From the NCBI GenBank assembly GCA_019359395.1, contig JAHHHK010000047.1, positions 1 to 44,674 on the forward strand: a DNA stretch of 44,674 bases, read 5' to 3'. Below are positions 1 through 44,674 of this stretch, piece by piece. Within the stretch, counting starts at the first letter, position 1. Every line of letters begins with the position of its first letter. The notes under the pieces are model-generated. The model made no database searches. It was not told where the DNA came from and worked only from the letters and a program-made list of their open reading frames with translations. The position numbers and the translations under genes are program-made. This DNA is from Komarekiella atlantica HA4396-MV6. Lineage in GTDB: Bacteria > Cyanobacteriota > Cyanobacteriia > Cyanobacteriales > Nostocaceae.

Positions 1-88
1 GATCGCAGTTAGTACAGATGTGATTTTGTTTACCTCTCCGCTTTCCATTCTTTCTAATTTCCGTAGACCCACAGTATGGACATTGCAC
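1..88 (-). CDS. IS1-type transposase N-terminus (InsA zinc finger), cut by window edge
   Basis: The minus strand from a GTG at 88 reads VQCPYCGSTEIRKNGKRRGK and then QNHICTNCD before running off the left edge. Two CxxC pairs (CPYC and CTNC) form a zinc-ribbon followed by a basic stretch, which is the pattern of the InsA DNA-binding domain of IS1-family transposases in cyanobacteria. An in-frame TAG lies a few codons upstream, so the protein begins near here. Only 29 codons are visible, so it cannot be told whether the insertion sequence is intact. Confidence 0.6.
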   Translation of the reverse strand, partial: MQCPYCGSTEIRKNGKRRGKQNHICTNCD

Positions 89-211
89 AGTAGATGACCT
101 CAATTCATCCCTCTATTATGCAATGCCGCTTTTTTAAGGTGGGTAAAAATTCTCAAAAAATTTACCGATTTTTGGGCTTTTCGTCTTAGTGTTTTGGTAG
201 TTTAAAAGTTA

Positions 212-273
212 ATTTTTTAACCACTAAGTCACTAAGACACAAAGAAAAATACATTACATCTTGAAAAGGCTAC
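212..273. repeat. Interspersed repeat, inverted copy at about 9050-9121
   Basis: The stretch with 'aaccactaa..cactaagacac' and 'atacattacatcttgaaaagg' recurs in inverted orientation just upstream of trpC (about 9050-9121) with a few mismatches. It abuts the stop codon of the neighbouring binding-protein gene. It is non-coding and of unknown function. Confidence 0.6.
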
Positions 274-1082
274 TCTTGACTTCTATCTAAAGAATCTGGC
301 AATTGCGGAGGTTCGGCATTAAACCATTTTTGATAAATTTGCTTGTAAGTGCCATTGGACAATAGAGTAGCGATGCCTTTGTTAATTGCATCTAGATGAG
401 GTGAATTTTTAGGTGTAGCAATGCCGTAATATTCTTCTGTGAGCAGATTATCTACAACTTTGATGCCTTTGAGCTTGCCATTTTTAATTGCATACAAAGT
501 AGCGAAAGCATCGCCAACTACAGCATCGACATGACCAATGAGCAAGTCCTGAAAAAAATCTGGGCCAGAATTGAACGTACTAATTTTGGCGTTGGGAATA
601 GTTTTAGCAAAATCTGCCCCAGTTGAACCAATTTGGACAGCAATTTTTTTACCCTTGAGACTGTTGAAGTCTTTAATATCTTGGTTGTGTTGGCGAACAG
701 CGATCGCCAATCCGGCTTTAAAATAAGGTCGTGAAAAAGAAATTGTCTTGAGGCGTTGAGCGGTAATTGTGATTCCGCTAATTGCTGCATCGACTCTGTG
801 AGCTTGCAGACTTGAGATCATACCATCAAAAGGCAGGCTTTCAAACTTAACAGTAAAGTTTGCAACTTTAGCGATCGCATTCATCAGGTCAATATCAAAA
901 CCTTCTAGTTTACCGTTAGCCGTTTGAATCTCAAAAGGAACAAAGGTAGGATCTGTAGCAACATTCAGAATGTTAACATCTGAGTTTATATTGCGATAAG
1001 AAGTGTTACAAGCAATAATCAGTAACAAACAGCCTAAGCTCAGAATTAACTGTCGCCACTTGAAGTTAATCAATTCTGCCAT
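270..1082 (-). CDS. Amino-acid ABC transporter substrate-binding lipoprotein
   Basis: This 270-residue protein has the layout of family 3 periplasmic solute-binding proteins (HisJ/GlnH/ArtJ type). The first 25 residues form a lipoprotein signal ending in LIIAC, so Cys25 would be lipidated and the protein anchored at the membrane. The body shows family hallmarks: FVPFEIQ, then GFDIDLMNAIAK, FDGMISSLQ, the 'DAAISGITIT..R' segment, and a C-terminal YKQIYQKWF. It should bind a polar or basic amino acid and hand it to an ABC permease. No permease or ATPase gene is adjacent, so it is an orphan here and the ligand cannot be assigned. It is not obviously part of the scytonemin region. Confidence 0.85.
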   Translation of the reverse strand: MAELINFKWRQLILSLGCLLLIIACNTSYRNINSDVNILNVATDPTFVPFEIQTANGKLEGFDIDLMNAIAKVANFTVKFESLPFDGMISSLQAHRVDAAISGITITAQRLKTISFSRPYFKAGLAIAVRQHNQDIKDFNSLKGKKIAVQIGSTGADFAKTIPNAKISTFNSGPDFFQDLLIGHVDAVVGDAFATLYAIKNGKLKGIKVVDNLLTEEYYGIATPKNSPHLDAINKGIATLLSNGTYKQIYQKWFNAEPPQLPDSLDRSQE

Positions 1083-1210
1083 AGTCTCGATTGTTTGAAT
1101 TTCTTTAGCTACTCTCCAAATTATCGCTCAAAGCACAGAGGGAGTTTTAGCAGTTTTTGTCACTCTCAAGTTTTGGGTATGAAATAGCAATGAAAAATCT
1201 AAATACTTAG

Positions 1211-1321
1211 CAGTAATGGCGAAAAACCGATTATTTCGTAGAGACGTTGCATTGCAACGTCTCTACAGTCAACGATAATTGGTCGTTTTACCGAAAATAA
1301 ATCGGGTTTTGGCAATTACTG
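1211..1321. mobile_element. Small inverted-repeat element containing a perfect palindrome
   Basis: The ends are imperfect inverted repeats: CAGTAATGGCgAAAAACCG at the left pairs with CGGGTTTTGGCAATTACTG at the right. Inside, 1238-1266 is a perfect 14-1-14 palindrome built on GTAGAGACGTTGCA. The right half, including the following GAATCGATGCTCTA, recurs at 13309-13398. This looks like a non-autonomous, fold-back element with no coding capacity. Confidence 0.6.
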
Positions 1322-1416
1322 AATCGATGCTCTAGTAACTAAAACCGCATACCGTGAGTTCATGTGTTAAAAGTTATGACTACACTAAATCTAAATTCAA
1401 TCAGACGAGATACCGA

Positions 1417-2115
1417 ATGACGGATAAAATTCTTCAACAACAAATTGAGTATTATCGCGCTAGAGCAAATGAATATGATCAGTGGTTTTATAGGATAGGA
1501 CGCTACGATCACGGCGAGGAAATTAACCAACGCTGGTTTAACGAAGTAGCTATTGTTAGAAGTGCATTATACCAAGTTGGAGCAATAGATGATATTTTGG
1601 AGTTAGCGAGTGGGACAGGTATCTGGACGCAAGAGCTTTTAAAGATCGGTAAGAAAATTACTGCGATCGATGCCTCTGAAGAAGTACTTGCTATTAATCG
1701 CTCTAAGTTAGCTTCACTGAGTGTTAGATACTACTTACTTGATTTATTCAAATGGCAACCTGACACTGAATATGATTTGGTGTTTTTTGGGTTTTGGCTT
1801 TCTCATGTGCCGCCACAATTACTCGATTCATTTTTAACGAAAGTCTATCAATCTGTTCGGGTTGGTGGACAAGTGTTTATTATTGATTCTCGTTTTGAAC
1901 CTACATCCACAGCTAACAATCATATTCTTGAGAATGATGGGAATATATATAAAAGCCGCAAGTTGAATAATGGTCAAGAATTCCAGATTGTCAAGGTTTT
2001 TTATCAGCCTGATGAACTGCAATATAAGCTAAACAAAGCAAGGTTTGAGGCTGATGTGAAAATGACAAATAACTATTTTATCTATGCACACGGAAGAAAG
2101 ATTGAGACAAACTAA
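1417..2115 (+). CDS. Class I SAM-dependent methyltransferase
   Basis: The protein has a Rossmann-type methyltransferase core. Motif I is ILELASGTGIWTQELL, the acidic residue ending strand 2 is in ITAIDAS, and the motif IV region reads DLVFFGFWLSHVPP, followed by VRVGGQVFIIDSR. About 232 residues follow from the ATG at 1417; the frame is open 63 bases further upstream, but the added residues look non-conserved. N-terminal YYRARANEYDQW is common in small-molecule methyltransferases of this group. The substrate is unknown. It is a stand-alone gene with no operon partner. Confidence 0.75.
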   Translation: MTDKILQQQIEYYRARANEYDQWFYRIGRYDHGEEINQRWFNEVAIVRSALYQVGAIDDILELASGTGIWTQELLKIGKKITAIDASEEVLAINRSKLASLSVRYYLLDLFKWQPDTEYDLVFFGFWLSHVPPQLLDSFLTKVYQSVRVGGQVFIIDSRFEPTSTANNHILENDGNIYKSRKLNNGQEFQIVKVFYQPDELQYKLNKARFEADVKMTNNYFIYAHGRKIETN

Positions 2116-2251
2116 ATTAGGAGAATCTTAGTCTAGCTATTTTTTATGAGGCCTTGCTCAAGCTAGGTACTGATGCTTAATCATGTATATATATTAGTTA
2201 GAGCTATACAGATGACTGATGTAGAGCTAAAGGTGTAGAAAGGAAATGCAT

Positions 2252-2644
2252 TTTAAGTAAACAGTAAACGGTAAACAGTAAACATAATTGGGTTTGGGGC
2301 AAACCACTAGGGAGGCGAGTACTGATAACTGAAAACTCATAACCAAAGCCGATTAGTGGCAGACGCTATCTGGCTGGTTTATTAACAGTTAACAGTAAAC
2401 GGTAAACAGTAAACATAATTGGGTTTGGGGCAAACCACTAGGGAGGCGAGTACTGATAACTGAAAACTCATAACCAAAGCCGATTAGTGGCAGACGCTAT
2501 CTGGCTGGTTTATTAACAGTTAACAGTAAACGGTAAACAGTAAACATAATTGGGTTTGGGGCAAACCACTAGGGAGGCGAGTACTGATAACTGAAAACTC
2601 ATAACCAAAGCCGATTAGTGGCAGACGCTATCTGGCTGGTTTAA
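2252..2644. repeat. Three tandem 131-bp repeats
   Basis: Three near-identical units follow head to tail, shown by 'cataattggg' recurring at 2283, 2414 and 2545 (period 131). Each unit starts with alternating AACAGTAAAC/GGTAAAC motifs. The block ends at about 2644 and is followed at 2650-2687 by the inverse motif (GTTTACTGTTTACTG...), so the ends could pair. No open frame runs through the units. The near-identity suggests recent amplification or gene conversion. Confidence 0.9.
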
Positions 2645-2797
2645 ATCCCCCAACTGTTTACTGTTTACTGTTCACTGTTTACTGATTTAAGCCCTTTTTC
2701 AAATTGAAGATTGGCTATTTATTGATCAATCTTAGTAACCTATGATTGCCAATTAAGCAAGCTAAAATACAATAGCTGTCTAAATAGACAGGTTGCA

Positions 2798-3157
2798 ATG
2801 CAAATTCTTAAAGTCCTCACCAGAGTTTATCTCAATCCAATAGACTTGGATGATGCGATCGCTTTCTACGAAAACCTCTTTACAGAAACATGCTGGTTGT
2901 GGTTTGAATATTCCGAGACTGGGTTGGAACTCGCGGGTGTGGGTTCTATTCTTTTAATTGCTGGTTCGGCTGAGGCACTCTCTCCATTCAAGAGTACACA
3001 GGCAACATTTCTTGTTGATTCACTCAATGACTTTAGGGAAGCACTTACTGAGCAGGGTGCAGTAATACTGGCGGAACCGAATCAAGTTCCTACTGGAGCC
3101 AATATGCGAGCAATACATCCTGATGGAACAATTATTGAATATGTGGAGTTTGGTTAA
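2798..3157 (+). CDS. VOC (glyoxalase/bleomycin-resistance fold) protein
   Basis: A 119-residue single-domain protein with the paired beta-alpha-beta-beta-beta layout of the vicinal oxygen chelate superfamily. It shows an N-terminal 'DLDDAIAFYENLF', a central FLVDSLNDFREAL and a C-terminal HPDGTIIEYVEFG in which the final Glu is the usual metal ligand. Members are often lyases, dioxygenases or resistance proteins; the reaction here cannot be inferred. It converges on aroG, with a strong hairpin between the two stop codons. Confidence 0.75.
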   Translation: MQILKVLTRVYLNPIDLDDAIAFYENLFTETCWLWFEYSETGLELAGVGSILLIAGSAEALSPFKSTQATFLVDSLNDFREALTEQGAVILAEPNQVPTGANMRAIHPDGTIIEYVEFG

Positions 3158-3178
3158 CAACAAGATCCCCGACTTCTA

Positions 3179-3215
3179 CAACATCCCCGACTTCTTGTTG
3201 AAGTCGGGGATGTTG
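3179..3215. terminator. Strong hairpin between convergent genes
   Basis: CAACATCCCCGACTTC and its exact complement flank a 5-base loop (3195-3199). It lies between the convergent stops of the VOC gene (3157) and aroG (3219), so it could end transcription from both sides, although there is no clean T-tract. The CCCCGACTTCTT motif recurs in a hairpin between scyC and scyD (20945-20976), so it is also a member of an interspersed repeat family. Confidence 0.6.
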
Positions 3216-3218
3216 CAA

Positions 3219-4283
3219 TTAGATAGATGTTACCAAAGCAGGTTGCTCCCAACGTCCAACGACTTTGCTAATTATGGACATTTCCTGTACCAGGCGGTCA
3301 AATTTATCAGGAGTTAAGGATTGAGGCCCATCAGATAGTGCTCTAGCTGGATTGGGGTGAACCTCAATCATTAGAGCATCTGTACCAGCAGCGATCGCGG
3401 CCATAGCCATTGGTGGAACATATTCAGATCTACCTGTACCATGACTAGGATCAATCATAATTGGTAGATGAGTGAGCGATCGCAATACTGGAAGTACTGA
3501 TAAATCTAAAGTATTGCGGGCATATTTGCCGTCAAAGGTTCTAATTCCCCGTTCACAAAGAATCACATTTGGATTTCCTGATGCCAGGATATATTCTGCT
3601 GCCATCAACCACTCGTCAATTGTGGCAGACATCCCGCGTTTGAGTAGCACAGGTTTATCTTGAGCGCCTACCTTTTTTAACAACGAGAAGTTATGCATAT
3701 TTCGCGCTCCCACTTGGATCACATCAGCTACTCTCGCCACTGCTGTTAAGTCGGCAGTATCCATAACTTCTGTGATGATACCCAACCCTGTAACTTCACG
3801 CGCTGCTGCCAATAAATCTAAAGCACTCTCACCATGTCCTTGAAACGCATAAGGTGAAGTACGAGGTTTGTAGGCTCCCCCACGCAGAAACTTTGCTCCT
3901 GCTGCCTTAACCCGCTTTGCTGTCTCTACAATCATCTCTTCATTTTCGACGGAGCAAGGCCCAGCTACTACCACTAAAGGATGATGCTCTCCAAAATAGA
4001 CGCGACCATTAGGTGTGGGTACAATAACTTCGCTGGCTTCTCCATGTCGGAATTCTCGACTAACCCGCTTGAAAGGTTTTTCCACGCGCAATACTTCCTC
4101 AATCCAAGGACTAAACTTCTGAATTTGCAAACGATCAAGGGTTGCAGTTTCCCCAATCATTCCGAGAACAACTTTATGCTTGCCGACGCTTTTTTCTACT
4201 TTTACTCCCCAAGCATCACTCAGTTCTTTGCTCAGCCGAGTAACTTCGTCAATAGGTGTACCGCTTTTTAGTACTACAATCAT
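3219..4283 (-). CDS. aroG: 3-deoxy-7-phosphoheptulonate (DAHP) synthase
   Basis: Catalyses phosphoenolpyruvate plus erythrose 4-phosphate to DAHP, the entry to the shikimate pathway. At 354 residues it matches the type I-beta class: an N-terminal ferredoxin-like (ACT-like) regulatory domain of about 70 residues, then a TIM barrel. Visible barrel motifs are VVAGPCSVE, 'FLRGGAYKPRTSPYAFQG', 'VLLKRGMSAT' and 'IMIDPSHGTG'. It is the last gene of the scytonemin aromatic supply set, 168 bp after trpD. A dedicated copy would increase flux into both precursors. An SD-like AAAGGA precedes the ATG. The symbol follows usage for the Nostoc punctiforme cluster. Confidence 0.92.
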   Translation of the reverse strand: MIVVLKSGTPIDEVTRLSKELSDAWGVKVEKSVGKHKVVLGMIGETATLDRLQIQKFSPWIEEVLRVEKPFKRVSREFRHGEASEVIVPTPNGRVYFGEHHPLVVVAGPCSVENEEMIVETAKRVKAAGAKFLRGGAYKPRTSPYAFQGHGESALDLLAAAREVTGLGIITEVMDTADLTAVARVADVIQVGARNMHNFSLLKKVGAQDKPVLLKRGMSATIDEWLMAAEYILASGNPNVILCERGIRTFDGKYARNTLDLSVLPVLRSLTHLPIMIDPSHGTGRSEYVPPMAMAAIAAGTDALMIEVHPNPARALSDGPQSLTPDKFDRLVQEMSIISKVVGRWEQPALVTSI

Positions 4284-4322
4284 CTTCTTTTTTCCTTTCG
4301 TATAGTTTGATTTGTTAGCGAT

Positions 4323-4361
4323 TAAGTAGGAAGTTGCAATTTAATTTAGCCTTCCTACTTA
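4323..4361. repeat. Hairpin in the trpD-aroG gap
   Basis: TAAGTAGGAAG pairs exactly with CTTCCTACTTA across a 17-base loop. A second palindromic pair lies between it and trpD: AGGACTTTAGTCCT (4412-4425) and AAGCACTAAAGTGCTT (4435-4450). These are repeat-type hairpins that could lower readthrough from trpD into aroG. No other signal was seen in this gap. Confidence 0.6.
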
Positions 4362-4451
4362 GTGCTAATGGTCTATTGCATTAATTTTGATGGTCATAGG
4401 TGTTTGTAGTCAGGACTTTAGTCCTTGATTTTTTAAGCACTAAAGTGCTTA

Positions 4452-5558
4452 CTACGAACCTACTAAAAATTCGGCAAGCTGTTCTAACTTTGCCCAAGCT
4501 GCACCACTTTGCAGGATTTCTTGAGCAAGGGCAATACCTTTAACACAACCTGCCAAGATGTCCGTTTCTCTATCAGTGACTTCACTAACTTGGAGTGCTA
4601 AAGCTGTATTTAATGCAACTGCATCTTGCTGTGCTTGAGTGCCTTTTCCTTGAAGAACTGCCTGCAAAATTTCGGCATTTTCTTGGACATCTCCGCCCCG
4701 TAACGCCTCAGTCGGTGCAGAATCCAAGCCTAGTTCTTGAGGATTCAGTGTAATGCAACGTACTTTTTCTTGCTGAAGTACGGCTAAATCGGTTAAATCA
4801 GCCAAACCAGCCTCATCCAACCTTTCCCTTCCGTGGAGTGCGATCGCTTGGCGGCATCCCAATTGTGATAAAGCTTGAGCGATCGTCTCTAGCAAAAGTG
4901 GGTCATTCACACCGATAATTTGTCCTGTTGGTCGCATTGGATTGACTAGCGGGCCCAGCAAGTTAAAAATAGTACGCACTTTCAAAGTTTTTCGTAAAGC
5001 CGCAACTGCTTTCAGCGCCGGATGCCAACCTGGAGCAAACAAAAAGGTGATTCCGACTTCCCCCACAGCCGCTTGCACTTTCTCAGGACTAGCGTTGAGA
5101 TTTATACCCAAAGCTTCTAACACATCCGCAGAACCAGCTTTACTAGATGCAGAACGATTGCCGTGTTTAGCAACTTTTACCCCTGCCGCTGCGGCAACAA
5201 AAGCAACAGCAGTGGAAATATTAAAGGTTGAAGCACCATCTCCGCCAGTTCCGCAGGTGTCAATGAGAGGGATTAGGGATTGGGAAGACTCTTTCTCAGT
5301 TCCCAAGCTTTGAGCTTGCAAGACGCTAGCCATGCCGACTAATTCTTCTGCGGATACGCCTTTAGCTTGAATAGCTGTTAAAATTGCCCCCGATAATACC
5401 GGAGGAATGGCATCTTGGAGCCAACCTTGCATCAAATCCGCGGCTTGGGAAGTAGAGAGCGATCGCCGATCAAGCAATTGTTGTAATATAACTGGCCAAT
5501 CGTAAGAGTCAAGCGTGACTGGAATTTTATCAGGTAGAGTTTGAGTTACAACTGTCAT
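4452..5558 (-). CDS. trpD: Anthranilate phosphoribosyltransferase
   Basis: Transfers phosphoribosyl from PRPP to anthranilate, the second step of tryptophan synthesis. The family signature [17 protein letters not shown] is intact, followed by [33 protein letters not shown] and the metal-binding segment LDEAGL. The length (368 residues from the ATG at 5558) is slightly longer than average because of an N-terminal stretch. The frame also opens at a TTG three codons upstream, but the ATG is the better start. It lies 73 bp after trpB in the same direction; an exact 20-bp palindrome (5601-5620) occupies that gap. Confidence 0.93.
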
Positions 5559-5600
5559 ATTAATCAATCACAAATGACAAACGACTAATGACTCTTGTAC

Positions 5601-5620
5601 AGACGCGATTAATCGCGTCT
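5601..5620. repeat. Perfect 20-bp palindrome in trpB-trpD gap
   Basis: AGACGCGATTAATCGCGTCT is self-complementary. The same core recurs at 34105-34294, 36190-36302 and 38642-38752, defining a genome repeat family. It could form a hairpin in the trp transcript. Confidence 0.85.
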
Positions 5621-5630
5621 CTACTTTTGA

Positions 5631-6860
5631 CTAATGATTAATAACTTTCGCCACAGTTTGCACATCCTTATCACCTCTACCAGAGCAATTGATGACAATG
5701 CGGGGACTACCATCAAGCTGAGGACAGAGGGTTTCTAGATAAGCGATCGCATGAGCGGTTTCTAAAGCTGGGATAATCCCTTCTAGCCGTGAAAGTCTTT
5801 GAAATGCTTCTAGCGCCTGTTTATCAGTTACGCTGTAATACTCAGCACGACCAAGATCCTTTAAATAACTGTGCTCAGGCCCAACGCCAGGATAGTCCAG
5901 CCCCGCACTAATCGAATGAGCTTCAATCACTTGACCATCGTCATCTTGCAGTAAATAGCTCATCGCACCGTGCAGTACACCTATTCGTCCTTTTGTCAAG
6001 GTTGCAGCGTGCTTTTCTGTATTCACACCTTCACCCGCAGCTTCGATTCCAACTAAACGCACAGATGCTTCATGCACAAACTCATGGAACAATCCGATCG
6101 CATTGGAACCACCGCCAACACAAGCCAGCAGGATATCTGGTAATCCTCCCCATTTCTCTTGGCATTGAGAGCGAGTTTCTTTACCGATTACCGCATGGAA
6201 ATCACGTACAATCATCGGGTATGGATGAGGCCCGGCAACAGAACCCAAAATGTAATGAGTTGTTTCTACATTTGTCACCCAGTCCCGAATTGCCTCAGAA
6301 GTCGCATCCTTAAGAGTTCCCGTCCCCGCCTCAACTGGACGAACTTCCGCCCCCATCAGCTTCATCCGAAACACATTCAGGGCTTGCCGTTCCATATCGT
6401 GGACGCCCATGTAAATCACACAGTCTAAACCAAACCGCGCACACACAGTTGCAGTCGCAACCCCATGCTGGCCAGCACCCGTCTCTGCAATAATCCGCTG
6501 CTTACCCATACGCTTGGCTAGCAACACCTGAGCCAAAGCATTATTAATTTTGTGAGCACCTGTATGATTTAAATCTTCACGCTTTAAATAAATCTGCGCT
6601 CCCGTGCCATCTGGTCTAGCATAGTGTGTTGTGAGGCGTTCAGCAAAATATAAAGGGCTAGGACGACCTACATAATCCCGGAGTAAATTTTGTAATTCAG
6701 CTTGGAAACTCGCCTCGTTGCGATATTGTTCAAATGCAGTTTCCAACTCACTCAATGCAGGCATTAAGGTTTCTGGGACGTACTTCCCACCAAATTTACC
6801 AAACCTGCCTAAAGAATCGGGATGCACAGTTACAGTATTGATGTCTTGTATACTTACCAC
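5631..6860 (-). CDS. trpB: Tryptophan synthase beta subunit
   Basis: Condenses indole with serine to make tryptophan, using PLP. The 409-residue protein is of the TrpB1 type. Lys104 in the HTGAHKIN segment is the PLP Schiff-base lysine, followed by [13 protein letters not shown], the phosphate loop GGGSNAIG, and the C-terminal NCSGRGDKD. It starts at a GTG at 6860, 8 bases after an AAAGGA. It lies 177 bp after trpA; in my memory of the N. punctiforme cluster this is where tyrP sits, and it is absent here. Confidence 0.95.
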
Positions 6861-7037
6861 AGTTTAAAATCCTTTTATGCTCAAGTATCTTTTCTTGGCG
6901 CTCTTAGCGTCTTGGCGGTTCGTTACTCTTCTCCATAACAGGCTGCGCCAATATCGAACCGCAGAGGCGCAGAGGGCACAGAGATAAGAGGTTAAGGAGG
7001 TATTTATTTTCAAGAATTTTTACCCACTTTGAAAGGG

Positions 7038-7889
7038 TTACTTAGCGGAACCAACCTGTTGCAAAGATGCAGGGGTAATTGCAACTTTAAGTTCTTTACA
7101 AAGTTGTTCTATAGCTTGTAGTCCTTGAAGTGGGCTACCTTCAGCTAAGCGTTTGACAAAGGCACTACCAACAATCACCGCATCTGCACCCCATTCCATT
7201 ACTTGACGTGCTTGTTCTGGATCTGAAATACCAAAGCCAACACCAATGGGTTTATCGGTGACACTCCGCAAATCCTTTACTAAATGCTTTACGCGGTCTT
7301 GGAGTTGAGAACGCATACCTGTAACACCTGTTACGCTCACCAGGTAGATAAATCCCTGAGATTGACGAGCGATCGCTTCAATTCTATCCTGAGAACTGGT
7401 AGGAGCTACGAGTAAAATCACCTCAATTCCGAAACTGGCAGCAGTATGTATTAATTCTTCTGCCTCTTCTAAAGGTAAATCTGGTACTACTAATCCTCGC
7501 GCCCCAGCATTAGCAATAGACGCTAAAAACGGCTTAATACCCCGGTGCAAAATTGGATTGTAATAGGTAAATAAAATTATCGGCGCTTTCAGGCTAGGAC
7601 TCACAGTTTGCAACATCTCTAGCACTTGCTCTAATTTTGTGCCTTTGTGTAAGGCGCGAGTTGCTGCGGCTTGAATCACAGGCCCATCTGCCAAAGGATC
7701 GGAGTAGGGAATACCCAACTCAATAAAGTCAGCACCATTGCGATCTAAGATGCGTAAAGCCTCGGCGGTGGTTTCTAAATTAGGATCGCCAGCTGTGATA
7801 AAAGGAATCAAAGCACACTGTTGGCGAGCCTCCTGCGGAGGAGCTTCGCTAACGCGTAAAGTTTGAAAGTAATCGGAGATAGAAGTCAT
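7038..7889 (-). CDS. trpA: Tryptophan synthase alpha subunit, with a repeat-derived insertion
   Basis: Cleaves indole-3-glycerol phosphate to indole and passes it to TrpB. Catalytic Glu57 (FIELG) and Asp68 (PLADG) correspond to the well-known Glu49 and Asp60 of the enteric enzyme. The phosphate-binding GVGFGIS and VIVGSAFV segments are intact. Residues 12-24 ([13 protein letters not shown]) are encoded by a short palindromic interspersed repeat at 7822-7856, which shifts the numbering without breaking the frame. The insertion is in the N-terminal helix region, probably tolerated. It lies between trpC and trpB. Confidence 0.95.
7822..7856. repeat. trpA: Short palindromic repeat inside the trpA coding sequence
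   Basis: The sequence contains the palindromic core GCCTCCTGCGGAGGAGC flanked by GGCGA and TTCGCTAACGCG. This composition is typical of small interspersed repeats in Nostoc and unlike the rest of trpA. It is read in frame and adds about 12 residues near the TrpA N-terminus. Confidence 0.65.
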
Positions 7890-7960
7890 TCTGAAAAATA
7901 GTTAATGGTTTGTTAACAACTTTGAAATAATCAAAAATTAGTAATTACAGCAGAAACCTT

Positions 7961-7988
7961 GTAGAGACGTTACATGTAACGTCTCTAC
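7961..7988. repeat. Perfect 28-bp palindrome after trpC
   Basis: GTAGAGACGTTACA followed directly by its reverse complement. It is the same family as 1238-1266, 11809-11836 and 13309-13337. It lies in the trpC-trpA gap beside the 21-bp tandem repeats. Confidence 0.85.
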
Positions 7989-8012
7989 ATGTAACGTCTT
8001 TGATGTTTGCCA

Positions 8013-8159
8013 CCAAACTTATGAGGTTCGTCACCAAACCTTTGAGGTTCGTCACTAAACCTTTGAGGTTCATCACCAAACTTATGAGGTTCATCACCAA
8101 ACCTTTAAGGTTCGTCACCAAACCTTTGAGGTTAATCATCAAACTTATAAGGTTCGTCA
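8013..8159. repeat. Seven tandem 21-bp repeats ending on the trpC stop codon
   Basis: Seven units of exactly 21 bp, each close to CCAAACCTTTGAGGTTCGTC plus A, with variants CTTATGAGG and AATCA. The array ends at 8159, so its last TCA is the complement of the trpC stop codon (8157-8159). Because 21 is a multiple of 3, the array gives an open but meaningless Leu/Val/Asn-rich frame on the minus strand. It fills the transcript between trpC and trpA. Confidence 0.92.
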
Positions 8160-9011
8160 GCCAGTCTTTAAACTCTCCGCAATGTATTGACTCCTTAAAA
8201 GACTACGCACAGCTTGCTCTATATCACTTTGTTTAATCAAAGACTCTCCGACCAAAACCGCACGAGCGCCAGCCTCAGCCACAATAGATAAATCAGCAGG
8301 TGTATATAGTCCAGACTCACTGACAACGGTGATATCTAAACTTTGCAATTGTTGTTGCCGCTCTGCTAGAAGTTGCTGTGTTGTTGCTAAATCAACTGTA
8401 AAATCTTCAAGATTGCGATTATTGATTCCTACTAAACGTAAACCATCAAGCTGTAACACTCGATCTAGTTCAGTCAAGGTATGGACTTCCACCAGCGCAG
8501 TCATCCCCAAATCGTGAATCAAATGCAAAAAATCCTGGAGTTCTTGATTACAGAGGATAGCAGCAATCAACAATACAGCATCCGCACCCGCCGACCGTGC
8601 TAGATAAATTTGGTAAGGGTCAATGATAAACTCCTTACACAGTAAGGGTAGTGCTACTTTTGGTCGCACAGCACGCAGATTATCAAAACTGCCTTGAAAG
8701 AACTTTTGGTCAGTGAGAATTGATAGACAAGCCGCACCACCTCGTTCATAAGCCTGAGCGATCGCCACTGGCTCAAAATCCGCCCGGATCACCCCACGAC
8801 TCGGTGATGCTTTTTTAACTTCAGCAATTAAGCTGGGTTGACTAGAATTCTGCTGCAAAGCCGTCAAGAAATTTCGTACATTCGGAGCAGCAGTTAACTG
8901 TTGTTGTAAAGAAGTTAAAGGCAGTTCTTGCTGCATTTGGGCAACTTCTTGCTTTTTATGCCAGACAATTTCTTCAAGAATGTGGCGCGGTGAGGCAATT
9001 TGTTTATTCAT
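8157..9011 (-). CDS. trpC: Indole-3-glycerol phosphate synthase
   Basis: Converts carboxyphenylamino-deoxyribulose phosphate to indole-3-glycerol phosphate. The 284-residue TIM barrel carries the expected motifs: [15 protein letters not shown] (catalytic Lys), [28 protein letters not shown] (second catalytic Lys), [21 protein letters not shown] and AVLVGESL. Its stop codon overlaps the last unit of a 21-bp tandem repeat. It is third of the trp genes in transcription order (trpE-trpG, trpC, trpA, trpB, trpD). Confidence 0.95.
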
Positions 9012-9045
9012 AAATTACTTGGGGGAGTGGGGGGAAAGCTCCTAA

Positions 9046-9200
9046 CTTTAGACCTTTCAAGGTGTAATGTATTTTCCTTGGTGTCTTAGTGCCTTAGTGG
9101 TTCAAAAGTCAGCTTTTTAACCACCCTCCGGGTTCACCAGTCGCCTACGGCGGGAAACCCGCCTACAGCGCTGGTTCACCAAGACACTAAGACACAAAGG
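9046..9200. repeat. Large inverted repeat upstream of trpC
   Basis: TTGGTGTCTTAGTG near 9080 and CACTAAGACACAAAGG near 9185 are inverted relative to each other, enclosing a GC-rich segment with its own palindromes (GGCGGGAAACCCGCC). The left arm is also an inverted copy of 212-273. It occupies most of the trpE-trpC gap and is probably a fold-back repeat element. Confidence 0.6.
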
Positions 9201-9222
9201 TGAAAGACCAAAATTTAGTCTT

Positions 9223-11430
9223 CTAAAGTGTTAGACCCTTGACCCTTGACTCTTTATCAGTATATGCACGCACAACGTTTTTAATAATTGCCAGTCCGAC
9301 TTCTCCCGCTAGAGTCATGATTGATTCTGGATGAAATTGAACGCCAGCTATAGGAAGTGTGTGATGCTCAATTCCCATAATTATGTCATCATCAGAAATT
9401 GCCGTCACCTTGAGTTCTACCGGCAAGCGTTGGGGTATGGCAAACAATGAATGGTATCTACCGACTGTAAAGGATTCTGGTAAGTCTTTAAATAGAACGG
9501 AATTTGAATCGGTGACAACAATCCGCGAAGATTTCCCATGTTGGGGATAGTCGAGAACTCCTAACTCTCCACCAAAAGCCTCTACAATGCTTTGCAAACC
9601 TAGACAAACGCCGAAAATGGGAATTTTGCGACGAACAAGAGCGGCGATAGTTTCTGCAACCTGAAAATCACTAGGTTTACCAGGGCCAGGAGATAAGACA
9701 ACTAAGTCAGGACGTTCTGTATCGAATAGCGATTCTGAGAAGCCATGACGTAGTGTTGTGACGCTGACACCAGTTTGGCGAATGTAATTAGCTAATGTAT
9801 GCACAAATGAGTCTTCGTAGTCTATTAGTAAGACGCGTTTGCCAGGTTTAACATCTGGAATACATTCAATTGCTTTTATAAAACTACGCTCATTAGTTCT
9901 TTCACCTGTTTGCTTTGCACGGCGAATTGTTTCAAATAGTGCGGCAGCTTTAGTGATTGTTTCTTGTTCTTCTGCTTGTGGGATGGAGTCATAAAGAATA
10001 GTAGCACCGACTCGCACTTGAGCAATTGAATCTTTTAAGCGAATTGTTCGTAAGATTAATCCGGTATTTAGATTACCATTAAAGTTTAAGTAGCCAACTG
10101 CTCCGCCATACCAACGTCGAGCACTACGTTCGTACTGTTCGATAAAATCTATTGCTGCTCTTTTTGGTGCGCCGGTAACTGTAACTGCCCAAGTATGACT
10201 TAAGAATGCATCTAAAGCATCAAATTGCGATCGCAATGTACCTTCAACATGATCTACTGTATGAATCAAGTGACTATACATTTCAATTTGACGACGACCA
10301 ATAACTCGTACTGAACCTGGCTCACAAATTCGAGATTTATCGTTACGATCTACGTCGGTACACATTGTCAACTCAGCTTCATCTTTATGTGAGTTGAGTA
10401 ACTGACGAATTTGAACAGCATCATCAAGGGCATCTTGTCCCCGCGTAATAGTACCACTAATCGGACAAGTTTCTACCCGTCTACCTTCAACCCGCACGAA
10501 CATTTCTGGAGATGCTCCAATTAAATATTCTCCACCTAGATTAAAGATAAAACCATAAGGGCTAGGATTGATTTGCTTTAAGATTTCAAATAGCTTGCTA
10601 GGTTGTTCTTCACAAGCTTCAAAAAAGTTTTGACTAGGAACTACTTCAAATAAATCGCCTCGCCGGAAGTAATCAAGTGCAACTTCAACTTGTTCGGCAT
10701 ATTCGCCTATTTCATGATCTGCGGTTTGCTTTGGCACAAGACGCTTGCCTCGATAATCAACAGATTCACCTGTTCGAGGCAAATTATTAGTGCTACCATG
10801 CGCTGTTTCAAATTCATATTGCAAACGAAATGCACGTTGCAAATAGTAGTCAACAACTATGAGTTCGTCAGGTAGATAAAGCACTAAGTCCCGCTGATCT
10901 TGAGGGCGTTCTAGTTGCTGAGGAATTGGCTCAAATTGAAAAACTAAGTCATAACCAAAAGCACCATACAATCCTAGATGCTCATCTTCTTGGCTAGAGA
11001 AAGTATACAGAATTTCGCGGATAACTGTAAATACTGAAGGTTGCTGGCTACGTTCTTCTTCGGCAAAAAATTGTTGTGCGGGTTTAACAAATCCGGCGAT
11101 GTCATCCTTTTCTTGGGTGACATCCTGAAGTTGTTTTGAGCGGGATAGACGCTCTAAAAGCAATGGTAAAAGTACTCTACCGCGCTCATTTAAGGCTGTT
11201 AAAATAAAAGCATTTTCCTGTGTCGCTAATTCTAGCGGTGGATTGACAAATCCGATCGCCCACCTTTTATATCTTCCTGGATATTCGTAGCTACTCTTTA
11301 GTAAGCCACCACGTTGAGAATTTAGGTAAAACAGAATCTCTTCGATGGCAGTATCTATCTTAACTTCTTTACTGGAGCGTGAAATACGCACACCAGCAAG
11401 AGTTGTATAGGAATGAGAATTAATAATCAT
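9223..11430 (-). CDS. trpE: Anthranilate synthase, fused TrpE-TrpG
   Basis: Makes anthranilate from chorismate and glutamine. It is a 735-residue fusion. Residues about 1-520 are the chorismate-binding TrpE part, with 'NPSPYGFIFNLGGEYLIGAS', PISGTITRG, 'DEAELTMCTDVDRNDKSR' and GAPKRAAIDFIE. Residues about 530-730 are a class I glutamine amidotransferase, with LVVLSPGPGKP, the nucleophile Cys in GVCLGLQ and the His/Glu pair in QFHPES. The fusion means the ammonia-donating subunit is always co-produced. The N-terminal SSYEYPGRY segment is where tryptophan feedback acts in related fusions; whether it is feedback-sensitive cannot be told. Start ATG at 11430 after a weak GAGAG. Confidence 0.93.
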   Translation of the reverse strand: MIINSHSYTTLAGVRISRSSKEVKIDTAIEEILFYLNSQRGGLLKSSYEYPGRYKRWAIGFVNPPLELATQENAFILTALNERGRVLLPLLLERLSRSKQLQDVTQEKDDIAGFVKPAQQFFAEEERSQQPSVFTVIREILYTFSSQEDEHLGLYGAFGYDLVFQFEPIPQQLERPQDQRDLVLYLPDELIVVDYYLQRAFRLQYEFETAHGSTNNLPRTGESVDYRGKRLVPKQTADHEIGEYAEQVEVALDYFRRGDLFEVVPSQNFFEACEEQPSKLFEILKQINPSPYGFIFNLGGEYLIGASPEMFVRVEGRRVETCPISGTITRGQDALDDAVQIRQLLNSHKDEAELTMCTDVDRNDKSRICEPGSVRVIGRRQIEMYSHLIHTVDHVEGTLRSQFDALDAFLSHTWAVTVTGAPKRAAIDFIEQYERSARRWYGGAVGYLNFNGNLNTGLILRTIRLKDSIAQVRVGATILYDSIPQAEEQETITKAAALFETIRRAKQTGERTNERSFIKAIECIPDVKPGKRVLLIDYEDSFVHTLANYIRQTGVSVTTLRHGFSESLFDTERPDLVVLSPGPGKPSDFQVAETIAALVRRKIPIFGVCLGLQSIVEAFGGELGVLDYPQHGKSSRIVVTDSNSVLFKDLPESFTVGRYHSLFAIPQRLPVELKVTAISDDDIIMGIEHHTLPIAGVQFHPESIMTLAGEVGLAIIKNVVRAYTDKESRVKGLTL

Positions 11431-11867
11431 GGGTAATCTCTCTAGAATAGCTATTAGTTATTAAACTCAAGTGTCATTGATCATTGTTAGTAGTAAATTT
11501 TGAGCATAATTAAGTCTGTCTCAAGCTTTATAAATACTAGGTTTGATGTAATTAAAAGTTTTTTGCTAATTCTGATCTCAGTTTACTGAATGTGAATCAA
11601 TTATTACATGAACAATTTTTAGATTAGAAGATCAATTTATTTGTTTTTTATACATCTTTCCTGGGATAATCTCGTAGAAGGTTTTTCGTAAGTTTCTGCT
11701 TCTTCCTGGGGTTATAGAATCAGGCATGACCTAGTAATAAACATTAAAGGCAAAAGTCGATTTTCTGGAAACTAAACCACAGATACAGCAGATTTTAGGT
11801 ACAACCCTGTAGAGACGTTACATGTAACGTCTCTACACATGTAACGTCTCTACACATGTAACTGTTA
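11431..11867. other. 437-bp gap between the phosphodiesterase-like gene and trpE
   Basis: No gene is supported here. It is AT-rich, with a palindrome block (11809-11860) at the end nearer the phosphodiesterase-like gene: GTAGAGACGTTACA and its complement, then further copies of ACATGTAACGTCTCTAC. As the largest gap inside the aromatic half of the cluster, it is the likeliest place for a separate trp promoter, but I see no confident -35/-10 pair. Confidence 0.5.
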
Positions 11868-13274
11868 TCATTTATTACCATCTTCCATTAAATGTCTAAG
11901 GATTAATTGACAAACATCAACTGCTTTTATAGACGACGAGTCAAGCAAGTGAGGTTGTTTGGTAATCAATAATGGGCCTTCGGTAGGTGAAGGCGGAATA
12001 CAACCGTGAGATCCACGCACCAAGGAAGCATCCAAAGAAATAACATCCATCAAATAGCGAAATCCAAGCTGTTTCTTTAAAAGTGTCAGACCAATTTTGA
12101 CTTGGGGAAATTTGATTTGAGGGTTGAGGAAAAGTTCTACAGGATCGTAACCAGGTTTGCGATGGATATCTACAGTTCTGGCAAAATCAGGAGCGCGTTC
12201 ATCATTAAGCCAGTAATAATAAGTAAACCAAGCATCCGGCTGCGCGATCGCTACCAACTCTCCTGATCTAGAATGATCCAGATGATGGGCTGACTTTTCA
12301 GCATAGTCTAAAACATAAGCAACGCCCTTAGTTTCTTCTAGAAGCGATCGCACCTTGGTAATATAGTGTGGATCGTTGACATAAACATGAGCAATTTGAT
12401 GATCAACAACAGCAAATGCTTTACTTGCGGCTGGATCAAGCAGTTCTCTTCCTAGTTCTTCTCTACGAGAGGCTGCGCCAACACGCACCCTTAGTAAACC
12501 TTTTTGGCGCAGCATCCGATTTATGTGGACGGGTTTGGATACTGATGTAATTCCGTATTCTGACAAGACGATGACTTGAGCGCCTCGTTTTTCATAAAAT
12601 TGAATTAAATCGCTACAAACTGCATCAATTTCCTGCAAATCCTTCGCTACTTTATTGACATCAGAGCCATATTTTTGTAAGCAGTAATCTAGATGCGGTA
12701 AATAGACAAGTGTCAAAGTTGGGTTAGAGCGTTCTTCAAGCCATTTTGCTGATTCTGCAATCCATTGGCTAGAACGAATAGATGTGTTAGGGCCCCAAAA
12801 ATTGAACAGAGGAAATTGACCTAGTTCATCTTGAAGTTGCGATCGCAATTTTTTCGGTTGCGTATAAATATCCGGGATTTTTCTACCATCGCTAAGATAC
12901 ATCGGTCGCGGGGTAACTGCATAGTTTACCGACGAGTACATGTTGTACCACCAAAATAAGTTAGCGCAGGTAAAATTTGGATCTAACGCTTTCGCCATTT
13001 CCCATACTTTGGGAGCCTGAACAAGTTTGTTAGACTGTCGCCAAAACTTAATTTCACACTCATCCCGAAAGTACCAACCATTGGCAACAATTCCATGCTC
13101 ATCAGGCAACTTCCCTGTAAGATAAGTTGCTTGCACTGTACAAGTAACAGCAGGTAACACGGGTGCGATGGGTACAATTTGCCCTTGTTCTGCCCAACTA
13201 GAAAGAAAGGGCGTATGCTCACCTATAAGGCTAGATGTTAATCCTACTACGTTAAGAACAACAGTTTTTTGCAT
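11868..13274 (-). CDS. Alkaline phosphatase superfamily phosphodiesterase, EboF-like
   Basis: A 468-residue protein of the type I phosphodiesterase/nucleotide pyrophosphatase group. The nucleophile region reads 'PAVTCTVQATYLTGKLPDEH' (the nucleophile Thr would lie here), the segment YLPHLDYCLQKYG provides metal-binding Asp/His, and VIVLSEYGI replaces the usual Asp-His pair. This matches my memory of EboF from ebo clusters, which support scytonemin precursor export. No signal peptide is evident. The frame is open to 13328, but those codons lie in an interspersed repeat, so ATG 13274 (MQKTVVLNVVGL) is preferred. A small repeat at 12458-12485 inserts GAASRR in frame. The gene follows the EboD-like cyclase by 121 bp. 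Confidence 0.75.
   Translation of the reverse strand: MQKTVVLNVVGLTSSLIGEHTPFLSSWAEQGQIVPIAPVLPAVTCTVQATYLTGKLPDEHGIVANGWYFRDECEIKFWRQSNKLVQAPKVWEMAKALDPNFTCANLFWWYNMYSSVNYAVTPRPMYLSDGRKIPDIYTQPKKLRSQLQDELGQFPLFNFWGPNTSIRSSQWIAESAKWLEERSNPTLTLVYLPHLDYCLQKYGSDVNKVAKDLQEIDAVCSDLIQFYEKRGAQVIVLSEYGITSVSKPVHINRMLRQKGLLRVRVGAASRREELGRELLDPAASKAFAVVDHQIAHVYVNDPHYITKVRSLLEETKGVAYVLDYAEKSAHHLDHSRSGELVAIAQPDAWFTYYYWLNDERAPDFARTVDIHRKPGYDPVELFLNPQIKFPQVKIGLTLLKKQLGFRYLMDVISLDASLVRGSHGCIPPSPTEGPLLITKQPHLLDSSSIKAVDVCQLILRHLMEDGNK
12458..12485. repeat. Short repeat inserted in the EboF-like coding sequence
   Basis: CTTCTCTACGAGAGGCTGCG followed by CCAACACG has the composition and palindromic CTCTACGAGAG core of Nostoc interspersed repeats. 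It encodes RVGAASRREE in frame. Confidence 0.5.
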
Positions 13275-13308
13275 GAAAACGAACCGCGAAGGGCGCGAAG
13301 ATTCTTTT

Positions 13309-13398
13309 GTAGAGACGTTGCAATGCAACGTCTCTACAAAAATTGACCGTTTTACCGAAAATAGATCGGGTTTTTACGATTACTGAATCGATGCTCTA
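13309..13398. repeat. Palindrome plus tail shared with 1238-1335
   Basis: 13309-13337 is the 14-1-14 palindrome family member. The following sequence to GAATCGATGCTCTA matches 1267-1335 closely. The repeat ends on CTA, the complement of the stop codon of the EboD-like gene, so the gene apparently uses a stop codon supplied by the repeat. Confidence 0.75.
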
Positions 13399-14679
13399 CG
13401 CATCTGCGGAAAATCTAAATGTCGGCTTGTGTCGAAGTGGAGAATAATTTGTTTGTAAGCGTGTTAATACCGTCTGCCTATTTTTTACAAACTCGCGCAG
13501 TAGCGATATTGCTTGCTTGTACAAAGACACGTCAACCTCGTGAACTTCGATTCCTTCTCCGATGCGTTGCAGCAGCGTCAGAGTCAATTCCCCACCCAAG
13601 TGTTCGCGAAACTCAGTCAAACCCCGAAATAGACAACGAGGATGTTCCAGTTGGGCGGATTGTTCGGCTAGTTCTGGTACGTACAATCTGAAACCCAGTG
13701 CTGATAATGTATTTAGTATCCGTTGCCACTCTGACCAACCAAGCCGTTTTAGGAGATAAGAATAAGTACTATCTAAAGCGATACCGATCGCAACTGCTTC
13801 TCCATGACGTAAGCTGTAATTTGTCAAATGCTCTAGTTTATGCGCCGCCCAATGACCAAAATCCAGGGGACGTGATGAACCCATTTCAAAAGGATCGCCA
13901 CTGTTGGCAATATGGTCTAAGTGTAACTGAGCGCAACGATAAATTAGCTGTTGCATGGTGTCCATATCTCGATGGATAAGGGCTGCGGTATGAGAGTGGA
14001 TAAAAGCAAAGAAGTTAGCATCTTTAATTAACGCCACTTTGATTGCTTCGGCGATTCCAGAACGCCAATCGCGATCATCTAGAGTTGTTAAGAAAGCAGA
14101 ATCATTTATAACTGCATAAGGTGGAGCAAATGTACCTAGAAAGTTCTTTTTGCCAAAGGCGTTGATACCGTTTTTTACTCCGATACCTGAATCGTTTTGG
14201 GCTAACACTGTCGTCGGAATCCGAATTAGACGAATACCCCGGTGAGCAGTTGCGGCTGCATATCCTACCAAATCCAACACGGCCCCACCCCCTATAGCTA
14301 ATAGGTAGGAGTGACGACACAACCCAGCTGCATCAATCTGCTGATGAATTTGCTCAACTAAAGTGCGATCGTTTTTGGCAGCTTCCCCACCTGGAACTAT
14401 GACAGGCTCAATAGCAAGTGTGAGTATTTCTGCATAAAACTTGGTATATGCTGCTAATTGCAAGAGCAAATCAGGATAGAACTGTAATAATCCTGCATCT
14501 ACAACTGCTACTATTTTCTTTGGTTTCGTCTCCCCATCTGCTGTAATTACTTGCGCTAACGTGGGATTTTTTAACTCAAAGAGATTGTTGGTAAAGCAAA
14601 TTTCGTAGTTGAAGCTAACCGAAACACTTTGATGAATTGGTTGCAGATTAACTCTACTTTTTTTAATATCTATTACCAT
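13396..14679 (-). CDS. 3-dehydroquinate-synthase-like sugar phosphate cyclase, EboD-like
   Basis: A 427-residue member of the dehydroquinate synthase superfamily, labelled aroB in published scytonemin clusters. NAD-binding AIGGGAVLDLVGYAAA is present, and metal ligands are kept: Glu in GIAEAIKVA, His in LDFGHWAAHKLE and His in RHGEAV. Two segments differ from true AroB: NDSGIGVKNGIN replaces the usual D-S-S-V-G-G-K-T-A-V-N, and LDFGHWAAHKLE replaces LNFGHTFGHAIE. Those differences match EboD-type cyclases as I remember them, so it probably does not make dehydroquinate. ATG 14679 overlaps the dsbA stop (ATGGTAATAG), indicating translational coupling. The stop lies in a repeat. Confidence 0.8.
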   Translation of the reverse strand: MVIDIKKSRVNLQPIHQSVSVSFNYEICFTNNLFELKNPTLAQVITADGETKPKKIVAVVDAGLLQFYPDLLLQLAAYTKFYAEILTLAIEPVIVPGGEAAKNDRTLVEQIHQQIDAAGLCRHSYLLAIGGGAVLDLVGYAAATAHRGIRLIRIPTTVLAQNDSGIGVKNGINAFGKKNFLGTFAPPYAVINDSAFLTTLDDRDWRSGIAEAIKVALIKDANFFAFIHSHTAALIHRDMDTMQQLIYRCAQLHLDHIANSGDPFEMGSSRPLDFGHWAAHKLEHLTNYSLRHGEAVAIGIALDSTYSYLLKRLGWSEWQRILNTLSALGFRLYVPELAEQSAQLEHPRCLFRGLTEFREHLGGELTLTLLQRIGEGIEVHEVDVSLYKQAISLLREFVKNRQTVLTRLQTNYSPLRHKPTFRFSADA

Positions 14680-15314
14680 GTTTTTGTTGTTGTTTCCGTA
14701 AGTGCGGCGCGATTCAAAGCTTGAAGGAATACCTCCACTGAACAAGAACCATTTACCTGGACTTTATTGTTGATGATGAAGAACGGCACGCTGGTAATAC
14801 CTATCGACCGAGCAAACTGTGATTCAGCTATAATCTCAACCAGAGTATCGTCACTCAATTGCAACCGTAATTCAGTAGGTTCCATTTGATAGGCTTCACC
14901 TATGTCAACAATAATGTTAATATCTCCAATATTTAAACCTTCTTCAAAATAAGCTTGATAAATTGCTTCAACAACATCATTTTTTCTATTTGCTGGTGCT
15001 AGATTAATCAATCTGTGAGAAAGCTTAGTATTGACAGCCAAACGAACTTTATCAAAATCTAGCTTGACTCCTGCTGCCTCACCTGCACGCCTCGTAGAAT
15101 CAAATAGATACTGGAGTTCTGCCACTCCAATACCTTTTCTTTCTTGCATAAATCTACGAAATTCGTACCCGGAAGGCGGAACAGTATCATCAAGTAGGAA
15201 AGGATGCCAACGGATATTCACCTCTTCTTGCCATTGCGCCAGTGCATCAAAAAGATGCTTTTTACCGATTCTGCACCAAGGGCAAACAGTATCATGAAAG
15301 ATGTCAATCAGCAT
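14673..15314 (-). CDS. dsbA: DsbA-family (FrnE-like) thiol oxidoreductase
   Basis: A 213-residue thioredoxin-fold protein with active site C11-P-W-C14 almost at the N-terminus, a helical insertion in the middle, and the cis-Pro loop TSVPFFIINN near residue 178. There is no signal peptide, so despite the cluster name it is a cytoplasmic FrnE-type enzyme rather than a periplasmic DsbA. FrnE relatives occur in polyketide pathways as isomerases or redox partners. In the scytonemin cluster its exact job is unproven; oxidative steps of dimer formation are one possibility. Its stop overlaps the start of the EboD-like gene. Confidence 0.85.
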   Translation of the reverse strand: MLIDIFHDTVCPWCRIGKKHLFDALAQWQEEVNIRWHPFLLDDTVPPSGYEFRRFMQERKGIGVAELQYLFDSTRRAGEAAGVKLDFDKVRLAVNTKLSHRLINLAPANRKNDVVEAIYQAYFEEGLNIGDINIIVDIGEAYQMEPTELRLQLSDDTLVEIIAESQFARSIGITSVPFFIINNKVQVNGSCSVEVFLQALNRAALTETTTKTW

Positions 15315-15432
15315 AGTTTTTACTACTCAAATGCTGAGGTTTTATTGTAATAATCAAATTGCTTTTGTAGAGGCGTCTCTCGTTAATAGCTTTTAGTAAA
15401 TGCATTTTTCAGAGCAACTAGCCTGCCATTCA

Positions 15433-16491
15433 TCATATAGGAAGCAGAGCGTTAGAAGTAGTATCTTTAGGCATAGTTTGAAACTGAGGAAAACAGCTTT
15501 GAGTTCCTTCAAACTCTTGAATTAATGCGGCTCTATCTTTACTTACTACTAGTCTTGCTAAACGGCTGTAAGTATTAGCTAAAGAGCTAATTGCTTGACA
15601 TCTCTCTTCTGTAGCTAGCATAATGTCAACACACAAGTGAGGATTTTGAGAAAACAAACGTTTAAGAATATCAATTTCTTGCCGATAACTGGGTGTTGAC
15701 ATTGTTAAACTGCGATCTATATCAATTTTTGCTTGTTTTAAGAATACGCCCAGACTAAATCTACAGAAGTGCTGCGTTGCTTGAATAATTACCATCATTT
15801 GGTCATGTTCTTCTGGCGTGCAAACAATCAGCTCTCCACCTTGACTTTTAATGAAGTCTAATAGCCATTGAAATGAATCATCGTTTCGACCTGGACATAC
15901 TACTACTTTCTGTCCTAAAAATGATTTTATATTTGGCCCAAACATAGGATGTAATCCCATTACAGATCCCGAATGATGTTCGAGCATTGCTTGAGTTGGC
16001 TGAGTTTTGATACTTGTGATGTCGCATAAAGCTGTTGTTGGGGATATATATTTAGCTGCACGTTTAATAACATCAACTGTTTGTTCAATTGGAACGCTAA
16101 CTAATACTAGTTCTGCTTGACTTAATAATTGATCTGCATAATCCCAATCCTCTTGTTCGAGAACACTGACGTTGTTACCTACCGCCGAAAGTTGCTCTCT
16201 AAATAATCTTCCCATCCGGCCATGTCCGCCGATGATAGTAATTTGTCGGGGTTTGATATGATTGATTGATGTTGATTCAGGGGTAAGTGTGGCATAACAA
16301 CCATCCACTAGACTTACCCAAACAGATTCAGGAATGCCAGCTTGAGCAAGTTCTTGAGCCACATCAGCAAGTTGTTCTTCTAAACAAGGCAGTTCTGATG
16401 TTGCTAATAATGATAGGCGATCGCTCAATAAGGCGATCAAGTTTTGGTAAGTTTGTTTAAGCTGATCTGCATAAGAGGATTTCAAAGGCAT
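15433..16491 (-). CDS. tyrA: Prephenate dehydrogenase, enteric T-protein type with degenerate mutase domain
   Basis: Oxidative decarboxylation of prephenate to p-hydroxyphenylpyruvate, the second keto acid used by ScyA. The 352-residue protein resembles E. coli TyrA across its length: ITIIGGHGRMGRLF, VLVSVPIEQT, MGLHPMFGPNI, EHDQMM, ATQHF and TPSYRQEIDILKRLF. The first ~75 residues align with the chorismate mutase domain, but the active-site Lys region is lost (only the Arg in SDRLSLL is recognisable), so mutase activity is doubtful. ATG 16491 follows ACAGGGAGA; a TTG eight codons upstream is less likely. The usual cyanobacterial TyrA is an arogenate dehydrogenase, so this is a dedicated, different enzyme. 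Confidence 0.9.
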   Translation of the reverse strand: MPLKSSYADQLKQTYQNLIALLSDRLSLLATSELPCLEEQLADVAQELAQAGIPESVWVSLVDGCYATLTPESTSINHIKPRQITIIGGHGRMGRLFREQLSAVGNNVSVLEQEDWDYADQLLSQAELVLVSVPIEQTVDVIKRAAKYISPTTALCDITSIKTQPTQAMLEHHSGSVMGLHPMFGPNIKSFLGQKVVVCPGRNDDSFQWLLDFIKSQGGELIVCTPEEHDQMMVIIQATQHFCRFSLGVFLKQAKIDIDRSLTMSTPSYRQEIDILKRLFSQNPHLCVDIMLATEERCQAISSLANTYSRLARLVVSKDRAALIQEFEGTQSCFPQFQTMPKDTTSNALLPI

Positions 16492-16647
16492 TCTCCCTGT
16501 CCTCAATAGTGTCAAAACATAATATTAGGTAAGAAATGTGTAAGGCGATCGCACAAAATATTAATGTTATCTTAGTGCGAACTCCTTACATTGCTTTAAA
16601 TAAAATTTGAAGTTGTCTTTGCTATTAGAAAGTGGCTAATCGAGTCG

Positions 16648-17838
16648 TTAAACAGCAGTCTTTGCTAGCTCCTTCTCTAAACTAATAGCTGCCTTTTTCT
16701 GTCTATTTTTCCGCAATTTTACAGCAGTAGTCCCAACTCCAAATAATACAAAACCTAGAGTTGAAGCTGGTTCTGGTACTGGGGCTGCACCTTCTACATT
16801 TAATACTTGAACACGACCTTGGAAGAAATCACCCACATATAACTTGCCATCTTTGTAGGTAGTACCACCAGTCCAGTTAAATGTGCCTGGTGTTAAGTCG
16901 AGAGGGTCGCCAAAGGGTGGCTCACCTAGTTGGGGAGGTGGTACAATTTCGCCAGCTGCATTAAGGGCAGGTTTACCAAATGCAGTCAGGAATTTTCCGT
17001 TTTTATCGAATACTTGGATGCGGCTATTAATAGAATCAGCCACATAAATATTCTCATACTCGTCTACTTCTAAACCGATTGGCTGATTAAATTCTCCATT
17101 TCCAGTACCTTGCTTGCCAAATGACAAAATAGATTTGCCTTCTGGACTGAGTACCTGAACGCGGTTGTTAAACTGGTCACTCACAAAGAAGTTTCCACTA
17201 ACTGGAGAAATTCTGATACCTGCTGGCCCTTGGAACTGTCCAGGTTCAGTACCAGTAGTACCAATGGAACCAATTAGCTCGCCGTCTGGAGTGTATTTAT
17301 TGATTTTGTCGCCGCTAAAATCACCCACATACACATTGCCACCTTTATCGAATGTCACACCAGATGGCCCAAAGAAAGCTCTACCCTCTTTAAGACCACC
17401 AAATGAGCCAAATGATTTAACAAATTTACCTTGGGGATTGAAGACATTAACGCGGTTGTTGAAAACATCACCCACATACAAATTCTTAGTTTGCGGTGAG
17501 ATTCCTAAAGCTGCTGGCTCATCGAATTCGCCTGGCCCTTTACCACCCTTGCCAATTGCTCCAATATACTGGCCTTGAGGGTTGAACACTTCAACCTTGT
17601 TGCCGATGTTTGGGTTAAAACTGCCGTCTGGATTCAGACCACGACCATTACTTATCAAGGTATTCCCGGCGTCATCCACTTCTATGCCTTGAGGGACAAA
17701 GAGTTGTCCAGGGCCAAAACCGGGGCTACCAATAGAGCGATCGTAGCTTAAAGTTACAGACAAGGCTTGAGCAGCCGTTCCTAACACCATAAATCCGGCA
17801 CTAAGAACACCGATTGACAAATTTCTGACTAATTCCAT
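16648..17838 (-). CDS. scyF: ScyF: exported NHL-repeat propeller with PEP-CTERM tail
   Basis: A 396-residue protein with an N-terminal signal peptide (about residues 1-25, ending AAQA). At least five NHL beta-propeller repeats follow, each like 'GPSGVTFDKGGNVYVGD..NKI' and 'GEFNQPIGLEVDEYENIYVAD'. The C-terminal sorting tail reads VPEPAS, a hydrophobic segment and a basic end (KLRKNRQKK). It is the third of the exported scytonemin proteins; its function is not established. It follows scyE by 344 bp and precedes tyrA by 156 bp. A glycosyltransferase gene reported between scyF and tyrA in N. punctiforme is absent. Confidence 0.9.
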   Translation of the reverse strand: MELVRNLSIGVLSAGFMVLGTAAQALSVTLSYDRSIGSPGFGPGQLFVPQGIEVDDAGNTLISNGRGLNPDGSFNPNIGNKVEVFNPQGQYIGAIGKGGKGPGEFDEPAALGISPQTKNLYVGDVFNNRVNVFNPQGKFVKSFGSFGGLKEGRAFFGPSGVTFDKGGNVYVGDFSGDKINKYTPDGELIGSIGTTGTEPGQFQGPAGIRISPVSGNFFVSDQFNNRVQVLSPEGKSILSFGKQGTGNGEFNQPIGLEVDEYENIYVADSINSRIQVFDKNGKFLTAFGKPALNAAGEIVPPPQLGEPPFGDPLDLTPGTFNWTGGTTYKDGKLYVGDFFQGRVQVLNVEGAAPVPEPASTLGFVLFGVGTTAVKLRKNRQKKAAISLEKELAKTAV

Positions 17839-18182
17839 GAGTTTGAAGTCCTAGTTCTATGAGCTATACTCTTGCTAGACTAATTTTGTCCCCAGACCCA
17901 GTTTGGGAATTTGAGAATTCAAGCTGCTGCTTCATTTTTGAAATGCAACTTTCTATGTGAGGCAGCAGTTTATTTTTTGACTATTACCTGGCAAAGTCAG
18001 ATTTAGGTTGGGTTTCGCCCTGCTCAACCCAACATTGACAAGGGTGTTGAGTTGACGTAAGGAAATCCAACCTACAATTTTTTTGCAACTAATCCCATAC
18101 TTTTTATGTCCTGCTTGTTTAGGTGAAATGGATTTTTAGTAAGGGGTTAAACCCTTACTAAAAGCCAAAATTTAAAGTGGTG
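17839..18182. other. scyE-scyF gap with hairpin repeats
   Basis: No gene was seen. 18134-18163 forms a 12-bp stem (TTTTAGTAAGGG with its complement) just after the scyE stop. 18003-18080 is an interspersed repeat with inverted 'aggttggg'/'caacctac' ends around CTGCTCAACCCAACA. The hairpin lacks a T-tract on the minus strand, so it is more likely an RNA-stabilising or attenuating structure than a terminator. Confidence 0.55.
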
Positions 18183-19559
18183 TTAGGCTATCTCTGCTTT
18201 GGCTAATTCTTTGCGCTTGCGCTTCATCTTGGCAGCTGCGCCTAAACCGGCAGCTGTTACGACGCCCAAGATAGAAGCAGGTTCAGGAACAGGTTCGCTA
18301 TCCAGCCGAACAACTGACCCTAGTTCTGGGCCAACACCACGTTTGCTGATATAAATTTTGCCGTCAGGCCCAATATCAATTCCAGCAGCCGACTCTAACC
18401 CTTCACCAGCTGCAACAAGTGTTGTGCGAGTACCATCAGGAGCAACTTTGATCAGAGAACCAGGAAGGAACCGTAAATCACCTTCTAACTGGGAGTTATC
18501 ACTGAATTGTAGAACTAGCAAATTGCCTTCTTCATCAAAGGTGAGGTCAGTAATGTGTGTAAACCCATCTAGAAAAACCTCTGGCTTTCCATCCTCGCCG
18601 ATACGGAAAACCCGTGATTGATCTTCTGGATAAGGAAAACCCGTATATTCACCAACGTATAAAGCTCCATCGGGGCCAATTGCGCCACCTGTAGGTACTG
18701 ATTGAACCGCTATTTTTCCTCCAGGAAGCTGTTCTACTAGCCCTGGAAGTGCCTCTACTAGCTCTGGAGCTAACTCTTGCCCTGGTGGTGCAGATGGCAA
18801 CAGTGAGGCACTAAGGATGTTCTTAGGAATTGCGATCGCTTGGGCATCACTGCCATCAAGTTTAATTTTGTAAGCAGCGTTTCCACCCCCATCAACTACA
18901 TAAGCAGTATCGCCATTAATAGCCATATCGAAGGGATTACTAACTACATCCTGGCCATCTGGATTATTGATAATTTCATACTTGCCAAAGTCGAAAATAC
19001 TGTTGAGAGATCCAGTGTTCAAGTCAACTTTGTACAGTTTTCCTAACTCCGGGGCATTCAAAACTTTATCGGGTGTGGATGGTGGGAAAACCTTAAGTTG
19101 TGTTTCTGGGATAGGGAATTTAGAGCCAAGAGCAAGTGTTTCTTTATCGCGGTTTCCTGGATAACCAGCAAACCCAGTTAGCAGATAAGCATTCCCTTTA
19201 GAGTCGAATTGCAAGTCTTGAATACCAGCCCCTTGGTTGCCGCTGGGTTGTTCTGCTAGAGACACAAAGTTATTAAGTAGACGCGTTTTTGTACCATCTG
19301 GTGAGAGTTTAACGAGTGAACCAGTATTGCCTGCACAGAGAGGCTGAAATATTGCACTCGGAGATGGCTGACAATTCCCGTTTCCTCCAATACCTGGCTC
19401 TGTTGCATACAGACTTCCATCAGGGCCAAAGCTAATACCCCGGATATTGCTGACCCCATCGAGAACAGTCGTTAGGCTTGCAGCTTGTGCGGCTGATGTT
19501 CCACAAATTGCAGTAAAACAGAATGTAACGGATGTAAGAGCAAATGACTTGAGTTTCAT
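18183..19559 (-). CDS. scyE: ScyE: exported ScyD/ScyE-family propeller with PEP-CTERM tail
   Basis: A 458-residue protein starting with a signal peptide (MKLKSFALTS..., cleavage near SAAQA-AS). The body is an SMP-30/gluconolactonase-like propeller, with NIRGISFGPDGSLYATEPG, AIGPDGALYVGEYTGFPYPE and SAAGIDIGPDGKIYISKRG. The C-terminus is VPEPAS, a hydrophobic helix and KMKRKRKE, a PEP-CTERM sorting signal. It is paralogous to the preceding gene. The assignment as scyE rests on gene order. Family members are scytonemin-cluster proteins of unproven reaction, expected in the periplasm. AAAGG lies just before the ATG. Confidence 0.9.
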   Translation of the reverse strand: MKLKSFALTSVTFCFTAICGTSAAQAASLTTVLDGVSNIRGISFGPDGSLYATEPGIGGNGNCQPSPSAIFQPLCAGNTGSLVKLSPDGTKTRLLNNFVSLAEQPSGNQGAGIQDLQFDSKGNAYLLTGFAGYPGNRDKETLALGSKFPIPETQLKVFPPSTPDKVLNAPELGKLYKVDLNTGSLNSIFDFGKYEIINNPDGQDVVSNPFDMAINGDTAYVVDGGGNAAYKIKLDGSDAQAIAIPKNILSASLLPSAPPGQELAPELVEALPGLVEQLPGGKIAVQSVPTGGAIGPDGALYVGEYTGFPYPEDQSRVFRIGEDGKPEVFLDGFTHITDLTFDEEGNLLVLQFSDNSQLEGDLRFLPGSLIKVAPDGTRTTLVAAGEGLESAAGIDIGPDGKIYISKRGVGPELGSVVRLDSEPVPEPASILGVVTAAGLGAAAKMKRKRKELAKAEIA

Positions 19560-19647
19560 ACCTTTCGAGATTAAGAAATTAGTGATTTGTGGAAACTTTT
19601 ATAGTTTTAAAGACAGTGAATTCTAGTTCGTAGCAGATGCAGGTCTT

Positions 19648-20904
19648 TTACTTGAGCGTTAAGGCTTTAGTGGCTCTTTTCTTATGCAACCAACCAAGAC
19701 CCAAAGCGCCTGTTAATATGCCTAAAGTCGAACTAGGTTCAGGGACAGACTCTATATTTTCAATTTTGAGAACTTGCCCACCGTCAGGATGATCGCCTCG
19801 ATTTGTGACGTAAATTTCACCATCAGGGCCAATTGTCAAGGCGCTAGGTGACTCTAATCCATTGCCACTGAGGATGGTTGTACGAGTTCCATCAGCAGCT
19901 ATTTTGATCACCGAACCATCTAAATTACCCTTCCAAGCTGACTCATTGGCATACTGCAAAGCATACAAATTGCCCGCAGTATCAAACGTCAAGTCTGTTA
20001 GTTGAGTAAAACCATCTGCATAAACTGTCGTGCCATCAGAATCAACACGATAGATTTTTGCGCCACCTTCTGGAAAGGGAAAACCAGTAAATTGGCTGAC
20101 ATAATAAGCGCCATCGGGGCCTTTGGCTACACTTGAGGGTACTGATTGAATAGGAAGCGATGGCGGCGTTTCACTACCAGATGGCACTTGTGCCGGTTCA
20201 TTGGATGGGGTATCGGCAGGCGGGAACACTGGATTATTTAATATCTCTGGGGGAAACGCCGCTAAAGCCTGCAAATTACTGCCATCAGTTTTCACGCTGA
20301 GTAAGTCGTTTGCACCTGCATCAGCCGCAACCAGATTATTCCCATCGATTAAAAACCCTAAAGGATTACTACTTAAATCACTCCCATCAGGGTTGTTAGC
20401 GAGTTCATAGTTAGCTAAATCGGCAACACTTGTCCACGAATTAGTTTTAAAGTTGGGAGTAATGATTTTTCCTAGGTCAGTATTGCCTAAATTGCGATCG
20501 CGAAAGGCTGGATTAGCTGCATACCCAACTAAAACATAAGGTTTACCTTTAGCATCAAATTGGATATCACGAGGCCCAGCTGCTCCAGTACCATCTGGTA
20601 ACGCTAAAGAAGGGAGTCCTGTAAGTACACGCTTGGTCTTGCCATTCTCAACTTTGGTAACTGCGCCACTTGTGCCATAGCATAAAGAATCGCCTTGGCC
20701 ACTTGGTGGGGGAACACAAGCCCCATTTCCTCCTATTCCCGCCTCTGTAACATAGAGACTACCATCAGAACCAAAGCTCAACCCTCCGGCATTCTCTAAA
20801 CCGTCAGCAATTACAGAAAAGGATGCAGCGTGTGCAGCTTTCGTTTCAGAAATAGCGGCAATACAAAAACTGAGGAAAGTAATAGTAAGTAGCTTTAGTT
20901 TCAT
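19648..20904 (-). CDS. scyD: ScyD: exported ScyD/ScyE-family propeller with PEP-CTERM tail
   Basis: A 418-residue paralogue of ScyE, sharing the start MKLK, the signal peptide ending AAHA-ASF, and propeller motifs: NAGGLSFGSDGSLYVTEAGI, VAKGPDGAYYVSQFTGFPFP and SPSALTIGPDGEIYVTNRG. The C-terminus has VPEPSS, a hydrophobic stretch and HKKRATK. It starts 8 bases after AGGAGA, a strong ribosome binding site. It precedes scyE by 88 bp, consistent with one transcript and a tandem duplication origin for scyD/scyE. The enzymatic role is unproven; in N. punctiforme genetics I recall that these genes are not all essential for pigment. Confidence 0.9.
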   Translation of the reverse strand: MKLKLLTITFLSFCIAAISETKAAHAASFSVIADGLENAGGLSFGSDGSLYVTEAGIGGNGACVPPPSGQGDSLCYGTSGAVTKVENGKTKRVLTGLPSLALPDGTGAAGPRDIQFDAKGKPYVLVGYAANPAFRDRNLGNTDLGKIITPNFKTNSWTSVADLANYELANNPDGSDLSSNPLGFLIDGNNLVAADAGANDLLSVKTDGSNLQALAAFPPEILNNPVFPPADTPSNEPAQVPSGSETPPSLPIQSVPSSVAKGPDGAYYVSQFTGFPFPEGGAKIYRVDSDGTTVYADGFTQLTDLTFDTAGNLYALQYANESAWKGNLDGSVIKIAADGTRTTILSGNGLESPSALTIGPDGEIYVTNRGDHPDGGQVLKIENIESVPEPSSTLGILTGALGLGWLHKKRATKALTLK

Positions 20905-20944
20905 GTTTTGTCTCCTGGCGGCTATTTAGATCCCCGACTTCTTA

Positions 20945-20976
20945 AGATCCCCGACTTCTTAAAGAAGTCAGGGATC
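20945..20976. repeat. Hairpin abutting the scyC stop codon
   Basis: AGATCCCCGACTTCTT pairs with AAGAAGTCAGGGATCT, with one mismatch. The arm reaches the scyC stop (20976-20978). A further partial copy, GATCCCCGACTTCTTA, lies at 20929-20944. It could act as a partial attenuator or an mRNA stabiliser between the scyABC enzymes and the exported ScyD-F set. Confidence 0.65.
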
Positions 20977-21929
20977 TAATAGCCCGTTTTTGGTATGTAG
21001 CTCATCCCCCGATCAAACGACTGAAAATTACCAGCTTTACCTTCAACGAGACGTTTAATATTCATGCTCTCAGCGCCAAAGTCTTCAATCTGGAGTTTGC
21101 CGTGAGTAAAAGCTTCATCTACTTTCCAGAATGTGATTCGATGCAGGATAAAACCTGAAGCCTCTGGGTCAGCGAAAGCATAGGCGGTTGGAATAAGTAA
21201 CGCTACAGAACGCTGATAATATTCGTAGTCTGGATAAAAATGTTCTTGTTCAAGTAAGTAGTATTTACTCAGAACATGTAACCGTACAGAAACTTTTACC
21301 TTCTGATCATATTCATCCTTAAATTCACCTGATTCAGGAGTAATCTCGCCATTTGGTTGCAGTAAATGCGCCCACTCGTCTATATTTCGTAAGTCTTTTA
21401 AGTATTCAATTCCAATTTCAATTGGGGCATCAACATAGATGGTATCAGTATCAATAAAGTAGCGTCCTTTAGCTGCTGCGGTATGACCAGCTTTACGTTC
21501 CAAATTACCTTTGAGAGAACGACACTCGGAAGTATGTACTGTATGAATTCCCTGCATAATCATCTGAGTTTGCCGTTTTGGATCGACAAAGCTCAACCAG
21601 TGAAAGTACACGCCCTTTTCGTCTGTTCCTGGCTCGATGTAGTCAGGAGGAAACAGCAAAACAGGATAAACCTGAAAATATTTCTGATACTCTAACCCGC
21701 AGTGCCATTCAATGCCATAGAAAAGCGGGTTCTCTAGTTTTTTAACATGATAGTAGAGATTTTTGTGATAACCAGATGCAGATCCAAGCCAGGTATCTTC
21801 GTCAATCTGCTCTTTCATCCGGCTATAAAGCGTCCATTCATCTAAGTTTTTTAAACTACAAAGATAGTCAAAGGCGCTCTCTGGTGAAGTAGCAATATAA
21901 GCTGATGTTGCAAATGTATTTTTTTCCAC
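20976..21929 (-). CDS. scyC: ScyC: scytonemin cyclase
   Basis: Cyclises the ScyA coupling product, with decarboxylation, to the tricyclic ketone half-unit (known for the family). The 317-residue protein contains two aromatase/START-like halves: the first begins TSAYIATSPESAFDYLCSLKNLDEW, the second TIYVDAPIEIGIEYLKDLRNIDEW. The matching 'L..L.NIDEW' phrases suggest an internal duplication. It has no signal peptide and should be cytoplasmic. It starts at a GTG (21929), 8 bases after AAGGAG. It lies 50 bp after scyB, so is probably co-transcribed with it. Confidence 0.93.
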   Translation of the reverse strand: MEKNTFATSAYIATSPESAFDYLCSLKNLDEWTLYSRMKEQIDEDTWLGSASGYHKNLYYHVKKLENPLFYGIEWHCGLEYQKYFQVYPVLLFPPDYIEPGTDEKGVYFHWLSFVDPKRQTQMIMQGIHTVHTSECRSLKGNLERKAGHTAAAKGRYFIDTDTIYVDAPIEIGIEYLKDLRNIDEWAHLLQPNGEITPESGEFKDEYDQKVKVSVRLHVLSKYYLLEQEHFYPDYEYYQRSVALLIPTAYAFADPEASGFILHRITFWKVDEAFTHGKLQIEDFGAESMNIKRLVEGKAGNFQSFDRGMSYIPKTGY

Positions 21930-21979
21930 TGGTCACTCCTTAAATTAGTAGCTAATTGCTAACTATTGAAAATTAACAA

Positions 21980-23041
21980 TTAAGCTGCGATCGCTTTAGA
22001 CTGGCTGCGTTTACCGTTCATAATCCGGTCTTCTGCTAATCGTTTAGCAGCATCGTTAGTATGAATACCCTGCTGTTTAGCAATATCAAAAATGGCTAGT
22101 AGCGTGTCATAAATGTTATGCACTTGCTTGAAAGCTTTTTCTTCGTCGTAGCCAATCATTTCGTTATAAACATTGATTAACCCTCCGGCGTTAATTACAT
22201 AATCAGGGCTATAAAGAATATCTTTATCTGTAAGCATTTGACTATGTATTTGCTCATTGCCTAACTGATTATTAGCAGCACCAGCAATAATTGAAGCTTG
22301 TAATAGAGGAATTGTATGACTATTAAGAATTCCTCCTAAGGCACAAGGAGCAAAGATATCGACATCAAGAGAGTAAATCTCATCTGGTTCGACAACGGTT
22401 GCACCAAAAAGTCGTTTGACTTCTTCTGTTTTTGCTGAATCTACATCACTAACAAAAAGTTTAATGTCATGTTCATGCAAGTGTCGGCAGAGATTTTTAC
22501 CGACATTTCCTAAACCTTGAACTGCAACTTTCATGCCATCAAGTCTTTTACTCTGCCAGCGAAATTCTACAGCAGCTTTAATTCCTAGAAACACTCCTAA
22601 AGATGTGATGGGAGCAGGGCCACCAGACTTTTCTGATACTCCTACTACATGCTTAGTTTCTTTGCTGATTGTCCGCACGTCTTGGGGAGTAATATTTACA
22701 TCTTGTCCTGTGATAAAACGTCCATTGAGGCTATCTATAAAACGTCCGTAAGCTCTCAACATGTCATCTGTTTTATTTTCAGGATTAGCAATGATGACTG
22801 CTTTCCCTCCACCAGCGGGAATATTAGCACAAGCCGCTTTGTAAGTCATACCCCGACTGAGACGGAGAGCGTCTTTTAAAGCAGCTTCCTCGTTGATGTA
22901 AGGGAAAAGTCTTGTTGCTCCCATTGCTGGGCCTAAGTTCGTATTATGTATGGCAATAATTGCTTTAATATCGGGATTTTTGCCATGACAGAAAAGAACT
23001 TGTTCATGACCCATTTCTCTTACGGTTTCAAATAGCAGCAT
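21980..23041 (-). CDS. scyB: ScyB: leucine-dehydrogenase-like tryptophan dehydrogenase
   Basis: Oxidatively deaminates tryptophan to indole-3-pyruvate with NAD (known for ScyB). The 353-residue protein follows the Leu/Phe/Val dehydrogenase plan. The glycine-rich GPAMGATRLF is present, with Lys68 (substrate carboxylate) in MTYKAA and catalytic Lys80 in IPAGGGKAV, at the same numbers as in bacterial leucine dehydrogenase. The NAD fold has VAVQGLGNVGKNLC and a terminal Asp in LFVSDVD; 'GAANNQLG' and 'YVINAGGLINVYNE' follow. It is separated from scyA by a 470-bp gap holding a MITE, so co-transcription with scyA is uncertain. No strong SD was seen. Confidence 0.94.
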   Translation of the reverse strand: MLLFETVREMGHEQVLFCHGKNPDIKAIIAIHNTNLGPAMGATRLFPYINEEAALKDALRLSRGMTYKAACANIPAGGGKAVIIANPENKTDDMLRAYGRFIDSLNGRFITGQDVNITPQDVRTISKETKHVVGVSEKSGGPAPITSLGVFLGIKAAVEFRWQSKRLDGMKVAVQGLGNVGKNLCRHLHEHDIKLFVSDVDSAKTEEVKRLFGATVVEPDEIYSLDVDIFAPCALGGILNSHTIPLLQASIIAGAANNQLGNEQIHSQMLTDKDILYSPDYVINAGGLINVYNEMIGYDEEKAFKQVHNIYDTLLAIFDIAKQQGIHTNDAAKRLAEDRIMNGKRSQSKAIAA

Positions 23042-23511
23042 CTTAGTTTCTAAATATCGATTTTGGTTTGGTTAGAGTCAGTAATGATTAGGTAAGGATG
23101 AAGTATGAAAAAATAAGACTCACAAATCAAAGTAGAATCTCAGCTTTTTGAATGAGGTTGTTGGTTAGGATGAGAAGTTTGCTGCTTCTAATTTCATACT
23201 TCATTAGACCTCTTGCATAAATGCTTAAATTGTCATGTTGAGCGGAGCGAAACATCTCGGAGATTCTTTCCTCCACTACGTTCTGGTCAGAATGACACCA
23301 ATAATTTTTGGACTTTTGCAAGAGGTCTATTCTTGATTATTTGTTCTCACGCAGAGACGCAGCGAAAAGTTCTGTTCGCCTCCGGTCTCCGTCAGGAGAA
23401 GGAGGGTTTCCCTCTCTTACGAGACGCTAACGCGAACCGCAGGAAACTTTTCAAGACAGAGGCGCAGAGAGAAATACTAGTAAAACTGCACAAATATGCA
23501 ATTTTTTCAAG
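23042..23511. other. scyA-scyB gap with a MITE and other repeats
   Basis: 470 bp without a gene. It holds MITE copy 1 (23205-23329), then a compound repeat (about 23345-23485) with palindromic pieces such as TCCGGTCTCCGTCAGGAGA and CGAGACGCTAACGCGAACCG and inverted 'cgcagagacgcag'/'gaggcgcagaga'. Open frames crossing it are read-through of the repeats. Any internal promoter for scyB would be in 23042-23204. Confidence 0.7.
23205..23329. mobile_element. MITE copy 1 (125 bp) between scyB and scyA
   Basis: It begins TAGACCTCTTGCA and ends TGCAAGAGGTCTA, perfect 13-bp terminal inverted repeats that include the TA target. The interior is nearly identical to copies at 42206-42330 and 43949-44115. 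TA duplication and short TIRs suggest mobilisation by an IS630/Tc1-mariner-type transposase encoded elsewhere. Confidence 0.88.
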
Positions 23512-25395
23512 TCAAACTGCTGGAAATGAAACTTGTTTGGCTGATTTTTTTGCTTGACTTGATTTGACTCCTTGTGCTGCCAAACTCTTATTACGTCCAC
23601 CAGAGGGTGCTGGGCGATCAGGGTCAATTACTACATCGATTAGAAAAGGAACGTTTGAGGCGATCGCTTTTTCCAGTGCTTCTTCGATATCCGATTCTCT
23701 GACTACAACAATTGCTTCTGCTCCCATGCCACGAGCAATCATGGCAAAGTTGGTTGGTGGCATTGTTGCGTCTGCACCCTTTAATCCCAATACTTTCATC
23801 CCTTGATGACACATGTTGTAACGAGCATCGTTGAGTACAATCCAGATGGCGGGAATTTTGTATTTTACGGCTGTGCTGATTTCGTTATTCATCAACATCG
23901 CCCCATCACCCACAATAGCTACAGCTTTACCATTCCGCGCTTGGGCTGCACCTAAAACTCCTGTGACAGCGTGACCCATTGCTCCGACGCCTGTACTAAC
24001 TCGGTAACGATTGGCTTGGGCAAATTGCAGTAGATGAGTTGACCAAGTAAATGAGTTACCGCACTCTGCCATGACTACGGCATCGCTACCCTCAACAATG
24101 ATCTTTTGAATTGCTGACATCAATGCTTCTGGTCGCACTGGATAGTCTATATCCTGTTTTACTGCTTCACGCTCTGGACAGGGTAGCAACAGAGGTGTAG
24201 AACGAGCAAGAGCATCTGGCAACAGTTGCAACAATTCTTGTAAGTAGGTCTTGATATCAGACCGCACCCCGAAGGTTTCAACGTGGGGATAGGCGACTCC
24301 TGGCACTTCTGGGTCGATGTCTACATGTACTAAGCCTCCAGTCGGAACCATTGCTGCACTCCAGAAGGAAGTCGGTTCGCCAAGGCGGGTTCCTAATACG
24401 AGTGTACGTAGTGGAGGTTGCTGTTCCATATAAGTCAAGACGGAAGCATGACCGCCTAAACCTGTGACACCGACAAACTGGGGATGATCTTCAGGAAATA
24501 TGCCTTTACCACGAGGTGAACACATGACTGCTGCGCCGGTTTTCTCGGCGAGTTGGCGGATTTCGTCTGCGGCGTCACGCGCACCAAATCCAACCCAAAT
24601 AGCGAATGGCCCAGCAGATAATAATTCTACGGATTTAGCGATCGCTTGTTTGGGAGCAGTGATCGCAAAAGGCGAAATATCTAGTTGGGGTAAGGATATA
24701 TCCTCAACTAAACTTGTTTGCACACTGGTGGGAATGCTCAAATGGGCGACAAATCCGCCTGGCTGCGCTAAAGCTAGAGCAAGCTTGCGAAAAATTTGGG
24801 GTAGTTGAGCAGCCGATTCAATGGTGATTGCATAGTTAAACAGTGCTCCTGGGGTAAAAATTCCCCCACTCGGCAATGTGTAGGTGCTGGTTTCCTGAAT
24901 TGCCCAACGTCCACGCTGTGGTGCTGAGGTGCAAGCTGAGAGCAAAATCACTTTTGCACCTTCACCACGAGCAGCAAATAACCCGGTCAGAGCGTTGGTG
25001 ATCCCTGGCCCGGCTGTGGTAAATACTACAGTGGGGCGATCGCTTGCAAAGTAAGCCTCGGTGGCTGCAAAGGCTGCTCCTGCTTCATGGCGGAAGTTCA
25101 ACACTTCTATGCTGCTATTTGACAGCGCACCCCAAAGGCTGGCCATCGCACCCCCAGCTACGCCAAAAGCGTAACCTACTCCCAAATTTGCCAACATCTG
25201 AGCGATCGCATCGGCAACTGAGAGCTTAGGGGCTGTTTCGTTGGGTAAAAAGGGCTGAATTCCTTTGTTGTTCTCTAATTTATCCTGCTGATGTGAACCG
25301 TTTGATGCAGATTCTACATAGCTGTTTGGTGGCAATTCTTTGTATGGCTCAGTAGTGATTAGGGGAGACTTTGAACCAGTATAGTTTTTACTCAT
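23512..25395 (-). CDS. scyA: ScyA: ThDP-dependent scytonemin coupling enzyme
   Basis: Couples indole-3-pyruvate and p-hydroxyphenylpyruvate in an acyloin-type condensation, the committed step of scytonemin synthesis (known for the family). The 627-residue protein has the acetolactate synthase architecture. The N-terminal ThDP domain has Glu104 in FRHEAGAAF, the thiazolium-activating glutamate; a central domain follows; the C-terminal ThDP/Mg domain has VGDGAMLMNNEIS and VLNDARYNM. About 57 residues precede the catalytic domain, a hydrophilic extension without signal features. It is the first gene of the cluster and divergent from the kinase/regulator pair, with a 1.5-kb control region between. 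Confidence 0.95.
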   Translation of the reverse strand: MSKNYTGSKSPLITTEPYKELPPNSYVESASNGSHQQDKLENNKGIQPFLPNETAPKLSVADAIAQMLANLGVGYAFGVAGGAMASLWGALSNSSIEVLNFRHEAGAAFAATEAYFASDRPTVVFTTAGPGITNALTGLFAARGEGAKVILLSACTSAPQRGRWAIQETSTYTLPSGGIFTPGALFNYAITIESAAQLPQIFRKLALALAQPGGFVAHLSIPTSVQTSLVEDISLPQLDISPFAITAPKQAIAKSVELLSAGPFAIWVGFGARDAADEIRQLAEKTGAAVMCSPRGKGIFPEDHPQFVGVTGLGGHASVLTYMEQQPPLRTLVLGTRLGEPTSFWSAAMVPTGGLVHVDIDPEVPGVAYPHVETFGVRSDIKTYLQELLQLLPDALARSTPLLLPCPEREAVKQDIDYPVRPEALMSAIQKIIVEGSDAVVMAECGNSFTWSTHLLQFAQANRYRVSTGVGAMGHAVTGVLGAAQARNGKAVAIVGDGAMLMNNEISTAVKYKIPAIWIVLNDARYNMCHQGMKVLGLKGADATMPPTNFAMIARGMGAEAIVVVRESDIEEALEKAIASNVPFLIDVVIDPDRPAPSGGRNKSLAAQGVKSSQAKKSAKQVSFPAV

Positions 25396-26891
25396 TGCTC
25401 TTACGTAATTTTCGGGAATTTCGAGGTGGTATTTTTAATTACACTTAAGTACTTGATAATGATTAATACAAACAACTCTGTTGTTTTTTACAATTATGAT
25501 CAAGCTTGGCTGATGGTAGAGGCAGTTAATTGCTTGATGGTTAATGCTTTGGAGAATATTATTGAAAAACTTTACGATAAAAGCAAGACAATCAAGGCTG
25601 TGCTTCTAAGAGCAAGAATATAAGAGATTAAGACTTGTTAACAATGAAAAATCCTTTGATATGGATGTCAATTTTGTTGCTGTTGTTGTGACGGCTACAC
25701 TGCTCACTGAGACTGTTTAAGAGATAGTTACTTAGCGATCGCTAATGAGGTGAAAGTTCATTTACAATGAACAATCCTTTGATGAAGATGTCAATTTTGT
25801 TGCTGTTGTTGCAGTAGCGGTAATTTATACTCAGATCCTTGATAAATTAATACCTGACGATGGTTGGCCAGACATATGACCATATTTGCAATGAAAAATC
25901 TTTTGATGGAGATATCAATTTTGTTGTTGTTGTGATAAACACAATTTTTACTTAGCCGTTTTCGGAGATTGATACCTTGCGATCGCTAGGAAGCTGTGTC
26001 ACTATACTTACATTAAATATTAATTTATGAGTGTCAAGGATCAGGTATGGTTTTTATGCATCATGCTGGGTTCACGCTATCTTGATATAAATCAAATGTG
26101 TTTTGGCTTATTTTATAGCGGCTAATTTTTGTTATTTCAAAAAGTCAAACTGATAAATTTGTAATTCTAACTCACCAACACAAATTGCCTAAATTAAAAT
26201 ATGACCATAACTATAAGCTATGGCAGTCTTTGTTATTGTCATCAAATACTTCTTGATTTAGCTTTTTTTGTGCCAGTAAATACATCCGTTCTTAACATTC
26301 TCTATCTCTTTAGGGCGACATTTAAGTATTGAGCGTATATTCCTTGAGCAAAGTATTTCTTATGGCAGATGACCTAGTATATAATTTTATAGTTAGATCC
26401 CTGCAATAGTAATTTAATGAATATAAACTTTTGAAAAAAGTTGCCTATTTAAAACATCAATAATTATTGGGCAAGTACATCTTAAGTAAACCATTAAGTA
26501 ACTATATACCAAAGGTAATTGATGTAGATACAGTTCAATTTTGAATATCTCACTTACCTATAAATTAAACGTTTCACAGCCTGAATCTGAGCCAGATTTT
26601 AGACTAATCTTATTGATTTGTCTGGAATTTTTCTCTAACTGTAATAAATTATTTAAATCAAGAACAGATTCCAATTGTTTTAATCTTTTGAGGAAATTTG
26701 GGTCAAATTATACATTTTTTTATGTATAATAAGATTTGTTAACCTAATTAGTAAAATATTTATGGGATATGCTAGTAAGTCTTGTTTTTTAGCAATCTAA
26801 CGTACATTAAGGGTTTTAGATAAGTTGTGATTATAAGTTCATTCATGGCTATGGTGTGGACTTTATTATAAGGACTGAGTAGGGATGGAAT
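25396..26891. promoter_or_regulatory. Divergent control region between scyA and the scytonemin kinase gene
   Basis: About 1.5 kb without a convincing gene, AT-rich, and the only long space between the leftward scy operon and the rightward regulator genes. It must hold promoters for both sides. Three related repeats (25641-25692, 25764-25817, 25888-25930) lie 250-540 bp from the scyA start. The remaining ~950 bp shows no repeat or hairpin I can define. An AraC-type regulator needs binding sites, and this is the natural place for them (inference). Confidence 0.6.
25641..25930 (+). repeat. Three diverged direct repeats spaced ~123 bp upstream of scyA
   Basis: The core begins CAATGAAAAATCCTTTGAT and continues as TCAATTTTGTTGCTGTTGTT. 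It occurs with its ATG at 25644, 25767 and 25891. Spacings are 123 and 124 bp. Weaker similarity extends through the spacers, for example 'gagat..tac.ttagcgatcgcta' after copies 1 and 3. Each core also reads as a tiny ORF of 14-16 residues (like MKNPL..MSILLLLL). See the findings for the two readings. Confidence 0.8.
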
Positions 26892-28847
26892 ATGAATTTT
26901 AACGACTATACGTTAGCTCGATCCAACTCTCAATCGGCACTACAGCCAGAAGTAGAGTTGAAGTTTGCTCATTTATTAATAAATCAAGCTGTAGATGCTG
27001 CTTTTTGTGTAGGAGAAAACGCGCAGTTTGTTTACGTCAACGATGCCGCTTGCCGGATAACTGAGTATTCCCGTGAGGAATTACTTTCCATGACGCTGCA
27101 TGATATAGATGTAGATTTTTCTTTGCACAACTGGTCACAGAGCAAATCACAGAATTACCTTACTTTTAAGTCTCGCTATCGCAAAAAAGGAGGTGGGATA
27201 TTCTTGGTGGAAATATCCATGACACGTATAGAACACCAAGGTAAAGAGTTGAGCTGTGTTTTCGCTCGTGACAAAAGTGGTGAAGTAGTAGAAATGAGTA
27301 TGCAAAGATGGGTCGATGAATTAAGAGATTCTAAAAGCCATTTGCAACAGGAAGTTTCTAAACTCAAGGCTAAAGAAGGAGAGCTTGAAACGTCTCTATC
27401 TATACTTCGTTCTACTCTTGAATCTACTGCCAACGCTATTGTTGCGGTTAACTTTGAGGGAGATATTCTGAGCTTTAATCAGAGATTTGTGGATATGTGG
27501 CAGATTCCAGAGTCTTTGATGTTATCCAAAAAATGTCCTCGATGTAAAGCCTTTTTTGAGAGCCAACTTAAAGACCCAGAAACCTTTAGTCGGATGATTT
27601 GGGAAGTTTCCAGCCAGTCTGACTTCGAGAGCTACGACATTCTGGAGTTGAAAGATGGCAGAGTCTTTGCACACTACTCTAAGCCTCAATGGCTTGATGA
27701 AAAAATTATTGGTAGAGTCTGGAGCATTTGGGATATTACTGAATCCAGACAGACAGAGGAAGCATTACGGCTGAACGCTGCTAGATTTCAAACTTTGGCA
27801 GAAACGACAGATGCCGGCACTTTTCTAATTCAAGGTATGCGGCTTTGCTATGTAAATCCGGCTGTGGAGCTATTAACTGGCTACACAAGAAAGGAACTAC
27901 TCAATGGCTTTGATCTTCGCCGATTAATCAAAAGTAAAAAACGCAGACACGTACGAAATCAGGGTGAAGCGACTAACTTTGAATATCAAGAAATCAATAT
28001 TCTGACAAAAAACGGCACGGAGCGCTGGCTAGCTTGCACAGTTGCAAAACTAGATGGAGTGCTGGATTTTGGGGGAAAATCGGTTGAACTGATTGCAGGG
28101 ATTGATATTACCGATTACAAATATGCAGAATCAGAACTTAACCAGGCTTTAGAACAAGCAAAACAACTTAGCGAACTAAGAGCACGCTTTCTTTCTATGG
28201 TCTGCCATCAATTTCGCACCCCACTGAATACTGTTTCATTTTCTAATAGCTTACTAAAGCGACACATGGATGAATGGACACAGGAGGAGATACAACCATT
28301 ATTTGATCACATTCAAACAGCTGTTGAACAGTTAAGCCAAATGTTGGATGATATTCTGTTTTTCGCGAAAGCAGAAGCAGCAAAAATAAACTTCCAGCCA
28401 AAACCAGTCGAGATAGTTCAATTCTGCAATGATTTAGTGGCACAAATGCAGATGAACAGTCGCCATAACCCAATCAGCTTTGTTAGTCAAGTAGACTGTT
28501 TAACAGCCTATGTAGATAAAAAACTATTAGAGTCTATTCTCAATAACTTGCTTGACAATGCAATCAAATATTCGCAATCCGGCACTGTGATTAATTTAAA
28601 ACTTTCTTTTGAAAATGGGAAAGTAATTTTTCAGGTCAAAGACAGCGGTATTGGTATTTCATTTGCAGACCAACAACAACTATTTGAGCCATTTTATCGG
28701 GGTAGCAATATCGATCATATACCTGGTACTGGACTAGGACTATCGATTGTCAAAACCCTTGTGGACTTACATGGCGGTCAAATTGCTATGGAAAGCGAAG
28801 TTGGTGTAGGCACTACTTTTACTGTCATGCTGCCACTATTAAAATAA
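26892..28847 (+). CDS. Soluble multi-PAS sensor histidine kinase of the scytonemin locus
   Basis: A 651-residue hybrid-free kinase that would phosphorylate the adjacent response regulator. It has three PAS-like domains (about residues 22-150, 170-290 and 295-420), then HisKA with phospho-acceptor His439 in MVCHQFRTPLN. The HATPase domain shows NLLDNAIKYS (N box), DSGIGIS (G1), FEPFYRG (F) and GTGLGLSIVK (G2). There is no transmembrane segment, so the signal is cytoplasmic. The second PAS domain contains CPRCK, a CxxC pair that may bind metal or sense redox. The order matches the kinase/regulator pair upstream of scyA in N. punctiforme. An AGGGATGG precedes the ATG. Confidence 0.92.
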   Translation: MNFNDYTLARSNSQSALQPEVELKFAHLLINQAVDAAFCVGENAQFVYVNDAACRITEYSREELLSMTLHDIDVDFSLHNWSQSKSQNYLTFKSRYRKKGGGIFLVEISMTRIEHQGKELSCVFARDKSGEVVEMSMQRWVDELRDSKSHLQQEVSKLKAKEGELETSLSILRSTLESTANAIVAVNFEGDILSFNQRFVDMWQIPESLMLSKKCPRCKAFFESQLKDPETFSRMIWEVSSQSDFESYDILELKDGRVFAHYSKPQWLDEKIIGRVWSIWDITESRQTEEALRLNAARFQTLAETTDAGTFLIQGMRLCYVNPAVELLTGYTRKELLNGFDLRRLIKSKKRRHVRNQGEATNFEYQEINILTKNGTERWLACTVAKLDGVLDFGGKSVELIAGIDITDYKYAESELNQALEQAKQLSELRARFLSMVCHQFRTPLNTVSFSNSLLKRHMDEWTQEEIQPLFDHIQTAVEQLSQMLDDILFFAKAEAAKINFQPKPVEIVQFCNDLVAQMQMNSRHNPISFVSQVDCLTAYVDKKLLESILNNLLDNAIKYSQSGTVINLKLSFENGKVIFQVKDSGIGISFADQQQLFEPFYRGSNIDHIPGTGLGLSIVKTLVDLHGGQIAMESEVGVGTTFTVMLPLLK

Positions 28848-29005
28848 AATATCAGTTCTCAGTTATATGTGTTGAGTTGTGAACTATTAACTATCTTTAT
28901 CTCAATATTCATAACTCTTGGAAAAAGGTAATTAATCTCCTCCCTATTTAATATTCAACACAGAGTTTGGTAACTATTTACCGCCAAAAGTTCTAGTGAG
29001 AAAAA

Positions 29006-29839
29006 ATGATGTACGAATCGTCAAAAAAAATTCTTGTAATTGAAGATGATACCGTTACCCGCAATCTTTTCTTAAAGGGTCTTGAGGCTGAAGGTTTTCA
29101 TCCGATAGGCGCTCAAAACGGTCTTGTTGGCATCCAGCAGGCACAAGAGCATTTACCCGACCTAGTGATTTGCGATATTATGATGCCCGATATGGATGGT
29201 TACAGCGTTCTAGCTACGCTGCGCGGAGATCCTGTGACAGCAATCATCCCCTTTATTTTTCTTACTGGCAGCGACACTAGAGCAGAGGTTCGCAAAGCTA
29301 TGGAGTTAGGGGCAGATGATTATCTTACCAAACCTTCTACACTAGACGAATTGCTCAGGGCGATCGCCACCCGCCTACAAAAGCAAGCTACTCTCCAATA
29401 CTGGTGGACTACTCAATTTCTGAATACTCCAAAGCCAACAGCTGCACCTCAAACTTTAGATATTGCTACTCCCGACTCAATTTTCCCCTGCGATCCTCAA
29501 TTAAAAGAAGTTTTCGATTTCATCGAAGCTAATTATCACCAAGGAATCACTTTGTGTGATGTGGCTGAGGCAGTTGGTTACTCATCTGCTTACTTAACTA
29601 ACCGAGTCGCAAGGCAGACAGGAGAAACTGTAAACAGCTGGATTGTTAAACGTCGCATGGCAGGTGCTCGTTTCTTACTCCAAAGCAACAACCAGACAAT
29701 CGAGCAAATTGCCAAAGCATTAGGCTATCAAAATGTGTGTCATTTCTCCCGTCAGTTTCGCCAACATCACGGTTTACCTCCCCACGCTTGGCGCAAAGAG
29801 CATCAGGTTGTATTGCAACAAGAGGCAACTCTCTGCTAG
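29006..29839 (+). CDS. Response regulator with AraC-type DNA-binding domain
   Basis: A 277-residue regulator. The receiver domain (1-125) has the acidic pair in VIEDD, phospho-acceptor Asp57 in VICDIMMPDMDG, and a conserved Lys in YLTKPS. A linker follows, then an AraC/XylS domain (about 170-270) with two helix-turn-helices: 'ITLCDVAEAVGYSSAYLTN' and 'QTIEQIAKALGYQNVCHFS', ending HHGLPPHAWRK. It is 158 bp after the kinase and most likely activates the divergent scy operon under UV or oxidative stress (inference from locus and known N. punctiforme biology). AraC proteins often bind direct repeats. Confidence 0.92.
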   Translation: MMYESSKKILVIEDDTVTRNLFLKGLEAEGFHPIGAQNGLVGIQQAQEHLPDLVICDIMMPDMDGYSVLATLRGDPVTAIIPFIFLTGSDTRAEVRKAMELGADDYLTKPSTLDELLRAIATRLQKQATLQYWWTTQFLNTPKPTAAPQTLDIATPDSIFPCDPQLKEVFDFIEANYHQGITLCDVAEAVGYSSAYLTNRVARQTGETVNSWIVKRRMAGARFLLQSNNQTIEQIAKALGYQNVCHFSRQFRQHHGLPPHAWRKEHQVVLQQEATLC

Positions 29840-29949
29840 TAATCAGTAAACAGTAAACAGTAATCAGATTCCAAAAAATTTATTGCGAAGCTATTAAAAA
29901 GCTATAAGTTTAAGGAGATTGACTGATCGCTGATGGCGGAGGAATATTT

Positions 29950-31128
29950 ATGGAGCACGATTTTAAGGCGTTTGCTGAACTTTATAAAAACGCGCTCTTT
30001 AACGACGTGCTTCCATTTTGGGAAAAATACTCGCTCGACTGGCAGTATGGCGGCTATTTTACCTGCCTTGATCGCCAGGGCAAGGTTTATGATCCAGACA
30101 AGTTTATTTGGCTACAAAACCGCCAGGTGTGGACTTTTTCTATGCTTTGTAACCAGCTAGAAAAACGCGAAGATTGGCTAAAAATTGCTAGCAATGGTGC
30201 TAATTTTCTTGCTCAACACGGTAGAGATGCTGACGGCAATTGGTACTTTGCTCTAACCCGTGAAGGTAAGCCACTGGTTCAGCCTTACAATATCTTTTCT
30301 GATTGCTTTGCAGCAATGGCATTTAGTCAATACGCTCTTGCTTCTGGCGAAGATTGGGCTAAGGATGTAGCGATACAAGCTTATGAAAATGTTTTGCGCC
30401 GCCAAGATAACCCAAAGGGCAAATATACTAAAACTTATCCTGGCACACGCCCGATGAAAGCGCTGGCAGTGCCGATGATTTTAGCCAATCTGACTCTAGA
30501 AATGGAATGGTTGCTACCTAGTAAAACCCTTGAAAGCGTTTTGGCGGCAACTGTTCAGGAAGTGATGACCGATTTTCTAGACCAAGAACGGGGGCTAATG
30601 TACGAAAATGTTACTCCTGATGGTTCTCATATTGATTGTTTTGAGGGACGGTTAATTAATCCCGGTCACGGCATTGAAGCGATGTGGTTTATTATGGACA
30701 TCGCTCACCGCAAAAATGATACAAAAACTATTAACCAAGCTGTTGATGTGGTGCTAAATATCCTAAATTTTGCTTGGGATCGCGAATATGGCGGACTATA
30801 TTACTTTATGGATGCAGATGGTCATCCTCCACAACAATTGGAATGGGATCAAAAGCTGTGGTGGGTACACTTAGAGTCTTTGGTCGCTTTGGCAATGGGT
30901 TATCGGCTGACGGGGCGTGAAGTGTGTTGGGAATGGTATAAAAAAATGCATGATTACGCCTGGGCACACTTTGCCGATTCAGAATATGGTGAGTGGTTTG
31001 GCTACCTTAATCGCCGTGGAGAAGTGTTGTTAAACCTCAAAGGTGGCAAATGGAAAGGCTGTTTTCACGTACCGCGTGCATTGTATCTCTGTTGGCGGCA
31101 GTTTGAGGCGTTGGCGCAGTCGGTTTAA
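29950..31128 (+). CDS. N-acylglucosamine 2-epimerase
   Basis: Interconverts N-acetylglucosamine and N-acetylmannosamine. The 392-residue alpha/alpha barrel matches the Anabaena enzyme closely: Arg58 (QNRQVW), His240 ([10 protein letters not shown]), Glu309 (WVHLESL) and His373 (CFHVPRALY) correspond, offset by one, to the catalytic residues Arg57, His239, Glu308 and His372 known there. A strong GGAGG lies before the ATG at 29950. It follows the response regulator by 110 bp on the same strand and could be in its transcript. A sheath-polysaccharide role would fit the extracellular location of scytonemin, but that is speculation. Confidence 0.88.
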
Positions 31129-31144
31129 TCTTGACTAGACTAAA

Positions 31145-31783
31145 GTGAAAACAGACTTATTTGATGGATGTCCTATGAATGTTGTGACACCAAAGCGATT
31201 CACCATAGATGAATATCATCGATTGATTGAACTTGGATTTTTAAAGGAGGGCGATTCTCTTCGAGACGGCAAAGCCGAACGCATTGAATTAATTAGGGGA
31301 GAACTAATCCAAATGGTAGCAAAGGGAACACCTCATACAGTGTGCAATTCTATTCTGTGCCGCCAACTGGATCGGTTGCTAGGCGATCGCGTAGTCATCC
31401 GTGGGCAAGATCCTATCACCCTTCTTAATCATAGTGAGCCTGAGCCAGATGTCGTCATTGCGCGAGGAAGAGATGAGGATTATCTCGCTCATCATCCCTA
31501 CCCAGAAGATATATTGCTCGTTGTGGAAATTTCAGATTCTATATTGACATACGACCAAACAAAAAAGCTAGAACTATACGCAGAAGCCGGAATTTCTGAT
31601 TATTGGATTGTCAATTTAAATGCTCAACAATTAGAGCGTTACAGCCTACCGTATCAAAATGCTCAAGGTAAATTTGATTATCTTAGCAAGCAGATTTCTC
31701 TAACTAATCAATCAGTGACTATTCCTGGATTTGAAGATGCTTTGTTGGGCTTGAGTCGGATTTTTACAGAGGGTGCGAGCTGA
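31145..31783 (+). CDS. Uma2-family (DUF820) putative endonuclease
   Basis: A 212-residue protein of the PD-(D/E)XK-like Uma2 family, very abundant in cyanobacteria and often linked to mobile DNA. The fold's conserved segments are visible: RFTIDEYHRL, IELIRGELIQM, 'SEPEPDVVIARG', 'ILLVVEISDSILTYDQTKK' and LYAEAGISDYWIVNL. The catalytic Asp is in EPDVV and Glu/Lys are in VVEIS..K. It starts at a GTG (31145) or, equally well, at ATG 31175 (MNVVTPKRF). The segment SLRDGKAE, encoded within 31253-31282, interrupts the usual EGDRIELI phrase and looks like a repeat insertion. Confidence 0.8.
   Translation: MKTDLFDGCPMNVVTPKRFTIDEYHRLIELGFLKEGDSLRDGKAERIELIRGELIQMVAKGTPHTVCNSILCRQLDRLLGDRVVIRGQDPITLLNHSEPEPDVVIARGRDEDYLAHHPYPEDILLVVEISDSILTYDQTKKLELYAEAGISDYWIVNLNAQQLERYSLPYQNAQGKFDYLSKQISLTNQSVTIPGFEDALLGLSRIFTEGAS
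31253..31282. repeat. Short repeat inserted in the Uma2 coding sequence
   Basis: GATTCTCTTCGAGACGGC followed by AAAGCCGAACGC resembles interspersed Nostoc repeats and splits a conserved protein phrase in frame, adding eight residues. Confidence 0.5.
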
Positions 31784-31960
31784 GTGATGTAGTTGGTGCG
31801 ATCGCTCATAATTTCTGTGTCAAGCTAAAATAATTTTTATTCTTTCTTTCTATCCTGAATATGAGCGTAGCAAAAACACGCTTGCCCTGGCGATTTATAA
31901 GATACTGGCTTGAAAATCGCCGGGTATATTTGCAAAGGTGAGATGCTCTTGATCGCACTT

Positions 31961-32656
31961 TTAAAGACTCGTCATTACCTGAGCTAATTCATTCGATAAA
32001 TCAATTACAGGTTCTTGCTCCTTTTTAAATAAGACACCTGCCAAAAAGTAATAATCACCAGAATAAAAGGCCATTTTGTTTTTTCGTAAACCTTCTATGT
32101 GCTTTTTGACTTTTGGCTCAGAGCTATAATATCCAAATTCTAAAGGTAAAATCAGAAAATTACTCACACAATAACCGTTTTCTTTTGCTTGTTTGAGTGT
32201 ACCTTTGGGATTAGAATAGCTAGACACTAAAACTAAAACATTTTCGTAGCCTAATGATAAAAGATTGTTTGTAACTGTTGCCCCATCTGTGCCTCCAAAT
32301 AATAACGGCATATAAATATCTTGATCTGGCGCAGGAAGATAAGGCGGATTTGCTACAAGGTATTTAGCTTTAGGTTTAGAAGATTTAAACAAACAAGAAT
32401 TAGAGATTATGTATTTATTACCAAGATTATATTCATCAATTGTTGAATTTGCGACTTTCCATGCAGAAGTATTTAATTCAAATCCACGAATTACGCCCTC
32501 AAACTTGTTTCTCAATAATGTATTAATCACGGGACTACCATCTCCCGAACCAAACTCAACGATAGACTCAGATTGTTTACAATTTCTCAGAACAAGGTTT
32601 TCTAGGCAATTGGAGTAAAAAATAGATTCATCAGGGCAAAAAAAGATATCTTTCAT
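31961..32656 (-). CDS. SAM-dependent methyltransferase with NPPY motif
   Basis: About 231 residues. SAM motif I is IVEFGSGDGSPVINTLL, the acidic residue follows in IRGFELNTSAW, and motif IV is YLVANPPYLPAPD. NPPY is typical of methyltransferases acting on planar nitrogens, such as the PrmC/HemK group or DNA adenine enzymes. It lacks a target-recognition domain, so a small molecule or protein glutamine is more likely than DNA. ATG 32656 (MKDIFFCPDE) is preferred; a TTG 11 codons upstream is possible. No operon partners were seen. Confidence 0.7.
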   Translation of the reverse strand: MKDIFFCPDESIFYSNCLENLVLRNCKQSESIVEFGSGDGSPVINTLLRNKFEGVIRGFELNTSAWKVANSTIDEYNLGNKYIISNSCLFKSSKPKAKYLVANPPYLPAPDQDIYMPLLFGGTDGATVTNNLLSLGYENVLVLVSSYSNPKGTLKQAKENGYCVSNFLILPLEFGYYSSEPKVKKHIEGLRKNKMAFYSGDYYFLAGVLFKKEQEPVIDLSNELAQVMTSL

Positions 32657-32886
32657 TTGACTGTACTTCAACGGTAATGTTATGATCAATGCAATAAGAG
32701 GTTATTAAATACCTCTAATCAAAGCAATAAAAAACCGTTCCTTTAGTAAGTAAGTTGCTACTAAAGAAATTACATTGGTGTCAGATTAGCAATAGAATTA
32801 TTTAGAAATGCAAAATTAAAAATGCCAGAAAAAACCTGCCATTTTTACTTACTATCTTTTTGCATTTCTCATATAAGAATGGGGTT

Positions 32887-33984
32887 TTATTCATATTCAC
32901 GTATTGAGCGCACTACAGCTTTAGCTGCGCGATCGCCCATTAGCTTCTCTTGGTCATACCCAAGTACCAACTCCCACGCATCATTAGGATACTGTTCTGC
33001 TAAAGGCAAAGCCACATCATCTAACATCCAACGTCCGTGGCGCTCATCTTCCCTAATGTGCAATTCCCAGTAACCCATCGCGGCCTCTGAGAGTCTCAAT
33101 CGTTGCGCCGCCGCCAAATAATTTCTATAAGCCGCTGGCCCAGCTACCTCAAAATATGTTAGTCCCCCGCTGTAACGTAGAAAATGGCGCTTACGCTCTG
33201 TCACCAGAAAGTTATGATTACCACAAGCTATAACTTCCCAAGGTACTAAATCAAAATATCCCTCTGGTTTGGTATTCATGCCAAACTCAGCAAGCATTTG
33301 AGCAAAAAATGTAGAGTGCTTGCGAGATAAACGACCGTTGCCGTATTCTTCCAGTAGTACGCGGACAAGTGTACATTGCACCTCATTGGCAGTACCACCC
33401 AAAATCCGGGAAAGACGACTACCTTCGACTAAACCATCAAAAGAAGCGATCGCTAACAAATGACGATAGCCAGCTTCCGTCATTTCCTCCTGGATATAGC
33501 GACTATCCTCTGACAAAGGCGGATCTAAATCGACAGATGCACGCTCAATTAGCGCTTGTTTTACATCCAATTGTTGCAATGCTGTCACATCGATTTGTGC
33601 AATTTCCCACTCTTGCCAAGCTGCCTCAATTTGGTCACGACATGAGTGCAAGTAAAGCGATCGCTCATTAGTATAGTGCCGCAAATCATCATACCAAAAC
33701 AGCTTTAGCCGATTAATGCGATAAAGTATCCGCTGAAGAAAACGGTGAGCTTGTTCGTCACCGTAGCCGTTTTGATAGGCAGCACGAATTGCCATTGAGA
33801 GTACACGTTCAAACTCATTGACTTTCGCAACTTCTACATCCAGTTTATTGTCCAAATCCTCCGTATCCAGCAGTTCTATAAACTGCTGCTCAGCACTGTT
33901 ATACTTAGTTGCCGTTCTTTCGTGTGTTTGCGTACTCTTTCCCGCAGCCTCAGCATTGGGGAACATAACTAAATTACTTTGCAT
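32887..33984 (-). CDS. Iron-containing redox enzyme family protein (haem-oxygenase-like fold)
   Basis: About 365 residues, largely helical. The signature E-L-H-I-R-E-D-E-R-H near residue 310 supplies the His/Asp-Glu/His cluster expected of the haem-oxygenase-like di-iron oxidase superfamily, with an earlier Glu in 'MTEAGYRHLLAIA' and 'LAEFGMN'. Related proteins oxidise small metabolites; the substrate here is unknown. ATG 33984 (MQSNLVMFPN) is chosen over a GTG 14 codons upstream. It is preceded by a five-fold palindromic repeat array and has no obvious operon. Confidence 0.65.
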   Translation of the reverse strand: MQSNLVMFPNAEAAGKSTQTHERTATKYNSAEQQFIELLDTEDLDNKLDVEVAKVNEFERVLSMAIRAAYQNGYGDEQAHRFLQRILYRINRLKLFWYDDLRHYTNERSLYLHSCRDQIEAAWQEWEIAQIDVTALQQLDVKQALIERASVDLDPPLSEDSRYIQEEMTEAGYRHLLAIASFDGLVEGSRLSRILGGTANEVQCTLVRVLLEEYGNGRLSRKHSTFFAQMLAEFGMNTKPEGYFDLVPWEVIACGNHNFLVTERKRHFLRYSGGLTYFEVAGPAAYRNYLAAAQRLRLSEAAMGYWELHIREDERHGRWMLDDVALPLAEQYPNDAWELVLGYDQEKLMGDRAAKAVVRSIREYE

Positions 33985-34104
33985 GGAATCTTTGGTAGCT
34001 TTGCAAAGGTGTGAAATTAGTTCCACCTCTAATACTTATATATCCATACTCGTAGCTTTCTCTACCTCTTTCCCTGGTTATAAAGCAAAGATTAAATTTA
34101 GCAG

Positions 34105-34294
34105 GGGTCAAGAGTAGAGACGCGATTCATCGCGTCTATACAAGGGTCAAGAGTAGAGACGCGATTCATCGCGTCTATACAAGGGTCAAGAGTAGAAACG
34201 CGATTCATCGCCTCTGTACAAGGGTCAAGAGTAGAAACGCGATTCATCGCCTCTGTACAAGGGTCAAGAGACGCGATTAATCGCGTCTGTACAA
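34105..34294. repeat. Five tandem 39-bp repeats carrying a palindrome
   Basis: Units start GGGTCAAGAGTAGA at 34105, 34144, 34183, 34222 and 34261; the last has a deletion. Each contains a GACGCGATTCATCGCGTC inverted repeat and ends TACAA. It lies between ftsI (stop 34317) and the redox gene. Confidence 0.9.
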
Positions 34295-34316
34295 AGGTTA
34301 TTTATTTCCCCAGTCT

Positions 34317-36119
34317 CTACTCCCCACTCCCTGCCTGACTCGGTGGAATCTGTTCAATAGGAATCAGTGTTTCCATCACCGACTTAACAATTGGTGCGGC
34401 GACAGTAGAACCGTAAGCATTTTCTCCTTTTGGTTCATCCACCAATGCCAATACTACATAGCGAGGAGATTCTACGGGTAAAATGGCTACAAAACTAGTT
34501 ATTCTAGCACCACTGATATAGCCTCCAGAGGAGCTAGCTTTTTGGGCTGTGCCAGTTTTACCAGCAATGCGATATCCCGGAATTTGTGAAGGCTTGCCTG
34601 AACCTTCAGTAACCACACTTTCCATCATTTCTACTACCGTGTTAGCTGTGGTGGCTGAGAAAATTTGGCGTGGTGTGGCACGATTGGGTGAATAATGCAT
34701 CTGCCCTTTGCTATCAATCAGTCCCCGCACGACATGAGGTGTGACTAATTTGCCGCCATTGGCTAAAGCTCCGTGCATTTGTACTAGTTGTAATGGTGTT
34801 AAAGACAAGCCTTGACCGAAGGAAGTAGTAGCTGGTTCAATGGGCGAGGCGATAAATTGCTCTTGACTTTTGAGCCGACCGCCAACTTCAAAAGGTAAAT
34901 CTGTGTCAACTTTTTGTCCTAATCCCAAACGTTCCAGCCAGTTGTAATAGGCTGAAGGCTTTAATCGTTGGATAATTTGCACCATGCCAATATTGCTTGA
35001 ATGTTGCAGAATTTGAGCAATGTTGATTCGCCCATAACTATTATTCAGAGCATTTTTGATCGTGCGGTCAGCCACTCGAATGAAACCGGGGTCATTAAAA
35101 GTATCATCTGGTTTGATGACACCATTTTCCAGTGCGATCGCCACATTCAAAGGCTTGAAAGTCGATCCTGGTTCATAAAGATCCGCCACAGTCCAGTTTT
35201 TGAACAGTGAGATATCAGACGTAGAGTATTTATTAGGGTTATACGTGGGCTGAGAAACTAAGGCTAGTAGAGAACCATCGGACGCATCCATGACAATGAC
35301 CGCCCCACGTTTTGCACCAAACTTGTCCATTTGTTGTTTTAGAGCATTGCGAGCAGCCCGTTGCAGACGGCTATCGATAGTGAGTTGCAGTCGCAAGTCA
35401 TCAAAATGCAAAAAGCCTTCAGGAGCATGATCCGGCATGAATGCCCCATTACCCGACCGACTCAGCCGCACTGTTTGTACAGAACGTTCTAACAACTTCT
35501 CTTGAGAATACTCCACACCTGCCTGACCGCGACGATCAATATTTACGTAGCCCACCACGTCAGCAACCAAATCATCTGGTGGGTAAAAGCGGGAGTATTT
35601 TTGAATCAACTCCAAGCCATTTAAGTTTAAAGAGGTGATGCGGTCAATAAGTTCTTCAGGCAGCGCCGGAGCTAGTGTGATCCCGCTTTTTTTGCTTTGA
35701 AAGGTTTTCACCAATTCAGCAGCATCTTTATTGATGATTGGGGCAAGTCGCTCAGCTATCTCTTCATTGGACTTATTAAACAGCTTGGGATGAGCGTACA
35801 AAGTATACATCGGGCGGTCAATCGCCAACACATTGTTACTGCGATCGACCACTTGCCTACGTGGCATGAAAGGTCGCAAATTCACCATTTGTTGGTTTCG
35901 CGCCCTCTGAGTTAACTTTGGCCCACGGACAATTTGCAAGTAATACAAATTGATTGCCAATCCCAAGCCTGCTGCTATTAATACGCCCCAGGCAATGAAT
36001 AACCGGGACTTATTATTGGGTGTTTTGTCTTGGGTGTTAGAAGCAGGTTTACCCGTCAACCCTCGTTTAGAACGCTTCTGCCGCCTCGTAAGTGTTGGAT
36101 TCCGAAAATTCTTTTGCAT
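34317..36119 (-). CDS. ftsI: Penicillin-binding protein 2/FtsI-type transpeptidase
   Basis: A septal peptidoglycan cross-linking enzyme, 600 residues. An N-terminal membrane anchor (about residues 43-65, LFIAWGVLIAAGLGLAINLY) precedes the PBP dimerisation domain (from about residue 80) and the transpeptidase domain. The active-site Ser-x-x-Lys is in EPGSTFKPL, Ser-x-Asn in HSSNIGM and Lys-Thr-Gly in AGKTGTAQKA, all intact. It has no PASTA domains. ATG 36119 (MQKNFRNPT) is preferred over a TTG six codons earlier. It follows the ftsL-like gene in the usual division-cluster arrangement, although a repeat array separates them. Confidence 0.9.
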   Translation of the reverse strand: MQKNFRNPTLTRRQKRSKRGLTGKPASNTQDKTPNNKSRLFIAWGVLIAAGLGLAINLYYLQIVRGPKLTQRARNQQMVNLRPFMPRRQVVDRSNNVLAIDRPMYTLYAHPKLFNKSNEEIAERLAPIINKDAAELVKTFQSKKSGITLAPALPEELIDRITSLNLNGLELIQKYSRFYPPDDLVADVVGYVNIDRRGQAGVEYSQEKLLERSVQTVRLSRSGNGAFMPDHAPEGFLHFDDLRLQLTIDSRLQRAARNALKQQMDKFGAKRGAVIVMDASDGSLLALVSQPTYNPNKYSTSDISLFKNWTVADLYEPGSTFKPLNVAIALENGVIKPDDTFNDPGFIRVADRTIKNALNNSYGRINIAQILQHSSNIGMVQIIQRLKPSAYYNWLERLGLGQKVDTDLPFEVGGRLKSQEQFIASPIEPATTSFGQGLSLTPLQLVQMHGALANGGKLVTPHVVRGLIDSKGQMHYSPNRATPRQIFSATTANTVVEMMESVVTEGSGKPSQIPGYRIAGKTGTAQKASSSGGYISGARITSFVAILPVESPRYVVLALVDEPKGENAYGSTVAAPIVKSVMETLIPIEQIPPSQAGSGE

Positions 36120-36182
36120 TGTCCTACTCAGTAGCAAACTGCTTTATGGAGTCAAAAGTCAAAAGTTCAGAGTAATTAACTT

Positions 36183-36312
36183 TGACCCTTGTACAGAGAC
36201 GATTAATCGCATCTCTACTCTTGTACAGACGCGATTAATCGCGTCTCTACGATTAATCGCGTCTCTACGATTAATCGCGTCTCTACGATTAATCGCGTCT
36301 CTTGACCCTTGA
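36183..36312. repeat. Palindromic repeat array between the ftsL-like gene and ftsI
   Basis: Four units of GATTAATCGCGTCTCTAC (18 bp) start at 36233, 36251, 36269 and 36287. They are preceded by two related palindromes around GTACAGAGACGATTAATCGC and followed by GACCCTTGACC. Each unit can pair with its neighbours. Confidence 0.9.
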
Positions 36313-36314
36313 CC

Positions 36315-37004
36315 TTAGTATCCCAGCGGCGAAAGGGTTTGCTGTTGCGTTTCGGAATTTGGCGTTTTGGGAGACGATGCTGGGTTAGGACTTTGAGGTA
36401 CTGGAGACAAGAAAATTGTCCCTTCAGGAGTTGGTGATACTAGTCCTGCTGTTGGTCGTTCTGCTTCCTCAGCCATTTTGTTTGTCAGCGTTGCATTGGT
36501 TGTTGTCAACAGCCGCTCATGACGTTGTAGGTTTTGCACTCTGCGGTATTCCTGGCTCCAAAGCTCTTGAGAATATACCGTCCAGCCATAAACTACAAGT
36601 GTTGCTGCGACAAATAAAAATGCCACAACTGACGAATAACGATGTAAAGTATACAAGCGCAGCAACCATAAAGGTGCTGATTTAGAACTAGGCATTACAG
36701 GAACGCCAATAAAATCTTCTTTCAGACGTTTGGGCGTTGCACTTGATCCGTTGAGATTTGAGGTTTGTTGTCTGCCTAACTCTTTCATCGATGTGGGTGT
36801 AACCACCTTATTGGTAGAAGAAACGGATAAATTTTTTGATAAACGTCGTTGTTTAGAGGCGACTGGTGCAGCTTGAGCAGCGGTTGTAGAAGCGCTCCGC
36901 GCTGCTGATCCCTGACGCGCCTTGCGTTTCCCTAAAGGAAGGGTAAAATGTCTTTGGAACCAAGTACCCTTTGCATAAACATCTGATTTACGAGCAACAA
37001 CCAT
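36315..37004 (-). CDS. FtsL-like single-pass membrane protein
   Basis: A 229-residue protein with a basic N-terminal half rich in Ser, Thr and Ala, one membrane segment at about residues 123-147 (YSSVVAFLFVAATLVVYGWT), then a short coiled coil ('QEYRRVQNLQRHERLLTTTN') and a Pro/Ser-rich tail. This plan and its place directly upstream of ftsI are those of FtsL in cyanobacteria, although sequence identity in FtsL is always low. It would join FtsQ and FtsB at the septum. The call rests mostly on context. Confidence 0.65.
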   Translation of the reverse strand: MVVARKSDVYAKGTWFQRHFTLPLGKRKARQGSAARSASTTAAQAAPVASKQRRLSKNLSVSSTNKVVTPTSMKELGRQQTSNLNGSSATPKRLKEDFIGVPVMPSSKSAPLWLLRLYTLHRYSSVVAFLFVAATLVVYGWTVYSQELWSQEYRRVQNLQRHERLLTTTNATLTNKMAEEAERPTAGLVSPTPEGTIFLSPVPQSPNPASSPKTPNSETQQQTLSPLGY

Positions 37005-37486
37005 AACTTTTTTCAGATTGAAAGTACTGTATTTTGGATTAATTGTTTGTTCTTGCTAAGGTTAGAATTGCTTTTTGTGCAATAAGCACACATAACACCC
37101 TACATCCTTTTATGTGTTCTGATAGGTAGCTGCACCAATGTTTGCATCCTCTGGATATTGCAATGCTTGCAATCAGCGAGCAGCAATCTGACAGATGTAT
37201 TGCATCTAAAGTATGGCAATGCGGGGTGAAAGGTGCAAGCCTCTGAGAAAAAATAAAAATTCTTGATGTAATAGCTCGGCTTGCTAGGAAGTTTACTACT
37301 TTCCGTTCGTTAATTAAGTTATCTGGCTTGTGAGTTAAGAGAAGCTAATCAGATTACTGGATGAAATAACCTTAAAGGATTGCTTTTGAGTATGTAATCT
37401 GACAGCATTTAAAAAAAAGCAATAAATACGGTATCGTATTCAACAGGCGAAAAATTTTTCTAGCCACAATTGGTGAAAGAGGAGTT
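37005..37486. other. 482-bp divergent gap
   Basis: It lies between the leftward ftsL-like gene and the rightward lipoprotein. I see no gene, repeat array or strong hairpin. It presumably holds promoters for both genes. Confidence 0.5.
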
Positions 37487-37672
37487 ATGAAAACAAAAAT
37501 CTTTGGTTTTGCTCTAATGTTAAGTCTGGCCGCAATTCTCGGAGCCTGTGAAGGCACTAATGAACCTGCTGGAACTACTACCACTCCAGGTGCTCCAGGT
37601 GAGCCAGCAGATACCGGATCTACACCTGCCGTTACTACTACGCCCCTTGCTACGCCTACTAAAACACCCTAA
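37487..37672 (+). CDS. Small Thr/Pro-rich lipoprotein
   Basis: 61 residues: a lipoprotein signal peptide with lipobox LGAC (Cys21), then a short low-complexity tail rich in Thr, Pro, Gly and Ala with no recognisable domain. A clear AGAGGAG lies before the ATG, which supports real translation. Small tethered peptides like this are common in cyanobacteria; the function is unknown. A candidate structured RNA starts 71 bp downstream. Confidence 0.65.
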   Translation: MKTKIFGFALMLSLAAILGACEGTNEPAGTTTTPGAPGEPADTGSTPAVTTTPLATPTKTP

Positions 37673-37742
37673 GCTTTGGCCATCACGCGCACGCTATGGG
37701 TTAGTGACGGCGCTGCTCACTAAACAACTTAAATGAATTAGG

Positions 37743-37902
37743 GTCAGGCGAAAATACCAGTATTTTTTATGTTGGTGGATGAAAGCTTGGAGCTTGCTGA
37801 AATGTTAGTTTAAGTAAGACAGCAAGTAGAGGACACTGGTGAGGATAGTTTCTGCCGTAACCAAGTGTCCGTCTGTAAATTCTCGCCTGACAAAACCTTT
37901 TT
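37743..37902 (+). ncRNA. Candidate structured RNA with four helices and a U-tract
   Basis: The outer helix pairs GTCAGGCGA (37743-37751) with TCGCCTGAC (37883-37891). Inside are three hairpins: 37756-37763 with 37769-37776 (8 pairs, two of them GU, five-U loop); CTTGCTG 37793-37799 with CAGCAAG 37820-37826; and GGACACTGGT 37831-37840 with ACCAAGTGTCC 37860-37870. Together they make a four-way junction. CCTTTTT follows, as at an intrinsic end. No open frame fits. It could be a free small RNA, a 6S-like RNA or a leader of the gene at 38300. Confidence 0.5.
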
Positions 37903-38299
37903 CCCAAATCAAAAAAGTTGAGTCCGAGAAATATCAGCCACTATGTGGACAAGGTACTTCAGTGGGTGTAAACTAATCAGTCTCAAGAGTGCAAAAAAAT
38001 TTATCGCGATCGCTGGCAATTGCTCTTGATCATTGGCTGTAGTCCATTCCATATTGGGATTAAGTGGCTAAGTAATGTTGATTGACTTGCCAGATTTTTA
38101 TTAGGGAAATGTGTAGTAGGGGTATGGCATCCAAAATCTTGTCCGCAAGCCGACAATTTGACTGACGCCGTGCCCCTAACGTATATTTTTGAAAGTTTTG
38201 TTGCCCAAAATCGAGGAACAACCAAAAGTCTTCTCCTGTGGATGTTAGAAGATTGGTGGAATTACTGAATCACCCAACTCTGAGTATTAAAAGAGGGAG

Positions 38300-38626
38300 A
38301 TGCAAAGAGTGATGAGATCCATAAGATTTTTGGTGTTAACAGTGAGTATTGTTACCTTGATAGCGTTAAATAGCCATTGGGGATCAGCGGTAATGGCATT
38401 ACCGCCACCAGAGGATACGCCGGAAGAAATATTGCGAACACAGATTATTATAGAAGCGCGATCGCCCATTGATGGTAAACCCCTAACTGCTGCCGAATAT
38501 GCAGAATTACAAGCGCAGCTACAAAAGGCCCCACCACCAAAACTCACTTCTAACTTGCGACAAACTCTTTTCCTGCTGCGTTTGCGTAACGCACTGCGTC
38601 AGTTTTTCCCATTTTTAAATTTTTGA
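38300..38626 (+). CDS. Small exported hypothetical protein
   Basis: 108 residues. A signal peptide or membrane anchor (IRFLVLTVSIVTLIAL, cleavage near AVMA-LPP) precedes a Pro-rich start PPPEDTPEEILRTQIIIEA, then 'SPIDGKPLTAAEYAEL' and a basic helical C-terminus. I recognise it as a type of conserved cyanobacterial protein without known function. The upstream 627 bp contains the candidate RNA (37743-37902) and otherwise nothing I can define. Confidence 0.6.
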   Translation: MQRVMRSIRFLVLTVSIVTLIALNSHWGSAVMALPPPEDTPEEILRTQIIIEARSPIDGKPLTAAEYAELQAQLQKAPPPKLTSNLRQTLFLLRLRNALRQFFPFLNF

Positions 38627-38641
38627 TGACTTATAGCAAAA

Positions 38642-38752
38642 GACAAGAGTAGAGACGCGATTCATCGCGTCTGTCAAGAAGAGTACAGACGCGATGAATC
38701 GCGTCTGTACAAGGGTCAAGAGTAGAGAAGCGATTCATCGTGTCTGTCAAAA
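38642..38752. repeat. Palindromic GACGCGATTCATCGCGTC repeats
   Basis: Three diverged copies of the same palindrome family as 34105-34294, alternating in orientation, lie downstream of the small exported protein. The third copy is degenerate (AAGCGATTCATCGTG). Confidence 0.85.
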
Positions 38753-38880
38753 GTTATTATTCTCCCCCAACTCCTCCTTGCTCCTCCACTCCCTCGAAAG
38801 GAATCAAGACTCATTCTGAGGTAGGATAACGGTGGCGACAAAATTGCAAATAAATGTAAAGAATATATATAGATATTAAT

Positions 38881-39003
38881 AGGACTTACGCAAAAACTCT
38901 CTAAAACTCCTATTTCTACCCTGCGGGTTTGCCCTTGGTGTTCTCGTAAAGTAGCCGATCCGCGTCTATGCGGGTCGTTTTTACATAATTTTGCGTAAGT
39001 TCT
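38881..39003. mobile_element. MITE-like element upstream of glgB (123 bp)
   Basis: The ends AGGACTTACGCAAAA and TTTTGCGTAAGTTCT are near-perfect terminal inverted repeats. The interior has no gene but includes the inverted pair GATCCGCG/CGGGTC. The AGGACTTACGCA end resembles termini of insertion sequences common in Nostoc. It sits 47 bp before glgB, so it overlaps the likely promoter or leader. Confidence 0.75.
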
Positions 39004-39049
39004 GCTTAAAAAAGCACATTTAATCACGTTATTTCATGTAGGTAGCTTC

Positions 39050-41341
39050 ATGTCCATGACCACGATCGCCTCTGAACAGGTTAACCGCATCGTTTGGAAT
39101 CAGCATCACGATCCGTTTGAAATACTGGGTTCTCACCCCATAGAACAAAATGGCAAAACTGTCTGGGCTGTGCGAGCCTACCTACCAAATGCAAGTGCAG
39201 CATGGGTAGTTTTCCCAGAACAACGGAAAGAATACCCAATGCAAACAGTGCATAATCCCCACTTTTTTGAATGCACGATTGAAACAGCAGAACTGGCAAA
39301 CTACCAGTTACGGATCAAAGAAGGGGAACATGAGCGTGTCACCTATGACCCTTACGCTTTCCGTTCTCCCCGCCTGACAGAGTTTGACTTGCATTTGTTT
39401 AGTGAAGGCAATCATCACCGGATTTACGAGAAACTGGGATCACACCCCACAGAAATAGACGGCATCAAAGGCGTTTATTTTGCCGTTTGGGCACCCAATG
39501 CCCGTAATGTTTCATTACTGGGAGATTTTAACCTCTGGGATGGACGCAAACACCAGATGCGTAAAGGCCCTACCGGAGTTTGGGAATTATTTATTCCCGA
39601 AATCGGAGTTGGGGAACATTACAAATATGAAATCAAAAATTTTGAAGGACACATTTACGAAAAATCTGATCCCTACGGTTTTCAGCAGGAACCCCGCCCT
39701 AAAACAGCATCCATCGTCACTGATTTAGATGCTTACAATTGGAGTGACCAAGAGTGGATGGACAAGCGGCGTCACACTGACCCCCTCACGCAGCCAGTCT
39801 CAGTCTACGAAGTACATTTAGGCTCTTGGTTGCACGCTTCGAGTTCAGAACCAGCCAAACTACCCAACGGTGAAACTACACCTGTAGTCACTGTCTCAGA
39901 ACTTAAACCGGGTGCACGCTTCCTTACTTACCGAGAACTGGCAGACAGACTAATTCCCTATGCCAAAGAATTAGGATACACCCATTTGGAACTGCTGCCC
40001 ATTGCAGAGCACCCCTTTGATGGCTCTTGGGGTTATCAAGTAACTGGGTACTATGCCCCTACTTCCCGTTTTGGTAGCGCCGAAGATTTCATGTATTTTG
40101 TTGACAAATGTCATGAAAACGGCATTGGTGTGATTGTGGATTGGGTTCCCGGTCACTTCCCCAAAGATGGTCACGGTTTGGCTTTCTTTGATGGTAGTCA
40201 CTTGTATGAACACGCTGATCCCCGTAAAGGCGAACATAAAGAGTGGGGAACTTTGGTGTTCAACTACAATCGCCATGAAGTCAAGAATTTTCTAGCAGCT
40301 AATGCTCTATTTTGGTTTGACAAGTACCACATTGACGGGATTCGTGTCGATGCTGTCGCCTCGATGCTCTACAATGACTATTGCCGCGAACCAGGAGAAT
40401 GGCTACCTAACCAATACGGTGGTAGAGAAAATTTAGAAGCAGCGGATTTTCTGCGTCAGGTAAATCACATTATTTTCAGCTATTTTCCTGGCGTTCTCTC
40501 AATTGCTGAAGAATCTACTTCTTGGCCAATGGTATCTTGGCCTACCTATACAGGTGGATTGGGTTTTAACTTGAAGTGGAATATGGGTTGGATGCACGAT
40601 ATGCTGGATTACTTCAGCATGGATCCCTGGTTCCGTCAGTTCCACCAAAACAATATTACTTTCAGCATGTGGTACAACCATAGTGAGAATTTCATGCTGG
40701 CTCTGTCTCACGATGAAGTAGTGCATGGCAAGAGCAATATCATTGGCAAAATGCCAGGAGATACATGGCAGAAGTTAGCTAATGTGCGTTGTTTGTTTTC
40801 CTATATGTTTGCTCATCCAGGCAAGAAAACCATGTTTATGAGCATGGAGTTTGGGCAATGGAGTGAGTGGAATGTCTGGGCTGATTTAGAGTGGCACTTG
40901 TTACAGCATGAGCCGCACCAAAAGTTGAAAACGTTTTTCCAAGAGCTAAATAATCTCTACCGCTCCGAACCAGCTTTGTATACTCAAGATTTTGCTGAGC
41001 CAGGGTTTGAGTGGATTGACTGTAGCGACAACCGTCATAGCGTGGTTTCGTTCATCCGGCGTGATAGAGATTCTGATGATTTTGCGATCGTAGTTTGCAA
41101 CTTCACACCCCAACCCCATTCTCACTACCGCATTGGTGTACCACAAGCGGGATTTTATACCGAGTTGTTCAACAGCGATGCGCGTCAGTATGGCGGTAGC
41201 AACATGGGTAACTTAGGTGGTAAGTGGACAGATGATTGGTCTTTGCATAGTCGTCCTTATTCGCTGGATTTATGTTTACCACCTTTGGGCGTGTTGATTC
41301 TGAAGTTGGACAAGAAGAAGACTGCTGAGGTGATGGGATAA
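39050..41341 (+). CDS. glgB: 1,4-alpha-glucan branching enzyme
   Basis: Introduces alpha-1,6 branches into glycogen. The 763-residue protein has an N-terminal extension domain, CBM48 (about 120-220), a GH13 catalytic barrel and a C-terminal beta domain. Catalytic regions are intact: GIRVDAVASMLY (nucleophile Asp), SIAEESTSWP (acid/base Glu) and LALSHDEVVHG (third Asp). Also conserved are GYQVTGYYAPTSRFG and NWSDQEWM. It stands alone, with a MITE upstream and an excellent terminator downstream. It is unrelated to the scytonemin genes except by location. Confidence 0.96.
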   Translation: MSMTTIASEQVNRIVWNQHHDPFEILGSHPIEQNGKTVWAVRAYLPNASAAWVVFPEQRKEYPMQTVHNPHFFECTIETAELANYQLRIKEGEHERVTYDPYAFRSPRLTEFDLHLFSEGNHHRIYEKLGSHPTEIDGIKGVYFAVWAPNARNVSLLGDFNLWDGRKHQMRKGPTGVWELFIPEIGVGEHYKYEIKNFEGHIYEKSDPYGFQQEPRPKTASIVTDLDAYNWSDQEWMDKRRHTDPLTQPVSVYEVHLGSWLHASSSEPAKLPNGETTPVVTVSELKPGARFLTYRELADRLIPYAKELGYTHLELLPIAEHPFDGSWGYQVTGYYAPTSRFGSAEDFMYFVDKCHENGIGVIVDWVPGHFPKDGHGLAFFDGSHLYEHADPRKGEHKEWGTLVFNYNRHEVKNFLAANALFWFDKYHIDGIRVDAVASMLYNDYCREPGEWLPNQYGGRENLEAADFLRQVNHIIFSYFPGVLSIAEESTSWPMVSWPTYTGGLGFNLKWNMGWMHDMLDYFSMDPWFRQFHQNNITFSMWYNHSENFMLALSHDEVVHGKSNIIGKMPGDTWQKLANVRCLFSYMFAHPGKKTMFMSMEFGQWSEWNVWADLEWHLLQHEPHQKLKTFFQELNNLYRSEPALYTQDFAEPGFEWIDCSDNRHSVVSFIRRDRDSDDFAIVVCNFTPQPHSHYRIGVPQAGFYTELFNSDARQYGGSNMGNLGGKWTDDWSLHSRPYSLDLCLPPLGVLILKLDKKKTAEVMG

Positions 41342-41374
41342 TAATTGAGGGTGGGCAATACCCACCCTCAATTA
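41342..41374 (+). terminator. glgB terminator hairpin
   Basis: TAATTGAGGGTGGG and its exact complement flank the 5-base loop CAATA, starting at the glgB stop codon. The 14-bp perfect stem is strong; the T-run on the far side is short (ATTA), so release may rely on stem strength. Confidence 0.75.
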
Positions 41375-41432
41375 TGCGATCGCACCATTTTACACAAAAG
41401 CGATACCTACGGTGGGCTTTACCTACGCAAGT

Positions 41433-41768
41433 CTACAAATACTCTATCCAGCCCCGCATCTCGTTAGGGCTTAGCGCTTCGTAAATCAAGACCAAACTAC
41501 GAATGATTTCACCCAACGAACTGAGATTCTTCTTGCAAAAAGCAACTCCCCAATGATCTGTGTTTTCGCTCGCCAATCTCAAAAAATCTGTGTCATGGGT
41601 AACAATTACTCGCCCCTGCTCACAAGCAAACGCTAACTGAATTTCATCCGTTTGCCCAAGCAGCTCCATCTCAGGAGTCGTCGTTACATCAATTCCCTGA
41701 CGACGCAAAGCCAACGCTATATCCAGGTCAATGTTCTCATCCAAATGGAATTGAATGCGGTCACTCAC
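41433..41768 (-). CDS. DUF5615 PIN-like toxin
   Basis: 111 residues with the minimal PIN-like fold: FHLDENIDLDIALALRRQGI (Asp/Glu metal site), TTPEMELLGQTDE, then 'VIVTHDTDFLRLA' with the second acidic pair. Members pair with DUF433 antitoxins as predicted type II toxins. It starts at a GTG (41768) whose GTGAGTGA overlaps the antitoxin stop by 8 bases, the coupling typical of such pairs. This is the only toxin-antitoxin pair in the region that looks intact. Confidence 0.85.
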   Translation of the reverse strand: MSDRIQFHLDENIDLDIALALRRQGIDVTTTPEMELLGQTDEIQLAFACEQGRVIVTHDTDFLRLASENTDHWGVAFCKKNLSSLGEIIRSLVLIYEALSPNEMRGWIEYL

Positions 41769-42072
41769 CGCGTAACTCCTTCAGCTTTGCCTGCAACCGG
41801 GATGGATAATTGCTCTGCAACGAGTCAGCAAATGCTTCATCATCTTGAATGCTCTGTTCAATTTCATCTCGATGATCGTAGTAGTATGCCATCGCCGCAT
41901 AGACCGAAGCTAGAGAGAGATGATACTTCCCAGCAATCAAATCTAGAGACTGTCCCATCCGTAAATACAGGGTGGCAATGTCACCAACTGTCATTCGAGT
42001 GCCTGCAATTCGAGGTTTACCTCTTCTAACTCCTGGTGTAATTTCAAGATGTTGATTGAGTGTGACTTCCAT
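41761..42072 (-). CDS. DUF433 antitoxin
   Basis: 103 residues: 'ITPGVRRGKPRIAGTRMTVGDI' is the DUF433 signature, followed by a helix-turn-helix-like segment (MGQSLDLIAGKYHLSLASVYAAMAYYYDH). It should bind DNA and neutralise the DUF5615 partner whose start overlaps its stop codon. Confidence 0.88.
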   Translation of the reverse strand: MEVTLNQHLEITPGVRRGKPRIAGTRMTVGDIATLYLRMGQSLDLIAGKYHLSLASVYAAMAYYYDHRDEIEQSIQDDEAFADSLQSNYPSRLQAKLKELRGE

Positions 42073-42143
42073 AATGGCATGATTTCACTAATTGAGTTTT
42101 TGCAGTATTTTTCTTAAAAAAGCACACTATTTATTGAATGTGA

Positions 42144-42524
42144 TTATTTCTCTTGATGCGGCTGGTTGAGCAAGTGTGTGCGTTTTTGCTGCTACCATTC
42201 ATCATTAGACCTCTTGCATAAATGCTTAAATTGTCATGTTGAGCGGAGCGAAACATCTCGGAGATTCTTCCCTCCACTACGTTCTGGTCAGAATGACACT
42301 AATAGTTTTCGGACTTTTGCAAGAGGTCTATTAACTTCTATTGCCTCTCCACTTTCAAGTCCTGCAATTAAAAGTTCTTCTATATGTTTTTGTATCTTGC
42401 GTTTTTGGTCTTGAGTAATTAACTCTTGTAGATATTCGCTAACTGAACCGTAGCCACCCTGAGCCACTTGCTCATCAACAAAGGTTTGCATCGATTCAGG
42501 CAAGGAAATGTTAATGCTACTCAT
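42144..42524 (-). pseudogene. ParD-like antitoxin split by a MITE
   Basis: The N-terminal 64 residues (MSSINISLPESMQTFVDEQV..., ending GEAIEV) are a ribbon-helix-helix ParD-type antitoxin. MITE copy 2 (42206-42330) then interrupts it, so the present ORF (42288-42524) ends in the MITE-encoded tail RPLAKVRKLLVSF. Removing the MITE and one TA restores the frame: EVNNDEW, a TAG where W is expected, then QQKRTHLLNQPHQEK and a stop at 42144. So there was an insertion plus a later nonsense change. No ParE toxin follows. Confidence 0.8.
42206..42330. mobile_element. MITE copy 2 (125 bp) in the ParD-like gene
   Basis: Same 13-bp ends (TAGACCTCTTGCA) and length as copy 1. Inserted at a TA within the antitoxin gene; net gain 123 bp. 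Confidence 0.9.
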
Positions 42525-42779
42525 AACCTTGGGAGTGAGGTTAAACTATTTTTTCCATCTTATCAAGGTTGTTAGGCGTTGTCTTTGAGGAAACGTTTAA
42601 CGATCGCACTTTCGTTGATGAGAGAAAAGCGATGTTTAACGACAAGCTGCTTCTCTACGAGATGCTTTGCAAGAGTACGCATCTACGCGGATAATCGGGT
42701 CATCGCCACAAGATTGAAAAATGCACTTATAGCCAGTGTTATCCTAAAAAATATTAGGAATTAACAATTACTTAGGCAA
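42525..42779. other. Gap with decayed sequence between antitoxin genes
   Basis: Contains a 31-base motif (about 42601-42631, CGATCGCACTTTCGTTGATG onward) repeated at 43605-43635, and an inserted palindrome (TTCTCTACGAGATGCTTTGC). A short minus-strand frame (42572-42682) ends RFSLINESAIVKRFLKDNA and probably reflects decayed toxin-gene sequence rather than a gene. Confidence 0.4.
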
Positions 42780-43028
42780 ATGAGTATCACCGTTAATGTT
42801 TCTGAAGTAACTGCCAAGTTTTCTGAATTGCTGAGTCAGGTATTACTTGGTGAAGAGGTCGTGATTGCACAGAAGGGTATTCCAGTTGCACGCCTAGTAG
42901 CTCTCACAGATACAGCCTCACCTCGAATTCCAGGATTGGATAAAGGTAAAGTTATCATTGCACCAGATTTTGACGAGCCTTTACCAGAAGATATCCTAAA
43001 TGATTTTGACAGTTCTAATCTAGTTTAG
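42780..43028 (+). CDS. Phd/YefM-family antitoxin
   Basis: 82 residues: VNVSEVTAKFSELLSQVLLGEEVVIAQKGIPVARLV is the Phd/YefM DNA-binding domain, followed by an acidic toxin-binding tail (FDEPLPEDILNDF). It is intact, but its partner VapC-type toxin, 2 bp downstream, is broken. A lone antitoxin can still repress the operon or protect against related toxins. Confidence 0.9.
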   Translation: MSITVNVSEVTAKFSELLSQVLLGEEVVIAQKGIPVARLVALTDTASPRIPGLDKGKVIIAPDFDEPLPEDILNDFDSSNLV

Positions 43029-43030
43029 CG

Positions 43031-43587
43031 ATGAGAGTTTTACTGGATACTCATGCATTTTTTGGTGGGTAATAGATGACCCTCAGTTATCTTCCACCAG
43101 TCGCAGTATAATTGCTGATTCAGGTAATATTTTATTTCTGAGCGTGGCAAGTGTCTGGGAGATTGTCATCAAGACTAAATCGGGTAAGCTAACTTTACCT
43201 GAACCTGTAGAAGAATATATTCCAAACCGACTAGCATTGAACCGCTTCGAGAGTCTAGATATTCAAATGACACACACTCTACAGATTGCCACTTTGCCAA
43301 ACATCCACCGAGATCCGTTTGACCATGCCAATTTTAGATTTTAAATTTTGGATTTTGGATTATTTCTTTGGTACAAGCCCCGCCCCTTGTGGGCGGAACA
43401 AATCTAAAATCGCAAATCTCAAATCTCCAAGCCCCGCCCCCTCGTGGTCGGGGTCAATCCAAAATCGCAAATCTAAAATCCAAAATTGTTTGACCGGATT
43501 CTGATTGCCCAAAGTCAAGTAGAGAATTTGCCAATTGTGATTATTGACCAGAAAATTGCCCAGTATTCTATCGAGACTATCTGGTAA
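43031..43587 (+). pseudogene. VapC-type PIN toxin with frameshift and insertion
   Basis: It starts MRVLLDTHAFF, then a lost T in a T-run (about 43050-43056) shifts the frame and gives a stop. Restoring one base gives AFFWWVIDDPQLSS and continues through 'LSVASVWEIVIKTKSGKL' to NIHRDPFD. There a 164-bp insertion (43325-43488), flanked by direct TTTGACC, splits the codons. After it the frame resumes as RILIAQSQVENLPIVIIDQK and ends IETIW at the stop 43585-43587. PIN acidic residues (LLDTH, VWEI) are recognisable. Two independent lesions mean no toxin activity. Confidence 0.88.
43325..43488. mobile_element. 164-bp insertion with 7-bp target duplication
   Basis: Flanked by TTTGACC at 43318-43324 and 43489-43495. 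The ends are related inverted repeats (AATTTTAGATTTT... and ...AAATCTAAAATCCAAAATT), and the interior has GCCCCGCCCC pieces in palindromic arrangement. This TTTGGATTTTAGATTT composition is a common Nostoc interspersed repeat, seen here with clear evidence of insertion. Confidence 0.75.
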
Positions 43588-43680
43588 TTAAAGCTTAGAA
43601 ATAGCGATCGCACTTTCGTTGATGAGAGAAAAGCGAATTAATCCAGGAACTAAGACAGAAGTATCAAACAAGACTTTCAT
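43588..43680 (-). pseudogene. PIN toxin N-terminal fragment
   Basis: MKVLFDTSVLVPGL is the first strand and active-site Asp of a VapC PIN domain. It then runs into IRFSLINESAIAISKL, encoded by a repeat shared with about 42601-42631, and stops. The start overlaps the antitoxin stop (TAATG), the usual toxin-antitoxin coupling. The rest of the toxin is missing. Confidence 0.65.
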
Positions 43681-44147
43681 TAAGTTATTTGATCCTGAAT
43701 CCGTTCTTCTCTCAACTCATCTATAAAGGCATTAACATCAAAGTTTTCTGGTAATTCTGCCTCTACAACTAAAATCCCTTCTTTTCGATAAACATTTGGT
43801 TGGTTAAGGGGCAGTACATTAATCATCTCAGAGTTTTGTTGAGTATATTCTTCAGTGATTTGCTGACTCAGCGTGTCAATTTTTTCTGCAATAGCTTGCA
43901 AAACAAATTGCTCAGTCGAAATTCCCTGACTGCTTGCCCATTTTTCAATAGACCTCTTGCATAAATGCTTAAATTGTCATGTTGAGCGGAGCGAAACATC
44001 TCGGAGATTCTTTCCTGCGGAACGCTACGCGTAGCTTGCTTCCCCGTAGGGGTACCCTCCACTACGTTCTGGTCAGAATGACACTAATAGTTTTCGGACT
44101 TTTGCAAGAGGTCTAATCTTTTGTTGGAGTTGGGGAGGAAAGTTCAT
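43680..44147 (-). pseudogene. Antitoxin-like gene split by MITE copy 3
   Basis: The start is ATG 44147 (MNFPPQLQQKI). MITE copy 3 (43949-44115) follows, so the present reading frame ends RPLAKVRKLLVSF with a stop at 44073. Beyond the MITE the original frame resumes as IEKWASSQGISTEQFVLQAI and runs to the stop at 43680. Removing the MITE with one TA rejoins QQKI-IEKWASS exactly in frame. The 3' part could still be made from a TTG at 43901. The C-terminus overlaps the toxin fragment start. Confidence 0.8.
43949..44115. mobile_element. MITE copy 3 (167 bp) with a nested 42-bp repeat
   Basis: Same ends as copies 1 and 2. It carries an extra 42 bp at 44017-44058, including ACGCTACGCGTAGC and CCCCGTAGGGG palindromes, inserted into the otherwise conserved interior. 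Net insertion into the host gene is 165 bp. Confidence 0.88.
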
Positions 44148-44189
44148 AGATGTAAATAGAATTAATACTCCAATTGTAAAAGGCGATCG

Positions 44190-44290
44190 CTGCGATGGTC
44201 ACTGAGCTTGCCGTAAAGCCTGCGGCATAGCTACGCTTAGGGCGCAGCCTTTCCTAAAGAAGTGCGGGCTACGCCTACGTGCAAAGCCAA
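44190..44290. repeat. Compound palindromic repeat
   Basis: Contains HIP1 GCGATCGC and inverted motifs (GCATAGCTACGC, GGGCGCAGCC, GGGCTACGCCTACG) typical of Nostoc interspersed repeats. No gene lies between the antitoxin pseudogene and the TPR gene. Confidence 0.5.
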
Positions 44291-44294
44291 TGTT

Positions 44295-44674
44295 TTAATT
44301 ACGAATTAGTTGTTTAACGAATCGCCACAGCAGAAAAAACGGTAGAGTTGCGATCGCAAATAAGATTTGAAGAAACTGACCTAACCGACGTATCCAGATA
44401 GCACGGGGAGTAGACTGGCGTTGCAGGATTGCTAAATTTTCTCGAATTGTCGTTGTAGTGGGATGATTAACGCCTAAAATGCGATCGCATATTGCCAAGG
44501 CTTCAATGTAGAGGGGTTCGGCTTCGCTGTACCACCCTTGGCTATCGTAGAGTCCTGCTAAATTGTTCAAGCTACCAGCAACATCAGGATGGTCGCCATC
44601 AAACAGCCACCTTCTCATCTCCAAGGCTTGGGTGTAGAGGGGTTCGGCTTCGCTGTACCGCCCTTGGCTATCGT
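44295..44674 (-). CDS. TPR-repeat protein with C-terminal membrane segment, 5' end outside window
   Basis: The frame is open to the right edge, so only the last ~125 residues are seen. At least two kinesin-light-chain-type TPRs are present, with phrases SQGRYSEAEPLYTQALEMRR and 'HPDVAGSLNNLAGLYDSQGW'. A linker and a hydrophobic segment (FLQILFAIATLPFFLLWRF) with a basic end follow. Such proteins in Nostoc often have N-terminal NB-ARC, CHAT or protease domains; that part is not visible. The repeats are nearly identical at DNA level, so copy number may vary between strains. Confidence 0.8.
   Translation of the reverse strand, partial: DSQGRYSEAEPLYTQALEMRRWLFDGDHPDVAGSLNNLAGLYDSQGWYSEAEPLYIEALAICDRILGVNHPTTTTIRENLAILQRQSTPRAIWIRRLGQFLQILFAIATLPFFLLWRFVKQLIRN

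Follow-up and report, generated by a model that had tools for sequence, protein, structure and literature searches.

A conserved element lies in three copies upstream of scyA in Komarekiella atlantica HA4396-MV6 and recurs, at a similar place and on the same strand, upstream of scyA in a wide range of cyanobacteria. It is highly likely that this element is an operator. Judging from the sequence comparisons described below, the three repeats probably serve as operators of the cluster's own REC-AraC response regulator, with one copy at the promoter and the other two further upstream. Scytonemin, a UV-A sunscreen, is widespread among cyanobacteria, and the available text of a 2025 review describes the molecular basis of its regulation as unexplored and the role of the upstream two-component regulator as unclear (PMC12157317). 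The regulator to which the element is tied is needed for scytonemin and so far had no known DNA target. The element offers a concrete DNA target for this question, together with a predicted scyA promoter, and a means to list further genes that may make or deposit the pigment.

The repeat array and its conservation upstream of scyA

The window, i.e., the whole stretch of 44,674 nucleotides that was analysed, carries the array in a 1.5-kb intergenic stretch between scyA and a histidine kinase gene (Table 1). The initial annotation had described three evenly spaced cores in the same orientation, each with an ATG micro-ORF of 14–16 residues, close to scyA and a REC-AraC gene. This description holds: the three 51-nt copies start 123 and 124 nt apart, the ORFs comprise 15, 16, and 14 residues, and the two genes are what they were taken to be, scyA being identified by NF035923 above its cut-off. 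The two other copies are 90% and 80% identical to copy 1. In a global alignment of the three copies, the cores are pairwise 82–90% identical and the spacers of about 72 nt that follow them 52–62% identical. Relatedness to spacers 1 and 2 can still be recognised for spacer 3 (scores reached by 0 and 1 of 200 shuffles, respectively), and none was detectable between spacers 1 and 2 (score reached by 121 of 200 shuffles). The array would fit a tandem duplication of a unit of about 124 bp followed by selection on the cores. Because two of the three spacer pairs are still related, the equal spacing may partly be a legacy of this duplication. No place in the rest of the genome scores like the three copies, and the weaker relatives found there are a pair 119 bp apart (C22, 34.7 and 18 bits) and a single match (C56, 26.5 bits).

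Table 1. Coordinates of the array, the predicted promoter, and the associated genes in the window.
Feature	Position	Strand	Details
Degenerate match	11608..11648	+	9.6 bits; 178 bp before trpE-like gene 9223-11430 (-)
scyA, predicted target	23512..25395	-	NF035923, 1140.7 bits (cut-off 1020)
Predicted scyA promoter	25615..25644	-	-35 TTGTTA 25644-25639; -10 TATATT or TATTCT
Copy 1, scyA-proximal predicted activator site	25638..25688	+	47.4 bits; 238 bp from scyA start
Copy 2, upstream site	25761..25811	+	51.4 bits
Copy 3, most distal site	25885..25935	+	54 bits
PAS-containing histidine kinase, predicted sensor	26892..28847	+	
REC-AraC response regulator, predicted to bind the element	29006..29839	+	

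The comparison of this spacer among relatives, which the initial annotation had proposed, was made with a profile seeded with the three window copies. A collection that covers 84,980 species genomes gave 283 ScyA relatives, of which we took the loci of the 80 best; the profile was iterated on 109 loci, with 29 others added to these 80. In the 750 bp upstream of scyA, 141 matches score 18 bits or more, and 78 of these 80 best loci have at least one such match; the scores are flattering, since these very loci served to iterate the profile, whereas position and strand were not fitted by the iteration. All 141 matches are on the strand opposite to scyA. Of the 80 loci, two gave no match: one in which 2 bases upstream are present (L071) and one with a ScyA-like paralogue (L075). 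None of 800 dinucleotide-shuffled upstream sequences gave a match of at least 12 bits, and beyond the scyA upstream regions there was one further match in 893,410 bases. The latter is a second strong element in a Trichocoleus locus (L063, 3310–3354 (+), 36.2 bits), in reverse orientation and adjoining the end of the REC-AraC gene. The loci span Nostoc and its kin, Scytonema, Brasilonema, Calothrix, Rivularia, Aliterella, Chlorogloea, Chroococcus, and Trichocoleus.

The number of copies was counted in the 75 loci, window included, that have at least 700 bp upstream: one copy is present in 39, two in 5, three in 30, and none in 1. The proximal copy lies 203–260 bp from the scyA start, with the exception of eight loci at 292–436 bp, and the gaps between copies in relatives are 116–146, 213–263, and once 357 bp. 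A search for copy remnants at the position around -360, vacant in 23 loci, found none. The near-constant spacing, from which co-operative binding of a regulator had been proposed, stands for the window, but it varies across relatives, many of which have a single copy, and this argument is weaker than it had been put. We also analysed helical phasing, on 68 gaps in related loci that separate copies scoring 8 bits or more; five gaps of 394–1342 bp (L051, L054, L063, L064, L086) were omitted. At 10.5 bp, R is 0.68; when each of the 25 distinct gap values is counted once, this is not significant, since a jitter control reaches it in 0.08 of the trials. Because of this control, and because the best period is at the edge of the scanned range, we do not claim phasing.

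Anatomy of the element and the predicted scyA promoter

The alignment of 145 copies, 79 proximal (counting the opposite-strand match of L063) and 66 distal, has the consensus TTTGCAATGAAAAATCTTTTGATnnGGnTGTCAATTCTTTnGCTTTT (41-row alignment A1). The profile matches itself best at an offset of 21 bp (columns 17–28 against columns 38–49), and column shuffles were as good in 0 of 300 cases with windows of 10 and 12 columns and in 1 of 300 with 8 columns. The core holds a 21-bp direct repeat, i.e., two half-sites about two helical turns apart.

Copy 1, read on the minus strand, overlaps the predicted -35 of scyA. In the scyA sense, a TAnnnT is conserved after the proximal copies (judged on an alignment of 59 of 71 sequences) and not after the distal ones. 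Two -10 options follow the -35 in the window: TATATT (25622–25617) with a spacer of 16, and TATTCT (25620–25615), in the conserved register, with a spacer of 18. The -35 is poor here, and a general promoter scan of the region gave 10 promoters versus 7.7 expected, which is not above chance. If the TTGCA of the element is taken as the -35, the half-sites would centre near -47 and -68 of the predicted promoter. The layout, with the proximal copy on the predicted -35 and upstream of TAnnnT, resembles that of an AraC-type activator site. Right after the predicted -10, the window (25590–25614, minus strand) and its relatives have about 20 conserved bases, approximately TGGTTnC.AGAAGCAC in the scyA sense, and downstream of these comes a less conserved leader of about 200 nt.

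Association with scytonemin genomes and REC-AraC genes

The distribution of the element was compared with that of ScyC using a sequence-only model (R1), built from 41 scyA copies and run on 208 genomes of the family. ScyC was searched with NF035924 in 208 genomes drawn in the same way, and both draws were treated as one set. All 114 ScyC-positive genomes fall among the 166 that have an element match. At E ≤ 1e-8, the element occurs in 103 of the 114 ScyC-positive versus 0 of the 94 ScyC-negative genomes (Fisher test 2.9e-47, ancestry ignored), and at 1e-7 in 108 versus 6. Five of these six (G196, G175, G195, G112, G103) have the hetP-like/trpC site described below. The sixth, G098, has the element, the kinase, and the regulator beside a 90-residue ScyA remnant (L224) and seems to hold a scytonemin cluster in decay. 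Six ScyC-positive genomes are without a match at 1e-7. A weaker match lies about 3.6 kb from ScyC in G163, G018, G202, and G199, with scyA beside it in the three that were fetched, and there is no element match near ScyC in G040 and G035.

Many weaker sites occur in 20 chosen genomes, for which we fetched 42 regions and examined, on the opposite strand, the gene downstream of the site. Ten listed secondary sites were left out, five of them at 13–15 kb from scyA, the distance at which one would expect the trpE-like gene. The initial annotation had weighed a scattering of the repeat elsewhere in the genome against its own reading; weaker copies do exist, but they stand mostly before a few recurring classes of genes. 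These are genes for Gly-rich repeat proteins (16 of the 42 regions, eight with two copies about 114–122 bp apart), hetP-like/trpC genes (7), trpE-like genes (6; in L185 there is a Gly-rich site as well), genes for secreted proteins of about 215 residues (5), scyA itself (2), and ScyE-family genes (1, with two sites), the Gly-rich and secreted classes being defined by eye and tblastn. Six regions have no gene class (L160, L184, L188, L189, L190, L194). Within the genome of the window, C22 lies before a Gly-rich protein gene and C56 before a hetP-like gene (NF037966) and trpC. The degenerate match before the trpE-like gene (Table 1) has stronger counterparts at the same place in six relatives (12.4–25.2 bits).

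Some of these proteins form families of their own. One, of unknown function, consists of Gly/Asn/Pro/Phe repeats and has the element about 200–245 bp before the start, often twice (L153, 6224–6709; L155, L158, L159, L169, L172, L174, L176, and others); in L157, L163, and L164 it is 22–28 kb from scyA. The family of about 215 residues has a signal-peptide-like start and the element upstream (L156, L161, L162, L166, L175), and the L156 protein has no NCBIfam match. The matches in L188, L189, and L190 are partial (model positions 23–51), near-identical 74-residue ORFs adjoin them in two of these three genomes, and they are perhaps repeated or mobile sequence.

The REC-AraC gene is found by tblastn in 70 of the 71 ScyA loci with at least 4.4 kb upstream (some genes being cut off by the locus end) and the kinase in 67. 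The sole locus without the regulator gene, L075, is also without the element. This linkage at scyA is confounded with the cluster itself. The genome of the window has four full-length REC-AraC genes. The element is near that of the window and near one gene that is 71–73% identical (C56), and there is no good element near the two 56%-identical genes of this genome. A weak match beside a third REC-AraC gene (C48) was rejected because it overlaps the 3' end of that gene.

The hetP-like/trpC sites number 15 in all, eight of them from 13 further genomes, and were matched with a model built from scyA copies only; of all sites, they say the most about the identity of the binder. In this arrangement, the hetP-like gene and trpC diverge from a paralogous REC-AraC gene, and a variant of the element lies in the space between (L154, 6036–10265; similarly L177, L180, L181, L182, L186, L191, L219–L223, and L225–L227). 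A REC-AraC homologue, 56–74% identical to that of the window, lies within 3.6 kb in all 15 loci, and a kinase homologue is present in seven. The search for ScyC at E ≤ 1e-5 found none in 8 of the 15 genomes (G112, G175, G103, G196, G195, G114, G176, G098); ScyC is present in G040 and G101. A tree of 69 regulators places the 14 hetP-like/trpC ones that are long enough in one group (support 91/96) among the scyA-linked ones, and the site and its regulator may therefore have been duplicated together. Such a joint duplication would fit, without proving it, that regulators of the REC-AraC type read the element.

These comparisons make it very probable that the REC-AraC protein binds the element. 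A true operator bound by another DNA-binding protein, e.g., a global light or redox regulator, with an indirect part for REC-AraC, is an unlikely alternative that nevertheless has some points in its favour: the element is found at many places without an adjoining REC-AraC gene, and two of the four REC-AraC genes of the window's genome lack it. Yet the strong matches are confined to ScyC-positive genomes, every locus of the recurring second place, including those of the eight ScyC-negative genomes, has a REC-AraC homologue nearby, and the 21-bp direct repeat is AraC-like, given the known geometry of AraC sites.

With REC-AraC as the binder, we infer that the PAS histidine kinase would activate the neighbouring response regulator by phosphorylation, and that a dimer of the latter would bind each core at the two half-sites. 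The regulator at the proximal copy would then sit against the scyA -35 and aid RNA polymerase (class II activation), and the two upstream copies would add occupancy. A wider, hitherto undescribed sunscreen regulon is a tentative extension, to which we give less than even credence: the element might drive scyA, the trpE-like gene of the cluster, and the genes of Gly-rich repeat and small secreted proteins that help deposit scytonemin in the sheath, and a sister REC-AraC might use the same DNA code at hetP-like/trpC and so connect the supply of tryptophan, or cell differentiation, with the making of the sunscreen.

Other readings and comparison with known systems

The array could also make tandem small RNAs, like NsiR1 of Anabaena, and its tandem units within a long intergenic stretch would suit this. 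We consider it very unlikely: no conserved -10 follows the distal copies in the scyA sense, 39 of the 75 loci carry just one copy, and Rfam has no match at the gathering score in 25300–26950, where four far-below-threshold matches are to unrelated families.

We rejected the reading of the copies as hydrophobic micro-peptides, either a leader peptide or type I toxins resembling Ibs; its probability is minimal. The ORFs of the window also occur in close relatives and the ATG is retained in 83 of the 145 copies, but the triplet is ATC in 34 and ATA in 28, and when the window and its four closest loci are set aside, ATG is kept in 68 of 130. The mean information at codon positions 1, 2, and 3 is 1.19, 1.36, and 1.16 bits in copies with ATG and 1.32, 1.59, and 1.51 bits in those without, and there is thus no coding pattern. 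The micro-ORFs are on the strand opposite to scyA and cannot therefore be its leader. The initial annotation had preferred a DNA or RNA element over peptides, and the conservation of the element, its geometry, and the link with the regulator speak for DNA. Equally improbable is a dispersed repeat family devoid of regulatory role: related copies do lie at several places in many genomes, but orientation and distance before scyA are fixed, the target gene classes recur, and the cores are conserved while the spacers diverged. An RpaB site, whose motif is HLR1, was weighed by eye only and not adopted.

Among known systems, the predicted operator of REC-AraC is closest to the sites of AraC-family activators. 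In araI1-I2, direct-repeat half-sites are 21 bp apart and the inner part overlaps the -35. The element shares the 21-bp direct repeat, and a gene for a regulator with an AraC-type HTH is next door; its proximal copy would likewise overlap the -35 if the predicted promoter is the one used. It differs in its core sequence, which is apparently unrelated, and in having up to two further copies upstream; the regulator of the window has a receiver domain instead of the sugar-binding domain of AraC. In kind, the element is nothing unusual: it would be a transcription-factor operator, deeply conserved and apparently previously undescribed. Among the papers listed in searches of the open literature on scytonemin, none describes a scyA operator in its title or the beginning of its abstract, and the words motif, promoter, and consensus are absent from the available text of the 2009 comparative-genomics paper (PMC2726228).

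Npun_F1277/F1278 is the scytonemin two-component system according to the accessible parts of three papers (PMC2726228, PMC7997468, PMC8879130). These parts give the same place in the cluster and the same domain types as in the window, whose gene is taken as the counterpart by position and family and not by direct comparison. When Npun_F1278 is lost, scytonemin is no longer made and the scyA transcript drops strongly (PMC7997468). The available text of this paper and of the 2025 review calls the interaction of the regulator with DNA unresolved (PMC7997468, PMC12157317), and no DNA target is given in the accessible parts of the three papers. A further parallel, from the available portions of the reports, is OrrA of Nostoc flagelliforme, a regulator of the mycosporine-like amino acid sunscreens (PMC13131328, PMC12157317). 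There, a response regulator binds the promoter of a sunscreen cluster, as is predicted here; as described in those portions, OrrA is a LuxR-family factor and not an AraC-type one, and it acts on a different cluster.
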